Below are positions 1 through 64,000 of a stretch of DNA of 64,000 nt, piece after piece (the first letter of the stretch is position 1; each line of letters starts with the position of its first letter). The translations under genes were made by a program, and so were the position numbers. The notes beneath the pieces were generated by a model. That model did not search any database. It was given only the letters and a program-made list of their open reading frames with translations, and was not told where the DNA came from. The DNA comes from Armatimonadota bacterium (GTDB taxonomy: Bacteria > Bacteroidota > Ignavibacteria > OLB7), in contig JADZEY010000010.1 in NCBI GenBank assembly GCA_020850315.1, positions 1 through 64,000 on the forward strand, given 5' to 3'.

Positions 1-35
1 ATTTCGGGAGGCGATACTGAAATTTTTCAAGAACA

Positions 36-926
36 TCAAGAACTACAAAGCAGAGTTAGAGAGTCTTCTAACCCTGAATTTCCATATTCCCCGAATTTCG
101 CAAACTCAAAGCACGTGAGTATAACACCGCACCACATATCAACATCATGTTGGAAGCAGCAATCAACGATTTCTACATAGAACGTACACCATAAAAACTC
201 TACTTTAATATGAGTAAAATTTTGTCCGCCTAAAAAAGAACACTCTAAATCATGATTTATACACATCGTGTCTTCTGCTTGCAGCTTTGTATTTTCCTTT
301 TCATTGGAATTAGACATTCTTTCTGTTGTCATCCGTAGCGCAAGGTGCATTGCCCACAACCCAAGGTTCAATTCATATAAATTAGTTCCCGCTGGCAGCA
401 CCTGGTCAAACGCCGGATGGTCAATATCTACTTTCCATCCAGCGTGTTCCCCTAAACTCCGATACCGAACTTGTAGCAGTGGCGTTGCATATTCGCTGTC
501 ACGTAATACAGCAATAATATCCCCCTGCTGAGTAACGTAGGATTCCATTGTCTCGGTGGCCACAACCTCAGCACCGGAAGGGTCGTTAGTGAAACTGAAC
601 GTTGTCACCGCTGGTGGCGTTGCTGCAGCTATCCCATCGTTGAAATCCCCCATGCGGATATGCAGCCTTGTATCCTCCATCCGTAACTCTAACCCTGCCG
701 GTGGCTGGCCCCCAAGCATCCCCTGCTTGGCAATCATCGCTTGGAATTTCTCCTGTGTCTGCTGATCCCAGCGATGATTGCCCTGTGCAGTGCGTGCTAT
801 TTCATCCATGATCCCAGCTGACCTTGTGGCAGATCGTGCTACCGATTCTGATGGAAGAGCATCATTCCGAGCTAAGATGCCCAAGCGTGGCCCGGAGAAG
901 CGCAGTGGGCGTGTCAGCGTGTTCAT
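36..926 (-). CDS. hypothetical protein, 296 aa
   Basis: Long ORF, co-oriented with the next two minus-strand ORFs; no family recognised. Confidence 0.55.
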   Translation of the reverse strand: MNTLTRPLRFSGPRLGILARNDALPSESVARSATRSAGIMDEIARTAQGNHRWDQQTQEKFQAMIAKQGMLGGQPPAGLELRMEDTRLHIRMGDFNDGIAAATPPAVTTFSFTNDPSGAEVVATETMESYVTQQGDIIAVLRDSEYATPLLQVRYRSLGEHAGWKVDIDHPAFDQVLPAGTNLYELNLGLWAMHLALRMTTERMSNSNEKENTKLQAEDTMCINHDLECSFLGGQNFTHIKVEFLWCTFYVEIVDCCFQHDVDMWCGVILTCFEFAKFGEYGNSGLEDSLTLLCSS

Positions 927-938
927 GGTTGTTCTGGA

Positions 939-1337
939 TTATGCGGTAATAACTTCAATTTCCATCTCGAACGCACTCCAATCTCCGGCAGCGTTGATTG
1001 CTCGTAACATCAGGACTGCTTGTCCTTTTCGTTTGAAGACCAACCCTAATTGTTGATTTCCCGTAAACGATCCTGTCCAGCTTATCACGGGGATTGTTCC
1101 TTGTGCATCGCCCCGCGTTCCGGCGTTGTCACGGAAGCTCAGTTGCAGGTCGGTGTATGTTACTCCGCCAAACGCTAACGTGATCAAATTCTCCCATTCC
1201 GTTCCCGCTCGCGCAAATATCACTTTTTGCAGCGGCGGGGCTAACAGCGCGCTCTGGTTCCGTAATTCGTGACCAATTCGGTTTGCTTCTGTGCCACCCT
1301 TCTGTATAAGAGCCACAACCCCACCGAAATTCCCCAT
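939..1337 (-). CDS. hypothetical protein, 132 aa
   Basis: ORF between two co-oriented ORFs, 12 bp from the downstream ORF. Confidence 0.55.
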   Translation of the reverse strand: MGNFGGVVALIQKGGTEANRIGHELRNQSALLAPPLQKVIFARAGTEWENLITLAFGGVTYTDLQLSFRDNAGTRGDAQGTIPVISWTGSFTGNQQLGLVFKRKGQAVLMLRAINAAGDWSAFEMEIEVITA

Positions 1338-1382
1338 GCAGTCCCAAGTTTTTTATTAATGGCCTACAAATCCCTGTTTTTC

Positions 1383-1922
1383 TCATTTTTTGCGGGGTGG
1401 GGAGGCATCAGCAACAATATTAAGGAGTTTTGGAATGCTACGTTCGTAGCGGTTATAGGCCGCTTTCATGGTGATGTTTACAACATCGGCAATATGCTGC
1501 ATGGAGTGATGATCGAAGACTCTCATGCAAACAATGGCAGCGTTCAGCCTGCCAACGCGCTGTTCAATGCTTTGCCGCAGCACCGCTTCGGATGCGGCTG
1601 TGTCGGATGAGTCATCGGCGGGGATTGCTGCAAGCATTAGGCTTTGCTCGCTGTTGTTATCAAGGGAGATGAGCCGTTTGGTTCGCCGCTGTTCGTGCGA
1701 AAGGTTGCGGGTTGCAGTTGTCAAAAGGTAGCAGTAGATAGCCTCGGTAGATTCCAAAACATGGGGTGGAGCGCGACGAAGCAATGTCTCGGTGGCGGCA
1801 CTGATTGCGTCGCTGGCATCCTCACGCAGGGCGTTCGGAAATAGGCGGAACAACTGGCGTGCAACGGCGTGGCGTGCTGCACGAAGGTGCGTCGCGAAGT
1901 CGCGATTCGTTGGTAGCTTCAT
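1383..1922 (-). CDS. ECF/sigma-70-like RNA polymerase sigma factor
   Basis: 179 aa with region-2-like (AISAATETLLRRAP...IYCYLLTTATRNLSHEQRR) and region-4-like HTH (MQHIADVVNITMKAAYNRYERSI) segments. Confidence 0.55.
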   Translation of the reverse strand: MKLPTNRDFATHLRAARHAVARQLFRLFPNALREDASDAISAATETLLRRAPPHVLESTEAIYCYLLTTATRNLSHEQRRTKRLISLDNNSEQSLMLAAIPADDSSDTAASEAVLRQSIEQRVGRLNAAIVCMRVFDHHSMQHIADVVNITMKAAYNRYERSIPKLLNIVADASPPRKK

Positions 1923-2072
1923 AGGTAGGTGCAGATGTTATCGGCAGGAACGACCCAGCAAGGGGAACGGAAATAACAAGAGGGCGGTTAGTCCGATCCC
2001 TTGCACGGCTGTTCTTCTTTACTCTGTGCTGTGTCTTGGTGTTGTTCCAATCGCTAAACTTCCCTTTCCTCA

Positions 2073-2612
2073 ATGAAATTTCTTCTTCTTCTCCCACTGG
2101 TTTTCTGCTCCTGCTTCCCGGTGCGGAAGTACTTTTTTGTTGAGCCAGAGAGCAACTCCAACATGGTGAAACTCTATCAAGACCCCATGGTGAGTTGTAA
2201 CATCAGCATCACCCCAGAAGTGGGAGGCCGTGTGTCTGTGCGAACCGAGCTTCATGCTGCCAAGCCGGAATGCTACCGCGTGGAGGATTGTGTGGTGGAG
2301 CTACGTTGCGCCGACGACAAACGCCGGTTGCCACGCATTTTTAATTATGAGTTGTTCTCGTGGCACATCGCCCAGGGCGTGTCGGACACCACGCTGAAGG
2401 ATGGCTACCGCCAGCTTCCCGACACTTCCCGATTCCGCGACCCACGCTACACCATCGTTCAACAATTCCAGCGTGGCGATTGCGAGCAACTGCTGGTCAC
2501 GCTGCGCCTACGGCTCCGGAATCTTCCGTTCGACACCACGCTGGTCATCACCGAAACGCGGCAGTTTTTGTTGAAATCAAAAGTGGAAATTGAGACGATT
2601 CGCGGGCATTAA
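2073..2612 (+). CDS. putative lipoprotein, hypothetical
   Basis: 179 aa with N-terminal MKFLLLLPLVFCSC signal/lipobox-like segment. Confidence 0.55.
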   Translation: MKFLLLLPLVFCSCFPVRKYFFVEPESNSNMVKLYQDPMVSCNISITPEVGGRVSVRTELHAAKPECYRVEDCVVELRCADDKRRLPRIFNYELFSWHIAQGVSDTTLKDGYRQLPDTSRFRDPRYTIVQQFQRGDCEQLLVTLRLRLRNLPFDTTLVITETRQFLLKSKVEIETIRGH

Positions 2613-2626
2613 GGCGGGTTCTGGTA

Positions 2627-2672
2627 GTGAAAATTTTCGATTAGCCGAGGTGAAAACTTTCGATTAGCCGAG
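2627..2672. repeat. two tandem copies of a 23-bp unit GTGAAAAYTTTCGATTAGCCGAG
   Basis: gtgaaaattttcgattagccgag then gtgaaaactttcgattagccgag, one mismatch. Confidence 0.85.
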
Positions 2673-2728
2673 GTGAAACGTATGTCTTCAGCATTCCAAT
2701 CTCTCATCAGCCTTCTCTCATCACCCTT

Positions 2729-2830
2729 GGCTCCCTCTCCCGCGCTCAACAAATGAAGTGGAACCAGTAGCATCGCCAGCTTGGGAGAGGGTGTGCCGAT
2801 AGGATCGGCATCTTCGAGGGGAGGTAAGGG
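2729..2830 (+). repeat. dispersed palindromic intergenic repeat, copy 1 (with 25-bp hairpin module)
   Basis: ggctccctctccc...cagtagcatc...ttgggagaggg-gtgccgataggatcggcatcttcga-gggg; shared with copies at 42.8, 46.9, 47.1, 49.7 and 49.8 kb. Confidence 0.85.
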
Positions 2831-2863
2831 ACGGCAGCGAAGGCGCAGAGTGATGTTCACTCC

Positions 2864-3994
2864 TTACTCCAACCGCTCCGCCCCATGCTTCACCGCCAAC
2901 TGCCCGCAAGCCGCCTCGATATCTTGGCCAGAGCTTGAGCGAACCATCACTTGCGCGCCGTGGGCGCGAAGCATCGCCACAAAATTGTCGAACTGCTGGC
3001 GGGTGGTGGGGTGCAGCCGTGCCGAGATTCCGGTTGGGTTGGTGAAGCTGATGCTGTGGAACGGGATGATATTCACCTTGCTGGGAACCCGCCGGGTCAG
3101 CTTCGCAATCCGCCGGGCATCTTCCTCGGTGTCATTCAGCCCTTCGAACAAGATATACTCGAAGGTGACGGTTCGGCGGGTTTTGCGGTAGTAGTATTCT
3201 ACTGCATCCATCACCTCGGTCAAATCATGCCGCCGATTGATCGGCATCAGCTCGCTGCGCAATCCGTTGGTGGAGGCGTGCAGCGATAACGCCAGCTTGA
3301 TTTTTTGCCCCTCATCGGCCATTCGGCGAATCCCTTCCACCAAGCCGGAGGTGGAGACGGTGATGCGCGCAGCCGGCACAAGATCGTTTCCCGGATCGGC
3401 GAACAATGCTACGGCACGGAACACTGCGTCGTAGTTCAGCATCGGTTCCCCCATCCCCATAAACACGATGTTGGTGATCTTCTGCCCTGCAACATCCTGC
3501 ACCCGCAAGAACTGCTCGATAATCTCACCTGCCGCCAAATTCCGTTTCAGTTTCATGGATGCGGTGGCGCAGAACTTGCAATCCAGCGGGCATCCAACTT
3601 GGGTGGAGATGCAGATGGTGCGGCGTTTCGGCTCATCTTGGTCGTCGCGGGCTTCGCTGGGGATCAGCACCGACTCGATGTTGTAGCCATCGTGGGTGCG
3701 GAACAGGAACTTGATAGTCCCATCGGTGCTGGTTTGTTGGTCGGCAAGGGTAAGCGTTCGGAGCGTGGCGGTTTCGGCAAGGCGGCCCCGAAGCTCGTGG
3801 CTTAGGCTGGTGATCGCCATCACGCTATCCACGTGGCGGCGGTACAGCCATTCGTGCAGCTGGTTGGCGCGGTAAGTTGGCTGGCCGATTGCAGCCACAA
3901 CGGCTTCCAGCTCGGCACGGTCCATCCCAAGCAGCGATTGCCGCACGGAGCCATCGGGCGCGGTGATAGATATGGAGAAAGGAGCAGGTTTCAT
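2864..3994 (-). CDS. rlmN: 23S rRNA (adenine2503-C2)/tRNA methyltransferase RlmN
   Basis: Radical-SAM CX3CX2C motif (GCPLDCKFCATASM), FMGMGEP, TVSTSGL; start set at MKPAPFSI because the upstream ORF part overlaps a tRNA. Confidence 0.93.
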   Translation of the reverse strand: MKPAPFSISITAPDGSVRQSLLGMDRAELEAVVAAIGQPTYRANQLHEWLYRRHVDSVMAITSLSHELRGRLAETATLRTLTLADQQTSTDGTIKFLFRTHDGYNIESVLIPSEARDDQDEPKRRTICISTQVGCPLDCKFCATASMKLKRNLAAGEIIEQFLRVQDVAGQKITNIVFMGMGEPMLNYDAVFRAVALFADPGNDLVPAARITVSTSGLVEGIRRMADEGQKIKLALSLHASTNGLRSELMPINRRHDLTEVMDAVEYYYRKTRRTVTFEYILFEGLNDTEEDARRIAKLTRRVPSKVNIIPFHSISFTNPTGISARLHPTTRQQFDNFVAMLRAHGAQVMVRSSSGQDIEAACGQLAVKHGAERLE

Positions 3995-4044
3995 TGTGGT
4001 GTAATTTACAGGAAGCAGAGGTTGTGGCGGCAATGGATATAACC

Positions 4045-4086
4045 TGAAAAAAAAGAACGACGGCGAAGAGTGCTCTTCGCCGTCGT
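4045..4086 (-). terminator. Rho-independent terminator downstream of tRNA-Leu
   Basis: Minus strand ACGACGGCGAAGAG-CA-CTCTTCGCCGTCGT followed by TCTTTTTTTT. Confidence 0.85.
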
Positions 4087-4100
4087 ATCTTGCTTCTGGG

Positions 4101-4185
4101 TGCCCGGAACAGGAATCGAACCTGCACGTCCGTACGGACACTACACCCTGAATATAGCGCGTCTGCCAGTTCCGCCATCCGGGCA
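4101..4185 (-). tRNA. tRNA-Leu (anticodon CAG)
   Basis: TGCCCGG...CCGGGCA acceptor, class II length (85 nt), anticodon loop TTCAGGG, GGTTCGATTCC T-loop. Confidence 0.93.
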
Positions 4186-4264
4186 AATCCACCATGAAAA
4201 TGGGACGGCAAATATACGTCCGCCCAGCCCAATCCAAACGCTTTCAGCCACAGAAAACTGTATC

Positions 4265-5158
4265 ATGAAATTTCTCTCAGCTTGCGCACTCCTTTTCCTG
4301 ATAACCCTTTCCACCGCTGCCGCACAAACCAAATCCTTCTCGCCGCTGGTTCCGCGCGATAAGTTGGAGTACATCGTTGTGCTGGAAAGTGGCGACCGGT
4401 TCCGTGGGAACGTTGTTGCCTCGGGCGATACGTTCCAGATTAAGACGGAGTTCGACATCATCCGCGTTCCAAAAAATCTGATTAAGGAGTTCATCCCCAT
4501 CACCTTCCCCCGCGACACCTATCTGCACCGCTCGCAGCATTTCCTGATGCCGACGGCTTCCCCCGCTGGCCCTGGGTTCAGCCTCACGAACTACGAGCTT
4601 GGCTTCCTGTACGCCACCTTTGGGCTGGGATATGGGGCAACCATCAACGCAGGGGCAACCCTTGTCCCGACGGTCTCGCTGAAGTCGCAGCTCTATCACG
4701 TCAACGCAAAGTTTACGGTGGAGCGGGAGAAGGATATGGAGTTTGCGCTGGGGGGGGCCTACACCTTCTTCACCACCGATCACCCCTACGCCCACATCTA
4801 CGGGGTGGGGACGTTCGCGCTGGGAACGGGGCGATACTCCGCAATGATCTTCTACAAGGCGGTGGGGGATGAGCAATCGCCGATCAACATTCTGGGTCCC
4901 GGGGATGACACCACCCAGTTCACACTCTACTATCAAGGTGGGATGGGGGCTGCGTTCGGGTTCGATGCCCCGGCGTTTGGCCGCGACGATATGTTCTGGG
5001 TGGGTGAGATTGCCACCAACGATTTTTCCCGACCGGAGAACACCGTCTCGATGATTGGCATCCGGCTGATGAACGAGCATCTGTCGGCAGATTTCGGCAT
5101 TGCCCTTTCCGCCGCTCCGCTGGTGCTTCCGGTGACAAGTTTTCGGTATCGGTTTTAG
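4265..5158 (+). CDS. secreted/outer-membrane hypothetical protein
   Basis: Signal peptide MKFLSACALLFLITLSTAAAQ; terminal aromatic residue (SFRYRF) suggests a beta-barrel. Confidence 0.7.
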   Translation: MKFLSACALLFLITLSTAAAQTKSFSPLVPRDKLEYIVVLESGDRFRGNVVASGDTFQIKTEFDIIRVPKNLIKEFIPITFPRDTYLHRSQHFLMPTASPAGPGFSLTNYELGFLYATFGLGYGATINAGATLVPTVSLKSQLYHVNAKFTVEREKDMEFALGGAYTFFTTDHPYAHIYGVGTFALGTGRYSAMIFYKAVGDEQSPINILGPGDDTTQFTLYYQGGMGAAFGFDAPAFGRDDMFWVGEIATNDFSRPENTVSMIGIRLMNEHLSADFGIALSAAPLVLPVTSFRYRF

Positions 5159-5207
5159 CGGGTGAGAGAGAGAGAGGGGGGAGTGGAAGCGCGCATCAGA
5201 ACAAGCA

Positions 5208-5244
5208 AAAAAGCCATTCACAAATCTCTGTGAATGGCTTTTTG
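5208..5244. terminator. bidirectional Rho-independent terminator
   Basis: AAAAAAGCCATTCACA-aatctc-TGTGAATGGCTTTTT between convergent genes. Confidence 0.85.
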
Positions 5245-5268
5245 ATGTTTGCTTGCTGTCTGCCGCCG

Positions 5269-5649
5269 TTAAGTTGTTTTGGAACGAACGGCCTTGGTGG
5301 AAAGAGTGCGCAAGTAGTAGAGTTTTGCGCGGCGAACTTTCCCCTCGCGGACAATGCGAACCCCTTGGATGGTTGGCGAGTGAACCGGAAATATCCGCTC
5401 CACGCCAACGCCGTTGCTCACTTTCCGGACGGTGAAGGTTTCGCTGGAACCTGCGCCCCGGCGCGAGATCACAATGCCTTCAAAATTCTGAGTCCGCTCC
5501 TTTCCCCCTTCCACAACGCGAACGGCAATGTTGATCACATCCCCCGGACGGAAGGAAGGGATCACCACATCGGCATCGTTGTTTTTGGCGCGGCGGTTTG
5601 CTGCGGTCTGCGCAATCACCTGCTGGGTTAGTTCTTCGATTTCTTTCAT
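5269..5649 (-). CDS. rplS: 50S ribosomal protein L19
   Basis: [60 protein letters not shown]. Confidence 0.95.
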
Positions 5650-5761
5650 GGTATAACTCCGTGTATCTGTTGTCTGTTGCTGAAAAATTTTTCTGTGACT
5701 ACGTGGGGAAGAATCGCGCAGCCCCGTCCCCCGCAAAACGTTCCTCATCGGCTTGGGCAGC

Positions 5762-6481
5762 TTACTCCTCCAACAAATCTGGCCTGCGTTGGCGGGTGCG
5801 CTCCAGCGCCATGGACTCGCGCCAGGCGGCAATTCTTGCGTGGTCGCCACTTTGCAGCACCTCGGGGACGCTCACGCCCCGGAACTCCGCTGGTTTGGTG
5901 TACTGCGGCGCGTCAAGCAATCCGGTTTGGAAGGAATCCCCCAATGCCGATTCGCTATCGCCCATCGCGCCGGGAAGCAGCCGAACCACCGCATCGGTCA
6001 GCACCAATGCCGGAAGCTCGCCGCCGGTCAGCACGTAATCGCCAATGGAGATTTCGCGGGTGACTAATGCTTCGCGAACCCGCTCATCTACCCCTTTGTA
6101 GTGGCCACACAGAAGCAACAAATTTGTGGCCATCGAAAGGCGGTTGGCAATCGGCTGGGCAAGCGTCTGGCCATCGGGGGTGAGGAATATCACCTCATCG
6201 TACTGGCGTTCGGCTTGCAGCCGTTCCACACATTCAAAGATCGGTTCAGGGCGCAAGACCATTCCGGCTCCGCCGCCGTAGGGAGTGTCGTCCACCTGCT
6301 TGTAGCGGCCCAAGCCGTAGTCGTGCAGGTTATGGATGTTGATCTCCACAAGGTTGGCCTTCCGCGCACGGCTGATGATGGATGCATCCAACACGCTTCC
6401 GAACGTTTGTGGCACAACGCTTACAATGTCAATCCGCAGCAGTGGGGTTTCGCGGCGGGGGGGGGGAAGGGGCTTACTCAT
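5762..6481 (-). CDS. trmD: tRNA (guanine37-N1)-methyltransferase TrmD
   Basis: [11 protein letters not shown]..., [35 protein letters not shown]; in the canonical cluster. Confidence 0.95.
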
Positions 6482-7004
6482 CCTCTTCCGGCTCCATCAT
6501 TCCGGGGATTGTCAGCACGGTTGCTGTTCGCCCCTCCGGATTCAAGTTCAGAACAAATTGGGGGACCGCTGGGAACAGCCATTCTTGATCTCCGCTCTGC
6601 ACCGTCCAGACCGCATGGGCTGCCGTTTGCTGAAGCCCAATAATCTCACCAATTGGCTGGCCTTCGGGTGAGTAGAGTTGGTAGCCAACAATGCCAGGGT
6701 CGGTGAAGGGATCGGTATAGCTGAGGGATGCTGGCTTCAAAAACAGAGCTTGATCCACCATCCCCTCGGCAGCCTCCTTTGTGCTGACCCCTTCGAAGGT
6801 GCAAAGAAGATCGCCGCTGTGAGCTTGGCACGCGGCCAGTTGCACCGGGCGGGCAAAGGTTTCGGAGTAACCCAACCATGCCGAACAAGGGGCTGCAATC
6901 TGCGGGATCACTTCGTGATCCAGTTTGCAGCGCAGCCGTCCTTCCAAGCCAAACGTGCGTGTCAGCACGCCAAGCCGAACAAGCGTTGAAGGTTGATTGC
7001 CCAT
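6474..7004 (-). CDS. rimM: ribosome maturation factor RimM
   Basis: Position between rpsP and trm[20 protein letters not shown] and a PRC-barrel-like C-terminus. Confidence 0.88.
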
Positions 7005-7055
7005 AGTTGATAGCAGGGAAGAAGGGGAACCAACTTCCCCGCTACTGTTGAACAA

Positions 7056-7682
7056 TTATCCTGCGGCTTCTTCGGAAGCTGGAGCTTCAGCTGGAGCTTC
7101 TTCGGCTGGCGCAGCGGCTTCGGCGGCTGGTGCTTCCTCGGCAGCGGCTGGTGCGGCAGCAGCGGCTTCAGCTTCAGCTTTTGCGGCGGCTTCGGCGGCG
7201 GCAGCAGCAGCGGCGGCTTCAGCTTCAGCTTTTGCTGCGGCTTCGGCGGCGGCAGCAGCAGCGGCGGCTTCAGCTTCGGCTTTTGCGGCGGCTTCGGCCT
7301 CGGCTTTGGCTTTTGCAGCGGTGGCGGCGGCAGCAGCTATTGTTGCTTTTTCGTCGGCGGAGCGCTTGCTGTCAAGGTGGGTTTCCACAGCTTTTGCGAC
7401 GGCATCGGCGGCAACGCCTTTGCGGAGCAGGTATCGCTCCATCATAACGCCTTCGCGGCGGAGCAGATTGCGGACGGTGTCGGTTGGTTGGGCACCGCTG
7501 TTCAGCCAGTAGTGAACGCGGTCGCGTTGCAGGATGGTGATCGGGTTGCCGGCCACCAGTGGGTTGTACTGACCGACTTTCTCAAGGAATCGGCCATCGC
7601 GTGTGTTGCGGCTGTCGGCGGCGACGATGTCATAAACCGGAGCCTTTTTCCGTCCCATTCTTCTCAAGCGGAGCTTGACCAT
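7056..7682 (-). CDS. rpsP: 30S ribosomal protein S16 with Ala/Glu-rich C-terminal extension
   Basis: [25 protein letters not shown]...[10 protein letters not shown] plus ~90-aa repetitive A/E/K tail. Confidence 0.95.
7135..7340. repeat. degenerate coding tandem repeat in the rpsP 3' end
   Basis: Repeated blocks gcttcagcttcagcttttgcggcggcttcggcggcggcagcagcagcggcg encode ([17 protein letters not shown])n. Confidence 0.85.
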
Positions 7683-7753
7683 GTTTCTGCGTTGGTTGAG
7701 TTAGTGTTAGTTGTATTGTCTGAAAAAATTGTCTGCGTGTTGTTTGTCGGGGC

Positions 7754-9094
7754 TTATCGTTTCCGCCCCATCAATCCTTTGGCGGCCATTCCGGCCATGC
7801 GGCCCATTCCGCCGCCGCTAAGTTGGCGCATCATCTTCCGCATTTCGTCGAACTGCTTCAGCAGGCGGTTCACATCTTGGATGGTTGTTCCGCTTCCGCT
7901 GGCAATCCGTTTGCGGCGGCTGGCGTTGATGATCTCCGGCTTATCCCGCTCCTCTTTGGTCATCGAGGTAATCATGGCCTCCAACCGGCCCATTGCTTTG
8001 TCGTCAACCTCCACCCCTTTCATTGCCTTGTCCATTCCGGGAAGCATCCCAAGCAGGTCGCGGATGGATCCCATTTTTTTGATCTGCTGAAGCTGCTGGT
8101 AGAAGTCTTCCAGGGTGAACTGGTTCTTGCGGAATTTCTCTTCCAGCTTCCGTGCTTCGGCTTCGTCGTACTGTTGCTGGGCTTTTTCCACCAGCGAGAC
8201 CACATCACCCATTCCCAAAATTCGGGAGGCCATGCGGTCGGGGTAGAACAACTCCAAGGCCTCCATCTTCTCGCCAACGCCGATGAATTTTATCGGTTTT
8301 TCCACCACCGAGCGGATGGAGAGTGCCGCGCCGCCGCGAGTGTCGCCGTCAAGTTTGGTGAGGATAACGCCGTCGAAGTTCAGCCGATCGTTGAAGGCTT
8401 TTGCGGTTGTGACGGCATCCTGGCCGATCATGGCATCCACCACAAACAGAATTTCGTTCGGGCGGGTGCGATCCTTGATTTTGGCCACTTCCTCCATCAT
8501 CGCTTCGTCAATCGTCAGGCGGCCAGCGGTATCGATGATGATCACATCCTTCCCCAACCGCTTGGCTTCCACAACGGAGCGTTCGGCAATCGTTACCGGA
8601 GTTTCCCCTTCAAGGTTGAACACCGGAACCCCGATCTGCTCACCCAGGGTTTTCAACTGGTCAATGGCCGCAGGGCGGTAGGTGTCGGCGGCAACCAAGA
8701 ACGGTTGGCGGCCTTTCCCTTTGAAGTAGCTGGCTAATTTGGCCGAGTGGGTTGTTTTGCCGGAGCCTTGCAAGCCGCACATCATAATGATGGTGGGGCC
8801 GGCCGGGGCCATTTTTATCTCGGCAAGGTTGTTCCCCATCAGCTCTACCAGTTCATCGTAGATGATCTTGACGATCATCTGGCCTGGTGTCACCGAGGCA
8901 ACTACGTTCCGCCCAAGTGCTTTTTTCTGCACGTCGTCAACGAACTTCCTGGTTACTTGGAAGTTGACATCGGCATCAAGCAGGGCGCGGCGGACTTCGC
9001 GCAGGGCCTCGGAGATATTCTCCTCGGTTAGCCGCGCTTCGCCGCTGATTCGGCGAATTGCTGCATCAAGTTTAGCACTAAGATTCTCAAACAT
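7754..9094 (-). CDS. ffh: signal recognition particle protein Ffh (SRP54)
   Basis: GLQGSGKTTHSAKLA, DTAGRL, TKLDGDTRGGAAL, Met-rich M domain. Confidence 0.97.
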   Translation of the reverse strand: MFENLSAKLDAAIRRISGEARLTEENISEALREVRRALLDADVNFQVTRKFVDDVQKKALGRNVVASVTPGQMIVKIIYDELVELMGNNLAEIKMAPAGPTIIMMCGLQGSGKTTHSAKLASYFKGKGRQPFLVAADTYRPAAIDQLKTLGEQIGVPVFNLEGETPVTIAERSVVEAKRLGKDVIIIDTAGRLTIDEAMMEEVAKIKDRTRPNEILFVVDAMIGQDAVTTAKAFNDRLNFDGVILTKLDGDTRGGAALSIRSVVEKPIKFIGVGEKMEALELFYPDRMASRILGMGDVVSLVEKAQQQYDEAEARKLEEKFRKNQFTLEDFYQQLQQIKKMGSIRDLLGMLPGMDKAMKGVEVDDKAMGRLEAMITSMTKEERDKPEIINASRRKRIASGSGTTIQDVNRLLKQFDEMRKMMRQLSGGGMGRMAGMAAKGLMGRKR

Positions 9095-9453
9095 TCGGTA
9101 CGTCTCTATCGGCGGCGGCGGGTCCCAGTGTGGCGACCAGCGGCATCAATCGCAGTGTTCAATACTTTCTTTTCCCCCCTTTGGGGCAAAGGACTACAAA
9201 AATAGTCCGAGAGGGTGCGGCGGCAAAACAAAAGTTGGGTTGGTAGTGGCGGGGGGAACAACCTGAAACATGAGGGGGGAAAGTGGATTCCCCCAAAGCC
9301 CTGCTTCCCTCTGGAGTTCCGTTGTCACTCTCCTCCGTACTCCCTTATTCCCGCCCCCCCTCTCACATTTCGTTGTTGACTACCCCACCTTGCCCGCCGT
9401 AGCTTACCAACTTGGTATAGCGAGACAGCCTGTTTTTTCCGGAATCCAGCACC

Positions 9454-12400
9454 ATGGCGGCACGCAAGAAATCAACAACCACCCCTTCGGCTTCTTCCGA
9501 TAGCCGCGTAAGCAAGGCAGCAGAGAAGCCGCTTACTTCCCCGAAGCCTTCCCGAAAAAAGAAGGGGGAGATGAGTTCCTCCGTGCCAAACAACGCCACC
9601 GCGAAACCTGCTTCAACTCGCAAAAAATCGGCAAAGGCCGATGCTCCGTTGCTTGTTTCCGAAGCCTTGGATCCGGCCAACGCTGCGGCACACACCGGCG
9701 TTTCGCTTCGCTACCGCGCCTTGCGGGGGAATGGAGTTGGTGGCCAGAATGGCGATGGGCGCGATGGGCGGCCCAACCGCACGCTTGTTATCCGCAACGC
9801 CAACGTCCACAACTTGCGGGGGGTGTCGATAGAGCTTCCGCGCAACCAGTTGATTGTGGTGACAGGGGTTTCCGGTTCGGGAAAGTCATCGCTGGCGTTC
9901 GACACCATCTATGCCGAAGGGCAGCGGCGGTTTGTGGAATCCCTCTCCTCCTACGCCCGTCAGTTTCTGGCCCGGATGCCAAAGCCCGACGTGGAAAGCA
10001 TCACAGGGCTGGCCCCGGCAATCGCTATCGAGCAGAAAACCATCAGCAAAAACCCACGCTCGCTGGTGGCAACCACCACTGAAGTGTATGATTTTTTGCG
10101 GGTGTTCTACGCCCGGATCGGAACCACCATCTGCAAAAATTGCAACCAGTCAGTCCGGAAGGATACCCCGCGCACGGTGCAGGAGCAGCTGCGCCAACTT
10201 CCCGACGGGACGCGGCTGTACGTGTTGTTCCCGCTGCATGCTCACGACAAACACACACTGGCCGAGGAGTTCGAGAATCTTCGGCAAAAAGGCTTCTTCC
10301 GGATCACGATTGGGGATTCTGCCGAGATTGTTGACCTGAACGAACATCCCCCCACGAACGTGGCGAAGGATGACGTGTTTGTGCTGGCCGACCGATTGGT
10401 GCAACGGGATGACCCCGAAACCATGACCCGGATTGCCGACGCTGTGCAAACCGCCTTCAACGAAGGGAACGGGCGCGCAGTTGTGGCGGTGCTGGAAACC
10501 GGCGAGCGCCTTCGATTCAGCACCCGCTACGAGTGTGCCGGCTGCGGCATCCGCTACGAGGAGCCATCGCCAAAACTCTTCAGCTTCAATAATCCATTTG
10601 GTGCTTGCCCAGAATGTCAGGGGTTTGGACGCGCCGTTGGGATTGATATGGAGCTTGTCTTCCCCGACCCAAACAAAACAATCCGGCAAGGGGCAATCTC
10701 ACCATTCACCACCCCAAAACACTCCGAACACTACAACAAGCTGCTGAAAGTGGCCCCCAAATCCGGGCTGCGGTTAGATATCCCGATTGGCCAACTGGCC
10801 GAAAAAGAGTGGGGGATGGTGATGGATGGATTCGATGGCTACATCGGGGTCAACGGGTTCTTCAAGATGGTGGATGAGCAGACCTACAAGATGCACTACC
10901 GCGTCTTCCTTTCTCGCTATCGCGGCTACACTACCTGCCCAAAATGCAAAGGGGCGCGGCTGCGGACCTCGGCGGCACGGGTGTTCGTCCACGGGAAATC
11001 TATCCCGAACGTGATTGCCATGACCATCCAGCAAGCCAACGATTGGTTTGCCCAGTTGCAGCTAACCCAGTACGAACGTGACGTTGCCGACCGGCTTCTG
11101 ACAGAAATCCGCGGACGGCTTCGGTTGCTGGATGACGTTGGCCTGGGCTACCTGCGGCTTGACCGCCTAAGCCACACCCTTAGCGGCGGCGAGTCGCAAC
11201 GGATCAATCTGGCTACCTCCATCGGATCCAAATTGGTGGGGGCAATGTACGTGTTGGATGAGCCTTCAATCGGGCTTCACAGCCGCGACACCGAGCGGCT
11301 GATCCGCATCATGCACTCGCTTCGTGATTTGGGAAACAGTGTGATCGTGGTGGAACATGACCCCGACATCATTCGCGCTGCCGATCTGGTTGTGGATATC
11401 GGCCCGAAGGCGGGGGAGCATGGCGGGAAAATCATCTTTCAAGGAAGCGTCCCCCAGTTGCTGCAAGCCGAACATTCACTAACCGGAGCCTACCTTACCG
11501 GAGCCAAAAGCGTTGATCTTCCAAAGGGCCGGCGCAAGCCCGGGAAGGAGCAAATCACCCTACGCGGCGCAAGCGAACACAACCTGAAGAATATCGAAGT
11601 CACCTTCCCGTTGCGAACCTTGACAGTGGTGACTGGCGTTTCTGGTTCGGGAAAATCAACGTTGGTGCATGAGATTTTGTACCCCGCGCTGGCCCATCTG
11701 AAAGGGGATAGCGGCAAGATGCCGAAGCGGTTAGTTGGGATAGATGGCGCGCAACACATTGGTGGGGTGGAGATGGTGGATCAATCCCCGATTGGCCGCA
11801 CCCCCCGCTCGAACCCTGTCACCTACGTGAAAGCCTTCGATGCCATTCGCGAGCTGTACGCGCTGACCCCGGGCGCACGGCTGCATGGTTGGAAGCCCGG
11901 ATACTTCAGCTTCAACGTCCCCGGTGGGCGGTGCGAGGCGTGCCAGGGGGAAGGGGTGGTGAAAGTGGAGATGCAGTTCCTGGCCGATCTGTACCTCACT
12001 TGCGATGTCTGCAAAGGACGCAGATTTAAGGGTGAGGTGCTGAACGCAACGTGGCGCGGAAAAAACATTGTGGATGTGTTGGAGATGACCGTGGATGAAG
12101 CCCTGGAACACTTCCACGGCGAACGCCGCGTGACCAGCCGCCTGAAAGGCTTGCAGGATGTTGGGCTTGGCTACATCAGGCTTGGCCAGCCAGCCACCAC
12201 CCTTAGCGGCGGCGAAGCCCAACGGGTGAAACTGGCCGCAAACCTTGTTACGCCGGCACACGACCACACCCTGTTTATTCTGGATGAACCAACAACAGGC
12301 CTCCATTTTGACGACATCGCCACACTGCTCCGCTCCTTCAACGCGCTGATTGATGCCGGCCACTCGCTGATTGTGATCGAGCATAACCTTGACGTAATCC

Positions 12401-12558
12401 GCGCCGCCGATTGGGTGATTGACTTGGGCCCCGAAGCCGGCGAAGCTGGCGGGCATCTGGTTGCCGAAGGAACGCCAGAACAGGTGGCGCAATCGGGGCA
12501 ATCCCACACCGGGCGATTCCTCCGCAAAGTATTGCCCACAAGCAAGCGAAAAGGATAG
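9454..12558 (+). CDS. uvrA: excinuclease ABC subunit A, with ~110-aa Lys/Ser-rich N-terminal extension
   Basis: GVSGSGKSSLAFDTIYAEGQRR, zinc-binding Cys pairs, LSGGESQRI and LSGGEAQRVKLA. Confidence 0.97.
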   Translation: MAARKKSTTTPSASSDSRVSKAAEKPLTSPKPSRKKKGEMSSSVPNNATAKPASTRKKSAKADAPLLVSEALDPANAAAHTGVSLRYRALRGNGVGGQNGDGRDGRPNRTLVIRNANVHNLRGVSIELPRNQLIVVTGVSGSGKSSLAFDTIYAEGQRRFVESLSSYARQFLARMPKPDVESITGLAPAIAIEQKTISKNPRSLVATTTEVYDFLRVFYARIGTTICKNCNQSVRKDTPRTVQEQLRQLPDGTRLYVLFPLHAHDKHTLAEEFENLRQKGFFRITIGDSAEIVDLNEHPPTNVAKDDVFVLADRLVQRDDPETMTRIADAVQTAFNEGNGRAVVAVLETGERLRFSTRYECAGCGIRYEEPSPKLFSFNNPFGACPECQGFGRAVGIDMELVFPDPNKTIRQGAISPFTTPKHSEHYNKLLKVAPKSGLRLDIPIGQLAEKEWGMVMDGFDGYIGVNGFFKMVDEQTYKMHYRVFLSRYRGYTTCPKCKGARLRTSAARVFVHGKSIPNVIAMTIQQANDWFAQLQLTQYERDVADRLLTEIRGRLRLLDDVGLGYLRLDRLSHTLSGGESQRINLATSIGSKLVGAMYVLDEPSIGLHSRDTERLIRIMHSLRDLGNSVIVVEHDPDIIRAADLVVDIGPKAGEHGGKIIFQGSVPQLLQAEHSLTGAYLTGAKSVDLPKGRRKPGKEQITLRGASEHNLKNIEVTFPLRTLTVVTGVSGSGKSTLVHEILYPALAHLKGDSGKMPKRLVGIDGAQHIGGVEMVDQSPIGRTPRSNPVTYVKAFDAIRELYALTPGARLHGWKPGYFSFNVPGGRCEACQGEGVVKVEMQFLADLYLTCDVCKGRRFKGEVLNATWRGKNIVDVLEMTVDEALEHFHGERRVTSRLKGLQDVGLGYIRLGQPATTLSGGEAQRVKLAANLVTPAHDHTLFILDEPTTGLHFDDIATLLRSFNALIDAGHSLIVIEHNLDVIRAADWVIDLGPEAGEAGGHLVAEGTPEQVAQSGQSHTGRFLRKVLPTSKRKG

Positions 12559-12828
12559 ACGAAAACGATAGCCGAAAAGGAGTAGGGACAAAAAATTGCC
12601 TTACTAGAAAGGGGAGTTTACCGTAATTCGCGCAACCGTTGCCGCGGCACACGCACCGCTGCACGGAATCCAAGCGGAATCCAAGCGGGGTAGCCAGCCG
12701 GAATCAGGGCATCGGCAGGGGGGGCGCACTTTCGTATGTTTGCGCTTCGGCCAAATTGGTGCTGGGGATTATTCCCGCATCGTTGCATCTCCATAAAAAG
12801 CATTGAACAACACACAGGGCATGGTGGC

Positions 12829-14151
12829 ATGAGCCTTCTTGAACAGATCAATCAGAAACAGTTTTCGGTTGCCGTCATCGGCTTGGGGTATGTGGGGCTT
12901 CCGTTGGCGGTGGAGTTCGCCAACGCTGGCATTCCAACGCTTGGCATTGACGTTGACCCCGAAAAAATAGCCACGCTGAACCGTGGCGATAACTACATTC
13001 AGGACCTTGATTCGGCAGTGGTTCGCGGCGTTCTGGAAAGCGGAACCTTACGCGCCAGCACCGACGAAACGCTGCTTCCCAACTACGACATCATCTACAT
13101 CTGCGTCCCAACTCCATTCTCGGCCAACAAGGATCCCGACATCTCCTACGTCCTGCAAGCCGCCGAATCGGTCCAGCGGAATTTGCGCAGCGGGCAGTGC
13201 ATCATCCTGAAAAGCACAACCTTCCCGAACACCACCGAAGGCTACGTCCAACCAATCCTGGAGCGCGACGGGAAACAGGTGGGAATCGATTTCCATCTGG
13301 CCTTCTCGCCCGAGCGGATTGACCCCGGGAACAAAACCTGGCACACCGCCAACACCCCCATTGTGGTTGGCGGCGTAACCCCACAATGCACCCGGATTGC
13401 GGCGGCGGCCAACCGCGTCATCATCGAAAAAGTGGTGGAGGTTAGCTCCCCAAAAGTTGCCGAAATGGAGAAGCTGCTGGAGAACATCTTCCGCTCGGTG
13501 AACATCGCGCTGGTGAACGAACTTGCGCAGCTGTGCGACCGGATGGGGGGGGTGAATATCTGGGAAGTGGTGGAAGCAGCGGCAACCAAACCGTTCGGGT
13601 TCATGCCATTTTTCCCCGGCCCCGGAATCGGCGGCCACTGCATCTTGATTGACCCCTACTACCTTAGCTGGCAAGCCCGCCAGTACGATTTCGTCACCAA
13701 CTTCATCACCCTTGCTGCCGAGGTGAACGAGTCCATGCCGTTCTACGTGCAGCGGATGGTGATCCGGCAGATTGCCAACTCCACCGTCCGGTTGCAGGAT
13801 GCCAAAATCCTGATCTGCGGCGTGGCCTTCAAACGTGATGTTGACGACCTTCGCCACAGCCCCGCGCTTCGCGTGATGGAGCTTCTGAAACAGGATGGGG
13901 CCGCCAACCTGAGCTACGTGGACCCCTACATCCCCACTGTTGACGTTCACGGGACAGTGCTGCACGCCCAACCCTACTCCGACCAACTGATTGCCGACAG
14001 CGACGTTGTGGTGATCACCACCGACCACACCAACTTCGACTACGAGGCCATTGTCCGCAACGCCAACGTGGTGATTGATACCCGCAACGCCACCAAGCAC
14101 GTCCGCGAAGGGCGCGAAAAAATTCACCTGCTGGGGAGCGGTAACGGATGA
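12829..14151 (+). CDS. nucleotide-sugar dehydrogenase (UDP-ManNAc/UDP-GlcNAc dehydrogenase type)
   Basis: VAVIGLGYVGLPLAVEFA, FFPGPGIGGHCILIDPYYL; followed by the 2-epimerase. Confidence 0.88.
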   Translation: MSLLEQINQKQFSVAVIGLGYVGLPLAVEFANAGIPTLGIDVDPEKIATLNRGDNYIQDLDSAVVRGVLESGTLRASTDETLLPNYDIIYICVPTPFSANKDPDISYVLQAAESVQRNLRSGQCIILKSTTFPNTTEGYVQPILERDGKQVGIDFHLAFSPERIDPGNKTWHTANTPIVVGGVTPQCTRIAAAANRVIIEKVVEVSSPKVAEMEKLLENIFRSVNIALVNELAQLCDRMGGVNIWEVVEAAATKPFGFMPFFPGPGIGGHCILIDPYYLSWQARQYDFVTNFITLAAEVNESMPFYVQRMVIRQIANSTVRLQDAKILICGVAFKRDVDDLRHSPALRVMELLKQDGAANLSYVDPYIPTVDVHGTVLHAQPYSDQLIADSDVVVITTDHTNFDYEAIVRNANVVIDTRNATKHVREGREKIHLLGSGNG

Positions 14152-15224
14152 CCATTATCTCGGTGGTGGGGGCGCGCCCAAATTTTATGAAAGCCGCGCC
14201 GGTGAAACATGCCTTCGACCGCGTTGATGGCGTTCGGCATCTGCTGGTCCACACCGGCCAACACTACGACCCCAATATGTCCGATGTCTTCTTCCAAGAC
14301 TTGGGGATGGGGAAGCCGGATATCTTCCTGGGCGTTGGCTCCGGCAGCCATGCCGAACAGACAGCGCGGGTGATGGTGGAGTTCGAAAAAGTCTGCATTG
14401 CCGAGCGCCCCGCGATGGTGATCGTGTATGGTGATGTGAACTCCACACTGGCCGCCGCTATCGTGGCGAAAAAACTCCATATTCCGGTGGCTCATGTCGA
14501 GTCAGGGTTGCGGAGTTTCGACAGGGGGATGCCGGAAGAAATCAACCGGATCGTCACCGACTCCATCACCGATCTCTATTTCGTTACCGAGGAGAGCGGG
14601 CGGCAAAACTTGCTGATAGATGGTGTGCGTCCGCAGCAGATCCATCTGGTTGGAAACACCATGATTGACTCCCTTGCGCGGCTAACCGAGCGTATCGGAA
14701 GCGCGCGCACGCCGGGTGAGTACATCGTCCTGACGCTCCACCGCCCAAGCAACGTTGACGACCCCGCCGCACTTGTCCGATTGATTGAGGCGATTGAGGA
14801 AGGGGCGGAAGGGTGCAGCGTTCGGTTCCCGGTTCATCCTCGAACCGAGGGGGTATTGCAGTCCGCCGGGCTTCGCCAGCGGATGGTTGGCAACGGGCGT
14901 TGGGAACTGCTTCCGCCGGCTGGGTACAGCCAGTTCATCCAGATGGTGATGAACGCCCGCGCCGTTGTCACCGACTCCGGCGGAATCCAGGAAGAGACAA
15001 CGTGGCTTGGGGTTCCGTGCGTCACCTTGCGCCAAACCACCGAGCGCCCTTCCACCGTTGAGCTTGGGACCAATGACCTTGTGGGAATTGCCCCAGATGC
15101 CGTTCGCGAAGGGGTGCGGCGTGCTGTTGCCGGGCGTGCGCGTGCCGGCCACACCATCCCGCCGCTGTGGGATGGCCACGCCGCCGAACGGATTGTTCGG
15201 GTGGCTCTTCAGTTCCTTCAATAA
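14148..15224 (+). CDS. wecB: UDP-N-acetylglucosamine 2-epimerase (non-hydrolysing)
   Basis: VVGARPNFMKAAPV, HTGQHYDPNMSDVFF, HVESGLRSFDRGMPEEINR, TDSGGIQEET. Confidence 0.93.
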   Translation: MTIISVVGARPNFMKAAPVKHAFDRVDGVRHLLVHTGQHYDPNMSDVFFQDLGMGKPDIFLGVGSGSHAEQTARVMVEFEKVCIAERPAMVIVYGDVNSTLAAAIVAKKLHIPVAHVESGLRSFDRGMPEEINRIVTDSITDLYFVTEESGRQNLLIDGVRPQQIHLVGNTMIDSLARLTERIGSARTPGEYIVLTLHRPSNVDDPAALVRLIEAIEEGAEGCSVRFPVHPRTEGVLQSAGLRQRMVGNGRWELLPPAGYSQFIQMVMNARAVVTDSGGIQEETTWLGVPCVTLRQTTERPSTVELGTNDLVGIAPDAVREGVRRAVAGRARAGHTIPPLWDGHAAERIVRVALQFLQ

Positions 15225-15247
15225 TTGTCCAATCCTTGAAACTCTTC

Positions 15248-17050
15248 ATGCCGGTTCAACACGCTCGTATCGTTCCTTCCGTTCTTCGCGTTGCTCTTCT
15301 TTTGCTGGTGCTTGTTGCTGGGGCGGCCACGCTTCTGGCCCAGCCAAAACCAGTCACTGGCGAACAGACTACTTCCGCCGGAAGCCAGGAATCTCCGTTC
15401 GGAAAAATGGAGGCAGGGAAGGCTGTTGATCTGAAAGAAATTTTACCAGTGGAACGGCAGGTCAACCCAGAAAACTACAGGCTGGGCCCCACCGATCAGC
15501 TGATTCTTTCCATCCCTGGGTTTGAGCAAGCCAACGGCGGACAATTCCCGCTGGTGGTGGGGATGGACAACACCGTGCTGCTTCCGCGCGGCCTTCCCCT
15601 GGTGGATGTTCGCGGCATGACGCTCTTTGCCTTCCGCCACACGGTGGACTCACTGTTCCAAGCGCGTGGCGGGAAACTCTATCAATACGGCGTTGCTGTC
15701 GCGCTGATTAGCCCGCGTGCCATCTACGTCCGGGTCAGTGGTGATGTCCCCTCGCCAGGGCCTTACGTCCTGAGCGCAGCCGACCGCGCAAGCACCGCCA
15801 TCGGCGCGGCCAACCGGCTGCCGAAGGACCTTCCCGACAAACAGAAAGGGGAGCTTGAGCGGGTGGAGTATCAGCGGAACCAAAGCGGCATTGGAACGCG
15901 CGACATCGGCTACACCTTAAACGGAAACCGCATTGTCCGCCGCCTTGTGATACGCCACAACGACGGAACCAGCGACTACGCCGACCTTGTCCGCTACCGT
16001 GCGTTCGGCAACGATTCCGATAACCCAACCTTGCGCGAAGGGGATGAGATTGTGGTGGAAAAAATCTCACCGTTCGATCCTACAATCGCCATTGCCGGGG
16101 CCGTCAACGCCACCAGCGAAGTCCCCTATCGCCCCGGTGATAACGCGTTGATGATGCTCCGCCTTGCCAGCGGTGTTCGCGAGGATGCAGACCTTGATGG
16201 TGCCTATATCGCCCGCTACTCATCGGCCACCGCGCAGCGCATTCCGCTGGATATTCGCGACACCTTGGCGTTGGCTTCGCAATCGCTTTCCCCGGGCGAC
16301 CAGATTGTGATCCCACGGAAAGCAACTGTGCGAGCCACCGCCCGCACCGGGTTTGTGACGGTGGAAGGTGAGGTGATGAGCCCCTCGGTCTATCCCGTGG
16401 TCAACGGCCAGACGAAGCTCTCGGAAGTGATTACTGCTGCTGGCGGAATGACCCCAAACGCATCCCTTTCCGGCGCCCACATCATTCGCGGGCTGGACCC
16501 CAACAAGTACCGCACGAAACCGCTCCTTTCGGACCCCATTGCTGGTATGGCCAACAGCACCCTGAACCTTGAGGACTCCACCCGATTTAAGTTCGATAAC
16601 GAGCTTCAGGAGAACCGCGTTTCGGTGGATTTTGTTGAGCTGTTCGCCAAAGGGAACCAGGCGCAAGATGTCACCTTGCTGAGTGGTGATGAGATCATCA
16701 TCCCCCGCGACCCCGGCGGGGTGTACGTCTATGGCCGGGTGCAACGCCCCGGGTGGGTGGCAATAAAGGAGGGGGTGGAGAACGAGTACTACGTGAAGGC
16801 CGCCGGGGGCTACACCGAAGCCGCCAACGCCGACCGTGTGATTGTGGAGAAGTATGGAACCGGAGTCTGGGAGGACATCTGCTGCACGCAGATCACCTCC
16901 GGCGACCGTATCTACGTCCCGGGCGACCGCGACACACCGGCGCGAACCTCGTTAGAGATTGCCGGAACCATCATCGGCATTACATCAGGCATTCTGCTGA
17001 TTGCCAACACCGTCATCAACATCATTGATGCGCTCACGAAAAAGGAGTAA
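15248..17050 (+). CDS. polysaccharide export protein with multiple SLBB-like domains
   Basis: Signal peptide; Poly_export-like YRLGPTDQLILSIPG; repeated SLBB-like segments (VEGEVMSPSVYPV, VYVYGRVQRPGWV); C-terminal hydrophobic helix. Confidence 0.82.
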   Translation: MPVQHARIVPSVLRVALLLLVLVAGAATLLAQPKPVTGEQTTSAGSQESPFGKMEAGKAVDLKEILPVERQVNPENYRLGPTDQLILSIPGFEQANGGQFPLVVGMDNTVLLPRGLPLVDVRGMTLFAFRHTVDSLFQARGGKLYQYGVAVALISPRAIYVRVSGDVPSPGPYVLSAADRASTAIGAANRLPKDLPDKQKGELERVEYQRNQSGIGTRDIGYTLNGNRIVRRLVIRHNDGTSDYADLVRYRAFGNDSDNPTLREGDEIVVEKISPFDPTIAIAGAVNATSEVPYRPGDNALMMLRLASGVREDADLDGAYIARYSSATAQRIPLDIRDTLALASQSLSPGDQIVIPRKATVRATARTGFVTVEGEVMSPSVYPVVNGQTKLSEVITAAGGMTPNASLSGAHIIRGLDPNKYRTKPLLSDPIAGMANSTLNLEDSTRFKFDNELQENRVSVDFVELFAKGNQAQDVTLLSGDEIIIPRDPGGVYVYGRVQRPGWVAIKEGVENEYYVKAAGGYTEAANADRVIVEKYGTGVWEDICCTQITSGDRIYVPGDRDTPARTSLEIAGTIIGITSGILLIANTVINIIDALTKKE

Positions 17051-17053
17051 GCC

Positions 17054-18739
17054 ATGAACCGTTGGCTCATTCTGCTGGTGGCGTTGTTGCTTGGAAGTTG
17101 GCAAGGAGCCGTGGCGCAAACTGAGTTGCTTCCGGTGGATCACCCGGCAACCCGCACGTTAATCCGCGCCAACCAGTTTGGTGCGATTCCGGGATTCCCT
17201 CGTGAACATCTGCCAATCTCACGCCGCGATGCCTTGGCTTTTCTGGAAGCTGTTGTTGCCGACACCACGCTTCCCGCCAGCATCCGCCAAAGTGCGGCGT
17301 ATCATGTTGGAAGCATCGGGACCGATCAAGGGGAAACCCCGGTTGCTGTACTCTTCCGCACCGGAAGCGATTCGCCAAGCCGATTGATTGTTGATGATCT
17401 TTTCAGCGACCTTCCGCTGGCCTATTTCGAGTTCCGCGACACCGCCCATGGGGTGCGGGTGATTGCCGAACCAGTGTTCAGCGGCCAGCTCCGCACCGCC
17501 CCAAATGATGGCTTGCAGTCGTTCATTTTGCAAGGCGGAGCCCGGCTTCGGGGGACGCTGCTGGACTACGTTGGATTTGGCGCACGGCTAACCAACGGAA
17601 CAATCACCGGCGACACCCTTCTGGCACTTCGGGACCCACGGCTGAAACGCGCCGGAAAGTTCGGGGTGATTGGGCAAGGGCGCGATGTTGATTTTTCGTC
17701 GGGGCATCTGCGGGTTCAATTCGGTGGACTGGCTGCCGAGCTTGGGCGCGAGCCGGTTCAGCTTGGCGGCGGCTTGGAGGAAAGCCTTCTGCTTGGCTCG
17801 CTACTCCCATCCAACTTCGACTACCTTCGGCTGACGGCGCAGTTTGGGCGGTTTGCTTTTAGCCACATCCACGCCGCGTTGCTGGCCGATGCTACGCTGG
17901 AGAACGGAACCCTTCCGTTTGGCCCATTTGCCGAAATCCCCCCCAAATATGTGGCAGCGCACTTGCTCAGTTTTGGCCCTTTTGCCGGGCTGCGCGGGTC
18001 GTTGGGGGAATCGGTGATCTACAGCGGTCGGCCGTTCGAGCTTGGCTATCTGAACCCGTTCAACTTCCTGAAATCGCAGGAGCATTACCTGCGCGACCGC
18101 GACAACTCCTTCATGTACGCAAGCCTGAGCGCGAACCCGTTCGATGGAGTTTTTTTGGAAGGTGAGTTCATGCTGGATGATCTGATTTTTGGCAACATCG
18201 GGACTAACTATTGGGGGAACAAAACCGCTTGGCGCGTGGGGGGGAAAGCCGTTGCCTTCCCGATTGACCAATCTGACATCTCCGTCAGCTACACCCGAAT
18301 CGAGCCATACACCTACACCCATTTCGACTCCATCGGTGCCTACATTCACGACGCCGCGCCGCTGGCAGCCGGCGGGCTGGAGCCAAACTCCTACATGATT
18401 GAAGGGAAAGTAGATCTGGTGATTCTTCCCAACCTGACGGCAACAATCACAGCGGCGTATGGGGAGCATGGCGCAAACATTGTGGCCGATACCGGGCTTG
18501 TGCGGAACGTTGGCGGGGACATCCGCCAGGGCTTCCGCGGTGGTAGCCGCGACTCCTACGAAGTCACCTTCCTTGATGGCGACCTCCAGAAGTCAACGCG
18601 GTTTCGCGTGCAGCTTGAGTACGAAATTCTTCGCAATGTTCACATCCATCTCACAGGCTTCCGCAACGCCACAACCCGCAACCAACCAGCCACGCAAGCA
18701 GAAGACCTGCAAGGGTGGATTGGAGTGAGAATTGAGTGA
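17054..18739 (+). CDS. outer-membrane protein, Wzi-like capsule assembly protein
   Basis: Signal peptide, beta-rich 561 aa, position after the export gene in a polysaccharide locus. Confidence 0.6.
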   Translation: MNRWLILLVALLLGSWQGAVAQTELLPVDHPATRTLIRANQFGAIPGFPREHLPISRRDALAFLEAVVADTTLPASIRQSAAYHVGSIGTDQGETPVAVLFRTGSDSPSRLIVDDLFSDLPLAYFEFRDTAHGVRVIAEPVFSGQLRTAPNDGLQSFILQGGARLRGTLLDYVGFGARLTNGTITGDTLLALRDPRLKRAGKFGVIGQGRDVDFSSGHLRVQFGGLAAELGREPVQLGGGLEESLLLGSLLPSNFDYLRLTAQFGRFAFSHIHAALLADATLENGTLPFGPFAEIPPKYVAAHLLSFGPFAGLRGSLGESVIYSGRPFELGYLNPFNFLKSQEHYLRDRDNSFMYASLSANPFDGVFLEGEFMLDDLIFGNIGTNYWGNKTAWRVGGKAVAFPIDQSDISVSYTRIEPYTYTHFDSIGAYIHDAAPLAAGGLEPNSYMIEGKVDLVILPNLTATITAAYGEHGANIVADTGLVRNVGGDIRQGFRGGSRDSYEVTFLDGDLQKSTRFRVQLEYEILRNVHIHLTGFRNATTRNQPATQAEDLQGWIGVRIE

Positions 18740-18761
18740 CGAATGTCAAGCGAACACAACA

Positions 18762-18779
18762 CTAGTGACTAGTGACTCA
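18762..18779. repeat. short heptanucleotide tandem repeat remnant (CTAGTGA)2
   Basis: actagtgactagtgactc between polysaccharide genes. Confidence 0.6.
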
Positions 18780-18791
18780 ACTCCATTGCCG

Positions 18792-18816
18792 CGTGCTTCG
18801 ACAAGTTCAGCACACG
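18792..18816. repeat. dispersed palindrome of the CGTGCTTCGACAAGYTCAGCACACG type
   Basis: Near-inverse match at 63285-63307 (catgctgagcctcgtcgaagca). Confidence 0.6.
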
Positions 18817-18894
18817 CAGAGATGTTGGATGCACAGATGAAAACCAACAGGCTGGCAACCGTTTGCACAGCTACGATTCTACCGACGATAACCA

Positions 18895-20202
18895 ATGCCT
18901 TCTTCACGAGAACAACTGATAATTGAGCAACCGGACGAGCGGATGACGCTGAGCGGGCAGGTGATGCTGTTCGAGCAGTACCGCTTGCTTCGCAAAACAT
19001 GGTTCTGGGTGTTGCTCCTTTCGCTGGTGGCCACCGCTGGGATGGCCTACTACGCCTACTATGTTGTGGAGCCGGAGTTTGCGGCTTCGGTGGTGGCGGT
19101 TCCGCCGAATAAATCGGGCACGCCGTTGGATAACCTGTTCGGCAACATTGCTGCCAGCCTGAAAGATGCAGCACTTGGGCGATTGGTTGGGCGCACCGCC
19201 AGCGAAAACGGCTACACCCGCACCGCATTGCTGATGAGCCGCTCGGTCCAGGATAGCCTGATTGCACGCTACGACCTGTACCGCCACTACGACATCCCCA
19301 AGGATCGCCCCGACTTGATGTACGGCAAAATCACCGACAATCTGGACATCGAGCCGCAGAACGAAGGAACCATCACCATCAGCGTGTACGATACCGACCC
19401 GAAGCTGGCGCAGAAAATGGCCAGTGATATTGTGAATATTGCCAACGCTATCTCGCGCGAGTTGAACCGCCGCGAATCGGAGCCGATCACCCAGTATGTT
19501 GAGCAACGCTACTTGCAAGTCAAGCGGATGCAAGATTCGCTGCAACTTCGGTTGGGGGGATTCATGGAATCCACGCGGCTGTTCGCGCCGGAAGAGCAAG
19601 CGGCAGTGATAAGCGAGTCAATCCAGAAAACGGAGATTGAAATCGGAAGGCAGCGTGCGCGGGTGCAAGTGCTGGCCGAACAACTTGGCCCAGACGACCC
19701 GCAAGTGCTGGTGGAAAAAACCGTCCTGGCCCAGCTTGAAGAGCAAGGACGGAAGCTGGCCGCCGGAAACGTTGGCGTGCTTCCGGGGGTGAAACTGAAC
19801 TCACTACCGAAATCAGCGGTGGAGTATTTGGATTTGAAAGGGAGCTACGAGGTCAACGCAAAAGTGCTGGCGTTGCTGGAACCGATGTATGAGCAGATGA
19901 AGCTGGAAGAAGTCCGGAACATCCCCGTGCTGAATATCCTTGATGCCCCGTTTGTTCCCCCCACCAAAGCGCGCCCAAAGCGTGCACTGATGGTTGGTGG
20001 TGCGTTCCTTGGGGCCTTTATTGCGTGCTATCTGATTATCGCGATTGTTAGCTATTTCCAAAATTTCAACCGCCGCTACCGTGCCTACGTTGTTGGCAGC
20101 GCGTCGCCAATGATTGCCGGAACCTCCCCAACCCCGCTACCGCTACAGCCGCCAACGGAAGCCAGGAAACAGGTGGTTCAGAAAATAGAGGATCAGAAGT
20201 AG
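18895..20202 (+). CDS. Wzz-type polysaccharide chain-length determinant / co-polymerase (no kinase domain)
   Basis: Two TM segments flanking a coiled periplasmic domain; LLRKTWFWVLLLSLV and PPTKARPKRALMVGGAFLGAF. Confidence 0.82.
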   Translation: MPSSREQLIIEQPDERMTLSGQVMLFEQYRLLRKTWFWVLLLSLVATAGMAYYAYYVVEPEFAASVVAVPPNKSGTPLDNLFGNIAASLKDAALGRLVGRTASENGYTRTALLMSRSVQDSLIARYDLYRHYDIPKDRPDLMYGKITDNLDIEPQNEGTITISVYDTDPKLAQKMASDIVNIANAISRELNRRESEPITQYVEQRYLQVKRMQDSLQLRLGGFMESTRLFAPEEQAAVISESIQKTEIEIGRQRARVQVLAEQLGPDDPQVLVEKTVLAQLEEQGRKLAAGNVGVLPGVKLNSLPKSAVEYLDLKGSYEVNAKVLALLEPMYEQMKLEEVRNIPVLNILDAPFVPPTKARPKRALMVGGAFLGAFIACYLIIAIVSYFQNFNRRYRAYVVGSASPMIAGTSPTPLPLQPPTEARKQVVQKIEDQK

Positions 20203-20264
20203 GGACCCAGGAATAGGGACTCAGAAACAGCCAGAACTATCCAGCCGACAACAACCAGCCAGCG

Positions 20265-21797
20265 GTGTCCAGTATCACACATAACCAGCCTTTGCCCTCA
20301 ATCATCCCAACCGGAAAAACGTTCACGGTTTGGACTGTGCTGGCGTTGATTGCGGGGTTGGCGGTGATGTGGTACGCGGGGAGCATAGGATTTGAGATGA
20401 CCGGGGCCGAGGTCATCTTCCTTGCGCTTCCGGTGGGGGTGCTGGCACTGGTGTGTGTTTGGCATAACGAGCGATTGTGGATCTATTCGGCAGTGCTGGG
20501 CGAGGCACTGAACCTGCTTGGTGGCGGGCGGGGGATCACCGCTGGCGATGCGGCGTTTGGTGTCTGGGTGATTGGTGGCGTGCTGATCTGGCTCAGCAAG
20601 GAGCTTCTGGTCTATCGCCGCCCCATTATCCGTTCCAGCTTCGACTTTCTGTTCATCTCATTCTTTCTCTTTTCCACCTTCCTCTCCATCATCACCTCCA
20701 GCATCAACGACGCGCTGGTGTCGCGGTTTTTCACCGAGTGGTTATCGGTGGCCAATCTGCTGCTCTACTTCCCGATTCGTTCAATTTTGAACAAGCGTGA
20801 GGACGTGGTTCGGTTGTTGGTTGCCTTCTCGGTTGTGGCGTTGGCCAACAGTGTGTTTGCTATCACCATGTACAAGCAGAAACTGCTGGACGCCGTGATT
20901 GAAGCGGAGCTGATGACCACGCGCTCCGTCTCGCATGAGAACGTAGCAATGGGCTGGATGCTGCTCTGCACGGTGGTGTTTGGCTACGCCCGCAAACTGT
21001 GGGTTGGCCTGCTTGCGTTGTGCGGAATGGGGATGGGGTTTGTTGGGCTGCTTATCAGCTTGTCGCGCGGGCCAATCCTTTCCGGTTTTGGCGCGTTGGT
21101 GATGATGCTGTTCTTGGTGGAGTCCACCATTCGCAAAAAGCTGCTTCTTGCCATTTGCTGTATGCTGCTTGGTGGGGTTGGATTGGGATATGTGATGTTC
21201 CCCGGTGTGATTGAAACGATTGGGGCCGGCATGGTGAAGCGAATGGCAAGCGTGAACCAAGCCAGCAGCGACCGCTCGTTGCAGTCACGCGCGCGTGAGC
21301 AAGTTGCCGCGGTTCGGTACATCGAACGCTCGCCGCTGATTGGCTACGGCTACGGGGTGGTGTATCACTACTACGACAACGCGCCGGGCCGCCGCGGGAC
21401 TATGTACTCCTCCTTCTTTCACAACGGTTGGTTGTGGCCATTCTACAAATTTGGGATTCCACTGGGGCTCTTCTTTTTGTTCATGTATTTCTATCCAGCA
21501 ACCCGCTTGGTTCTTCGTTATCCACCACGCGAACATCAGTTGCTGCGGGCGATTGCGGTTGGCTCTCTCTGCTTCTTTGTGGCTTCCTCGCTTACCAACA
21601 CAACCTCCAATCAAGTCAGCGAGTTCAGCGGAACCTTCACCATTTTGATGTCGTGGGCGTTGCTTGATTTTGTGAACCGAAGCCTGCACGCTATGCAATC
21701 GCTTGGCACGCCCCAGCACGGACTGTTGCCCCAACCGGCTGCGGAACAGAACCGTGGCCCGGGGGCTGCCGCCACGGCATTCTCAGGGGAAGAGTAA
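20265..21797 (+). CDS. O-antigen ligase/polymerase-like (Wzy_C) membrane protein
   Basis: Multiple TM segments; SLSRGPILSG and ERSPLIGYGYG motifs; GTG start likely. Confidence 0.8.
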   Translation: MSSITHNQPLPSIIPTGKTFTVWTVLALIAGLAVMWYAGSIGFEMTGAEVIFLALPVGVLALVCVWHNERLWIYSAVLGEALNLLGGGRGITAGDAAFGVWVIGGVLIWLSKELLVYRRPIIRSSFDFLFISFFLFSTFLSIITSSINDALVSRFFTEWLSVANLLLYFPIRSILNKREDVVRLLVAFSVVALANSVFAITMYKQKLLDAVIEAELMTTRSVSHENVAMGWMLLCTVVFGYARKLWVGLLALCGMGMGFVGLLISLSRGPILSGFGALVMMLFLVESTIRKKLLLAICCMLLGGVGLGYVMFPGVIETIGAGMVKRMASVNQASSDRSLQSRAREQVAAVRYIERSPLIGYGYGVVYHYYDNAPGRRGTMYSSFFHNGWLWPFYKFGIPLGLFFLFMYFYPATRLVLRYPPREHQLLRAIAVGSLCFFVASSLTNTTSNQVSEFSGTFTILMSWALLDFVNRSLHAMQSLGTPQHGLLPQPAAEQNRGPGAAATAFSGEE

Positions 21798-21799
21798 GG

Positions 21800-23257
21800 A
21801 TGTTTGCCAAGCGATTCCGAGGGGTTAGTGTTGGCCCCGATATGCTGTTGGGGATCATCCTGCAAGGGCTGAATGCTGTAACCGCCTTTACGCTGATGAT
21901 CGTGCTGGCGCGGACGTTGCCAAAGGAGGAGTTCGGGCTGTACAGCCTTGCGTTGGCTCCGTTGGTGATTGCCACCGGGATTGCCGATTTTGGCATTGTT
22001 GCAACGCTGATGCCCCGAATGGCCGTTGCTCGCAACACCCCAAACCCAGCATTCCGCACCGGGCTGCTGCTGCGTGGGTTGCTGATTGTGGTTGCATGGG
22101 TTGGGATGAACCTGTACCTGCTGCCGGTGGCCGAATCCCGATTCCTCCTGCTGGTCAACTTGGGCTATCTGGCCATTATCTTTTCCAGCAAGTTGACAGG
22201 GCTGCGCCAGATGTTTGAGGTGATATGGCGGCTGAAAGGAAGGGGGTACATGGTCAGTCTGTTTGCGTTAGCCGACGGCTTGCTGATCCTTGCTGGGGTG
22301 TTGTTGATCCAGTGGAAAGGGACCGTCACCCCCGAGCGTGTGATGCTTTGCACAGCGATTGCCGGAATCCCCGGATTCCTTGCAATGATGCTGCCGGTGG
22401 TGATCCGTTTGTGGCGGCGCGGGTTGTGGGTGAAAGCCCCTAAACGATATTTTATCGGCGTGCTTCGCGCGGCTTCCCCAATCGCACTGTTTGGTGCCGT
22501 TGCCCAGATGCAAGGGCAGATTGAAACGTTGGTGGTCAACCACTTCGGAAACCTTCAGCAGATTGCTGCCATTAGCGTCCCGATTCGGGTGCTGCAAGGG
22601 ACTCTGTTCATTGCAACAATTGCCAGCTTCACGCTCTCCCCAGTGATTGCACAACTCCATAAGCGGCGCCGTACCGACCTTGCTATGGATCAAATCGCCT
22701 CCGTTTCGGTGCGTTTGGTTGGCAGCGTTGGGTTGGCAATCGCCTTGTTCTGCGTGCTGTTTGCGCCACAAATGATGATGATTTTTGGCGATGACTATGC
22801 TGCCGACACCGAGCTCCTACGGCTGTACAGCATTGCCAACGCACTCACCTTCATCGTCATCGCGCTGGATCAGATGCTGATGGCGATTGGATACCGCACC
22901 AAAGTACTGCTTGGGGTGCTTATTGGGCTGGTTGCCTCGGTGTTGTTCGAGGTGGTTGCTGTGGTTTCGGTAGGTTCGTTGGAGTCGTTAATTGTGGCAA
23001 AAATTTGTTCGATTGCTATTCTTGTTGCCACGCAAACCTCCTTCCTTCCGGATTCGGCGCGTGGCGCGGCGCGGATGGGATTGCTGCGGGTTGGCATGGT
23101 GATAGCGGTGCTTGCTGCTTCGGCTTGGTTTGTGCCAACCAGCCTTGTTTGGATCCGTGCTGGTGTTATTGTTGTGGCCGTGGCTGCTGCTGCCATTGGG
23201 GGGCGGCTGATAACGGCCAGTGACGTGAAATTGCTTCGGGCGGTGCGCGCAACATGA
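21800..23257 (+). CDS. polysaccharide flippase (Wzx/MATE-like)
   Basis: 485 aa with about 12 TM segments; LARTLPKEEFGLYSLAL motif. Confidence 0.85.
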   Translation: MFAKRFRGVSVGPDMLLGIILQGLNAVTAFTLMIVLARTLPKEEFGLYSLALAPLVIATGIADFGIVATLMPRMAVARNTPNPAFRTGLLLRGLLIVVAWVGMNLYLLPVAESRFLLLVNLGYLAIIFSSKLTGLRQMFEVIWRLKGRGYMVSLFALADGLLILAGVLLIQWKGTVTPERVMLCTAIAGIPGFLAMMLPVVIRLWRRGLWVKAPKRYFIGVLRAASPIALFGAVAQMQGQIETLVVNHFGNLQQIAAISVPIRVLQGTLFIATIASFTLSPVIAQLHKRRRTDLAMDQIASVSVRLVGSVGLAIALFCVLFAPQMMMIFGDDYAADTELLRLYSIANALTFIVIALDQMLMAIGYRTKVLLGVLIGLVASVLFEVVAVVSVGSLESLIVAKICSIAILVATQTSFLPDSARGAARMGLLRVGMVIAVLAASAWFVPTSLVWIRAGVIVVAVAAAAIGGRLITASDVKLLRAVRAT

Positions 23258-24222
23258 GCAATGTTTACGGCGGTTCGCATCCTGATGTCAGCGTCATCTT
23301 CGTCAGCTACAACACCCGTGATCTGACGCTGCAAGCCATTGCTTCGGTGTTCGATTCGCTGGTTGAACCGGGCTTTACTGTGGAAATTATTCTGGTTGAT
23401 AACGCCAGCCACGACGGCAGCCCTGATGCAGTTCGCCAGCAATTCCCAACCGTGAAGGTGATTGAGGCAGGGGGGAATTTGGGGTTCGGAAGGGGGAATA
23501 ATTTGGGGGTGGAATCGGCAACCGGAACAGCGTTGCTGCTGCTGAATACCGACACAATCGTGCAGCCCGCTGCCATTGAGACGATGGCCAAAACCCTGCG
23601 CCAAACCCCACGCTGCGGCGTGGTGGGGGCGTTGCTGCTGAACCCCGACGGCAGCTACCAAGATTGCATCCTGAACTATCCAACCGCTTGGCGAACGTTC
23701 TGTGAGTATTTTTGGCTAAGCCGCTTCAGCCGATGGATCCCCTGGTTCAGCGGCTTTTTCCCCCCGAAGCCGCAGCGCGGATTTGGCAATCGTCATGCCG
23801 TTCAAGTTGTGCACGGCGCGGCGTTGATGATTCCCACCGAACTGTTCCGGGCGGTTGGTGGGTTCGATCCCGCATTCTTCATGTACTTTGAAGAGTGCGA
23901 CCTTTGCAAACGGATTGCCGACCGTGGTTTGCAGGTGATTCACCAGCCAGATGCGCGGGTGATCCACCTTATCAGCCAAAGCTCCCGAAGCCACCCGTGG
24001 TGGTTCTACAAAATTATTCGCCGCTCGCGCCGGGTGTTTGCGCGGAAGCATCTTACTTTTCCCGGAAGGGTGTTATCGGAGCTGATTGTTCACGCAGGGA
24101 ATCTGCTGCGCGCGCTGATCTATCCGATTGCTGGGTTGGTGTATCCAACAGCAGCCAACACTGGGAAGAACATTGCTAACTCATACATAAAACGGGATAT
24201 TCCAATTTCAACTGGCCAATAG
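23254..24222 (+). CDS. glycosyltransferase family 2 (rhamnosyltransferase-like)
   Basis: VSVIFVSYNTRDLT...LVDNASHDGS...NLGFGRGNN...LLNTDT. Confidence 0.9.
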   Translation: MSNVYGGSHPDVSVIFVSYNTRDLTLQAIASVFDSLVEPGFTVEIILVDNASHDGSPDAVRQQFPTVKVIEAGGNLGFGRGNNLGVESATGTALLLLNTDTIVQPAAIETMAKTLRQTPRCGVVGALLLNPDGSYQDCILNYPTAWRTFCEYFWLSRFSRWIPWFSGFFPPKPQRGFGNRHAVQVVHGAALMIPTELFRAVGGFDPAFFMYFEECDLCKRIADRGLQVIHQPDARVIHLISQSSRSHPWWFYKIIRRSRRVFARKHLTFPGRVLSELIVHAGNLLRALIYPIAGLVYPTAANTGKNIANSYIKRDIPISTGQ

Positions 24223-24252
24223 CGGTTGCACTGGTGCTTCTTTCCTCCATCC

Positions 24253-25464
24253 ATGAACATTCTTGGCATCACATCCCGCGTTCCCTATCCGCCAACCGAT
24301 GGCGCGCGCATCTGCATGTACCAAGCCGTCCGTAGCCTTGCCGTGCTTGGCCATACAATTCATCTGGTGGCTGTGGAAGATGAGGAAGTGGATGCCGGAC
24401 CGCTGGAGCAGTTCTGCACGCTGCACCAAGTTCGGTTCCGTCCGCTTCCAACCGTGGTCGGTGCCGTGCTGACGCTGTTCAACGAACGCCCCTACACCGT
24501 CTGGAAAAAGGATTTGGACCGCGTGTATCCCTTGCTTGATTCCTTGCAGGCCGCGCATCAGTTCGATGCCATGTATGTGGATCAAGCACACGTTGCACAG
24601 TATGGGGCATACATGAAATCCCGCTACGGGATTCCCTATTTTTTGCGAAGCCATAACGTTGAGCATGAGATCTACCGCCGCCACCTTTCCCGCGTTACCA
24701 ACCCGCTGATGCGCCGTTACCTTGCGCTGCAATGCAGCCGCTGGCAACGGTTCGAGGTGGAGCAAACCCGGCGCGCCGATACCTGCGCGGCAATCACCCA
24801 GCGGGACCTTGAAGCAATCCGCACGTTTGCGCCGGGGCTTCCGTTGCAGACGATTCCCGCGGCGGTGGACCTTTCCGCGTTTCCGTTCCGCCCCGTTTCC
24901 GAACGCGAAACTAATTCCATGATTATGCTGGGGAACATGGGGTGGGCACCAAACCGCGATTCGGCAATCTGGTTCGCCAACGAAATTCTTCCCCGCATCG
25001 CCCAGAAATTCCCGTCAGCAATCTGCCACATGGTCGGTGCCGATCCCCCGCTTCGCCAGCTGCCAACCAGCTCCCCAAATCTGAAGATACACGGTAAACT
25101 CAACTCTATTCAGGAACTGTACGACCGGGTGGCAATCGGCCTGATCCCGCTGCGGGTTGGCGGGGGAATGCGGGTGAAGATGGTGGAGATGATGTCCGCC
25201 GGAATCCCAATCGTGAGCACCACAATCGGTGCCGAAGGGAACGATGCCAAGCCGGGCCAGCACTACCTTGCCGCCGACCAACCGGAAGCCTTCGCCGATG
25301 CGGTGGTGCGGTTGCTGAACGATGCCGAACTTCGCGCCAACCTTTCCCAATCGGCATTCCAGCTGGCGCAACGCCTGTACTCGCTTGATTCCGTTGGCTG
25401 CCAATACCAAGCGATGATTGAACAGGCAGTGAAACTCTGCAGAAACGGGAGCCCCACAGCATGA
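24253..25464 (+). CDS. glycosyltransferase family 4
   Basis: PYPPTDGARI N-terminus, GT-B C-terminal VGGGMRVKMVEMMSAGIPIVST. Confidence 0.88.
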   Translation: MNILGITSRVPYPPTDGARICMYQAVRSLAVLGHTIHLVAVEDEEVDAGPLEQFCTLHQVRFRPLPTVVGAVLTLFNERPYTVWKKDLDRVYPLLDSLQAAHQFDAMYVDQAHVAQYGAYMKSRYGIPYFLRSHNVEHEIYRRHLSRVTNPLMRRYLALQCSRWQRFEVEQTRRADTCAAITQRDLEAIRTFAPGLPLQTIPAAVDLSAFPFRPVSERETNSMIMLGNMGWAPNRDSAIWFANEILPRIAQKFPSAICHMVGADPPLRQLPTSSPNLKIHGKLNSIQELYDRVAIGLIPLRVGGGMRVKMVEMMSAGIPIVSTTIGAEGNDAKPGQHYLAADQPEAFADAVVRLLNDAELRANLSQSAFQLAQRLYSLDSVGCQYQAMIEQAVKLCRNGSPTA

Positions 25465-26654
25465 TGACCTTTCTGGCAGTGCTGTTTTATCTGGCGGTTT
25501 CGTGGCTGCTCTACGTGTTCATCTTCTACCCGCTGCTGATGGCGTTGCTTGCCAAGCTGCGCCCACGCCCGCTGCAGTTGGGTCGGGCGGGGGATGCGCT
25601 TGGGGAGGGTACGCTGCCATCGGTGACGGTGGTGATGGCCGCCTACAACGAAGAACGCTTGATTGCCGCCAAGCTCCAGAATTATCTAGAGCTTGACTAC
25701 CCGCGCCAATTACTCACATTCTTCATCGGCTCGGATGGCTCTACCGACCGCACCGACCAGATTATCAAGGAGTTTACCGCGAAGGATCCCAGCATCCAAC
25801 TGCATCGCTTCCACCGTAGCGGCAAAACCAAAATTATTTATGAATTAGGGGATCAGGCACAATCGGATCTGATCTTGTTCACCGATGCCGACGCGATTCT
25901 TTGCCCCGACGCGCTAACGATTATCGCACGCTGTTTTGCCGACCCTGGCGTTGGGGGCGTGGTTGCGCACGTAGTCCCGGTTGACCAGGCAACCAACGCC
26001 GGGAATCGTGGCGAGAAAAGCTACTCAGGGATGGAGGATCGCTTGCGTGCAAACGAATCACTGGTGTGGTCTACAGTGGGGCCAACCGGGCCATGCTTTG
26101 CCGTTCGGCGTGGCGGATATGACCACCTGCATGATTATAGATTATCGGACGATACCTACTTAGTGATCAACATTCCGCTTCGTGGAAAACGGGTGTGGTT
26201 CGAGCCGTCGCTGTTGGTTCAGGAGGTCAACCGCCGCACGCTTTGGAGCGAGGCCGGGCGGCGAGTACGGATAGGGCAGATAGGAGCAGCAACATTTTTT
26301 GCCTACCCGGAAACCCGTTTCCCGTGGCGTTCTTGGGTTGGCTTCCAGATTTGGTCCCATAAGCTCTTGCGCTATCTTTCCTCAATTCCAGCAGTGTTGG
26401 TGTTCCTCACCAGTATTCCGCTTGCGTTGATATGGGGTGGGATTGGCTATCAGGTTGTTGCGGGATTTTCCGTGGTGTGGTTTCTTGCGGTTGCCGTGGG
26501 GGTGTTGCTAGAGCGGTTGCGGATGAACGTTGCGTTGGTGCAATATCCCACCTACTTCACGCTGATGCTTCTTGGCCTAACCATTGGATGTATGCGAACG
26601 GTTCTGCGTGGCGGTGGCCTTGCAATGTGGGCAAGCCCACGGCTGGAAGAATAA
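25461..26654 (+). CDS. glycosyltransferase family 2, membrane-bound
   Basis: VTVVMAAYNEERLI...GSDGSTDRTD...LFTDADAI and C-terminal TM helices. Confidence 0.9.
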   Translation: MMTFLAVLFYLAVSWLLYVFIFYPLLMALLAKLRPRPLQLGRAGDALGEGTLPSVTVVMAAYNEERLIAAKLQNYLELDYPRQLLTFFIGSDGSTDRTDQIIKEFTAKDPSIQLHRFHRSGKTKIIYELGDQAQSDLILFTDADAILCPDALTIIARCFADPGVGGVVAHVVPVDQATNAGNRGEKSYSGMEDRLRANESLVWSTVGPTGPCFAVRRGGYDHLHDYRLSDDTYLVINIPLRGKRVWFEPSLLVQEVNRRTLWSEAGRRVRIGQIGAATFFAYPETRFPWRSWVGFQIWSHKLLRYLSSIPAVLVFLTSIPLALIWGGIGYQVVAGFSVVWFLAVAVGVLLERLRMNVALVQYPTYFTLMLLGLTIGCMRTVLRGGGLAMWASPRLEE

Positions 26655-26670
26655 CACACATGCTGGCGCG

Positions 26671-28170
26671 ATGCCCATGAACAACACCATAGCCGAACAT
26701 CCAACACCAAGCCAACGGTTTCCCGCTGCGGGAAACCTTGCTGGGGTTGTGTTGCGCCCCTTCCGGTTCCCCCGTGCGGTGCTGTGGTTGGTGGTGGTGG
26801 TGGATGCCGTGATGGTGATGCTGGCGTTCTTTTGCTTCTATCTGGTGCGTGTCAACAGTGGTTTGTTCTCCGATTTGCAAGGGATGCCAGTGTTCCCCGT
26901 GCTGATGATGATGGCGTTGGCGGTTGCGCCGTGGCTGCTGCTGTTTTGGTTTAGCGGGGTCTATGTTGCAGTCCACAATCGCAGCTTTTTCGATGAATTT
27001 TATTCGGTGCTGAAGGTGACGTTGTTCGGGTTTGCTGTGCTGTTTGTGGCGGTCTATCTTGATGCCGTAAGCGGAACAGGGGCAATGGAAAGCCGCCGTG
27101 TGATCTCCTTGCTGATCTACTTTGCGTTTGTGATTGCTGCTGTCGGAATTGGCCGAAGCGCTGTCCGCCGCATCGTACGCCGATTGCGGAAACTTGGGTT
27201 CGGGTTGCGGCGCACGCTGATTATCGGTGATTCCGCACAAAGCCGCCAGCTTCTGCAGATGCTGGCCGAAGGCCCCGAACTTGGCTACGATGTTGTTGGA
27301 ACAATCCCCACGCCAGCTGGCGCAAGCGACCAGTTCCTGCGGCATTCAATGGGGGAGGCTGAGCAGATCAACCAGATCATTCGGGATCACAACATTGAGG
27401 TGACAATTTTTGGGATGAAGCACGAACACGAGATGGCAATGCGGCTGATGACCGAAACCGCAGTGGCCGACACCTCCATTAAAATCATCCCCGATATGTA
27501 CGACATCGTGAGCGGCCAGGCCCGGGCGCAGCATCTGTACGGAGTCCCGTTGATTGAGGTGAACCCCCAGATTATGCCAGTCTGGGCCCAACGGCTGAAA
27601 CGGACGTTCGATATCACATTCTCCATTCTGGTGCTGCTGCTTGGCCTTCCGCTGTGGCTGGTGCTTGGCCTGTTGATCTGGATAGAGGATCGCGGCCCGG
27701 TGATCTACTCGCAAGAACGAACAGGGCTGGGGGGGAAGCTGTTTATGATCCACAAATTCCGTTCAATGCGGGTGGATGCCGAAAAATATGGGATCACTTG
27801 GGCTGCAACCAACGACCCCCGCGTCACCCGTATCGGAAGGTTCATGCGGCAGTCGCACCTTGATGAAATTCCGCAATTTTGGAACGTGTTGTTGGGTGAG
27901 ATGAGCATTGTTGGCCCCCGCCCCGAACGTCCATTTTTTGTTGAGAAATACACAGGGCTGCTCCCTTCCTACCCACGCCGCCACCGTGTGAAGCCGGGGC
28001 TAACCGGGTGGAACCAAATCCAAGCCGAAGAACTTGTGGAGAGCGTTGAGGTGGTCAGCGAAAAACTGCGCCATGACTTTTTTTACATCGAGAATATGTC
28101 GCTGCGCCTTGACTTCGAGATTGTGCTCCGCACGGTCATCAGAATCGTGAAGCGAAAAGGGCAGACCTGA
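26671..28170 (+). CDS. polyprenyl-phosphate hexose-1-phosphate transferase (bacterial sugar transferase)
   Basis: Four N-terminal TM helices, Rossmann domain, KRTFDITFS...GPVIYSQERTG...KFRSM...LDEIPQFWNVLLGEMSIVGPRP...KPGLTGW. Confidence 0.92.
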   Translation: MPMNNTIAEHPTPSQRFPAAGNLAGVVLRPFRFPRAVLWLVVVVDAVMVMLAFFCFYLVRVNSGLFSDLQGMPVFPVLMMMALAVAPWLLLFWFSGVYVAVHNRSFFDEFYSVLKVTLFGFAVLFVAVYLDAVSGTGAMESRRVISLLIYFAFVIAAVGIGRSAVRRIVRRLRKLGFGLRRTLIIGDSAQSRQLLQMLAEGPELGYDVVGTIPTPAGASDQFLRHSMGEAEQINQIIRDHNIEVTIFGMKHEHEMAMRLMTETAVADTSIKIIPDMYDIVSGQARAQHLYGVPLIEVNPQIMPVWAQRLKRTFDITFSILVLLLGLPLWLVLGLLIWIEDRGPVIYSQERTGLGGKLFMIHKFRSMRVDAEKYGITWAATNDPRVTRIGRFMRQSHLDEIPQFWNVLLGEMSIVGPRPERPFFVEKYTGLLPSYPRRHRVKPGLTGWNQIQAEELVESVEVVSEKLRHDFFYIENMSLRLDFEIVLRTVIRIVKRKGQT

Positions 28171-28223
28171 GAAACCCGAAAAAAGACACACTGAGAAGCA
28201 GAACTCTGAACGTAGGAACTCCC

Positions 28224-28979
28224 GTGCCGAACCATGCAGTGCCGCAACGTGCGTTGGTGATAATCCCCACGTACAACGAAATTGAAAACGTCCCCACCTT
28301 GGTCCACCAAGTGTTGGGGATCGATCCCCGTGTTCATATTCTGTTCGTTGACGACGGGTCGCCGGATGGAACCGGCGACTACATCCGCAGCGTGATGGAG
28401 ACCGAGCCACGGGTGCAACTGCTGCAACGCCCCCGCAAAATGGGGCTTGGAACCGCGTACTGCCGCGGGTTCGAGCACGCCATGGCTCAGGGGTACGACG
28501 TTGCAATGGAGATGGATGCCGACTTCAGTCACAACCCCGCCATGATCCCACAATTCCTGAAGGAAATTGAGGATGCGGACCTTGTGATCGGCAGCCGATA
28601 CGTGCGCGGGGTGAACGTCATCAACTGGCCCATGAGCCGCCTTCTGCTGAGCTACTTCGCCAACGTCTATTCCCGCTTCGTTACCGGGATGCCACTGCAC
28701 GACGGAACCGGCGGCTACAAATGCTTCCGCACCGACGTGCTTCGGAAGATTGACCTGTCGCAGATACGCTCCAACGGCTACAGCTTCCAGATTGAAATGA
28801 ACTTCTTGGTCTGGAGCATGGGGGGGGTGATTCGGGAGATCCCGATAGTCTTTGAGGAACGCCACAATGGGGTCTCGAAGATGTCCAAAAACATCATCTA
28901 CGAAGCCGCTGGCTTGGTCTGGAAACTCCGATTCTCCAAAATGTTTGGCCGCCTGAAAAAACGCTATTTGCCCGCATAA
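28224..28979 (+). CDS. polyprenol monophosphomannose synthase-like GT2
   Basis: ALVIIPTYNEIENVP...FVDDGSPDGTGD...EMDADFSHNP. Confidence 0.9.
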   Translation: MPNHAVPQRALVIIPTYNEIENVPTLVHQVLGIDPRVHILFVDDGSPDGTGDYIRSVMETEPRVQLLQRPRKMGLGTAYCRGFEHAMAQGYDVAMEMDADFSHNPAMIPQFLKEIEDADLVIGSRYVRGVNVINWPMSRLLLSYFANVYSRFVTGMPLHDGTGGYKCFRTDVLRKIDLSQIRSNGYSFQIEMNFLVWSMGGVIREIPIVFEERHNGVSKMSKNIIYEAAGLVWKLRFSKMFGRLKKRYLPA

Positions 28980-28994
28980 CCCCACGGCCAAAGC

Positions 28995-30938
28995 ATGGAA
29001 CTTTCCGTCGTCATCGTCAACTACAACGTGCGCGATCTGCTGCTGAACGCGGTGGCTTCGTTGCGGATTGCCATGCGCGGAATTGCGGGGGAGATCATCG
29101 TGGTGGATAACGCCAGCAGCGACGACGCAATCGCCGCGCTCAATCGTGAGTATCCTGATGTTATCACTATCCCGCTGGATGTCAACTTGGGGTTTGGCGG
29201 CGGGAACAACGTTGGGATCGAGCGCGCAACTGGTGAGTTCATTCTGCTTATCAACCCCGACACCATCGTCCGCGAGGACACGTTGCGGGTGATGCTGGAC
29301 TTCATGCGCGCCCACCCCGATGCTGGCTTTGCCGGATGCAAAATCCTGAACCGCGATGGCAGCTTCGAGCCAGCCTCCAAGCGCGGTTTCCCCTCGCCCT
29401 GGTCCTCCTTCTGCCGTGTGTTTGGGTTAAGCTATCTGTTCCCGCAATCCAAGCTGTTCGGTGGCTACAACCTCACCTGGATTGATGACGACCACACCAG
29501 CCAAGTTGATGCCCTCTCCGGCTGCTTCATGTTCTGCCGTGGCGTGTTGCTGAAACAGCTTGGCGGCTTCGACACCGATTTCTTTCACTACGGCGAGGAC
29601 TTGGATCTTTGCTACCGCGCCACCATCGCAGGGAAGAACAACTACTACCACCCGGCAACCTCCATCATGCACCTGCAAGGGGAAAGCACGCGGCGAAGTT
29701 CGCTGGATGCTATCGCCATGTTCTACCAAGCGATGGAGATTTTTGCGCGGAAGCATTTCCGGTCGCGGTTGCTGTTGCTGCCGATTCGTGCGGGGATTTG
29801 GTTGCGGCGTGGGATGGCGCGGGTCAACCAACGGATACCCAACTGGCCGTTTGTGATTCTTGATATTGTGGCCACCGTGATCGGCTTCAGCATCGGCGCG
29901 CAGATTCAGTTTGGCGGGTTGTTTACGTTGCCAGGCTATGCCTACCCCGAAGTGCTGATTGTTCCGCCGCTGCTGTTTGTGCTAACCGGAATGATTGCCC
30001 GCAGTTATGATGAATCAGACCGCATCCCCCGCAACGCTGCGTTCGGATTTTTGCTCGGTTTTTTTGTGCTGAGCGCGCTTACCTATTTCTTCAAATCGTA
30101 TGCCTTCAGCCGCGGTGTGGTGCTGGTGACAACCGGGGTTGCGGCAACCATCGGGGTTGCAAGCCGATTTCTGTGGCTGCTGTACCAACGGACATTTGGG
30201 GGGGATGCCATTCGCCGCATTGCCTTCCTGACAGCCACCGAACCAAGCGATGAAATCCAAGCTGCGGTACGGCGCAGCTTTTTTGGCAAACCAGTATCGG
30301 TCGAAGGGCGGATCGCGCTGACATTCGGCCAAACCGATGGCGGCACGATGCCATTGCTGGGGTCCATCGAGAACGTTGGGAAAATTGCTCAATCCCATCA
30401 GCTTACCGACATCTTCGTGCTTGATGCCACCGTCAGCTATGGCGAAGTTTTGCGGGCATTGGCCAACAGCGCAGGGCAGCCAACGCGCTTCCATATCCTA
30501 CGCGAAGGGGGGGAGTGGCTTGCGGCAGATTCCGGAACACGGAGCGGTGGGAAAGGGGAGCCAGATATGGGGGCATTCCTCTCCAAACATACCCGCGGAC
30601 GAATCCTTGCGGGGGTGATGCTCTTGTTATGGCCGGTTGTATATTGGGCGCGCCCTTCGGCAATCACCGCAGGGGCAATTGCGGGGGCATTATTCGGAAA
30701 ACGCCAGTTCGTTGGGGGGGGGCCCTCACGGTTGGGAATCCCAGTATTCACAATGGCTGGGCTGTGTGGCGACGAACGCCTAAGCGAGCGCGAAGTTGCC
30801 GCCATTGAAGGCTATTACGCGGCTCATCAATCGCTGCTGCTGGATTGCGAGATTATCCTTGCAACCTTCCGAATACGAAAAAAACAGCAACCGCGAAACC
30901 AACCAGCAATGGGAAACCACCCCATTGCCGAGCCATAA
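28995..30938 (+). CDS. GT2 glycosyltransferase fused to a degenerate polyprenyl-phosphate sugar-transferase-like membrane domain
   Basis: GT2 motifs (VVIVNYNVRDLL, VDNASSDD, NLGFGGGNN, INPDT), then four TM helices, a Rossmann-like domain and remnants alignable to the sugar transferase at 26671-28170. Confidence 0.85.
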   Translation: MELSVVIVNYNVRDLLLNAVASLRIAMRGIAGEIIVVDNASSDDAIAALNREYPDVITIPLDVNLGFGGGNNVGIERATGEFILLINPDTIVREDTLRVMLDFMRAHPDAGFAGCKILNRDGSFEPASKRGFPSPWSSFCRVFGLSYLFPQSKLFGGYNLTWIDDDHTSQVDALSGCFMFCRGVLLKQLGGFDTDFFHYGEDLDLCYRATIAGKNNYYHPATSIMHLQGESTRRSSLDAIAMFYQAMEIFARKHFRSRLLLLPIRAGIWLRRGMARVNQRIPNWPFVILDIVATVIGFSIGAQIQFGGLFTLPGYAYPEVLIVPPLLFVLTGMIARSYDESDRIPRNAAFGFLLGFFVLSALTYFFKSYAFSRGVVLVTTGVAATIGVASRFLWLLYQRTFGGDAIRRIAFLTATEPSDEIQAAVRRSFFGKPVSVEGRIALTFGQTDGGTMPLLGSIENVGKIAQSHQLTDIFVLDATVSYGEVLRALANSAGQPTRFHILREGGEWLAADSGTRSGGKGEPDMGAFLSKHTRGRILAGVMLLLWPVVYWARPSAITAGAIAGALFGKRQFVGGGPSRLGIPVFTMAGLCGDERLSEREVAAIEGYYAAHQSLLLDCEIILATFRIRKKQQPRNQPAMGNHPIAEP

Positions 30939-31016
30939 AAAAAACGACTGGCTGGCAGCCGCAATCCTTGCCAACAAACCAGCAGAAAACAGCCGAACAC
31001 AACATCAACAACAAGC

Positions 31017-31979
31017 ATGGCCAAATACGTCCTGGAGTTTGAGAAGCCAATTTTAGAGATTGAAGAAAAAATCTCCGAAATGAGGTCAATGTCCGATCAA
31101 CTGGATATTGGACCGGAGATTGAGGTGCTGGAACAGAAAGTGGAGCGGCTTCGCAAAAGCGTGTATGAGCAGCTTACCCGTTGGCAGCGGGTGCAGCTTG
31201 CCCGCCACCCCGACCGCCCCTACACACTGGACTACATCGCCATGATCTGCGATGACTTTTTTGAAATGCACGGCGACCGCAGCTTCGGCGACGACAAGGC
31301 GATTGTTGGGGGGCTTGCCCAAATCAACGGGCGCAAGCTGGTGCTGATTGGCCAGCAAAAAGGGCGCGACACCAACGAGCGGAAAGTGCGCAACTTCGGA
31401 ATGCCAAACCCGGAAGGCTACCGCAAAGCCTTGCGGCTGATGAAGTTAGCCGAGCGATTCTCCCTGCCAGTTGTCACGTTGATTGACACCCCAGGGGCCT
31501 ACCCAGGGATTGAAGCCGAGGAGCGGGGCCAGGCCGAATCCATCGCCCGCAATTTGTTCGAGATGGCGCGGCTGAAAACGCCAATCGTCAACGTGGTAAT
31601 CGGCGAAGGGGCAAGCGGTGGGGCATTGGGAATCGGAATGGGGGACACACTGCTGATGCTGGAAAACACTTGGTTCTCGGTTATCTCACCCGAATCCTGC
31701 TCCAGCATCTTGTGGAAAAGCTGGGACTACAAAGAACAAGCCGCCGAAGCCTTGCGCCTTACCGCCGGCGATTTAGTGGAAATGGGGATTGCCGATGGCA
31801 TCATCCCCGAACCAATCGGCGGCGCGCACCGGCTGCCGAAGGAGGCCGCCGATTTCCTGAAAACTGCGCTGATCCAAGCGCTGGACCAACTCACACAACA
31901 ACCAATTCCGCAACTGCTGCGCCAGCGTCGCGACCGATACGCAGCAATAGGTGTTTTTAATGATGCAGCTGTGGCATAG
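31017..31979 (+). CDS. accA: acetyl-CoA carboxylase carboxyltransferase subunit alpha
   Basis: [63 protein letters not shown]. Confidence 0.96.
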
Positions 31980-32124
31980 CTTGCCCACAATGTTGCCAAG
32001 CAAAGTTGCCAAGCAAACCCACTTCTTGATGCTTTGGAGACAGATCAAGAAGCAATAGCAAGCCGGGTTGCGCACTGTAAACGCGCCTGACCCAACATAC
32101 ACTACTTTCCACCCAAGGGGAACC

Positions 32125-34062
32125 GTGAAACAACAACGCAACTACGGGTACGCCGATAATGGAGACGGCTACTCACAGCGGAACGGTAATGGAGCCCGTT
32201 CCCAACGCACACGCACCGACGGTGCGCAACGCCGCCCACCGCGTGGTGGCCGCCGCCCAGCCACGCCAGCTGTGGATGAATCAGCGGCCCGGAAACGCCG
32301 CCCACGCGTCTTTTTCCCGCACAACTACACGCGGCTGCCGCTGCCAAAACTGCTGACGCGCGCGCGCTATTTATCGCCAGCATTGGCCAAGCAGTTTATC
32401 CTTGCTGGGCGAATCCGTATCAATGCCCGTGTGGTGACTTCCCCATTCTACGAAGTCAACCTGCGGAAGGAGCGCGCCACCATTGATGAGCTTCCCACCG
32501 AATATCCCCGCCAATGCTACTACATGATCTTCCACAAACCGATTGGGATGGTCTGCGAGCGCGGGGATCCAAAGTTTGATGAGCTATTCGAGCCAGAAAG
32601 CACTTGGAGTTTCCCGTTCGGGCGGCTTACCCGCTCAAGTTGCGGGCTGGTGATCCTGACGAATGATCCCCGATTCATCAAATCGCAGCACCACACCGAT
32701 TCCGAAATCCAGAAAGAGTATCTGGTGAAAATCAACAAGGTGCTGACCGACCAACAACTGTGGACCTTACGCTCCGGTGTGATGGTTGGGGATGATTATT
32801 TCGTCCCGCTTGGCCTTGAGGTGATCCAGACCAACAAGAATAGCATGTGGCTCCGCTACATTCTGCTGGAAGATTCCTACCAGCACATCTTCAGCTCGCT
32901 GAAAGTTGTTGCTGCCGAAGTGCTCCGGATTGAGCGCACCCGAATCGGAATGCTGAACACACAGATGATTCCAAACGGCGAGTGGCGCGAACTGCTCAAC
33001 TTTGAGATTGCGGCCTACAACCTTGAGCGATTCATGTTTGGCCAGCTTCCCCCACCGCCGCCACCGCCCCCCCGCGAGCACCGCGACCGCGACAACTTCC
33101 GCCGTCGCAAACCGGAATCACCCAAAGAACGCCGCCGCCGCATTGCCGAAGAAAAACGCAAGGCTGAAGAACGGGAAATGATCCTGCTGGATAATCCCAA
33201 CGCAGTATTCGACGACCGTCCGCGGTTTGGTGGGCGCGGCGGCGACCGCGACCGCGACCGTGACCGTAACCGTGGGCGCGACAACCGGCGCGATAACCCA
33301 CGTGAACCGATGCGCGACCGTCCACGCGACGCCCGCCCCGGAAGCAGTGGCGACCGTCCGCGCAGCGACCGCCCACGCAGCGACCGCCCCGGCAGCAGCG
33401 ACCGCCCACGCAGCGACCGCCCCGGCAGCAGCGACCGCCCACGCAGTAATGATCGTCCATTGCGCGGCGACCGTCCCGGTGGCGACCGCCCACGCGACGA
33501 CCGTTACCGCGATAACCGCCCAGGGCGCGACGAGCGTGGAAGTGCCAGCGGAAAAGAGTTCCAGAAAGAGCGCAGGCCGGACGCGGCAGGAAGGCCAGCA
33601 GGACGATATGATGGGGGCGTGCGCGACAATCGCGAGCTCCGCCGCGACACCCCACCGGGCGGAGCCGGACCGCAGCGCGAGTTCCGCAATCCTGGGTTCC
33701 CGTCCGACCGACCGGAACGGCGGAGCGATGCGGATCCAAGAAGCAGGCCAACCGGTACACGGCCCGATCCGCGCGGGATGGGAGAGAGGGGAAAACCACC
33801 AGCACCCGCCCCCCGAAGCGACCGTCGCGACAGCGAGCATAACGCCAATCGCGGAGGGCATGGCGATGCTGGAGCTATGAAACGTGGTGGGGAGCACCGG
33901 CCAAGCACACGCCCAGCGGGCCCGCCGCCGCAACACACGGAACGCCCCAAACCGGAGTGTCCGCGCCCGCCGCAATCAACGGAGAGAAGCGATGAGCAAC
34001 CGCAGCAAGGGACGCGGCAAAAATTAGGCATGAGGACGCGCCGGGGGGAGAAAGGGGAATAA
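32125..34062 (+). CDS. RsuA/RluB-family pseudouridine synthase homologue, predicted inactive, with long Arg/Asp/Pro-rich tail
   Basis: S4-like domain, FHKPIGMVCERGDP, GRLTRSSCGLVILTND (Asp replaced by Thr), KEYLVKI; probable GTG start at 32125, ORF open from 32068. Confidence 0.85.
   Translation: MKQQRNYGYADNGDGYSQRNGNGARSQRTRTDGAQRRPPRGGRRPATPAVDESAARKRRPRVFFPHNYTRLPLPKLLTRARYLSPALAKQFILAGRIRINARVVTSPFYEVNLRKERATIDELPTEYPRQCYYMIFHKPIGMVCERGDPKFDELFEPESTWSFPFGRLTRSSCGLVILTNDPRFIKSQHHTDSEIQKEYLVKINKVLTDQQLWTLRSGVMVGDDYFVPLGLEVIQTNKNSMWLRYILLEDSYQHIFSSLKVVAAEVLRIERTRIGMLNTQMIPNGEWRELLNFEIAAYNLERFMFGQLPPPPPPPPREHRDRDNFRRRKPESPKERRRRIAEEKRKAEEREMILLDNPNAVFDDRPRFGGRGGDRDRDRDRNRGRDNRRDNPREPMRDRPRDARPGSSGDRPRSDRPRSDRPGSSDRPRSDRPGSSDRPRSNDRPLRGDRPGGDRPRDDRYRDNRPGRDERGSASGKEFQKERRPDAAGRPAGRYDGGVRDNRELRRDTPPGGAGPQREFRNPGFPSDRPERRSDADPRSRPTGTRPDPRGMGERGKPPAPAPRSDRRDSEHNANRGGHGDAGAMKRGGEHRPSTRPAGPPPQHTERPKPECPRPPQSTERSDEQPQQGTRQKLGMRTRRGEKGE
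33220..33540. repeat. coding repeats encoding RDRDRDRNRGRD and RPRSDRPGSSD units
   Basis: cgcagcgaccgccccggcagcagcgaccgcccacgcagcgaccgc... repeated. Confidence 0.85.
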
Positions 34063-34085
34063 AACCGCAACCGAGAATACATTGG

Positions 34086-34126
34086 ATAGCTACTTTTACC
34101 TAATTGGTGGAAGTAGCTATTTTTTT
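34086..34126 (+). terminator. Rho-independent terminator
   Basis: ATAGCTACTT...AAGTAGCTAT followed by TTTTTTT, 24 bp after the stop of the preceding gene. Confidence 0.85.
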
Positions 34127-34300
34127 ACAGCGATGATAAAATTGCTACACCTCTTGACAAGCGGGGTTTGATCTGCTATTTTATAGCAGCTAACATTTAG
34201 CATGATAGCCCTCTGCATTGCTGAATGTGAATCATAACCACTCATACTAAAGAAACGAGGTTCGCCATGCTTGCAACTTTGCCTAATGATCAGCGCAGTT

Positions 34301-34328
34301 CGGCTATCGGCTATCGGCTATCGGCTAT
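34301..34328. repeat. heptanucleotide tandem repeat (CGGCTAT)4
   Basis: Four perfect copies just upstream of the signal-peptide start at 34333. Confidence 0.95.
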
Positions 34329-34332
34329 TAGA

Positions 34333-35433
34333 ATGGGCACTACTTCCCTGTCGCTATTCCTATTCCTGCTCATAGGATACTGGAACCACATAAGCGCACA
34401 ACCCGCCGACCCCTTCTGTTTCCTTGGGGAAGTAAGTGTGGATTGCTATGATATTCATGGTAATCCAACAGGGAAATGTGTTGAACCTTGTTGTGATTGG
34501 ATTGATACGGTCAAATACGTCAAGGGCTATTGCCTCCCTTCTGCGGGAGGTGGGCTTAGTAACAATGGAAATTATGGGGATGGTGATGTCTGCCATAATG
34601 ATGTGGAAGGATGTAAAACGTGGAGCTTTGTCATTCGGAATAAATGGCAAGGGAAAATCAAAAGGATAGTATTGTGTTCCTATTATAACGAGAACTGTTG
34701 TCAAGAAAAGCCCATAACACCATTGGATACGTGTCAAGTCATCAGTCAGGATCCTAATCATATTTGTGATCTTTGCTGTCCTTTTACAACAAGTGGTGCA
34801 GGAAATTGGGTTGAACATGATTCGTGCCGAAAAATACTTGGGGGTAATTGTGGGTCAGATACTTTAGCAGATGGATATTGCGATTCTCTTTGCCGCTCGA
34901 ATTGTTTAATTGTTCGCCCTGCTTTCCCTGGCAATGAACTAGATCCGAACGAGTGTATAGAGCTTAAAGTTGGATTTACAGGCGCACAAACTAAAAAATG
35001 CATACGCATTTGTGTCTATTTTGGACAGCTTAATATATCTGGTCATGATTCCGTGCATTGCTGTGATATTACACTCCCTGCTTCTGGTGTACCTCCTAAT
35101 AAAAATCCAGCCTTAGTTCCATGTAACCCACCACAGCTATCAGGAAGCTCTAATTTATCATTTAATAGCATAAATCCTCATTCGATTCGCGTAGATAAAG
35201 GAGCAATAACATTTGAATCTACTTCATCAATCTCAGGTCATTATGAGATTTATGATAGTTCTGGAAAAGTACGAAGCACGGCATCTCAAAACCTATTCAA
35301 AGGGACAAACACCGTAAAAATTCATGAGTCTGATATTTCAGATGGTCCACACGGATTAAAATTTGTCTCTAGTACCGGAAAAGAGTTTATTGTTGCGGGC
35401 TTTCAGTTGAATCACAATAATGGGGGCAAATAG
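34333..35433 (+). CDS. Cys-rich secreted protein with putative T9SS-type C-terminal domain
   Basis: Signal peptide MGTTSLSLFLFLLIGYWNHISA; 26 Cys by hand count; C-terminus YEIYDSSGKVRSTASQNLFKGTNTVKIHESDISDGPHGLKFV. Confidence 0.7.
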   Translation: MGTTSLSLFLFLLIGYWNHISAQPADPFCFLGEVSVDCYDIHGNPTGKCVEPCCDWIDTVKYVKGYCLPSAGGGLSNNGNYGDGDVCHNDVEGCKTWSFVIRNKWQGKIKRIVLCSYYNENCCQEKPITPLDTCQVISQDPNHICDLCCPFTTSGAGNWVEHDSCRKILGGNCGSDTLADGYCDSLCRSNCLIVRPAFPGNELDPNECIELKVGFTGAQTKKCIRICVYFGQLNISGHDSVHCCDITLPASGVPPNKNPALVPCNPPQLSGSSNLSFNSINPHSIRVDKGAITFESTSSISGHYEIYDSSGKVRSTASQNLFKGTNTVKIHESDISDGPHGLKFVSSTGKEFIVAGFQLNHNNGGK

Positions 35434-35434
35434 C

Positions 35435-37837
35435 ATGAAAACCAGAATTTTTTTTCTTGCCTATTTGTTCATAACCATAATTCTTCCAACTGCACTTGCT
35501 GCACAGGAAGAAAGTGGGTGGGAAAATCCATTTGGAATTTTGGGGGCAAATGGCGAGGTGACAACAATAACAAGGGTAAACGAAACCATACTTATCGGTG
35601 GGAAATTTACACACGTAGGGGCAACACCAGCGAATGGTGTTGCTCTCTGGGATGGCAAACGGTGGCATCCGTTAGGTGATAGAAAGAATAATGGGGTGAA
35701 TGGTAGCGTTTATGCCATTGCAGTGAAAGGTGATGAAATATATGTGGGGGGAAGTTTTACCCAAGCAGGGGATATTGCTGCAATGAACGTCGCTGTTTGG
35801 AACCAAACAACGAAGCAATGGAACGCCATGAAAGGTGGAGTTCGCGGAGCAATCTTCCCATTCGTTTCGGATATAGCCGTACATAACGGGAACGTATATG
35901 TTGGCGGATTATTCACGCAAGCTGGTGGAGCCTTAGTTTCCAACATTGCAGCATGGGATGGGAATACGTGGAGCAGGGTAGGCACTGGGACCGATGACGC
36001 AGTTATATCAATAACACTACATGACGATATCCTGTATGCAGGCGGAAGATTTTCGACAGCAGGAGGTGTTGAGGCCGGAAAAATTGCTGCGTGGGATATT
36101 CCTGAGCAGCAATGGCGGAATGTAGGGGATGGTATTACTGGAAATGCGGTTAATGCTATCGTTGCCAACGATACAGCTCTTTTTGTTGGTGGAGATTTTG
36201 TTGCTGCAGGAGCCAAACCTGCCAAAAATCTTGCAACCTGGCAATATCATAGCAAACGCTGGGATACTATCGCATCAATAAACGAGGGTGTGCAGACGTT
36301 GGTTTTTCACAACCAAGACCTGCTTGTTGGCAGCGATGAGTTTGTACGCATACATAATGGGCGGATAACGATTCTTGACTCATCCGCTTGGAAAGCTGGA
36401 GCACCGGAGGGAAGGCCAACAATTGGGTCTATCCAAGTTGGGATGAATGGTGAGGTCATTGTCGGTGGTTTGTTTCATAACATTTATTCGGCACAGCACT
36501 CAAGGTTTGATAGCCAATTTGTCCGTGTTCAAAATCTTTTCGCGCTCTATAAAGATTCGATTTCTCTCTATACAAATTCAGTGAATGGCTCGGTTTATAG
36601 TCTTTTTGCTGATAATAAAAACATCTATGCCGGTGGACAGTTTACTCACGCAGGAAGTGGCTTATCCCGAAACCTTGATGCATGGAGCTTACAGAATCAG
36701 CAATGGCAAGCAGCAGATATATCAATCACAAAGGATACTAAAGGTCTAAGAGATGATGTCATTAGATCCATAATTGTCATTGAAGATACTGTGTATGCTT
36801 CTGGCGGATGGTTGTGGCGGTCGCAGGGTAGATCAGGCATGAAAATCCTAAAAGAACAGCAGATATTTGGTGGTGTACTGCTACGCCATAATAACCTCCT
36901 GTATATTGTAAACGGGCAAGGGGTATCCTCTATTCAAAATGATAAGCAAGTACTGATTGCCCCTAAACCTACAAACTATACATATGGGCCATACATACAT
37001 TCTGCTTTGATACATGATGAATATGTTTATATCGGTGGCTATTTCGGCTTTGATAGCAATGGTGTGAAAATCACAGCATCGTTAGGGCGATGGGACGCTA
37101 CCACAGAAGAATGGAATTCTGTTGGTGGTATTGTTGATCGGGAAGCCTATTCTATTGCTATGGACTCAGCAGGGAAAATCATTATTGGAGGGGTATTGAA
37201 AAAAACTGGAAATATTCCTGTGAAGAATATCGCTATGTGGGATCCATCCACTGGGGAATGGTCAGATATGGGGGGCGGAGCAAACGACACAGTGTTTTCG
37301 GTGCTTGTCTATCAGAATAACGTTTATGCGGCTGGTGCGTTCTCCGAAATTGGTGGAATACGCGCTAATCGTATTGCCCGGTGGGATGGTAAGCAATGGC
37401 ATCCGTTAGGGCTTGGAATACAAGGCAGCAGTGGTGTGATTGCATTGGCAATAAACGATAGTGGCCACCTTTATGTAGGCGGTAATTTTAGCAGTGTAGA
37501 TGGCATCCCAGCCCACAACCTTGCTCGATGGAATACTACACTACCGCAGTCATCAGCGGAAATTGTAGCATCTACAAAGCACGTGTTAGAAGTCAGCAAT
37601 ATCTACTGCACAGGGCAGCAGCAACTGGTTATTTCTTTGGCACGACCGATACGTGGCGAAGCAACCGTTGAGATATTCACGATTGTTGGGCAACAGGTAG
37701 AATCCTTTCAGTATCAGTTGAATAATGATGCATATCAACTGTCAGCTGATCTCTCAAAACTCCCCTCAGGCTATTATTTCTGTACAATTTCTGGGAATGG
37801 AGAACGCACAACCCAACGCCTGATGATTGCACAGTAA
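35435..37837 (+). CDS. secreted propeller-repeat protein with T9SS type A sorting domain
   Basis: Signal peptide; repeated xVGGxFTxAGxxxAxNIAxWD...W units; C-terminal VEIFTIVGQQV...LPSGYYFCTISGNGERTTQRLMI. Confidence 0.85.
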   Translation: MKTRIFFLAYLFITIILPTALAAQEESGWENPFGILGANGEVTTITRVNETILIGGKFTHVGATPANGVALWDGKRWHPLGDRKNNGVNGSVYAIAVKGDEIYVGGSFTQAGDIAAMNVAVWNQTTKQWNAMKGGVRGAIFPFVSDIAVHNGNVYVGGLFTQAGGALVSNIAAWDGNTWSRVGTGTDDAVISITLHDDILYAGGRFSTAGGVEAGKIAAWDIPEQQWRNVGDGITGNAVNAIVANDTALFVGGDFVAAGAKPAKNLATWQYHSKRWDTIASINEGVQTLVFHNQDLLVGSDEFVRIHNGRITILDSSAWKAGAPEGRPTIGSIQVGMNGEVIVGGLFHNIYSAQHSRFDSQFVRVQNLFALYKDSISLYTNSVNGSVYSLFADNKNIYAGGQFTHAGSGLSRNLDAWSLQNQQWQAADISITKDTKGLRDDVIRSIIVIEDTVYASGGWLWRSQGRSGMKILKEQQIFGGVLLRHNNLLYIVNGQGVSSIQNDKQVLIAPKPTNYTYGPYIHSALIHDEYVYIGGYFGFDSNGVKITASLGRWDATTEEWNSVGGIVDREAYSIAMDSAGKIIIGGVLKKTGNIPVKNIAMWDPSTGEWSDMGGGANDTVFSVLVYQNNVYAAGAFSEIGGIRANRIARWDGKQWHPLGLGIQGSSGVIALAINDSGHLYVGGNFSSVDGIPAHNLARWNTTLPQSSAEIVASTKHVLEVSNIYCTGQQQLVISLARPIRGEATVEIFTIVGQQVESFQYQLNNDAYQLSADLSKLPSGYYFCTISGNGERTTQRLMIAQ

Positions 37838-37862
37838 TATCAACGTAGATGGAGAATTAGAC

Positions 37863-40376
37863 ATGATGAATAGCCTTCTTGTGCGGTATTGCGCTCTGGT
37901 GCTGCTTCGTAGTGCTGCTTGCCTTATGGCCATTCCCGCCTACGCACAGCTTGATGATTCCGGGTGGCAGCCGGGGTATGGCCGTAGTATCGAGCAATCA
38001 GGGGTGGACGGCGAGGTGTTTGCGATTGCTACCCAGGGTAATCGCTTGTTTGTTGGCGGAACATTTAGCCAGCAAGGGGAGTTGCCGCTTGGTAATGTTG
38101 GTGAATGGGATGAAGAAAACAGCCGGTGGCTTCCGTTAGGAACCGGCGATAGTAACGGCGTAAACGGCCCTGTGTTTGCCATCGCTACCGATGGCCCTTG
38201 TGTGTATGTGGCAGGGCGTTTTACCGTTGCTGGTGGGACGGCGGCCAACAATATCGCCTGCTGGCGCACCGATCTTCGTAGATGGACACCGCTACAACAA
38301 GGGGTCAGCGGAGGGAATAATGCCTACGTGGCAGCACTGGCAATAATGAATGATACGCTGTACGTTGGTGGTGAATTTTCAACGGCTGGGATGGTGGCCG
38401 CACACAACCTTGCTTCTTGGGATGGTACTTCATGGAAGTATGTAGGAAATGAAACAGCCAACGGAATCGGCGGAACGGTGAATGCAATTGCCCCTGGGCA
38501 TGGAGTGCTGTACGTTGGCGGAACATTTACCCGTGCCGGGGAACTGTCGGTTGCAAACCTTGCCAGCTGGGATGGAGCAAAATGGGGAGCATTGGGAAAA
38601 GGGGTGAATGGCTATGTGAACGCGCTTGCGGTTGTTGGCGATCGTGTGATTGCAGGCGGAGAATTTAACCGAGCAGGGGACACTGCCGCAAATAATATCG
38701 CCCGATGGAGCGTTGTCACCCGAACATGGCTGCCGCTTGCCGCGCCCGAAGGAAACGATGGTGGAGCAAATCAGTATCAAGGAAACGGTGTGGCAGGGGT
38801 GGTGCGTGGGATGGTTGCTGATAATAATCGAGTGTTTGTTACTGGCACTTTTCGGACTGCCGACCCAGGGGATTTAACCTCTGCTCCAATTGCAGCCCAA
38901 TACGTTGCCCGCTGGTACGAATCCGGCTCCGATCTTGATAGCGGCAATATCTGGTGGGGAAGTGTAGGGCTTGGATTGAATGGATATGGAAACGCTGTTG
39001 CTATGATGAAAACAACAGTGTTTGTTGGTGGGGCATTCACCCAAGCTGGGCGCGTGAACGCAAGCCATATTGCCCGTTGGAATGGCAAACGCTGGGCCTC
39101 GCTTTCCATTGGAATTAATGGCCCAATATCTGCGCTTGCTGTGCTTGATAATCGTGTGTGGGCCGCTGGCAATTTTAATTCCGCCGATGGTATCACCACC
39201 ACCCATGTGGCAATACTCTTGGGTAGATCATGGCAACTTGCAAAGGGGAGCATCCGCGGCTCCGTTCTTGCCCTTGCTGCCGATGGCCAGCACCTGTATG
39301 CCGGCGGACAATTTGCCGCTGCAGGAACCACTACTGCATTAAATATCGCCCGGTACTCTCCCGCATCGGAACGTTGGAGCGACCTTTCCTTTGGCGTTGG
39401 TGGCGGGGAAGGGGCTGCGGTGTATGCGATTGCTGCCCGCGCTGGCAACATCTATGTTGGCGGAAGATTTACGGTGGCCGATACTGTTAATGCACACAAT
39501 ATCGCTGTGTGGAATGCCCAATCCGAACGCTGGCAAGCAGTGGGCGATGGTGTCAATGGTGTGGTGTATGCCGTTGCCGTTGCTCCCGATGGAAGAGTGT
39601 TTGTGGGGGGAGATTTTACACAGGCAGGCGGCCAGCCAGCCAAGAATATCGCCCAGTGGAATGGCCAAGAATGGTTGCCCCTTGCCGAAGGGGTGAATAA
39701 ACCGGTCAATGCACTAACGATTGATGGAACCCATCTCTATATTGGCGGCGAATTCAGTTCAGCCGGAACTATTCCTGCTTCCCTTATTGCCCGCTGGGAC
39801 CTTGGGACTCAACAATGGGAGGCTTTGGGTGATGGGCTGCGCGGGCATTTTGTTCCGCACGTAGCATCCATTGTTGTGCTGGATGGAAGCGTGCTTGCTG
39901 TCGGAAATTTCTATCAGTCTGGTGGTGATAGCCTGCACCATAGTGCGGCTTGGGATGGCAACCGATGGAACCCGTTAGGAAGCGGGCTGGATCTTGGCGC
40001 AAACGCAGCTGTGGCAACCTCCGAAGGATTCTTTGTCGGTGGTGATTTCACCCGCGCTGGAACCAACGATTCCTACTACTTTGCGCATTGGAAGGGCAGC
40101 GTCTCGGCAAACACAAGCTATCCGGGGGATGCCGCAACCAGAACTGTACGGGCTGTTCCCAACCCCGTATCGCACGGGGAAAACGTTATGCTGCTGGGGG
40201 TGCCGCCTGCTGCTTCGGTCGCGATCTACTCGCTGCTTGGCCAGCGGCTCCGCACGCTGTACAATGTGGCATCATCGGGGGTTGTGATCCCAACCGCCGA
40301 TCTTAGTCCGGGGGCCTATCATTGTGCCATAACGTCGCACAAGGAATCCTATGTTCTGCCATTGATTGTTCAGTAA
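37863..40376 (+). CDS. secreted propeller-repeat protein, tandem paralogue, with T9SS-like C-terminal domain
   Basis: Same repeat units; C-terminus VAIYSLLGQRLRTL...LSPGAYHCAITSHKESYVLPLIV. Confidence 0.85.
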   Translation: MMNSLLVRYCALVLLRSAACLMAIPAYAQLDDSGWQPGYGRSIEQSGVDGEVFAIATQGNRLFVGGTFSQQGELPLGNVGEWDEENSRWLPLGTGDSNGVNGPVFAIATDGPCVYVAGRFTVAGGTAANNIACWRTDLRRWTPLQQGVSGGNNAYVAALAIMNDTLYVGGEFSTAGMVAAHNLASWDGTSWKYVGNETANGIGGTVNAIAPGHGVLYVGGTFTRAGELSVANLASWDGAKWGALGKGVNGYVNALAVVGDRVIAGGEFNRAGDTAANNIARWSVVTRTWLPLAAPEGNDGGANQYQGNGVAGVVRGMVADNNRVFVTGTFRTADPGDLTSAPIAAQYVARWYESGSDLDSGNIWWGSVGLGLNGYGNAVAMMKTTVFVGGAFTQAGRVNASHIARWNGKRWASLSIGINGPISALAVLDNRVWAAGNFNSADGITTTHVAILLGRSWQLAKGSIRGSVLALAADGQHLYAGGQFAAAGTTTALNIARYSPASERWSDLSFGVGGGEGAAVYAIAARAGNIYVGGRFTVADTVNAHNIAVWNAQSERWQAVGDGVNGVVYAVAVAPDGRVFVGGDFTQAGGQPAKNIAQWNGQEWLPLAEGVNKPVNALTIDGTHLYIGGEFSSAGTIPASLIARWDLGTQQWEALGDGLRGHFVPHVASIVVLDGSVLAVGNFYQSGGDSLHHSAAWDGNRWNPLGSGLDLGANAAVATSEGFFVGGDFTRAGTNDSYYFAHWKGSVSANTSYPGDAATRTVRAVPNPVSHGENVMLLGVPPAASVAIYSLLGQRLRTLYNVASSGVVIPTADLSPGAYHCAITSHKESYVLPLIVQ

Positions 40377-40482
40377 ACGCTTCCTGCTGATGGACGATGG
40401 CGTGCGGTTGCTGCTCAATACCTCAACAAAGGTTCAGGTTCCCAACCACATAGAGTGTAGTTATTGACCCAAAGGAATTGCT

Positions 40483-40929
40483 GTGGCCACCATTAGTACC
40501 AACTTCGTTCAAGTTCATCCCATTCGATTGCTTCGGGGTGGGGTGCAGCATCTGCTGTTGCGCCGTTCACCCAACGAACCGCTCTATCCCGGTATCTGGC
40601 AGGTGATTACCGGGCGGGGTGAAACGGGCGAATCCACCATGCAAACCGCCGCACGGGAAACCGCCGAGGAGGTGAATATCCGTCCGATAGCATGGCACTT
40701 CAGCGCCCACGTGTGCAGTTTCTATTTCCAAGCCGAGGATGCGGTGGTGCTGACCCCAGTTGTTGCCTGCCTTCTTCCCCCCGATGCCGCTGTTTCCCTT
40801 TCGGAAGAACATGATGCTTTCGATTGGCACGTTGCTGCCGAGGCCATAACGCTGTTGGAGTTCCAGACACACCGCGAAGGGGTGAAAATTGCCGAACGAT
40901 GGGGGCGTTCGTTGCTGCAATCACCATGA
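40483..40929 (+). CDS. NUDIX hydrolase
   Basis: Nudix box GRGETGESTMQTAARETAEEVNI; GTG start after AAAGGA. Confidence 0.88.
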   Translation: MATISTNFVQVHPIRLLRGGVQHLLLRRSPNEPLYPGIWQVITGRGETGESTMQTAARETAEEVNIRPIAWHFSAHVCSFYFQAEDAVVLTPVVACLLPPDAAVSLSEEHDAFDWHVAAEAITLLEFQTHREGVKIAERWGRSLLQSP

Positions 40930-41723
40930 GCGAACCGCCGCAACCAACCCAAGAACAACGCGCCGCACGCCGAATCGCGCTGCTGCTTGCCTACGACGGA
41001 ACCGACTTCCACGGCTGGCAGCGGCAACCGAACGGAAGAAGCGTCCAGCAAACGGTGGAGCAGATGCTGACGCAACTCTGCAGCGGCGTGCCAGCAACCG
41101 TTGTCGGGTCGGGCCGAACGGACAGCGGGGTCCATGCCGATTACCAGGTGGCCCATGCCGACGTTGCCACCCGGCTGGACGATGCCCGGCTGCTGCACGC
41201 ATTGGGGCGAATGGCTCCGCAAGATTTGGCAATCCGTTCCCTACGCTCGGTTCCGGCGGATTTCCACGCCCGGTTCCATGCCTTCCGGCGCACCTACCGC
41301 TACCGCATCATCACCGCGCCCAATCCCTTCTTGGCCCGCTACGCCTACCGCTACGATGCCCCGCTGGATATTGACGCGCTGCACCGCACCGCGCCGATGC
41401 TGCTTGGCCAGCATGATTTCACCGCACTGAGCAAACACAACCCCGATACTCCAAACCCGGTTTGTGCTGTTGACCGAAGCGAGTGGAGAGAAGTGGATGG
41501 GGGAGTAGAGTTCTGGGTGTCATCAAACCGGTTTTTGTACGGGATGGTCAGGCTGCTGGTGGGTATCCAACTGGAGGTTGCACGGGGGAAACGGAGCGCG
41601 GCGGAACTTCCCGAAATTATCGCCTCACGTGACCGCGCCCGGCAGGGGATGGCCGCCCCGCCCCAGGGGCTGTCGTTGGTGAATGTGGAGTATCCAACCC
41701 AGATTTTTACGGCAACAGCGTAG
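40926..41723 (+). CDS. truA: tRNA pseudouridine(38-40) synthase TruA
   Basis: LAYDGTDFHGWQRQPNGRSVQ, GSGRTDSGVHA (catalytic Asp present); ATGA overlap with the upstream gene. Confidence 0.95.
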   Translation: MSEPPQPTQEQRAARRIALLLAYDGTDFHGWQRQPNGRSVQQTVEQMLTQLCSGVPATVVGSGRTDSGVHADYQVAHADVATRLDDARLLHALGRMAPQDLAIRSLRSVPADFHARFHAFRRTYRYRIITAPNPFLARYAYRYDAPLDIDALHRTAPMLLGQHDFTALSKHNPDTPNPVCAVDRSEWREVDGGVEFWVSSNRFLYGMVRLLVGIQLEVARGKRSAAELPEIIASRDRARQGMAAPPQGLSLVNVEYPTQIFTATA

Positions 41724-41813
41724 CCGTGACAGCATTTGCTGATGAGCCCCAACCGTGATTGCTTCCAAACCATTATTTTCTCCGCACCAGAACCGACAAC
41801 CTTCATTTCTGCC

Positions 41814-42656
41814 ATGAACACACGCACCATGCTCACACGGGTTCGCCAACCATTGTCGGCGCGATTGCTGATCGCGCTTATCGCACTTTCCTCCCCCTTT
41901 GTTCTTTCGCAATGCGGGCTGAACCTGTTCCCGGTCAGCGAAGACTCCAACATCGGCAAGCAGATGGATGCCGAAATCCAAACGCATCCTGACCAATATC
42001 CAATCCTGGAGAACGAGACGATACGCGGCTACGTGCAGGGGATTATTGATAAAATCATCCAATCGCCACAAGTGAAGTACCGTGGCAAGTTCCCGTACAA
42101 GGTCACGGTCATCAACGACGACAAAACCTTGAACGCCTTCTGCACACCGGGCGGCTACATCTATGTTTATACAGGGCTGATGCGATTCCTTGACGACGAG
42201 GCTTCGTTGGCGGGGGTGCTTGGCCACGAAATCGCCCACGCCGAAGAACGCCACGGAACCGAGCGAATGACCACCGCACTTGGGGCGCAAGTGGTGCTTT
42301 CGATTGCGCTGGGGGACAATCCTTCCAAACTGTCGGAGGTTGCTGGCAACGCTGCCGCACTGCTGGCGGTGCTGCGGAACAGCCGCGATAACGAGCTTGA
42401 GGCCGACACCCGCTCGTTCCAGTACTTGCAATCAACGCAGTATTGGCCCGGAGCAATCAAAGGCTTTTTCGTGAAGATGATCGAAAAACGTGGCGGATCG
42501 GGGAGCGCGCTGGAGGAATGGACCAGCACCCACCCGCTGGATCAAACCCGCGTTGATAACGTCAACAAACTGCTCCGCGAAAGCAACACCCCAGCCCCAA
42601 CCCAAGCCTCGTTGATGACCGAGCAATACAAGCAGATGTTGAGGAAGATGAGGTGA
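41814..42656 (+). CDS. M48-family metalloprotease, lipoprotein-like
   Basis: LGHEIAHAEERHG (HEXXH), N-terminal hydrophobic segment ending LSQCG. Confidence 0.9.
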   Translation: MNTRTMLTRVRQPLSARLLIALIALSSPFVLSQCGLNLFPVSEDSNIGKQMDAEIQTHPDQYPILENETIRGYVQGIIDKIIQSPQVKYRGKFPYKVTVINDDKTLNAFCTPGGYIYVYTGLMRFLDDEASLAGVLGHEIAHAEERHGTERMTTALGAQVVLSIALGDNPSKLSEVAGNAAALLAVLRNSRDNELEADTRSFQYLQSTQYWPGAIKGFFVKMIEKRGGSGSALEEWTSTHPLDQTRVDNVNKLLRESNTPAPTQASLMTEQYKQMLRKMR

Positions 42657-42657
42657 G

Positions 42658-42727
42658 GTCAGTTGTCAGTTGTCAGTTGTCAGTTGTCAGTGGTCATTAG
42701 TCCTTTGTCCTTGGTCATTAGTCACTC
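42658..42727. repeat. heptanucleotide tandem array, 10 in-register GTCNNNN units
   Basis: (gtcagtt)4 gtcagtg gtcatta gtccttt gtccttg gtcatta gtcactc; starts 1 bp after the M48 stop codon. Confidence 0.9.
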
Positions 42728-42803
42728 ACCTTGGGCAGAGTTTGGGGAGTGAAGACTGGCTGGCTCGGTGGCTTGCTTCGATGCTCTTCTTGTCTTCGGC
42801 TTT

Positions 42804-42915
42804 GGCTCCCTCTCCCACCCGACCAATAGAGTGGAAGCAGTAGCATCACCCATTTGGGAGAGGGCGTGCCGATAGGATCGGCATCTTCGAGAGGGTGAGG
42901 GCCGGGGTGAGGGCA
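42804..42915 (+). repeat. dispersed palindromic intergenic repeat, copy 2 (with module)
   Basis: ggctccctctccc...cagtagcatc...ttgggagaggg-cgtgccgataggatcggcatcttcga-gagggtgagggc. Confidence 0.88.
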
Positions 42916-42970
42916 GGCAGCGAATGCGAGCGACTTCGACCATATCCAGCTTGGCTTTGCGTAAGGTCAG

Positions 42971-43019
42971 TGACCAGTGACCAGTGACCAGTGACCAGTG
43001 ACTAATGACCAATGACCAA
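42971..43019. repeat. heptanucleotide tandem array (TGACCAG)4 TGACTAA (TGACCAA)2
   Basis: 7 in-register heptamers; approximate inverse of the 42658 array. Confidence 0.9.
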
Positions 43020-43086
43020 CCAATGACCCTCTTTGCAACTGACCACTGACCACTGACCTTAGTCCTTGGTCATTAGCAAGAAGGTC

Positions 43087-43114
43087 TTTCACTTTTCACT
43101 CTTCACTTTTCACT
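43087..43114. repeat. heptanucleotide array (TTTCACT)2 CTTCACT TTTCACT
   Basis: 4 in-register heptamers in the pyrF upstream region. Confidence 0.8.
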
Positions 43115-43153
43115 AACATTTTTCCCGAAAACCTGAAAAACCCAATTCCCACT

Positions 43154-43972
43154 ATGTCATTTCTTGATCGCTACGCCCAAGCGTTTGCGCGCACCGGAAG
43201 CCGGTTGTGCGTTGGGCTGGATACCGACCTTGCAATGCTTCCAGCGGTTGTGCAGGAAGCCGATAACCCAATGCTTCTGTTCAACCAAGCAATCGTGGGG
43301 GCCACTGCCGACCTTGCCATTGCCTACAAACCAAACCTTGCGTTCTACGAAGCAGCCGGGGAGCGGGGGATGGACGCGCTGAAAGGAACATTGGCTGTAA
43401 TCCCACCTCACGTTATCACAATCGCCGATGCCAAACGGGGCGATATCGGCAACACCGCCGAACGTTACGCCCAAGCATTTCTGGAGACGCTGCCGTTCGA
43501 TGCCATCACCGTGAACCCGTACATGGGAACCGATACCTTGAAGCCATATTTCAGGTATGAAGGAACCTGCAAATTTGTCCTTGCGCTGACCTCCAACCCC
43601 GGCTCGCATGAGTTCCAGCGAATTGAGTCCGGCGGGAAGCCGATCTACCTTCACGTGATTGACCGCTGCCTGGATGCCTTCGGCTCCACCGGCGATTTGG
43701 GTTTTGTGGTGGGCGCAACCCACCCGGAAGAGCTTGCCCGAATCCGCCAGCACGTTGGCCCAGATATTCCCTTGCTGATCCCCGGTGTTGGGGCGCAAGG
43801 GGGGGATGCCGCCGCAGTGGTTGCGGCCAACAATCGGGGCGCGGCCTTCATCAACGTATCGCGCGGGATTAGCGCGGCAAGCAAGGGGGATGACTTCGCC
43901 GCTGCCGCACGCGCCGCCGCGCTGAAGTTCGCCGAAGAATTGCGGGATGAAGTCCCCACTGCCGAAATCTGA
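43154..43972 (+). CDS. pyrF: orotidine-5'-phosphate decarboxylase (class 2)
   Basis: LCVGLDTDL, IADAKRGDIGNTAERYA, VNPYMGTDTLKPY. Confidence 0.95.
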   Translation: MSFLDRYAQAFARTGSRLCVGLDTDLAMLPAVVQEADNPMLLFNQAIVGATADLAIAYKPNLAFYEAAGERGMDALKGTLAVIPPHVITIADAKRGDIGNTAERYAQAFLETLPFDAITVNPYMGTDTLKPYFRYEGTCKFVLALTSNPGSHEFQRIESGGKPIYLHVIDRCLDAFGSTGDLGFVVGATHPEELARIRQHVGPDIPLLIPGVGAQGGDAAAVVAANNRGAAFINVSRGISAASKGDDFAAAARAAALKFAEELRDEVPTAEI

Positions 43973-44025
43973 TCGTTGTTATCCCGGCCCACCGATAATC
44001 GTTGGGCCGTTCCCACACGCTGCCA

Positions 44026-45315
44026 ATGCCCGAACGCTGTACCAAAGAATCGTTGCTCTACCTGCTGTGGACCCAGCGGGCCGCCCCGGGTACGGAGTTC
44101 CGTTGCCGTGGGGGGGAGCGGATCCATCTGCTGTCGCCGGGACACCGGAACAACGGCCCCGGCCCGGATTTCTTGGATGCTGTGATGCTGGTGAACGGCC
44201 TGCTGAAGACCGGCGCGGTGGAGATGCACCGCCATGAGAACGATTGGTTTCTGCACGGCCACCAACACGACCCCGCCTACCAGCAGGTGATACTCCATCT
44301 TGTGGATCAGCCCTCGGCCACCCAGCGGCTGGCGATTCCAACACTCTATGCTGCGGAATTGACCCGGGATTCGGAAACCAAAGCACAGCAATCGGTGTTC
44401 ACCGATGCAGCCGCTGCGGCGGTTTCGGCGGATCTTCTTCGGGACCTTTCGTGGGGAAGGTTTCTGCGCCGCGCAACCGAAATTGTACGGGCGCGGCAGG
44501 ATGCGCCGGTTGGAACTCACCTTCGCCATCAATTCATCCACCGAGCGTTCGACGCGCTTGGGTTCAGCCGCAACCGCCCCCCGATGCGGCGGCTTGCCGA
44601 GCTTGCAATCAGCCAAGAATCTACCCTTTGCGCTGCCCCGTTTGAACAGCTTGCGGCGGCCATGATCGGGGGAGCGGGATACGCAACCGAGCGGTTGCAG
44701 CGGGTTGGCGCGGGGGTGTTCGGCCAGGGAAGAACCCGCACGATTCTTGCTTCGCTGCAGCCTCCAATTCCTGGGCTTCAGTGGGATACCCGCTCGCGAC
44801 CGCACAACCTGCCGGAGTATCGGCTGTGGTCGGCGGCGTTGCTGCTGTTCGATCTGCATCAGCATCAGCTGCTGCCCGATCTTTTCCAGATTCTGCTGAA
44901 CAATCCAACGCCATTCCAAGCACTGGTTGCACGGCTGCACCAATGGGCTGGGCTTGGCGGATTGCTTGGCGACGACCGCGCCGGCGAAATGATCCTGCAC
45001 GCCTTCCTTCCGGTGGCGTTGGCGGGCGGATTGCTGGCCCAGCGGAACGATATACTCCGTGGCGCGTGCATCTGCTACCGAACATTGCCGACCTTCGCGA
45101 CAAACCGATTGATTCGCGCGGTGGAGGAACGCTACCTTCGCCGCGAACGGCTATCGGGCGCGTTCTGGCAACAGGGGGCGATTGAGTTCTACCAACGCTA
45201 CATCCAGCCGGATCGCTCTGGCCTTTCCTTCATCGCCGACCCGTTCGGCAATCCGTACACTATTCAACGACGATTCTCCAACTATGCCAACAGCCACGTT
45301 TACCAACTTTCTTGA
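44026..45315 (+). CDS. DUF2851-family protein
   Basis: ESLLYLLWTQR...NNGPGPDFLDA...GAVEMHRHENDW. Confidence 0.85.
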   Translation: MPERCTKESLLYLLWTQRAAPGTEFRCRGGERIHLLSPGHRNNGPGPDFLDAVMLVNGLLKTGAVEMHRHENDWFLHGHQHDPAYQQVILHLVDQPSATQRLAIPTLYAAELTRDSETKAQQSVFTDAAAAAVSADLLRDLSWGRFLRRATEIVRARQDAPVGTHLRHQFIHRAFDALGFSRNRPPMRRLAELAISQESTLCAAPFEQLAAAMIGGAGYATERLQRVGAGVFGQGRTRTILASLQPPIPGLQWDTRSRPHNLPEYRLWSAALLLFDLHQHQLLPDLFQILLNNPTPFQALVARLHQWAGLGGLLGDDRAGEMILHAFLPVALAGGLLAQRNDILRGACICYRTLPTFATNRLIRAVEERYLRRERLSGAFWQQGAIEFYQRYIQPDRSGLSFIADPFGNPYTIQRRFSNYANSHVYQLS

Positions 45316-46792
45316 CCGCGCCCGCACCCTCAGCGATCTGCGCGCAGCCAGTTCATTGCTCAATTGGGATCAAGAAACCTACATGCCCGATGGCGCAGCC
45401 GCCGTCCGTGCCGAGCAATCCGCAACGCTGGATACCCTTGCCCACCAAATGGCCACATCGGGCGAGTATGCCACGCTGCTGGATACCGTTCGGGAGGAAG
45501 CAGAGCGGGGGGAGTTGGAGGAATGGGAGCAGGGGGTGGTGAAAGAATCCTACCGTGAGTTCGAGCGTTCCCGGAAGCTGCCCGATGAGTTCGTTCGGGA
45601 GATGTCGCGGGCGCAATCGGTGGCGCACCACGCCTGGAAAAAAGGGCGCGAGCAGCAAGATTTCAGCATCTTCGCTCCGTCGTTGGAGCGGATTGTTGCG
45701 CTGAAACGCCAAGCCGCCGAATACTACGGCTACGCCGAAAACCCCTACGACGCGCTGATTGACCAGTACGAACCCGGAATGACCGCCGCCGAACTGCGCC
45801 CGGTGTTCGACCGCCTGCGGGAGGGAACCGGGGTGTTGCTGCAAAAAATTGCTGGCTTCGGCGCGCCCCCCGATGATTCCGTTCTCTTCACCGATTTCGA
45901 TGCCGAGCAGCAGCTGGCGTTCTCCAAAAGCATTATCCAGCAGCTTGGTTTCGATTTCAACATCGGTCGGGTTGATCTTTCGGCGCATCCGTTTTGCACT
46001 TCGTTCGGCAGCAGCGATGTTCGGCTAACAACCCGAATCTTCCGCAACGATCTTCGCAGCTGCCTGTTTGGATTGATGCACGAAGCTGGGCATGGGATGT
46101 ACGAGCAAGGGTTCGCGCCGCAGTTGGTTCGCACACCATTGGCGCAAGGGGCCTCGATGGGAATCCACGAGTCGCAATCGTTGCTGTGGGAAAACATGGT
46201 GGGGCGTTCGGAGGAGTTTTGGGCGTGGGCGTTCCCCCAGCTTGCTGCCGCCTTCCCGGAACAGCTTGCGGGGCTTGATTCGTTCGGTTTCTTCCGAAGC
46301 ATCAATGTGATGAAGCCAAGTTTTATCCGCGTTGAGGCCGACGAACTGACCTACAACATGCACATCATCCTCCGGTTCCAGATTGAGGATGACCTGATGA
46401 ACGGGCGGATGTGCGTTGCCGACATCCCTGCGGTGTGGAACCAAAAAAGCGAGGAATATCTGGGAATCGTTCCGCCGAACGATTCGTTGGGATGCTTGCA
46501 GGACATCCATTGGTCGTTTGGTGGGTTCGGCTACTTTGCCAGCTACACGCTGGGGAAACTGTACGCCGCAATGTTCTTCAACCGTGCGGTGGAGCAAGTT
46601 CCCGACCTGCGCGAACAGCTTGCGCGGGGTCAGTTCGGCAGCTTGCTGGGATGGCTGCGGGAAAACTTGCATCAGTGGGGCAAAGCCAAAAACGCCTCCC
46701 AGCTGGTCAACGACATCTGCGGCCGCCCGCTAACAGAAACCGATTTCCTTTCCCACCTTGAGCGGAAGATTGGGCGGGTGTATGCAGGGTGA
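45284..46792 (+). CDS. carboxypeptidase M32
   Basis: LLNWDQETYMP, GLMHEAGHGMYEQG (HEXXH), HESQSLLWENMVGRS. Confidence 0.94.
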   Translation: MPTATFTNFLDRARTLSDLRAASSLLNWDQETYMPDGAAAVRAEQSATLDTLAHQMATSGEYATLLDTVREEAERGELEEWEQGVVKESYREFERSRKLPDEFVREMSRAQSVAHHAWKKGREQQDFSIFAPSLERIVALKRQAAEYYGYAENPYDALIDQYEPGMTAAELRPVFDRLREGTGVLLQKIAGFGAPPDDSVLFTDFDAEQQLAFSKSIIQQLGFDFNIGRVDLSAHPFCTSFGSSDVRLTTRIFRNDLRSCLFGLMHEAGHGMYEQGFAPQLVRTPLAQGASMGIHESQSLLWENMVGRSEEFWAWAFPQLAAAFPEQLAGLDSFGFFRSINVMKPSFIRVEADELTYNMHIILRFQIEDDLMNGRMCVADIPAVWNQKSEEYLGIVPPNDSLGCLQDIHWSFGGFGYFASYTLGKLYAAMFFNRAVEQVPDLREQLARGQFGSLLGWLRENLHQWGKAKNASQLVNDICGRPLTETDFLSHLERKIGRVYAG

Positions 46793-46895
46793 AGGATGAA
46801 GGATGAAGGATGAAGGGTGAAGAGTGAAGAGTGAAGAGTGAAGAGTGAAGAGTGAAGGATGAAGGGTGAAGGGTGAAGGGTGAAGAGTGAAGGGG
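46791..46895. repeat. heptanucleotide array GAAG(GA/GG/AG)T, 14 units plus terminal GAAGGGG
   Basis: In-register units starting inside the M32 TGA stop codon. Confidence 0.93.
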
Positions 46896-46929
46896 GAATC
46901 TGTTTTTTCGCCTTTTCCTCTCTGGCTTT

Positions 46930-47031
46930 GGCTCCCTCTCCCAGCCGACGAACGTGAAGCAAACAGTAGTTTCATCAGTTTGGGAGAGGGCGTGCCGATA
47001 GGATCGGCATCTTCGAGGGGGGTGAGGGCAG
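46930..47031 (+). repeat. dispersed palindromic intergenic repeat, copy 3 (with module)
   Basis: ggctccctctcccagccgacgaacgtgaagcaaacagtagtttcatcagtttgggagagggc-gtgccgataggatcggcatcttcga-ggggggtgagggcag. Confidence 0.92.
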
Positions 47032-47106
47032 GTAGTTTCGGGTTCTCCCAAGATTGAGGAGAAAGAGTGAAAGAAGCAGCTGTCCTTTCGCTTCTTCCCC
47101 GGCTTT

Positions 47107-47183
47107 GGCTCCCTCTCCCAGCCGACGAACGTGAAGCAAACAGTAGTTTCATCAGTTTGGGAGAGGGCGGGGGGTGAGGGCAG
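47107..47183 (+). repeat. dispersed palindromic intergenic repeat, copy 4 (without module)
   Basis: Identical to copy 3 over its length except for clean absence of the 25-bp module. Confidence 0.92.
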
Positions 47184-47216
47184 GCCGCTGCCGAACGATG
47201 AACAGCAAATCAAATC

Positions 47217-49616
47217 ATGGTCACAAAAAAAACCAAAGGAGCAACATCTGAACCTCCCCAAAAGGGGGATGGTTCACCAAAAGCCGAGCGTGAACCCACG
47301 ACACGGGCAGCCGCTGCTGCGCCTTCTGGTGCCAATGGCTCCAACGGTTCCAACGGTCTTCCTGTCCATGAGCCAACGGATCTTTCAGCAAAGCACAAAG
47401 CCCAGGCCCGCGCCGCGCTGAGTACGCTGTTGGAATTCGCACAACGGAACCTTCGGAACTGCAATGCCGACTTAATCAGCCGCGCTTTCTACTTGTGCGT
47501 TGATGCTCACAAAAACACGATTCGGGCATCGGGCGAACCATACTGGACTCACCCCTACGCGGTGGCATTGATTGTGGCAAAGGAGATTCCGCTGGATGAT
47601 GTTTCGGTAGCCGCTGCCCTGCTGCATGATGTTGTTGAGGATACCCACTACACCATCGAAGACATCCGCGCCGAATTTGGGCCGGTGATTGCCGAGATTG
47701 TTGACGGCGCAACCAAAATCACCGATGTGTTCAAAAGCCACGAGGTGACGCAGGCCGCAAGCTACCGCAAGCTGCTGCTTTCCATGGTCAACGATGTTCG
47801 GGTGATGCTGGTGAAGTTTGCCGACCGCCTGCACAACATGAGGACGCTGGAATACCTTTCCCCGCAAAAACAGCAGCGGATGGCAAAGGAGACCTTGGAC
47901 ATCTTTGCTCCATTCGCTCATCGCTTCGGATTGGGGAACGTTAAGTGGGAAATGGAGGATCTGGCATTCAAGTACTTGAATGCAGAAGCCTACAATCAGC
48001 TGAAGTATAGCTTGAATGCCAAGCGGCAGGAGCGGGAGGCCTACATCCAGCGGTGCGTGCAGCCAATAAGCCAGCGATTAACCGAGGAAGGATGGAAGTT
48101 CGAGATCATTGGCCGCCCCAAACACCTGTACTCCATCTACAACAAGATGCTGATTCAGGGGAAGACCCTTGATGAAATCCACGACCTGTTCGCGGTTCGG
48201 GTGATACTGGAGACCGACCACCCGAACGATTGCTTCACCGTGTATGGCATCATCTCCGAAATCTACACGCCAGTTCCCGAACGCTTCAAAAACTACATCT
48301 CCGTCCCAAAAAAGAACGGCTACCAGTCCATCCACACCACCGTGATCGGGCCCGATGGGCGGCAACTTGAAGTGCAAATCCGAACCCGAAAAATGCACGA
48401 GGTGGCGGAAAAAGGGGTGGCTGCGCACTTCATCTACAAGGAAACCTCCGTCAACCCGCTGATTCAGGAGGATCGCCAACTGGAGGAATGGGTCAACTGG
48501 ATCCGTGATGTGTTCGAGACTACTTCCGGCGAAGATGCCCCGGGCCAGGTGCTGGAAAGTTTTCGGCTGAACCTTTTCCAGGATGAGATTTACTTGTTCA
48601 CTCCAAAAGGTGAGCTACGCATCTTGCCGAAAGGGGCAACCCCGATTGACTTCGCTTTCGACATCCACTCCAAAGTTGGATGGCATTGCATCGGCGCAAA
48701 AGTCAATGGCAGAATTGTGCCGCTGGATACCGAGTTAAAATCGGGCGACCAAGTGGAAATTCTCACCTCTAAAAACCAAACCCCCAGTGCTGCATGGGAA
48801 AAGTTCGCCGTCACCCACAAAGCACGCAGCGGCGTGCGGAAGTGGCTGAACGAGGATCATCGCCAGCGCATCCAAGCCGGGCGCGAGGCGTTCGAACGGC
48901 GTGCCAAGAAGGAAAAACTGCACGTCAACGACGATGAATTAGAACGGGTGGCGCACCTGCTTCGATTCGAGAATCGTGGGGAGTTTTTTGCGGAAATCGG
49001 CTACGAGCGGATCACCCCAGAAGCTGCCGTTTCCATGATTCGCGACCGGATGAAAGCCTCCGCCACACAGCAGCAGTCGAAGGAAGACCCCGCCGGACGC
49101 GACGGGCAAACCATCTACAACCGGTTTGTGAACGATGCCCGCACAACCACCACGGGAATCATTGTTGACGGCACGTTGCAGGGGATGAAATACACCTACG
49201 CAGCCTGCTGCAACCCAATCCCCGGTGACCAAGTGATCGGGGTGGTGACAACCGGGAAAGGGGTGACAATTCATCGGGTGACGTGCAGCAACGTGCTGGC
49301 AATGCTTCGGAATCCGAAGATGAGCAACCGCATCATTGACGTGCGCTTTGCCAGTGCCGATGGGTTCGAGTTTCTGTCGGCAATCAAGGTCACGGGGGAG
49401 GATCGCCCGGGAATCCTGAACGACCTTACCCACGCCATTCTCAGCTACCAAAACACCAACATCCGCAGCGTCAACATCGAATCGCAAGACTCGCTGTTCG
49501 AAGGGGTGCTGACCGTCATCGTCAAAAACATTGACCACCTGCACCGCCTGATGGAACGCCTCCGCAAAATCCGCAACGTGCAAAATGTGCAGCGGTTTGA
49601 GCAGGAGACGGAGTGA
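47217..49616 (+). CDS. bifunctional (p)ppGpp synthetase/hydrolase (RelA/SpoT family)
   Basis: HD domain LLHDVVEDT, synthetase KKNGYQSIHTTVIGPDG, TGS and ACT domains. Confidence 0.95.
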   Translation: MVTKKTKGATSEPPQKGDGSPKAEREPTTRAAAAAPSGANGSNGSNGLPVHEPTDLSAKHKAQARAALSTLLEFAQRNLRNCNADLISRAFYLCVDAHKNTIRASGEPYWTHPYAVALIVAKEIPLDDVSVAAALLHDVVEDTHYTIEDIRAEFGPVIAEIVDGATKITDVFKSHEVTQAASYRKLLLSMVNDVRVMLVKFADRLHNMRTLEYLSPQKQQRMAKETLDIFAPFAHRFGLGNVKWEMEDLAFKYLNAEAYNQLKYSLNAKRQEREAYIQRCVQPISQRLTEEGWKFEIIGRPKHLYSIYNKMLIQGKTLDEIHDLFAVRVILETDHPNDCFTVYGIISEIYTPVPERFKNYISVPKKNGYQSIHTTVIGPDGRQLEVQIRTRKMHEVAEKGVAAHFIYKETSVNPLIQEDRQLEEWVNWIRDVFETTSGEDAPGQVLESFRLNLFQDEIYLFTPKGELRILPKGATPIDFAFDIHSKVGWHCIGAKVNGRIVPLDTELKSGDQVEILTSKNQTPSAAWEKFAVTHKARSGVRKWLNEDHRQRIQAGREAFERRAKKEKLHVNDDELERVAHLLRFENRGEFFAEIGYERITPEAAVSMIRDRMKASATQQQSKEDPAGRDGQTIYNRFVNDARTTTTGIIVDGTLQGMKYTYAACCNPIPGDQVIGVVTTGKGVTIHRVTCSNVLAMLRNPKMSNRIIDVRFASADGFEFLSAIKVTGEDRPGILNDLTHAILSYQNTNIRSVNIESQDSLFEGVLTVIVKNIDHLHRLMERLRKIRNVQNVQRFEQETE

Positions 49617-49642
49617 AGAGTGAAGGATGAAGGGTGAAGGGT
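49615..49642. repeat. heptanucleotide array GAAGAGT GAAGGAT (GAAGGGT)2
   Basis: 4 in-register units starting inside the rsh TGA stop codon. Confidence 0.88.
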
Positions 49643-49657
49643 GAAAAAAGCCGATCC

Positions 49658-49733
49658 GGCTCCCTCTCTCGCTCGGGGAATGGAGGTGAGACAGTAGCAG
49701 CCATAATCTGGGAGAGGGTGGGGGGTGAGGGCC
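49658..49733 (+). repeat. dispersed palindromic intergenic repeat, copy 5 (without module)
   Basis: ggctccctctctcgctcggggaatggaggtgagacagtagcagccataatctgggagagggtggggggtgagggcc. Confidence 0.9.
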
Positions 49734-49777
49734 AACGCGAAGCAGGGTGAGAAGTGAAGGGTGAAAAAAGCCGATCC

Positions 49778-49877
49778 GGCTCCCTCTCCCGCTCGGGAAA
49801 TGGAGGTGAGACAGTAGCAACCGTAACCTGGGAGAGGGGGTGCCGATAGGATCGGCATCATTGAGAGGGTGAGGGCC
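49778..49877 (+). repeat. dispersed palindromic intergenic repeat, copy 6 (with module)
   Basis: ggctccctctcccgctcgggaaatggaggtgagacagtagcaaccgtaacctgggagagggg-gtgccgataggatcggcatcattga-gagggtgagggcc. Confidence 0.9.
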
Positions 49878-49910
49878 AACGCGAAGCCGCAGAACAGTAG
49901 CAATCCACAA

Positions 49911-50561
49911 ATGCGCAAAAACTACGACGACCCCATCCCGGAACCTCCCGTTGATCCCCTGGTGAGCGACCCAACGATGTTCCGAACCGAGCAGCGGCTT
50001 GCGCGGTTGCGCTCGGCAATCGAACGCCGCCAACCCACGCTTCACTTGGTGCTGGAAGATGTCCACGACCCCCACAACGTTTCGGCGGTGTTGCGCACCT
50101 GCGAATCGGTGGGCGTTGGGACTGTGCATCTGGTGTATGTGACGGAAAAATTCCCGAAGATCGGAAGGACAAGCTCGGCCAGCGCGTGGAAATGGGTGAA
50201 CATCCAGCGGTACGATTCCATCGAGGAGTGCTACGGAACGCTCCGCCAGCAGGGATGCCAAATCTACGCCACCGACCTGAGCGAGCGGGCGCGAAGCCTC
50301 TACACGATTGACCTTGCCAGCCCGGCCGCGCTGGTGTTTGGCAACGAGCATCATGGCGTGTCGCCGGAAGCCTCTCGCCTTGCCGATGGCAACCTTCTGA
50401 TCCCCATGACCGGCTTGATTCAAAGCCTGAACATCTCCGTTGCCTGCGCCGTCACCTTGTACGAAGCCTTCCGCCAGCGCCAAGTTGCCGGGATGTACGC
50501 CACCCCACAACTGCCACCAGAACTTGTTGAATCGTTGCTGAAAGAGTGGGCGGGGAGGTAG
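49911..50561 (+). CDS. TrmH/SpoU-family RNA 2'-O-methyltransferase
   Basis: VLEDVHDPHNVSAVLRTCESVGV, ALVFGNEHHGVSPEA, IPMTGLIQSLNISVACAVTLYEA. Confidence 0.92.
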   Translation: MRKNYDDPIPEPPVDPLVSDPTMFRTEQRLARLRSAIERRQPTLHLVLEDVHDPHNVSAVLRTCESVGVGTVHLVYVTEKFPKIGRTSSASAWKWVNIQRYDSIEECYGTLRQQGCQIYATDLSERARSLYTIDLASPAALVFGNEHHGVSPEASRLADGNLLIPMTGLIQSLNISVACAVTLYEAFRQRQVAGMYATPQLPPELVESLLKEWAGR

Positions 50562-50631
50562 GAAGGATGAAGGATGAAGGATGAAGGATGAAGGATGAAG
50601 GATGAAGGATGAAGGATGAAGGATGAAGGAT
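50562..50631. repeat. heptanucleotide array (GAAGGAT)10, perfect
   Basis: Begins at the base immediately after the trmH-like stop codon (50559-50561). Confidence 0.95.
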
Positions 50632-50653
50632 GAAAAGGGGAAGAGATGGTTCG

Positions 50654-51007
50654 TTATTGTAGATTGTTTTTGGCTTTCTTCGAGATTGTGGTGAAGATTG
50701 CAATCAGCTGATTGCATTCCTCTTGCAGGGAAGCCACTCTCGGTTCGGGAATAATTCCAGATTCGGTAAGCAATTCAAGCCAGTATGCTGTTTCGTCAAG
50801 CTCTTTTAAGCAGTCGCCAATTTTAGCAATAAACTCAGCCCTTGAACGGGACCGACGTGCTTCGCGATAATTGGCTCCTACTGAAGTCGCAGAGCGCAGC
50901 AACTGTTTGCCCAGCACTTGGGCTTCCATCGTTTTGGGGCTTGCCGCAACCACCCTAACAACACACAATGCAAAGCCCTTCGTTCGCTCTGCTAAATCGT
51001 GATTCAT
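50654..51007 (-). CDS. four-helix-bundle protein (S23/IVS-type)
   Basis: MNHDLAERTKGFALCVVRVVAASPKTMEAQVLGKQLLRSATSVGANYREARRSRSRAEFIAKIGDCLKELDETAYWLELL; family pattern (GKQLLRSATSVGANYREA). Confidence 0.88.
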   Translation of the reverse strand: MNHDLAERTKGFALCVVRVVAASPKTMEAQVLGKQLLRSATSVGANYREARRSRSRAEFIAKIGDCLKELDETAYWLELLTESGIIPEPRVASLQEECNQLIAIFTTISKKAKNNLQ

Positions 51008-51009
51008 AG

Positions 51010-51065
51010 AAAGTATGAAGTATGAAGTATGAAGTATGAAGTATGAAGTATGAATGATGAAGTGT
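51010..51065. repeat. heptanucleotide array (GAAGTAT)5 with flanking degenerate units
   Basis: Immediately upstream of the four-helix-bundle start codon; ends GAATGAT GAAGTGT. Confidence 0.92.
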
Positions 51066-51099
51066 GAAAAGGAGAAGAGAGATGGTTCGTTATCGTAGG

Positions 51100-51150
51100 T
51101 TATTCTTGGCTTTTGGCGTTCTTCGAAATCGTGGTAAAGATTGCAATCAA
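51100..51150 (-). pseudogene. 3' remnant of a second four-helix-bundle gene
   Basis: Minus strand encodes LIAIFTTISKNAKSQE*, matching the intact gene's C-terminus LIAIFTTISKKAKNNLQ*; shared downstream flank tggttcgttat. Confidence 0.85.
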
Positions 51151-51171
51151 CCAAAGTATGAAGAGTGAGGG

Positions 51172-51210
51172 CTGATCCTTTTTCATACTTCATCATTCAT
51201 ACTTCATCCT
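51172..51210. repeat. degenerate heptanucleotide array (minus strand AAAGGAT GAAGTAT GAATGAT GAAGTAT)
   Basis: Abuts the stop codon (51211-51213) of the minus-strand ABC gene. Confidence 0.8.
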
Positions 51211-51840
51211 TTACTCCAATCCCAACCTGAGCGAACACATCGTCAAATCGTCGGCATCGTTGGTGGCGATGATGGTGATTCGGTGCGGTGCGCCATCTGC
51301 AATCATCTGGCGCATGGCTTGGATACCTTGCTCGTCAAGGTTGGTGGCTGGTTCGTCAAGAATTAGAAAGGGCGGGGAGTGAACCAACGCGCAGATGAAT
51401 TTTACCCGCTGAAGCATCCCGCTGCTGAACGTGCGAAGCAACTCATGCTCCCTTCCTAACAATCCAAACTGCTGGAATAATTCCTTTCCTTTCTGCGGCT
51501 CCATCGGAAGCCCGCGCAGTTTCTGCACCATCTCCACATGCTCCCACGCGGTGAACTCAGTATAAAGTTGAAGGTATGGGGCAACAAACCCCAAGTGTTG
51601 TGGCAGTCCTTCATCCGGCAGCGCGGTTCCCTGAAGCCTCCATTCCACGCTCCCCTCGGTTCGTTCGGCAACGTTGGCCAGCACCTTCACCAGCGTTGAT
51701 TTTCCCGACCCATTGCTTCCCGTGATTGCCAGCGCATCCCCCGCGCCAAGCTGAAAAGTGATGTTTGAAAAGATCGTCCGCAACCCAAATCGCTTGGTGA
51801 TTCTGGCAACGTTCAGTTCGGGCGATACGGTTACGCTCAT
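51211..51840 (-). CDS. ABC transporter ATP-binding protein (CcmA-like)
   Basis: Walker A GSNGSGKST, signature FSSGMLQRV, Walker B LILDEPATNLD. Confidence 0.9.
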   Translation of the reverse strand: MSVTVSPELNVARITKRFGLRTIFSNITFQLGAGDALAITGSNGSGKSTLVKVLANVAERTEGSVEWRLQGTALPDEGLPQHLGFVAPYLQLYTEFTAWEHVEMVQKLRGLPMEPQKGKELFQQFGLLGREHELLRTFSSGMLQRVKFICALVHSPPFLILDEPATNLDEQGIQAMRQMIADGAPHRITIIATNDADDLTMCSLRLGLE

Positions 51841-53591
51841 GGGGCAATCACCGCAACTTTGCCAAGCGTGGGGGGGGCGTCGTTCACCGAGACCTCGTAC
51901 AGATAGACCCCGGTTGGAACCAATCGTCCAGCGTTGTCGCGCCCGTCCCAGATCGCGCCCAACAGGTTGTTGGCCACTTGCAGTTCTGTCTGTTCAAGTT
52001 CGCGAACGCGTGTCATCGCGCTGGAGTAAATCCACACCTTGATGGTTTTAATCAGCTCGTTGGTTTTGTCAACGGCAAACACCAGTTGGTTCCCGCCATC
52101 GGCAACGAACGGCTGTGGCGAAGGGCGCACAGCAATGAAATTGGTCTTGGCCCCGTTGACAATCGGGTTGATGCAGAAATTCTGATTTGGCACCGCCGAT
52201 TTGTAGAAGACAATCGTGTCCGCACCAGCGGTGATCGCCACAAAGCCGGGGCGTTCCTCCGCGTCCGACTCCAACGTGAACTCCTCCAACTTTGCCCCCG
52301 GCCCCCCGGCTCCGTTGGCGATGTCCCATTTTGCGTTCGTCACTAAGTAGTCAACCGTGTCGCGCACGTTTGGGTTGTCGGTGGGGATCACAAGACGGTA
52401 GAGCCCAAAGCTCAGGGGATAGAGCAGATCGGAGGCCATTGCTGTTCCGCTGTTTAACGATGCCGTTGCCGCCGTCCGCATCCCCCGCGAACGGTTCAGT
52501 GTTGCGGCATCGTTGAAGTATTGGGTGTCGCGGGCGCGCCGCCCGGTGTAGTAGCACCACTCGGCAAACTGGCACCAACTGTTCTGCAGATTGGAGTTCC
52601 GCTTGCGTAGTGCGGCATCCATCGCGCTCAGGCTCTCGCGGGTGCGGAACTCCTCCCACATGGCGCGCACAACATCCCTGCCAAACTGTTTTGCTGCATA
52701 TCCGATGTAGAGTGCATGGGCGTATCCGGTCACGCCATCATCAACATCCTGGGTGGCAAAGCCATACTTCTGCGGGGCCTCAAGGAAGGCATCGGTGTAC
52801 TGCACGTAGTCGCGAACATCGGGATGGACGACCCGCTCGAACCAGACCGATGTGGCCTCATACAACGTCTTCTGGCTGATTGCTGAAAGCGGAGTAATGG
52901 CGCATCGGTAGCCGAACTGCACCATATGGTGGAACTCGTGTGCAGTGGTCACTTTCAGCGCAGCGATGCCGTTGGTTTGCTTGTAGGTTTTGGGGTCGTA
53001 GTCGTTATCAACCACTAAAAAGGAGGGGACGCGGCCATCGCCAAGTTGGTTCTGCGTTTCGGGAAACGCTGCGCCGTAGAAGGTGCTGGGCATATTGCAG
53101 ATATAGACATCCAAGCGGGCATCGGGGCCACCTTCGCCAGATTTTTGGTTGTCCTGCGGCGGGGCATCGAATCCGTACTCGTCAATCTCAATCTGCCACG
53201 CATACTCCATGTAGAACGCCACGGAATCAACGTAATCGGGGATGCTGTTGGCGTTGTTGTCCACCATGCTGACGGCATCGGCCCCGGCTTGGGCGTAGTG
53301 GATCAAGAAATGGTTGTTGCGGCTGGGGATCGAGAAGGGCAACAATGGCCGCGAGCCATCCAGATTCAGTGCCGAGGAAGCCCCAAGCAGCTGGCCAGAA
53401 ATTTTCTCCCGCTCGGCATCCGATAGCGTCGCGAAGGTCAAACAACGTGGGCGGGTGATCGGTTCAGCAAGTTGATCGTCGGTGTCTGCGGTTGTTTGCG
53501 CGGCACCCCGTTGCGCACCAAGCATCAATCCACCTGCCACAGCAAGCAGCCTGAGGGTCCAACCGAACAACGTGTGAAGGTGGTGGAGCAT
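51837..53591 (-). CDS. secreted zinc-metalloprotease-like protein (MXAN_6640-like) with FlgD-like C-terminal domain
   Basis: Signal peptide; TTAHEFHHMVQFGY (HEXXH); C-terminal AIWDGRDNAGRLVPTGVYLYEV. Confidence 0.78.
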   Translation of the reverse strand: MLHHLHTLFGWTLRLLAVAGGLMLGAQRGAAQTTADTDDQLAEPITRPRCLTFATLSDAEREKISGQLLGASSALNLDGSRPLLPFSIPSRNNHFLIHYAQAGADAVSMVDNNANSIPDYVDSVAFYMEYAWQIEIDEYGFDAPPQDNQKSGEGGPDARLDVYICNMPSTFYGAAFPETQNQLGDGRVPSFLVVDNDYDPKTYKQTNGIAALKVTTAHEFHHMVQFGYRCAITPLSAISQKTLYEATSVWFERVVHPDVRDYVQYTDAFLEAPQKYGFATQDVDDGVTGYAHALYIGYAAKQFGRDVVRAMWEEFRTRESLSAMDAALRKRNSNLQNSWCQFAEWCYYTGRRARDTQYFNDAATLNRSRGMRTAATASLNSGTAMASDLLYPLSFGLYRLVIPTDNPNVRDTVDYLVTNAKWDIANGAGGPGAKLEEFTLESDAEERPGFVAITAGADTIVFYKSAVPNQNFCINPIVNGAKTNFIAVRPSPQPFVADGGNQLVFAVDKTNELIKTIKVWIYSSAMTRVRELEQTELQVANNLLGAIWDGRDNAGRLVPTGVYLYEVSVNDAPPTLGKVAVIAP

Positions 53592-53639
53592 GGTTCAGAG
53601 AGAGAAAAAAAGAATGGAAGCAGAGAACAGATTGTGCCG

Positions 53640-54152
53640 TTACAACAACGCCTCAATCCGCTTGCGGTTTTCAAGGCGGCCGGCGCGGCGGATTCCGGCG
53701 GCATCGTAGCGGCGGCGTTCGGCATCCGTTTCGGGGATCACTGGGGGGGCCGGCAGCGGTTTCCCCGATTCATCAATCCCAACAAACGTCAGGTAGGCAG
53801 TGTTTGCATGGACTAGCGTTCCGGTTTGCGGATTCTCCATTTCCACGCGCACCCCAACCTCCATCGAGGTGTTGAAGACACGGTTCACCGATGCCTTCAA
53901 GATCACCACGTTCCCCAATTTGATTGGCGCGTGGAAGCTCATGCCATCCACCGATGCCGTGACGCAGACCCGGCGCGAGTGGCGCATGGCCACAAGCGCG
54001 GCGGCGATATCAATCCAGTGCATCAGCCGCCCACCCAGCAGATTGCCAAGTTGGTTGGTGTCGTTCGGCAGCACCAGCTCGGTCATCACCACTTGCGATT
54101 CGGCAACGGTGCGGGAGGTATCGGTAGTTGTTTTCAGCGAAAGGTCGTTCAT
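53640..54152 (-). CDS. acyl-CoA thioesterase (hotdog fold)
   Basis: VLPNDTNQLGNLLGGRLMHWIDIAAALVAMRHSRR. Confidence 0.9.
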   Translation of the reverse strand: MNDLSLKTTTDTSRTVAESQVVMTELVLPNDTNQLGNLLGGRLMHWIDIAAALVAMRHSRRVCVTASVDGMSFHAPIKLGNVVILKASVNRVFNTSMEVGVRVEMENPQTGTLVHANTAYLTFVGIDESGKPLPAPPVIPETDAERRRYDAAGIRRAGRLENRKRIEALL

Positions 54153-54159
54153 AAGGGGG

Positions 54160-54924
54160 TCAGCGTGATAGTTCTTGTTGTACTTCTCGGATTCGGCTAA
54201 CAAGCGGGCTTGTGGGATTTTCATCAATGAACTTTTGCACAGCGTCCATTGCTTCCTTGTCGCGTCCCAACAGCTTCAGTGCGCGGGCTTTTTCTTCCAC
54301 GGCGGGGATATGGTAGCGGCTTTCGGGATAGAGGTCGATCACCTTCTGGTAGTAGATCAGCGCGGCGCGTGGGTCGTCCAGCTTGCGGTACTGTTCGGCT
54401 ATCGAGAACTCCTTCTGCGCCATCTTATCGCGCAGCTCGCCCACCCGTTCGCGGGCAATGGCGTTCAGGCTGTCGTCGGTGGGGTACAGGTCGCTGAAAA
54501 TTTTGAACTGCCGGATTGCCGTCTGCGTATCCTCCTGGTCGCGATCGAACTTTGGCGATGATTGGAAGTAGCACATCGCCGCTTGGAACAATCCCCGTTT
54601 GTAGAAAGGGCTGCTTGGGAAGGAGCGGAGCAGTTTGTTGTAGTGGAAGGCCGCCAACTTGAACTGCTCATCGCGGTAGTAGGTTTCGGCCAGATAGAAC
54701 TGGGCATCGTCGGCAACGTCGGCGGCGGGGTCCTGCGTGACGATGATGTCGAACATCTCGGCAGCTTTCACATACTCCTTATCCTCAAGCAACCGCATGG
54801 CTTCCTGGAATCGTTCGGCGGTTGTCATGGTTTGGGCCGAATTCCCCGAACCAGAACAACCAGAAATGCCAGCAGCCGCAGCAACAAGCAACAAGAAGAG
54901 AGGGAGATGACGCATCAATTGCAT
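54160..54924 (-). CDS. bamD: outer membrane protein assembly factor BamD
   Basis: Lipobox GISGCSG; TPR units (QFYLAETYYRDEQFKLAAFHYNKLLRSFPSSPF). Confidence 0.85.
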   Translation of the reverse strand: MQLMRHLPLFLLLVAAAAGISGCSGSGNSAQTMTTAERFQEAMRLLEDKEYVKAAEMFDIIVTQDPAADVADDAQFYLAETYYRDEQFKLAAFHYNKLLRSFPSSPFYKRGLFQAAMCYFQSSPKFDRDQEDTQTAIRQFKIFSDLYPTDDSLNAIARERVGELRDKMAQKEFSIAEQYRKLDDPRAALIYYQKVIDLYPESRYHIPAVEEKARALKLLGRDKEAMDAVQKFIDENPTSPLVSRIREVQQELSR

Positions 54925-54955
54925 TCTACGAAATGGCTGAAGATGGAATGCCGCA

Positions 54956-55552
54956 TTAGTTGCTGCGGACTGTGAAAAGCAGGATCACCGAAACGGCGGC
55001 TGCCCCCAGCACAATTGCTGGCTCAATTACTTTATCCCAAAAGTTGGAAGTTTTTGGGGCGATACTGACACCACGAAGATAATCGTACCCGGGCTGCTCA
55101 ATCAATGCCACCGCCGATACTGCAACGGTATCGTGGCGGATTGCCGTGAACTCCTGCTGACGCTGCGGCTCGGCGCCAGTTGGGGCAACCATCACCGCAA
55201 CGCCAACCCTGCATTCCCGCGCAAGCATTTCCGGTTCCGGCCCGTTTCGGTACAGCACATTCAGCTCGGTGAAGGCAATGTTGATTGCAGGTGTGCCGCT
55301 GCTGCAATCGCGCAATTGGTTCCCCCGCTGTTCGGCTGTTCGGGCCACGGCTTCTTCAAGAAGCCACGCCCCGGGGTGGACGGCCACCTTGTAGCAAAAC
55401 GTTGATGCAGCCGCCAACGCCAGTGCCGAATCGGCAACCGAGCGGGTGCAATCCCGAACCAGCTCCAGATTAGTGGGCTGTGCCCACGCCCCCCAGCCAC
55501 CCACCAACAACAGAAGCAGGGCAACCTGGCATCTGATTGCAGCAATAGGCAT
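54956..55552 (-). CDS. hypothetical secreted/membrane protein
   Basis: Signal-like N-terminus MPIAAIRCQVALLLLLVGGWGAWA and C-terminal TM helix. Confidence 0.55.
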   Translation of the reverse strand: MPIAAIRCQVALLLLLVGGWGAWAQPTNLELVRDCTRSVADSALALAAASTFCYKVAVHPGAWLLEEAVARTAEQRGNQLRDCSSGTPAINIAFTELNVLYRNGPEPEMLARECRVGVAVMVAPTGAEPQRQQEFTAIRHDTVAVSAVALIEQPGYDYLRGVSIAPKTSNFWDKVIEPAIVLGAAAVSVILLFTVRSN

Positions 55553-55786
55553 GGCTGAGTTTCCTGTATTCTTCAAGTGATAAAAGATTGCCGTTTTCAC
55601 AAGCAACATCACGCATGGCATGGCCAAGCAGGGCTTGCTGAAACGGAAGAGTGCAAAGCTACAATCTTGCCAAGACTGCCCCAATGAAACGCACATCCTG
55701 TAAACAATCATAAAAACGTTTGGAAGCCGCAAGCCCGCAAGCCTATATTCGCAGGCTCTGAAAGCAACCGACGTAGATTATATCCA

Positions 55787-56044
55787 ATGCCTCAGCACGT
55801 ATCCGCAGAAAAACGAGTCCGCCAGACGGAACGCCGCCGCGCCCGCAATCGCTTCAACAAAGTGATGATGCGCAATGCCTTGAAAGCCGTAGCCGCCGCA
55901 ACCACCAAGGACGATTTGGCCGAAAAAATCCGCCAAGCAACGCGTATCCTTGATCGTTTGGCAACCAAAGGGTTGATCCACAAAAATTTTGCCGCTCACC
56001 GCAAGTCCAAAATGGCCCAAAGGTTGGCCACTATGGCCGCGTAA
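55787..56044 (+). CDS. rpsT: 30S ribosomal protein S20
   Basis: MPQHVSAEKRVRQTERRRARNRFNKVMMRNALKAV...NKAAHRKSKMAQR-like pattern. Confidence 0.94.
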   Translation: MPQHVSAEKRVRQTERRRARNRFNKVMMRNALKAVAAATTKDDLAEKIRQATRILDRLATKGLIHKNFAAHRKSKMAQRLATMAA

Positions 56045-56060
56045 GCAGCAACGCAACAAT

Positions 56061-56134
56061 GCAACCGTAGCTCAATTGGATAGAGCATCTGACTACGGAT
56101 CAGAAGGTTTGGGGTTCGAGTCCCTACGGTTGCA
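56061..56134 (+). tRNA. tRNA-Arg (anticodon ACG)
   Basis: GCAACCG...CGGTTGC acceptor, anticodon loop CTACGGA, GGTTCGAGTCC T-loop. Confidence 0.94.
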
Positions 56135-56140
56135 CTCAAC

Positions 56141-56171
56141 AAGGCTTCACAGAGATTGTGAGGCCTTTTTT
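56141..56171 (+). terminator. Rho-independent terminator after tRNA-Arg
   Basis: AAGGCTTCACA-gagat-TGTGAGGCCTT followed by TTTTTT. Confidence 0.88.
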
Positions 56172-56218
56172 CGTTCAACAATCTCCTGCAATACTCTCTG
56201 GCTACTATCCATCTTCCC

Positions 56219-57394
56219 ATGAAACTTGCATTCGTTTCGCAAACGTGGCCAGAGAACGCAACCGTGGAGTTCGCCGGATCCAGCGTGCAGGTCTATTATT
56301 TGGTGCAAGAATTTGCGCGGCGCGGCCACGATGTCTTGCTGATTCTTACCCACCAAGTGGACCCCATTCCCTCCCACTATCCTAACCTCCTGATCCAGAC
56401 TGCCCCCATTGTTTCTGGGCTGCGAAATCACTTGGGGAAATCTTGGCAGCGATTTATCCTTGATTCCCTCTCCAAATTCCAGCCCGACATTGTGTATCAG
56501 CGGGGAAAGCTCCCCGAATCAGTGGCCTGTGGCGCGTACTGCAAACAACATAACGCGCTGTTTGTGTGGCTTAGCAACAGCGACGAAAGCGGAAAACCAC
56601 ACAAGTTTTTAACAAAACGGCGGCAACATCCAGCATCGAACCCCATTCGCCAGGCGGGAAGAATTGCCGAGGCAATCGTTGCCGATAGAAGAATTGAGCA
56701 ATCAATCCGCACTGCCGGAATGGTGATTGCCCAGAACAGCTACCAGGCCGATCTGCTCCGCAAAAATTTTGGGATGCAGCCGATCATTGCAGGCTCTGGG
56801 CATTCCATCCCTCCGCTTGCCGAGCGCACACAGGGGGGGGAAATCTCAGTCCTTTGGCTTGCGAACGTCACCCCAGTGAAGCAGCCGCTGCTGTTTATCG
56901 AGCTGTCCGAAACGTTGTCCGGAACGTTGTTGAATTTCACAATGGCCGGGGCAATGCACAACAAGGAATTGCGGGAGGATATCCAACAACGAACCGCGCT
57001 GCTGCCAAAGTTCAATCTGGTTGGCCATGTACCGTTTCATCAATCGAACGCCTTGTTCCAGTCCGCCGATATTTTTACGAACACCTCAAGCAGCGAAGGC
57101 TTGCCAAACACCTTGCTGCAAGCCTGCATCCACGGCCTGCCGATTGTTAGCCTGAAGAATGACCCCGACAACCTGATAAAAAATCAAGGATTCGGGATTG
57201 TGGCGAACTCCATGCCCGAGTTCACCGATGCCGTCCGCTACCTTGCCGAAGATCACCAAGCCCGAATAGAGATGGGGAGAAAAGGGAGGAAGTTTGCCGA
57301 GGAACACTACGACATCCGGTTGCTGGTTGACAAACTGACGACGCTGTTCCAGCAAGAGCTTGCGCGCCGCAACGGCGTGGATACTGCGGCTTGA
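56219..57394 (+). CDS. glycosyltransferase family 4
   Basis: GT-B architecture; NTSSSEGLPNTLLQACIHGLPIVSLKNDPDNLI. Confidence 0.9.
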   Translation: MKLAFVSQTWPENATVEFAGSSVQVYYLVQEFARRGHDVLLILTHQVDPIPSHYPNLLIQTAPIVSGLRNHLGKSWQRFILDSLSKFQPDIVYQRGKLPESVACGAYCKQHNALFVWLSNSDESGKPHKFLTKRRQHPASNPIRQAGRIAEAIVADRRIEQSIRTAGMVIAQNSYQADLLRKNFGMQPIIAGSGHSIPPLAERTQGGEISVLWLANVTPVKQPLLFIELSETLSGTLLNFTMAGAMHNKELREDIQQRTALLPKFNLVGHVPFHQSNALFQSADIFTNTSSSEGLPNTLLQACIHGLPIVSLKNDPDNLIKNQGFGIVANSMPEFTDAVRYLAEDHQARIEMGRKGRKFAEEHYDIRLLVDKLTTLFQQELARRNGVDTAA

Positions 57395-57418
57395 TTACTT
57401 CTTACCAATGTGCCGCAT

Positions 57419-58477
57419 ATGCCTTTTTCCATTCCTACTTCGCTTGCCCGCCGCCTTGCCGATGGCATGGTGATTCCTGCACACCCGCTTGCGCTTACCA
57501 ACACGCGCCAACTTGACGAACGCCGCCAGCGCGCCCTTACCCGCTACTACCTTTCGGCGGGGGCGGGGGGGATTGCCGTTGGCGTGCACACCACGCAGTT
57601 CGCAATCCGTGAGCCGCAGCATGGGTTGTTCAAGCCTGTTCTGGAGCTTGCTGCGGAAACCGCTGCCGAGTTCCGCCAGAACGCGCCGCTGCTGATTGCC
57701 GGAATCTGCGGGCAAACCAAGCAGGCCGCCGCCGAAGCCGAAACCGCCGCCACCCTGGGATACCATGCCGGGCTGGTTTCACTTTCGGCGTTTGCTGGCG
57801 CAACCGAGCGGGAAGCTCTGGAGCATTGCCTCGCAATCGCCGAACGTATTCCGCTGTTCGGTTTCTACCTTCAGCCAGCAGTTGGTGGGCGGATTCTTTC
57901 GGCAGAATTTTGGCGGCAGTTTGCGCAGATACCGAACGTGGTGGCAATCAAAATCTCCCCGTTCAATCGCTACCAAACCATCGATGTTGTCCGTGGGGTG
58001 ATTGAGTCGGGGAGGGGGGAAGAAATCGCGTTGCTCACCGGAAACGACGACGCTATCGTTAGCGACCTACTGACGGAGTTCCAGATTCCGCACAACGGCA
58101 CTATCCACCGCAAACGCATTGTTGGCGGGCTGCTTGGCCATTGGGCATTCTGGACCCACCAGGCCGTTACTCTTCTGGAGCGATGCCATGCCGAGTATGC
58201 CAGCGGGGCGATCACCCCAAGCCTGCTGACGCTTGGCGCGCAAACCACCGAAGCCAACGCGGCGTTCTTCGATGCTGCGAACCGTTTTGCCGGCTGCATC
58301 CCGGGAATCCACGAAGCGTTGCGGCGATCCGGATTGCTGGCCAACCGCTTCTGCTTGGACCCCCACGAAGAACTTTCTGCGGGGCAGCTGCGGGAGATTA
58401 ACCGCATCTACCAACTCTATCCTCATCTTACCGATGCCCCTTTCGTCAACGAACATCTTGATGATTGGCTGAGATAA
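57419..58477 (+). CDS. dihydrodipicolinate synthase-family (DapA-like) aldolase/lyase
   Basis: GGIAVGVHTTQF, FGFYLQPAVGG (Tyr), VVAIKISPFNRY (Schiff-base Lys). Confidence 0.8.
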   Translation: MPFSIPTSLARRLADGMVIPAHPLALTNTRQLDERRQRALTRYYLSAGAGGIAVGVHTTQFAIREPQHGLFKPVLELAAETAAEFRQNAPLLIAGICGQTKQAAAEAETAATLGYHAGLVSLSAFAGATEREALEHCLAIAERIPLFGFYLQPAVGGRILSAEFWRQFAQIPNVVAIKISPFNRYQTIDVVRGVIESGRGEEIALLTGNDDAIVSDLLTEFQIPHNGTIHRKRIVGGLLGHWAFWTHQAVTLLERCHAEYASGAITPSLLTLGAQTTEANAAFFDAANRFAGCIPGIHEALRRSGLLANRFCLDPHEELSAGQLREINRIYQLYPHLTDAPFVNEHLDDWLR

Positions 58478-58501
58478 AAACAACAACCACACTGCCGGAA
58501 C

Positions 58502-59500
58502 ATGGCCAACGCACAACCCCCGTTCAACATCGGCATTATTGGCTGCGGCGCGATTGCACGCCAGCATCTGATTGCCATCCAAGCCATTGATGGGCTGAAG
58601 CCGTATGCCTACTGCGACGTTCACCCTGACCGTGCCGAATCGTTTCTGAGTGAGTATGGCGGGGGCTACGCCACCGCGGCCCCCAATCGCTTGCTGGATG
58701 ATCCTGCGATCAACGCCGTGTACATCTGCACCCACCACGACACCCACACCCCGCTTGCTGTGGCCGCCTGCCAAGCTGGGAAGAATGTGATGATGGAAAA
58801 ACCGCTTGCGCTAACGGTGGAGGAGTGCGCCGAAATTGGCCAAGCTGCCGAGCAATCCGGGGTGATCTTTATGACAGGATTCAAGCTCCGCTACAACCCC
58901 GTTGTGCTGAAATCGCGTGAGTTTTTGCCGAACCCAACGTTCGTCATGGCGCAGATTATGGACACCCGCTGGCCCGATGATTTCTGGGCGCAAGACCCGG
59001 TGAAAGGTGGTGGAAATGTGCTTTCGCAAGGGTGCCACGCAATGGATCTTGCTTGCCACCTGAGTGGCTCCGATCCAGCAGAAATTTTTGCCGAATGCGG
59101 AACCCGCTCCCACACCGGAACCGAGGTGATAGACTCACTGGTGGCCACCATCCGCTTTGCCAACGGGGGCTTTGCCAGCGTGGCGATTGGCGATAGCGGA
59201 ACCGTCCCGCACCTCTCCAAATTCGCTTTCCAAGCTGTTGGTGCTGGGCGTTCGGTGCTGCTGCACGACCGTTTGCAACGGGGTGAGTATTTCGATGGTG
59301 AGTCGTCGGAATCGCTGGTGCAGCCGTGCGAGCTGGGGATGGAGTTGGAGAACCGCGAGTTCCTTTCTGCGATTGCCGAAGGCCGCCGGCCCGCAACCGG
59401 TTGGCGCGATGGATTGCGCGCAACCGCCATGATCCGTGCGGCGTTCCGCGCTGCCGAAACACGCGCAGCACAATCGCTGCACCTTCCGCCAAACCCATGA
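58502..59500 (+). CDS. Gfo/Idh/MocA-family oxidoreductase
   Basis: NIGIIGCGAIARQHL, AVYICTHHDTHTPLAVAACQAGKNVMMEKPLALTVEE. Confidence 0.93.
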   Translation: MANAQPPFNIGIIGCGAIARQHLIAIQAIDGLKPYAYCDVHPDRAESFLSEYGGGYATAAPNRLLDDPAINAVYICTHHDTHTPLAVAACQAGKNVMMEKPLALTVEECAEIGQAAEQSGVIFMTGFKLRYNPVVLKSREFLPNPTFVMAQIMDTRWPDDFWAQDPVKGGGNVLSQGCHAMDLACHLSGSDPAEIFAECGTRSHTGTEVIDSLVATIRFANGGFASVAIGDSGTVPHLSKFAFQAVGAGRSVLLHDRLQRGEYFDGESSESLVQPCELGMELENREFLSAIAEGRRPATGWRDGLRATAMIRAAFRAAETRAAQSLHLPPNP

Positions 59501-62277
59501 TCCCAACAGCAACCACTGGCGATTGGCTCCGATTCCGGCACGATTCTCAGCTAAGCGGCCACCAGCCCCTTGCCGGAAATATCCAGCATCCATCGGTGAT
59601 TGCCCGCTACCCGCTGGGCGGCCCGGTGTTCCATGCCGAATCGTTCCTGCTGGATGGCCAGCCGCTGCTGCTGATGCTGTGGGGCGGGGTACTGCATTGC
59701 CTTCGGTTGGATGGATCCATCCGTTGGAAGTCAATCCCGATGGGCTTCGAGGGGGTGATTGGCGTGGACGATCTGGACAACGACGGACGGCTGGAGGTGG
59801 TGCTGACCAACGGGCGCACGATTGCTGTGGTTGCTGCCGATAGCGGCGCGGTGCTGTGGCAGGAATATCTTGGCCCACCGTACTCCGCTGGGGTGATGCC
59901 CACCGGCGCGCTGATTCACCATTTCCCGCAGCTCGGTTCCGGGAAGCAGTTGGCGGTTGGATTGCTGAGTTCGAAGGAGGTGATCCTGTACGACTTCACC
60001 CCCGGGGCAAGCAACCCGCGCCGGCTGCACACGCTGTGGATGGATGATTTCTTCCACCCCACGCTCCTTGCCTGCGACGTTGACGGCGACGGAGCCGACG
60101 AGCTAATCGTCACCAAATACGCGGCAATCTACACCTTCGACCCGCTGAGTGGCGCGCTGAAATCGGCCTGCCACTGGTCCAGCGGCGGGACCCCAAAACG
60201 GAACTACGGCCTGTTCGTGGCGCGTGATTTGTGCGGAGCCGGGCGGCTTGATTTTGCTGTGCTTTCCAACCGTGTTTCCAAGCACCTTGCGGTGGTGGCC
60301 AACAACGGGCGCGGCCAGCTTTCCATTGGCTGGGATCGCTTCATCGAACATATCTACCCAACCGATAGCCGCGAGCTTCGCTACACCTTCAACTCCTGCA
60401 CCGACGTTGATGGCGACCAACGGATGGAGGTCATCATCAGCACGTTCAACGAGCTTGGCGATGGCGCGTGGCATCTGGAAATTTTGGATGCGCGCTCCGG
60501 GGCTGTTCGGCTGGATTGCAAGGGATTGATGCTGCATGGAGTTCAGCAAGATTCGTGCGGCGGATGGATGATTCTGGCAAGCCACCAAACCGAGCGGCAG
60601 CCACGTGAGTTTGCAACGATAGGGGCCTACCGCTACGACGGAACCAAACTCCATCGGCTGTGGGAAGTTGCCGATGGGGCGTTTGCTGGGCGGTTCTGCG
60701 GGCATGATTCCACCACCTCAGTATTTCGCTCGGAGCTTCCCCCCGAGGACGAGGTTTGGGCTGTTCCGGTGGATGGGGTTCTGACGATTCCAATACTTGG
60801 TCGGGATGGCGTGTTGCGGTTGTTTCAGCAGGGGAGGGATGGCGATAACTGGAGTTGGCATCCAACGTTCGCGGCTGGCAACGTGGCCGCGTTGTTACTC
60901 TGCAGCGATTTGGATCGGGACGAACGCACCGAGTTTCTGGTAAGCTGCTGGGATGGAACTTGCCGGATACTTCGTGCCGATGGAACCACCGTCAGCAGCT
61001 GGCGAACGGGCCTGCGGCTTCGCCCCGGAACTGGCCCCTACTACCTTGCGCGACCGATGCAAACCCCAACGGTTGCGGGCCAGAACCAGCAGCGTTTCTG
61101 TGCTGTTCCCGACGGCGGGAACAACATCCATCTGCTGCAATGGTCGCCTGAGTTCGGGGGATTGATCCTCGATAAAATTCTGGTTGGCCGCGGGCGCGTT
61201 GGGCCGGAAGAGACGTTTCACTCTGCCGATTTCATCACGCTTGATGGCCGATTGACCTTGCCGTTAAGCCTTGTGGGGGAAGGGCGAAGCGTGTTGGAGT
61301 TGCACGACGTTGGCGGCGGCAACCACCCTGGCCAGCGGCGCATCGGCTGCGATACCTTCCCCGCTTCCCCCGCGCAGCCTTCCGGTAGAATTGGGCTGAG
61401 TGAGTTCACCCATGTTGACGTTGATGGCCGATCGTTTTGGCTGCTTGCTGGCTACGCTTCGGCCTCGATGAACAGCGAGCGGATGGTGGCGATTGACGCG
61501 ACCGACCCAGCCAACGCGCACCAAACCTGGGCGCGCCAGCTGATTGGCGAAGGTGAAGAAGGGCGTGGCTTTGGGCCATGGAATGCCATGTCGGTAGTGA
61601 AAGAAAAGGATGGGAGAGCAAGCCTGCTCTTCCTTGCGAAGGACACCGTGTGCCACGTTGACCCGGCAACGGGGCAGTTCATCCATCCGCCGTGGCAGCT
61701 GCGTCCGTTCAACACCGCCGATATGCGCCGGCGTGGGCTAACGATGGATGATTTTGCAGCCTACGGCGCGCTGATCCCCTGCGATGTTGATCGGGATGGA
61801 GCGGAAGAATATCTGGTTGCTGGGGCCTACGGTGGGGGGGGCGTTATCAACCCCGATCACACCATGCGTTGGTGGATCACTGCGCCCCTTTCATCACTCT
61901 GTGGCAGCCTTCCCGGGATTGCCGATGTTGATGGGGACAGCTTCCCAGAGCTTGGCCTAAGCTACGCCAACGGTGATTTTGTTTGCCTGCGTGCCAGCGA
62001 CGGATTGGAGAAATGGCGTGTGCATCTTGGAAGCCAAGCAACCGGTGTGGCTACCTGTGATATTGATGGGAATGGAATGCCGGAATTCCTGCTATCCACC
62101 CAAGCCGGCGAACTGCTGGCGATTGGCGTTGCCAGCAACGGCGTTGGCATTGTGAAATGGCGGCTGAAACTTGGCTACACACTTGGCCAGCCAATCGCTG
62201 CCGATATTAACGGCGACGGGAAAAGTGAGGTGATTCTGGTGAGCGGGGAAGGGGAGATTCTGGTGGTAGGGGGATAG
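59497..62277 (+). CDS. FG-GAP/VCBS-type propeller protein without obvious signal peptide
   Basis: Repeated DxDxDGxxE motifs (DLDNDGRLEVV, DVDGDGADELIV, DVDRDGAEEYLV, DINGDGKSEVIL); ATGA overlap with the upstream gene. Confidence 0.8.
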   Translation: MIPTATTGDWLRFRHDSQLSGHQPLAGNIQHPSVIARYPLGGPVFHAESFLLDGQPLLLMLWGGVLHCLRLDGSIRWKSIPMGFEGVIGVDDLDNDGRLEVVLTNGRTIAVVAADSGAVLWQEYLGPPYSAGVMPTGALIHHFPQLGSGKQLAVGLLSSKEVILYDFTPGASNPRRLHTLWMDDFFHPTLLACDVDGDGADELIVTKYAAIYTFDPLSGALKSACHWSSGGTPKRNYGLFVARDLCGAGRLDFAVLSNRVSKHLAVVANNGRGQLSIGWDRFIEHIYPTDSRELRYTFNSCTDVDGDQRMEVIISTFNELGDGAWHLEILDARSGAVRLDCKGLMLHGVQQDSCGGWMILASHQTERQPREFATIGAYRYDGTKLHRLWEVADGAFAGRFCGHDSTTSVFRSELPPEDEVWAVPVDGVLTIPILGRDGVLRLFQQGRDGDNWSWHPTFAAGNVAALLLCSDLDRDERTEFLVSCWDGTCRILRADGTTVSSWRTGLRLRPGTGPYYLARPMQTPTVAGQNQQRFCAVPDGGNNIHLLQWSPEFGGLILDKILVGRGRVGPEETFHSADFITLDGRLTLPLSLVGEGRSVLELHDVGGGNHPGQRRIGCDTFPASPAQPSGRIGLSEFTHVDVDGRSFWLLAGYASASMNSERMVAIDATDPANAHQTWARQLIGEGEEGRGFGPWNAMSVVKEKDGRASLLFLAKDTVCHVDPATGQFIHPPWQLRPFNTADMRRRGLTMDDFAAYGALIPCDVDRDGAEEYLVAGAYGGGGVINPDHTMRWWITAPLSSLCGSLPGIADVDGDSFPELGLSYANGDFVCLRASDGLEKWRVHLGSQATGVATCDIDGNGMPEFLLSTQAGELLAIGVASNGVGIVKWRLKLGYTLGQPIAADINGDGKSEVILVSGEGEILVVGG

Positions 62278-62314
62278 TGCTTCCAGCTAAAATTTTATCA
62301 TTATCTCAATTCTG

Positions 62315-62566
62315 ATGGCTGTTGACCGCTGCATCTGCAAGAACGTCCCTTTTTCCGAAGCCTTGCTGCTGGCGCGGAAGCATAGCTGCGCAACCGTCGC
62401 CCAGCTTCAGGCTTTCACTCCGCTGGGAACAAACTGTGGGCGGTGCATCCCCTACATGCAGCTTGCGTTGCTGACCGGCCGGGACGACCTTCCGGTGCTG
62501 GATGACGCAACGCAGCAGCAGTTGCGTGCTGCTGCTGGGGTTCCCGATGTGGGAGGAAGAGGATGA
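62315..62566 (+). CDS. BFD-like [2Fe-2S]-binding protein
   Basis: RCICKNVPFSEAL...GTNCGRCIPYM: CxC...CxxC pattern. Confidence 0.82.
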   Translation: MAVDRCICKNVPFSEALLLARKHSCATVAQLQAFTPLGTNCGRCIPYMQLALLTGRDDLPVLDDATQQQLRAAAGVPDVGGRG

Positions 62567-63231
62567 GTGCCGCGTTCGCAATGTGGTCCGGCGGGAAGGA
62601 TTCCCACTACGCACTGCACCGCGCCCAGCAGGCAGGGGTTCGTTGCGCGTTGTTGGTGACGTTTGTTGATGCCGAGACAGAGTTGGTGATGTCGCACCGA
62701 TTACCGCCGGAGTTGATTGAGGAACAAGCCGCGCTGGTGGGTATCCCACTGCTGAAAATTCGGGCCACCTACGCCACCTACGAGCGCGAGCTTCGGAACC
62801 TGCTGTTCGATCTGCGAAGCGATGGCCTTACCCGTGGCATTTTTGGCGACATCTACCTGCGGGAACACCGCGACTGGTTCCAGAATGTGGTGAAGGATTT
62901 CGACATCCGCGCACTCTTCCCGCTGTGGGGCATTCCCACCCAGTTGTTGATTGAAGAACAACGCCGAACAATGCGCGCAGTGATTATCCAACTTGAGCGA
63001 AAAATCAGCGAATCCTACTTGGGGAAGGAGGTGAACCGTGAGTTCATTGACTACATGCTGGAAATGGGATATGACCCCTGCGGCGAAAGTGGCGAATATC
63101 ACACCTTCGTCTGCGCCAGCCCGCTGATGCAGGGGGAAATCATCCTAACCCACGCCGAACGCCACGCCACACCAGAAATGGTGGGGCTGGAGATTGATTA
63201 TTGGAAAGTAGAAGATCGGGCAGCAGGATGA
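62563..63231 (+). CDS. Dph6-like PP-loop ATP pyrophosphatase (diphthine-ammonia ligase family)
   Basis: AMWSGGKDSHYALHRA PP-loop; GDIYLREHRDW; GESGEYHTFV. Confidence 0.88.
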   Translation: MSAAFAMWSGGKDSHYALHRAQQAGVRCALLVTFVDAETELVMSHRLPPELIEEQAALVGIPLLKIRATYATYERELRNLLFDLRSDGLTRGIFGDIYLREHRDWFQNVVKDFDIRALFPLWGIPTQLLIEEQRRTMRAVIIQLERKISESYLGKEVNREFIDYMLEMGYDPCGESGEYHTFVCASPLMQGEIILTHAERHATPEMVGLEIDYWKVEDRAAG

Positions 63232-63284
63232 ATGAAATGGCGAATGCCGAATAAACAATCTTCCAGCGGAACACATCTTCCGCT

Positions 63285-63307
63285 CATGCTGAGCCTCGTC
63301 GAAGCAA
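63285..63307. repeat. dispersed palindrome of the TGCTGAGCNTNGTCGAAGCA type
   Basis: catgctgagcctcgtcgaagca; near-inverse of 18792-18816. Confidence 0.6.
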
Positions 63308-63327
63308 GCCACCGAACGGGCAATCTT

Positions 63328-64000
63328 TCACTCCCCAAATTCCGCATTCGGCGGCACTTGCTCCTGAAACACCTCTGTTAATTTCTCCACCAACGCATCC
63401 ACATGCTCCGGCTGGAAAATGTAGGGGGGAAGCAGGCGGATCACCGTTTCGCTGGTGGCGTTGGCGATGATCTTCCGCCGGAGCAAGGCTTGCACAAATG
63501 GGTCGGCGGGGAGCTTCAGCCCAAGTCCCATCATTGCCCCTGCCCCGCGAACGTCGCGGATGATCGCCGGAAATTTCTCCTTCAACCCTTCCAACTGCTG
63601 CCGCAGATATTCCCCTGTGGCGTTGATGTTCTCCATCAATCCATTCTCAAGCTCTTCCAGCACCACTAACCCCGCCGCGCAGGCAACCGCGTTGCCGCCG
63701 AACGTTGTGCCATGCTGGCCCGCGCCCCAGATAGTGGCCAACGCTTCGGTTGTCAGGATTGCGCCAAGCGGAAGCCCGCCACCAACCCCTTTTGCCACGG
63801 TGACAACATCGGGGCGAACGTTGAAGCGATCGAACCCGAAGAACGTTCCGGTGCGTCCGGCCCCTGCCTGTACTTCGTCGGCAATCACCAAGAAGCCATG
63901 CTGTTCCCGCAGCGCGAACAGCTCGCGAACAAATTCCTCGGTTGCCCACTCGATTCCCCCTTCCCCTTGCAGGTGTTCGATAACCACGCCGCAGACCGTT
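63328..64000 (-). CDS. class III aminotransferase (ArgD-like), 5' part beyond the window edge
   Basis: VIADEVQAGAGRTG, VTVAKGVGGGLPLGA (PLP Lys), HGTTFGGNAVACAAG; frame open to window end. Confidence 0.88.
   Translation of the reverse strand, partial: TVCGVVIEHLQGEGGIEWATEEFVRELFALREQHGFLVIADEVQAGAGRTGTFFGFDRFNVRPDVVTVAKGVGGGLPLGAILTTEALATIWGAGQHGTTFGGNAVACAAGLVVLEELENGLMENINATGEYLRQQLEGLKEKFPAIIRDVRGAGAMMGLGLKLPADPFVQALLRRKIIANATSETVIRLLPPYIFQPEHVDALVEKLTEVFQEQVPPNAEFGE

What the first reader, a model, noticed from the sequence alone, without database searches (positions are those of the whole stretch)
32125..34062. Apparent pseudouridine synthase pseudo-enzyme with a long disordered Arg-rich tail
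Seen: the S4-like region and RsuA/RluB fold motifs are kept (FHKPIGMVCERGDP, KEYLVKI, GEWREL), but canonical GRLD is GRLT (FGRLTRSSCGLVILTND), so the catalytic Asp is replaced. The usual EG+xRQ(V/I)RRM motif is replaced by LEDSYQHIFSSLKVV. The C-terminal half is RDRDRDRNRGRD/RPRSDRPGSSD-type low complexity. Established: this Asp is essential in this family. Inference: the protein has been repurposed as a non-catalytic RNA-binding or ribosome-assembly factor, possibly phase-separating.
Basis: partly seen in the sequence, partly recalled or inferred. Interest (0 to 1): 0.75.

Follow-up and report, generated by a model that had tools for sequence, protein, structure and literature searches.

The report
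Conserved dead pseudouridine-synthase paralogue with disordered tails
This gene makes a protein that looks like an RNA-modifying enzyme (a pseudouridine synthase) but has lost its catalytic parts; the same loss is seen in related genes next to the same neighbour in dozens of genomes of one bacterial class, so it is very probably a preserved non-enzymatic RNA-binding protein rather than a decaying or mis-sequenced gene.

Summary
Window 32125-34062 (+, GTG start, 645 aa) encodes an S4 domain plus an RsuA/RluB-type pseudouridine-synthase domain. The catalytic Asp (RluB D110) is Thr, the motif-III Arg (R194) is Gln, the EG-x-NRQ-x-RR motif is gone, and Arg-rich low-complexity extensions flank the core. 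It is not an isolated oddity. A profile search found 46 such genes in 10 families of one class (Bacteroidota/Chlorobiota side) and none outside that class in a phylum sample. All lost motif III; 42 of the 44 aligned lost the Asp; all carry low-complexity tails. They form one side of a supported branch (96/86) against 34 active paralogues. Wherever both genes lie on one contig (38 of 38) the gene is downstream of accA on the same strand. The core is under strong purifying selection (dN/dS 0.06), and the clade fixed residues that vary in active paralogues (K260, E265, K202, W242). Active synthases coexist in the same genome. I conclude it is a conserved pseudoenzyme orthologue group, most likely a non-catalytic structured-RNA (rRNA) binding or assembly factor with a disordered RNA-interacting tail. 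That function, and phase separation, are inferred, not shown.

The parts
32125..34062 (+). Gene for the degenerate RsuA/RluB-like protein (645 aa, GTG start, stop included)
   Evidence: start and SD-like sequence kept in L007
32125..32298 (+). N-terminal Arg/Gly-rich low-complexity extension (about 58 aa)
   Evidence: 86% identical to L007, dN/dS 0.32
32335..32470 (+). S4-like RNA-binding domain (approximate limits)
   Evidence: Pfam PF01479, 24.5-26.6 bits; the RNA-anchoring Arg17 of RluB is Pro here
32518..33015 (+). Pseudouridine-synthase-fold domain without the catalytic residues
   Evidence: PF00849 34.9 bits; TIGR00093 89.4 bits, below its 109.3 cut-off; PDB matches RluB, RluF, RsuA
32620..32631 (+). 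GRLT: motif II with Thr169 (codon 32629-32631) in place of the catalytic Asp (RluB D110); R167 kept
32860..32904 (+). Replaced motif III (ILLEDSYQHIFSSLK where RluB has LTEGRNREVRRL); RluB R194 is Gln253; includes clade-invariant K260
33049..34059 (+). C-terminal low-complexity tail rich in R, D, G, P, S (about 337 aa), with a 33-bp tandem repeat at 33362-33446
31017..31979 (+). accA (acetyl-CoA carboxylase carboxyltransferase alpha): conserved upstream neighbour

Best explanation
The protein belongs to an orthologue group derived once from an RsuA/RluB-type pseudouridine synthase in one bacterial class and preserved as a pseudoenzyme. It keeps the S4 domain and the synthase fold but lacks the nucleophilic Asp and the motif-III Arg cluster, so it should not isomerise uridine by the known mechanism (loss of residues shown; loss of activity inferred). 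It most likely binds a structured RNA, probably a ribosomal RNA helix in assembling ribosomes, through the S4 domain and the old substrate groove, as a non-catalytic assembly or chaperone factor. The long Arg-rich disordered tails would add low-specificity RNA contacts and may promote clustering (inferred).
For: Motif loss in the window protein aligned to solved RluB/RluF, and across the clade: D110 kept in 2 of 44 versus 34 of 34 active; N193 1 of 44 versus 34 of 34; R194 4 of 44 versus 31 of 34. 46 members in 10 families of one class, none outside it in 398 phylum genomes. Degenerate rows form one side of a branch with support 96/86, with the motif columns left out of the tree. accA upstream, same strand, in 38 of 38 genomes with both on one contig; four class members without the gene have other genes after accA. 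Core dN/dS 0.060, against 0.107 for the active RluB-like paralogue and 0.055 for accA. Residues invariant or nearly so in the clade but variable in active paralogues: K260 44/44 versus 3/34, E265 44/44 versus 13/34, K202 43/44 versus 12/34, W242 41/44 versus 11/34. Low-complexity tails in all members; all 45 open frames are at least 325 aa versus 10 of 104 other hits. Active paralogues coexist. Rsu-type enzymes behave as assembly factors: RsuA prefers an assembly intermediate and its S4-like domain strengthens binding; inactive RluD/TruB mutants rescue growth (PMC7356742).
Against: No experiment or structure shows RNA binding. In the window's family the S4 anchor Arg17 of RluB is Pro. In E. 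coli, RluB itself did not improve growth of the 10-deletion strain, and inactive RluC did not rescue assembly (PMC11194073). Two members (G193, G169) still have Asp at the catalytic position. The gene is eroded or lost in several genomes, so the function is dispensable there.
Confidence: 0.55

Rival explanations
1. The protein still makes pseudouridine by an alternative active site or with another acidic residue.
For: R108 and Y140 equivalents are kept in the window's family; G193 and G169 keep Asp and six members have Glu at that position.
Against: The catalytic position takes at least nine different residues (T, E, L, P, G, R, A, D, S) and motif III is lost in all; Asp is invariant in 34 of 34 active paralogues.
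Confidence: 0.04
2. It is a regulator or partner of fatty-acid synthesis or of accA expression, for example by binding the accA mRNA, and its link to ribosomes is only ancestral.
For: accA is upstream on the same strand in 38 of 38 cases across the families; no promoter- or terminator-like site was found on the + strand between the two genes in the window.
Against: Neighbouring glycosyltransferase genes are also conserved, so the order may be plain conserved synteny; there is no sign of a direct AccA link.
Confidence: 0.12
3. It regulates active paralogues by competing for, or shielding, the same rRNA site (a decoy).
For: Each genome checked also has other PseudoU_synth_2 proteins, and in the window's genome two of them were read and have GRLD; the fold is retained.
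Against: RNA-contacting residues such as R17 and the bulge-binding loop residues of RluB are not kept uniformly, which argues against the same target.
Confidence: 0.13
4. It is a decaying gene or an artefact (sequencing error or mis-assembly).
For: A series of erosion to loss exists in one other family (G384, G547, then absent).
Against: dN/dS 0.06 in the core, conserved in four genomes of the family, clade-specific invariant residues, strict synteny.
Confidence: 0.02

Closest known systems
RluB / RluF / RsuA (RsuA family of pseudouridine synthases)
   Same: S4 domain plus synthase fold; significant profile matches to 1ksk, 3dh3, 4lab (E 2e-26 to 1e-20); GRL, KEY and GEWREL-type motifs
   Different: Catalytic Asp and motif-III Arg lost; new invariant Lys/Glu/Trp; long low-complexity tails
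Non-catalytic roles of RluD, TruB and RsuA in RNA maturation
   Same: Synthase fold acting on RNA without needing catalysis (PMC7356742)
   Different: Those are active enzymes with a second role; here the catalytic residues are gone throughout a clade
Human mitochondrial pseudouridine-synthase module (RPUSD3/RPUSD4/TRUB2)
   Same: Synthase-fold proteins acting in large-subunit assembly, some with no shown rRNA activity (PMC8067846)
   Different: Eukaryotic, reported enzymes, of other synthase families (my knowledge); no close homology to this clade claimed

Membership tests
RsuA-family pseudouridine synthase (homology) | Sequence match to the synthase domain and S4 domain | tested here: met
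   PF00849 34.9 and PF01479 24.5 bits, both over cut-off; PDB RluB/RluF/RsuA matches. TIGR00093 89.4 bits is below its 109.3 cut-off
RsuA-family pseudouridine synthase (enzyme) | Catalytic Asp in GRLD (RluB D110) | tested here: not met
   Thr169 in the window; 42 of 44 clade members lack Asp; 34 of 34 active paralogues have it
RsuA-family pseudouridine synthase (enzyme) | Motif III EG-x-N-R-(Q/E)-x-R-R with Arg194 | tested here: not met
   LEDSYQHIFSS in the window; the motif is lost in all clade members
RsuA-family pseudouridine synthase (enzyme) | Base-flipping Arg108 and Tyr140 | tested here: met
   R167 and Y199 kept in the window; in the wider clade Arg in 21 of 44, Tyr in 35 of 44
RsuA-family pseudouridine synthase (enzyme) | Pseudouridylation activity | not testable with these tools
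   needs biochemistry
accA-linked degenerate orthologue group (defined here) | accA upstream on the same strand, motif loss, invariant K260/E265/W287, low-complexity tails | tested here: met
Ribosome-assembly / RNA-binding factor | Binding to rRNA or pre-ribosomes | not testable with these tools
   inferred from the fold only
Phase-separating RGG-type RNA-binding proteins | Disordered Arg/Gly/aromatic-rich tail that drives condensation | tested here: inconclusive
   Pooled tail composition fits (R 15%, G 15%, N+Q 15%, Y 6%); condensation not testable

The most novel reading that the evidence does not exclude
A class-wide family of natural pseudo-pseudouridine synthases that took on a new RNA-binding role (ribosome assembly or accA-linked post-transcriptional control), with tails that organise RNA-protein condensates.
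Probability: 0.2. Interest if true: 0.78.

Novelty: new variant of a known kind. Interest (0 to 1): 0.6.

Why it matters
Pseudouridine synthases are long suspected of mattering for more than their chemistry. A clade that kept the fold under strong selection after losing the catalytic residues is a natural separation-of-function experiment. It also shows that domain-based annotation as 'RNA pseudouridylate synthase' is misleading for this clade. No paper found in the searched library describes such a family, but most subscription journals are not in that library.

Tried and rejected
AlphaFold2 on window plus L007 gave pLDDT 36, so no fold search was made. Sequencing error or decay was rejected by dN/dS and conservation. 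Convergence of the window's family with the other degenerate proteins was considered, because pairwise identity is only 25-29%, about that to active proteins; synteny with accA, the tree and shared invariant residues make one origin more likely. Two first-pass dN/dS values (N extension, accA) used wrong coordinates and were replaced by those.

Full report
OBSERVATION. The ORF 32125-34062 (+) starts at GTG after AAGGGGAACC and codes for 645 aa; an alternative TTG start lies at 32068. Pfam finds S4 and PseudoU_synth_2, both above cut-off. TIGR00093 (pseudouridine synthase) scores 89.4 bits, under its cut-off of 109.3. Against solved structures the core matches RluB, RluF, RsuA and RluE. The alignment places Thr169 on catalytic Asp110 of RluB and Gln253 on Arg194, while R167 (Arg108) and Y199 (Tyr140) are kept. 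Their roles are from the RluB-RNA structure paper PMC3919597: D110 is catalytic, R194 is in motif III, R108 flips the base (R108A has 0.6% activity) and Y140F has about 3% activity.

NOT ALONE. In the window's family four of five genomes have the gene; the other three cores are 94%, 60% and 56% identical to the window's, and all four read GRLT. The 94% relative is also a named record, 'Chlorobiota bacterium isolate new MAG-306'. Several of the best hits in other families of the class were also degenerate. A 12-row profile searched in 394 genomes of the class found 45 genes at 208 bits or more, plus G233 at 176 bits, in 10 families. In the phylum sample of 398 genomes, hits at E <= 1e-52 fell only within the class.

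THE FAMILY. In all of them motif III is gone. The catalytic position is T (15), E (6), L (5), P (4), G (3) or another residue, and Asp in only 2 of 44, against 34 of 34 in active paralogues. Where accA and this gene lie on one contig (38 genomes), the gene is always downstream of accA on the same strand, its core 0.36-3.1 kb away, much of the gap being the gene's own N-terminal extension. In six more, accA is on another contig, several of these because the gene sits at or near a contig end, and two have no accA hit. In four class members without the gene, accA is followed by other genes, in most a thioesterase-like gene and a nadC-like gene (named by eye from the translations, not by a family search). 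So the window's gene and the others are best read as orthologues in spite of 25-29% identity.

ORIGIN AND SELECTION. A tree of 44 degenerate and 34 active cores, with the catalytic and motif-III columns removed, puts the degenerate ones on one side of a branch with 96/86 support. The window's family attaches nearest the active ones. The bootstrap had not fully settled, and some branches are long. Between the window and L007 the core has dN/dS 0.060 and the active RluB-like paralogue of the same two genomes 0.107; accA has 0.055. The C-tail is looser (0.25), as is the N extension (0.32). The clade fixed residues that vary in active paralogues: K260 (44/44 versus 3/34), E265 (44/44 versus 13/34), K202 (43/44 versus 12/34) and W242 (41/44 versus 11/34). 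That pattern fits a new constrained function, not decay. Fisher p values ignore relatedness and are only descriptive.

TAILS. All members carry low-complexity extensions: mostly N-terminal, mostly C-terminal in the window's genus, both in G398/G399. Pooled composition is R 15%, G 15%, N+Q 15%, D 8%, Y 6%, with few I, L, V. All 45 open frames are at least 325 aa, against 10 of 104 other Rsu-type hits. Tails as such are not unique: some active enzymes have them (L042 and L133).

LOSS. In one family (f6) the gene erodes: G384 (246 aa) and G547 (271 aa) keep only parts of the core at the same place after accA, and the three genomes of genus g8 whose accA neighbourhood was read (L148, L150, L158) show other genes there. 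G652 has a copy cut by the contig end. So the gene is not universally essential.

PARALOGUES. The window's genome has five other PseudoU_synth_2 proteins; two of them, at C29 and C119, were read and have GRLD. The other genomes checked also have further PseudoU_synth_2 proteins. The degenerate gene does not replace them.

FUNCTION. Best inference: a non-catalytic structured-RNA binder, probably in ribosome assembly. Support is by analogy: RsuA prefers an assembly intermediate and its S4-like domain strengthens binding; inactive RluD and TruB rescue growth (PMC7356742); some rRNA-modifying enzymes act in assembly without catalysis, although RluC and RlmN need theirs and RluB expression had no effect (PMC11194073). 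Target RNA, ribosome association and condensation are untested. Structure prediction failed for want of a permitted deeper alignment.

Noticed in passing
L090 (G193) and L111 (G169): Two members of family f5 keep Asp at the catalytic position (GCLDK), and G193 has a KQIR stretch in the motif-III region; they may be intermediates or reversions.
   Followed up: partly
L194:1524-2261 and L198:1168-1980: Further-eroded copies (open frames of 246 and 271 aa) at the same place after accA in family f6, without the long tail: a visible series from pseudoenzyme to loss.
   Followed up: partly
L042, L133: Active (GRLD) RluB-like proteins with long low-complexity N-terminal tails (open frames 493 and 733 aa), so such tails are not confined to the degenerate clade.
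   Followed up: partly
window upstream of 31979, and related loci: Glycosyltransferase-like and sugar-transferase-like genes upstream of accA are kept along with accA and the degenerate gene across many families.
   Followed up: partly
window 35420-37837: An 805-aa ORF with repeated 'YVGG.F..AG' type motifs and a C-terminal stretch that looks like a secretion-sorting domain; not tested.
   Followed up: no

Follow-up and report, generated by a model that had tools for sequence, protein, structure and literature searches.

An S23-family gene between inverted heptamer arrays as a likely copy of a widespread small mobile element

The locus considered here raises the question of why a small gene of the S23 type, a family originally recognised in insertions of rRNA genes, found in a 64,000-nucleotide stretch of bacterial DNA (hereafter, the window), should be bracketed by arrays of a seven-base repeat at the junction of two convergent genes, trmH and an ABC ATPase gene. 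A first-pass annotation had read the gene and its arrays as a candidate duplicating or mobile unit which inserts at stop codons, and the present analysis follows this proposal from the anatomy of the locus to its counterparts in other genomes.

Anatomy of the locus and its protein

The features that had been described at this locus are real and lie where they had been placed, as confirmed by the sequence itself, TRF, Pfam, and alignment. They are given below with the neighbouring genes and two further arrays of the window.

42658–43114, no strand assigned: upstream of pyrF, S23-less arrays of GTCAGTT (the genome's other type) and of its inverse, together with one of TTTCACT (TRF)
46786–46898, plus strand: S23-less GGATGAA/GGGTGAA-type array, upstream of the relA/spoT gene (TRF)
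49869–50561, plus strand: trmH-like SpoU methylase, left neighbour, outside the element (PF00588, E=1.2e-35)
50562–50634, minus strand: right (3', TTC-type) arm in the S23 sense, an expanded (ATCCTTC)10.4 (TRF, 10.4 copies, 100% matches)
50635–50653, minus strand: short flank from the S23 stop to the arm, repeated in the second copy (two-copy alignment)
50654–51007, minus strand: intact S23/IVP four-helix-bundle gene, 117 aa (PF05635, TIGR02436, 2RLD, AlphaFold, Foldseek)
51011–51068, minus strand: heptamer arm of copy A, TTC-type in the S23 sense (TTCATAC; TRF, 8.3 copies, 90% matches)
51065–51149 (approximate), minus strand: truncated S23 copy A, with flank, last codons, and stop (alignment, 68/85 identical columns, E=3e-19)
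51182–51209, minus strand: left (5', GAA-type) arm in the S23 sense, exactly four heptamers (GGATGAA, GTATGAA, TGATGAA, GTATGAA)
51211–51840, minus strand: CcmA-like ABC ATPase, right neighbour, outside the element (PF00005, E=6.6e-24)

The (GAAGGAT)10.4 array has its outer end at 50562, directly after the TAG stop of trmH (50559–50561), and the outer end of the left arm abuts the stop codon of the ABC gene (51211–51213). Read in the S23 sense, the order is the ABC stop, the GAA arm (51209–51182), some 30 bp, the truncated S23 3' end, the TTCATAC-type array (51068–51011), the intact gene (51007–50654), (TTCATCC)10 (50634–50562), and the trmH stop. The middle array, (AAGTATG)8.3, has GAAGTAT in its first units and variants in its last ones, and separates the truncated copy from the intact gene. 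What the first-pass annotation did not record is that the last array (TTCATACTTCATCATTCATACTTCATCC, four heptamers) is inverted relative to the first; given this mutual inversion, the outer ends form a terminal inverted repeat of the kind expected of classical insertion sequences and MITEs, and the outermost arms (50562–50634 with 51182–51209) can pair in a duplex of −44 kcal/mol. The longest lag-7 run of the window covers 66 bases, against at most 11 in 20 shuffles and 8–14 at the other periods from 4 to 13.

The second copy of the S23 3' end and flank, which in alignment with the intact copy is internally deleted and carries a 7-bp insertion, had been taken to mean that the unit is present twice. 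The duplicate is indeed there, but it is better described as one element with a tandem duplication of S23 plus arm and an internal deletion than as two insertions. In the simplest history, a single [GAA arm - S23 - TTC arm] element would have inserted between trmH and the ABC gene, the segment made up of S23 and the right arm would then have been duplicated in tandem, and one S23 copy would have been mostly deleted, losing its front part, while the right arms expanded. The 180-aa open reading frame proposed by the ORF finder is probably an artefact, in which the 117-aa S23 gene is extended through the array.

A second dispersed repeat family, made up of GGCTCCCTCTCCC ... GGGAGAGGG palindromes with several copies per intergenic region, was also seen in the window (42790–42900, 46925–47180, and 49640–49880), with two near-identical tandem copies between relA/spoT and trmH.

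The assignment of the gene to the S23 type is borne out by scores above the curated cut-offs of both Pfam 23S_rRNA_IVP (PF05635; E=3.6e-20, 72.6 bits vs 33.8) and TIGR02436 (E=2.1e-26, 92.3 bits vs 24), by a match to 2RLD (E=1.4e-18), and by the fold, given that the AlphaFold model (pLDDT 94.5) has the four helices of the family's bundle. The closest structures found by Foldseek are 2RLD (TM 0.84/0.91) and 2GSC, followed by 4DWL, the Avd protein of a diversity-generating retroelement (DGR; prob 1.00, TM 0.80/0.84), and Avd within the DGR ribonucleoprotein was matched as well. The protein is thus like the TIGR02436/PF05635 family in sequence and fold, while the annotation of that family names no ends, arrays, or mobility.

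The element holds no transposase, nuclease, or polymerase, which counts against its mobility. The Y1/HUH transposase profile (PF01797) has no match in the element or elsewhere in the genome (a draft of 138 contigs), and the reverse transcriptase profile RVT_1 (PF00078) has none in the same draft, by which a reverse transcriptase or HUH transposase of the genome's own was rejected as the mover. Given this, S23 would either work with host enzymes or have an activity that is not yet recognised.

Heptamer arms around S23 genes

The sample consisted of the 80 closest S23 relatives in GTDB genomes, at about 59–75% identity, together with some 90 S23 loci from relatives within the class and a set of plasmid loci. 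The first group (L063–L142) was chosen by similarity to the protein of the window and spans 11 phyla, mostly Verrucomicrobiota, with Thermodesulfobacteriota, Chloroflexota, Planctomycetota, Nitrospirota, Spirochaetota, Acidobacteriota, Pseudomonadota, and others, while L033–L062 and L163–L220 sample S23 more broadly, within one class only.

Self-match scores at each lag were computed on the 300-bp flanks. Around the 171 S23 loci, which come from 11 phyla or more, arrays of period 7 occur in the 300 bp on either side of the gene and are absent 1 kb away, with mean scores of 13–15.5 at lag 7 (lag 14 being raised as its multiple) against approximately 4–6 at other lags, and a fall to 4–5 at lag 7 at 1 kb from the gene. 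The expectation that arrays would be commoner beside S23 than elsewhere was confirmed, given that 104 of the 204 S23-adjacent intergenic regions reached the array threshold, in comparison with 17 of the 114 other intergenic regions from the same loci (Fisher p=8e-11). At a threshold of 8, arrays were found on both sides of 89 of the 171 genes and on one side of 48, and the 34 genes with no clear array count against a general rule. Of the elements with two arms, 62 have them inverted and 6 direct, with a median arm length of 4.4 heptamers (IQR 4.0–5.1) and a median element span of 486 bp (IQR 447–539). The nine plasmid S23 loci also have heptamers, mostly inverted, with one weak case.

At some S23 genes of the class relatives, lags 8 and 9 were slightly raised (in up to 0.08 and 0.05 of flanks, respectively), and a few elements may use units of eight or nine bases. 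In genus g12 (L232, L234, L239, and L313), a tRNA-Gln gene next to the prs-linked S23 has inverted heptamers of its own on either side.

The sequence of the heptamer varies with the S23 lineage. In the clade of the window's gene, the upstream arm follows NNNNGAA (GGATGAA, TTATGAA, GTATGAA, TGCAGAA, GGCTGAA, and others) and the downstream arm is its reverse complement, while other clades have GTCAGTT, GTGCTGA, ACGAGTA, and further types. Mapped onto the tree of the close clade, heptamer types show 12 changes, in comparison with 25.8 for shuffled labels (minimum 22). Arms of the same type match far better than arms of other types (p=1e-59), and the match is closer still between the two arms of a single element (p=5e-5 in comparison with arms of the same type from other elements). 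A mirrored, element-specific order of variants within arm pairs, which a few solo pairs had suggested and which would imply that one arm is copied from the other, was rejected, because order-shuffled arms matched equally well in 77 elements, and the arms of solo pairs matched each other no better than those of other pairs. The order of units is thus not specific to the element, and the arms do not reproduce one another exactly, a point against the mobile-element reading.

This genome (G000) has two PF05635 genes by profile search. The second, on contig 51, sits between the genes of the two transketolase subunits and, as could not be gathered from the first-pass annotation, which had asked whether other S23 genes have arrays, it is bounded by inverted heptamers of the GTCAGTT type (GTCAGTTGTCAATTGTCAGTGGTCAGTTGCA ... 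TGCAACTGACTACTGACCAATGACTACTGAC). The genome was sampled by pattern search, with the GGATGAA and GTCAGTT types searched genome-wide; the former gave 221 matches (13 for the reversed control) and the latter 320 (2 for the reversed control), so that, for the two patterns searched, the dispersed arrays are of the types of the genome's own two S23 genes.

Arrays of GGATGAA are abundant in only 3 of 61 genomes, with 120 matches in G000, 69 in G031, and 27 in G040, all of which carry this S23 type, and G001, of the same genus as G000 and without this S23 type, has a single match. Two of the five genomes with this S23 type (G013 and G049) hold few GGATGAA arrays, which counts against a strict correspondence, and their arms are other NNNNGAA variants. 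The solo arm pairs of G031 and G040 enclose short spacers that are unrelated in sequence. As a correction to the first proposal, arrays also occur without S23.

Copies, occupancy, and placement

Similar S23 genes were found at unrelated sites, with the DNA homology confined to the segment from arm to arm and with different neighbours, which is the general mark of a mobile element. For example, L116 and L093, in one Opitutales genome, are 93.6% identical from −72 to +28, and the homology likewise ends at the arms in L113/L114, L118/L123/L141, L067/L077, and L071/L090. The proposal of a duplicating or mobile unit gains its support from these copies, two of them in one genome, and it is by comparison that we infer the movement itself. 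The dN/dS of S23 between copies at unrelated sites is mostly 0.03–0.08 (0.40 for the very recent pair L116/L093), and such low values indicate that the S23 protein has been selected across moves.

The occupancy of individual sites also varies between relatives. Convergent trmH/ABC synteny was found in G001, G002, and G004, and the junction, which it had been proposed to compare among relatives, is occupied in different ways: G000 carries the element, G001 an inverted GTCAGTT pair that lacks S23, and G004 a clean gap of 59 bp. Both conditions named at the outset as refuting the first proposal were thus checked, and neither refuted it. The arrays at 42658–43114 of the window face a site without them in G001. 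Arm pairs are present at nuoA and gcvH/tpiA in one species of a genus and missing in another. The transketolase element is present in G000, G001, and G002 and missing from G003 and G004; its S23 is a long resident, inherited vertically in three species, and S23 genes of this sort count against the mobile-element reading. At der, S23 with arms is seen in G040, in comparison with arms alone in G031, and at prs an intact gene in G031 and G013 corresponds to a pseudogene in G049 and to no more than the 3' end of the gene in G040; S23 thus seems to be lost more readily than the arms. Among these sites, none combined a clean empty state with a target duplication, the orthologous sites being too diverged for base-exact junctions, and the element ends are defined only to within a few bases; both points weigh against the mobile-element reading.

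Elements of different heptamer types occupy the same slot in two species (L090 and L093), namely the 3' end of a gene that by eye looks AlbA_2/AAA_4-like, and this suggests repeated insertion at one junction. Carriage by phages was considered and set aside, given that a scan of IMG/VR found no relative; two distant matches lie in unannotated faecal phage contigs.

Where both neighbours share one strand, S23 is in the sense orientation in 80 cases and antisense in 6, while other adjacent ORF pairs of the same loci are same-strand by 133 to 65. Measured from the stop of an upstream ORF on the same strand, the start of the upstream array has a median position of −2 nt (39 of 71 lie between −15 and +10), and many upstream ORFs run into the array and end at its TGA, acquiring tails such as ...MKDEG or ...NYEL. 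This placement agrees with insertion, or the survival of insertions, at gene ends in operons. Insertion at stop codons, as first proposed, thus holds as a pattern, and both a choice of target and the survival of harmless insertions fit it.

A mobile-element reading and its alternatives

The nearest known system is the intervening sequence (IVS) of rRNA genes. In Coxiella burnetii, the IVS is a 428-nt element of the 23S rRNA which contains an S23p ORF and has ends that form a 28-bp stem. Next to the ORF lie three tandem GACAGAT heptamers with a degenerate fourth, and the number of heptamers varies between strains; a transposon origin was suggested and left open (PMC4990558). S23p is not in the Coxiella ribosome structure (PMC13392368), and IVP ORFs also occur in rRNA insertions of CPR bacteria (PMC11270868). 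The element described here shares with these the S23/IVP ORF, the complementary ends that can form a stem, the tandem heptamers, and the sporadic distribution, and differs in lying at junctions of protein genes (here, between trmH and the ABC gene) rather than inside a 23S or 16S rRNA gene, and in its heptamer types. Excision by RNase III is known only for the rRNA form, and the Coxiella study treats the heptamers as a local variable repeat, not as a rule for S23 genes (PMC4990558).

Dispersed intergenic arrays of period 7 are likewise known from other bacteria, such as GGGAATC in Xanthomonas, often in convergent inverted pairs, and GGGGATT in Nostoc (PMC4692102), or TAACTGA in Beggiatoaceae, cyanobacteria, and Bacteroidetes (PMC4679880); neither paper was found to connect these arrays with S23 or with mobile elements. 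Xcc does encode an S23 (Xcc0516, the protein of 2GSC), and no Xanthomonas was among the results of a plasmid search. REP/RAYT systems (PMC2817692, PMC3733652) resemble the element in having one small gene between short repeats in inverted orientation, with further copies of the repeat dispersed on their own, while S23 lacks the Y1/HUH transposase domain that defines them.

The locus is likely to be a single copy of a mobile element, widespread and some 0.45–0.55 kb long, in which an S23/IVP gene lies within terminal inverted repeats of about four heptamers each, and which would be the free-living form of the IVS. This reading draws on the comparison of sequences, which establishes the association of arrays with S23, their inversion, the matching of types, copies of limited homology, polymorphic occupancy, a series of decay, and sense placement. 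Given that the heptamer type corresponds to the S23 clade, we infer that the arms, whether as DNA or as RNA, are recognised by the S23 pentamer, which makes S23 the probable arm-recognition factor. By reading the arms, the pentamer would bring about or guide the copying of the element, and S23-less arm pairs would be non-autonomous or dead derivatives. Insertions would survive mainly at places where the arm offers an end to the upstream ORF and where the element forms part of the operon transcript; there the arms could fold together as a stem, possibly open to cleavage by RNase III as happens in rRNA, so that RNA processing would extend to mRNAs.

It may instead be the heptamer arrays that are mobile or self-expanding, through slippage, recombination, or an unrelated enzyme, with S23 as a passenger occasionally captured between inverted arrays. 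We consider this unlikely, even though S23-less arrays and pairs outnumber S23 elements in G031, G040, and G000, the spacers of solo pairs have no evident common sequence, and arms outlast the loss of S23 at prs and stand without it at der. The capture of S23 would be needed repeatedly, while neighbouring intergenic regions hold arrays approximately three times less often, and a passenger would account poorly for a heptamer type that tracks the S23 clade across phyla, for genomes rich in one array type that carry the matching S23 type, and for the purifying selection on S23 between copies. That selection, when taken with the 80 to 6 excess of sense placement, the persistent residence at transketolase, and the presence of S23 in defence operons of several plasmids and Verrucomicrobia loci, would also suit an ordinary host or defence-operon gene (R-M, DISARM, or CRISPR), spread by ordinary operon transfer, with arms that serve as regulatory or RNA-processing stems. 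This second alternative appears distinctly improbable, given that the homology between copies ends at the arms with different neighbours, that trmH, transketolase, murB/ftsQ, der, and prs have no functional theme in common, and that S23 is lost or pseudogenised at prs where the arms remain.

The resemblance of the fold to DGR Avd, on its own and in the ribonucleoprotein, and of PF05635 to Avd (PMC10053308), together with sense placement in transcripts, raises a further scenario, in which S23 would be an Avd-like cofactor of a reverse transcriptase that acts in trans and copies the element as a retroelement. We hold this to be very improbable, since a match to RVT_1, the enzyme by which DGRs are defined, is missing from this genome and from 47 of 60 relatives, most of which have S23.

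On the mobile-element reading, a wider proposition can be put forward, which we regard as evenly balanced. As the same layout surrounds S23 genes in many phyla, S23 genes and 7-base repeats look like the halves of one family, and the S23/IVP genes found throughout bacteria may be the coding part of a single unrecognised superfamily of approximately 0.5 kb, with ends made of heptamer arrays that S23 reads, while rRNA IVSs and many dispersed heptamer repeats (the STRR-like repeats of cyanobacteria, Xanthomonas, and others) may be its rRNA-resident and gene-less forms. In the open-licence literature, no paper was found that links S23 genes outside rRNA with heptamer arms, and an earlier description may exist. 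Structures of S23/IVP proteins have been solved since 2006 without a function, rRNA IVSs have no known origin, and the bacterial heptamer repeats have no explanation; these three puzzles would be joined by a testable rule, i.e., that each S23 clade has its own heptamer. If this is true, there would be a class of mobile elements without a recognisable transposase, living in transcribed regions, which gives neighbouring proteins short terminal tails and accounts for some of the "simple repeat" sequence that many genomes contain.

Some further contexts were observed. At L221, L222, L223, L224, and L226, S23 lies within defence operons (DISARM drmD/PglX-like, helicase/N6-methylase, csx2/cas1, and DUF1156/Swt1), on the sense strand and with tight spacing, and "23S rRNA IVP" is listed in a figure on CRISPR-linked proteins (PMC10910872). 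Within the coding sequence of an apparent signal peptide (FPFILHPSSLILHS), one heptamer arm was seen both at L245 and at the corresponding locus of G040, L293, which indicates that arms can become protein sequence. Finally, the elements of L129, L136, and L142 (S23 at about 3003–3360, 3003–3345, and 1187–1544, respectively) lie inside hsdM, the frame of which stays open across them, and solo heptamer pairs also occur in frame within hsdM, where they resemble the Rickettsia palindromic elements. Intron-like behaviour was considered for these three loci and rejected, given that, judging from the HsdM motifs, differing segments of hsdM are presumably missing between the junctions, and these elements therefore look like in-frame replacements or fusions rather than removable introns.
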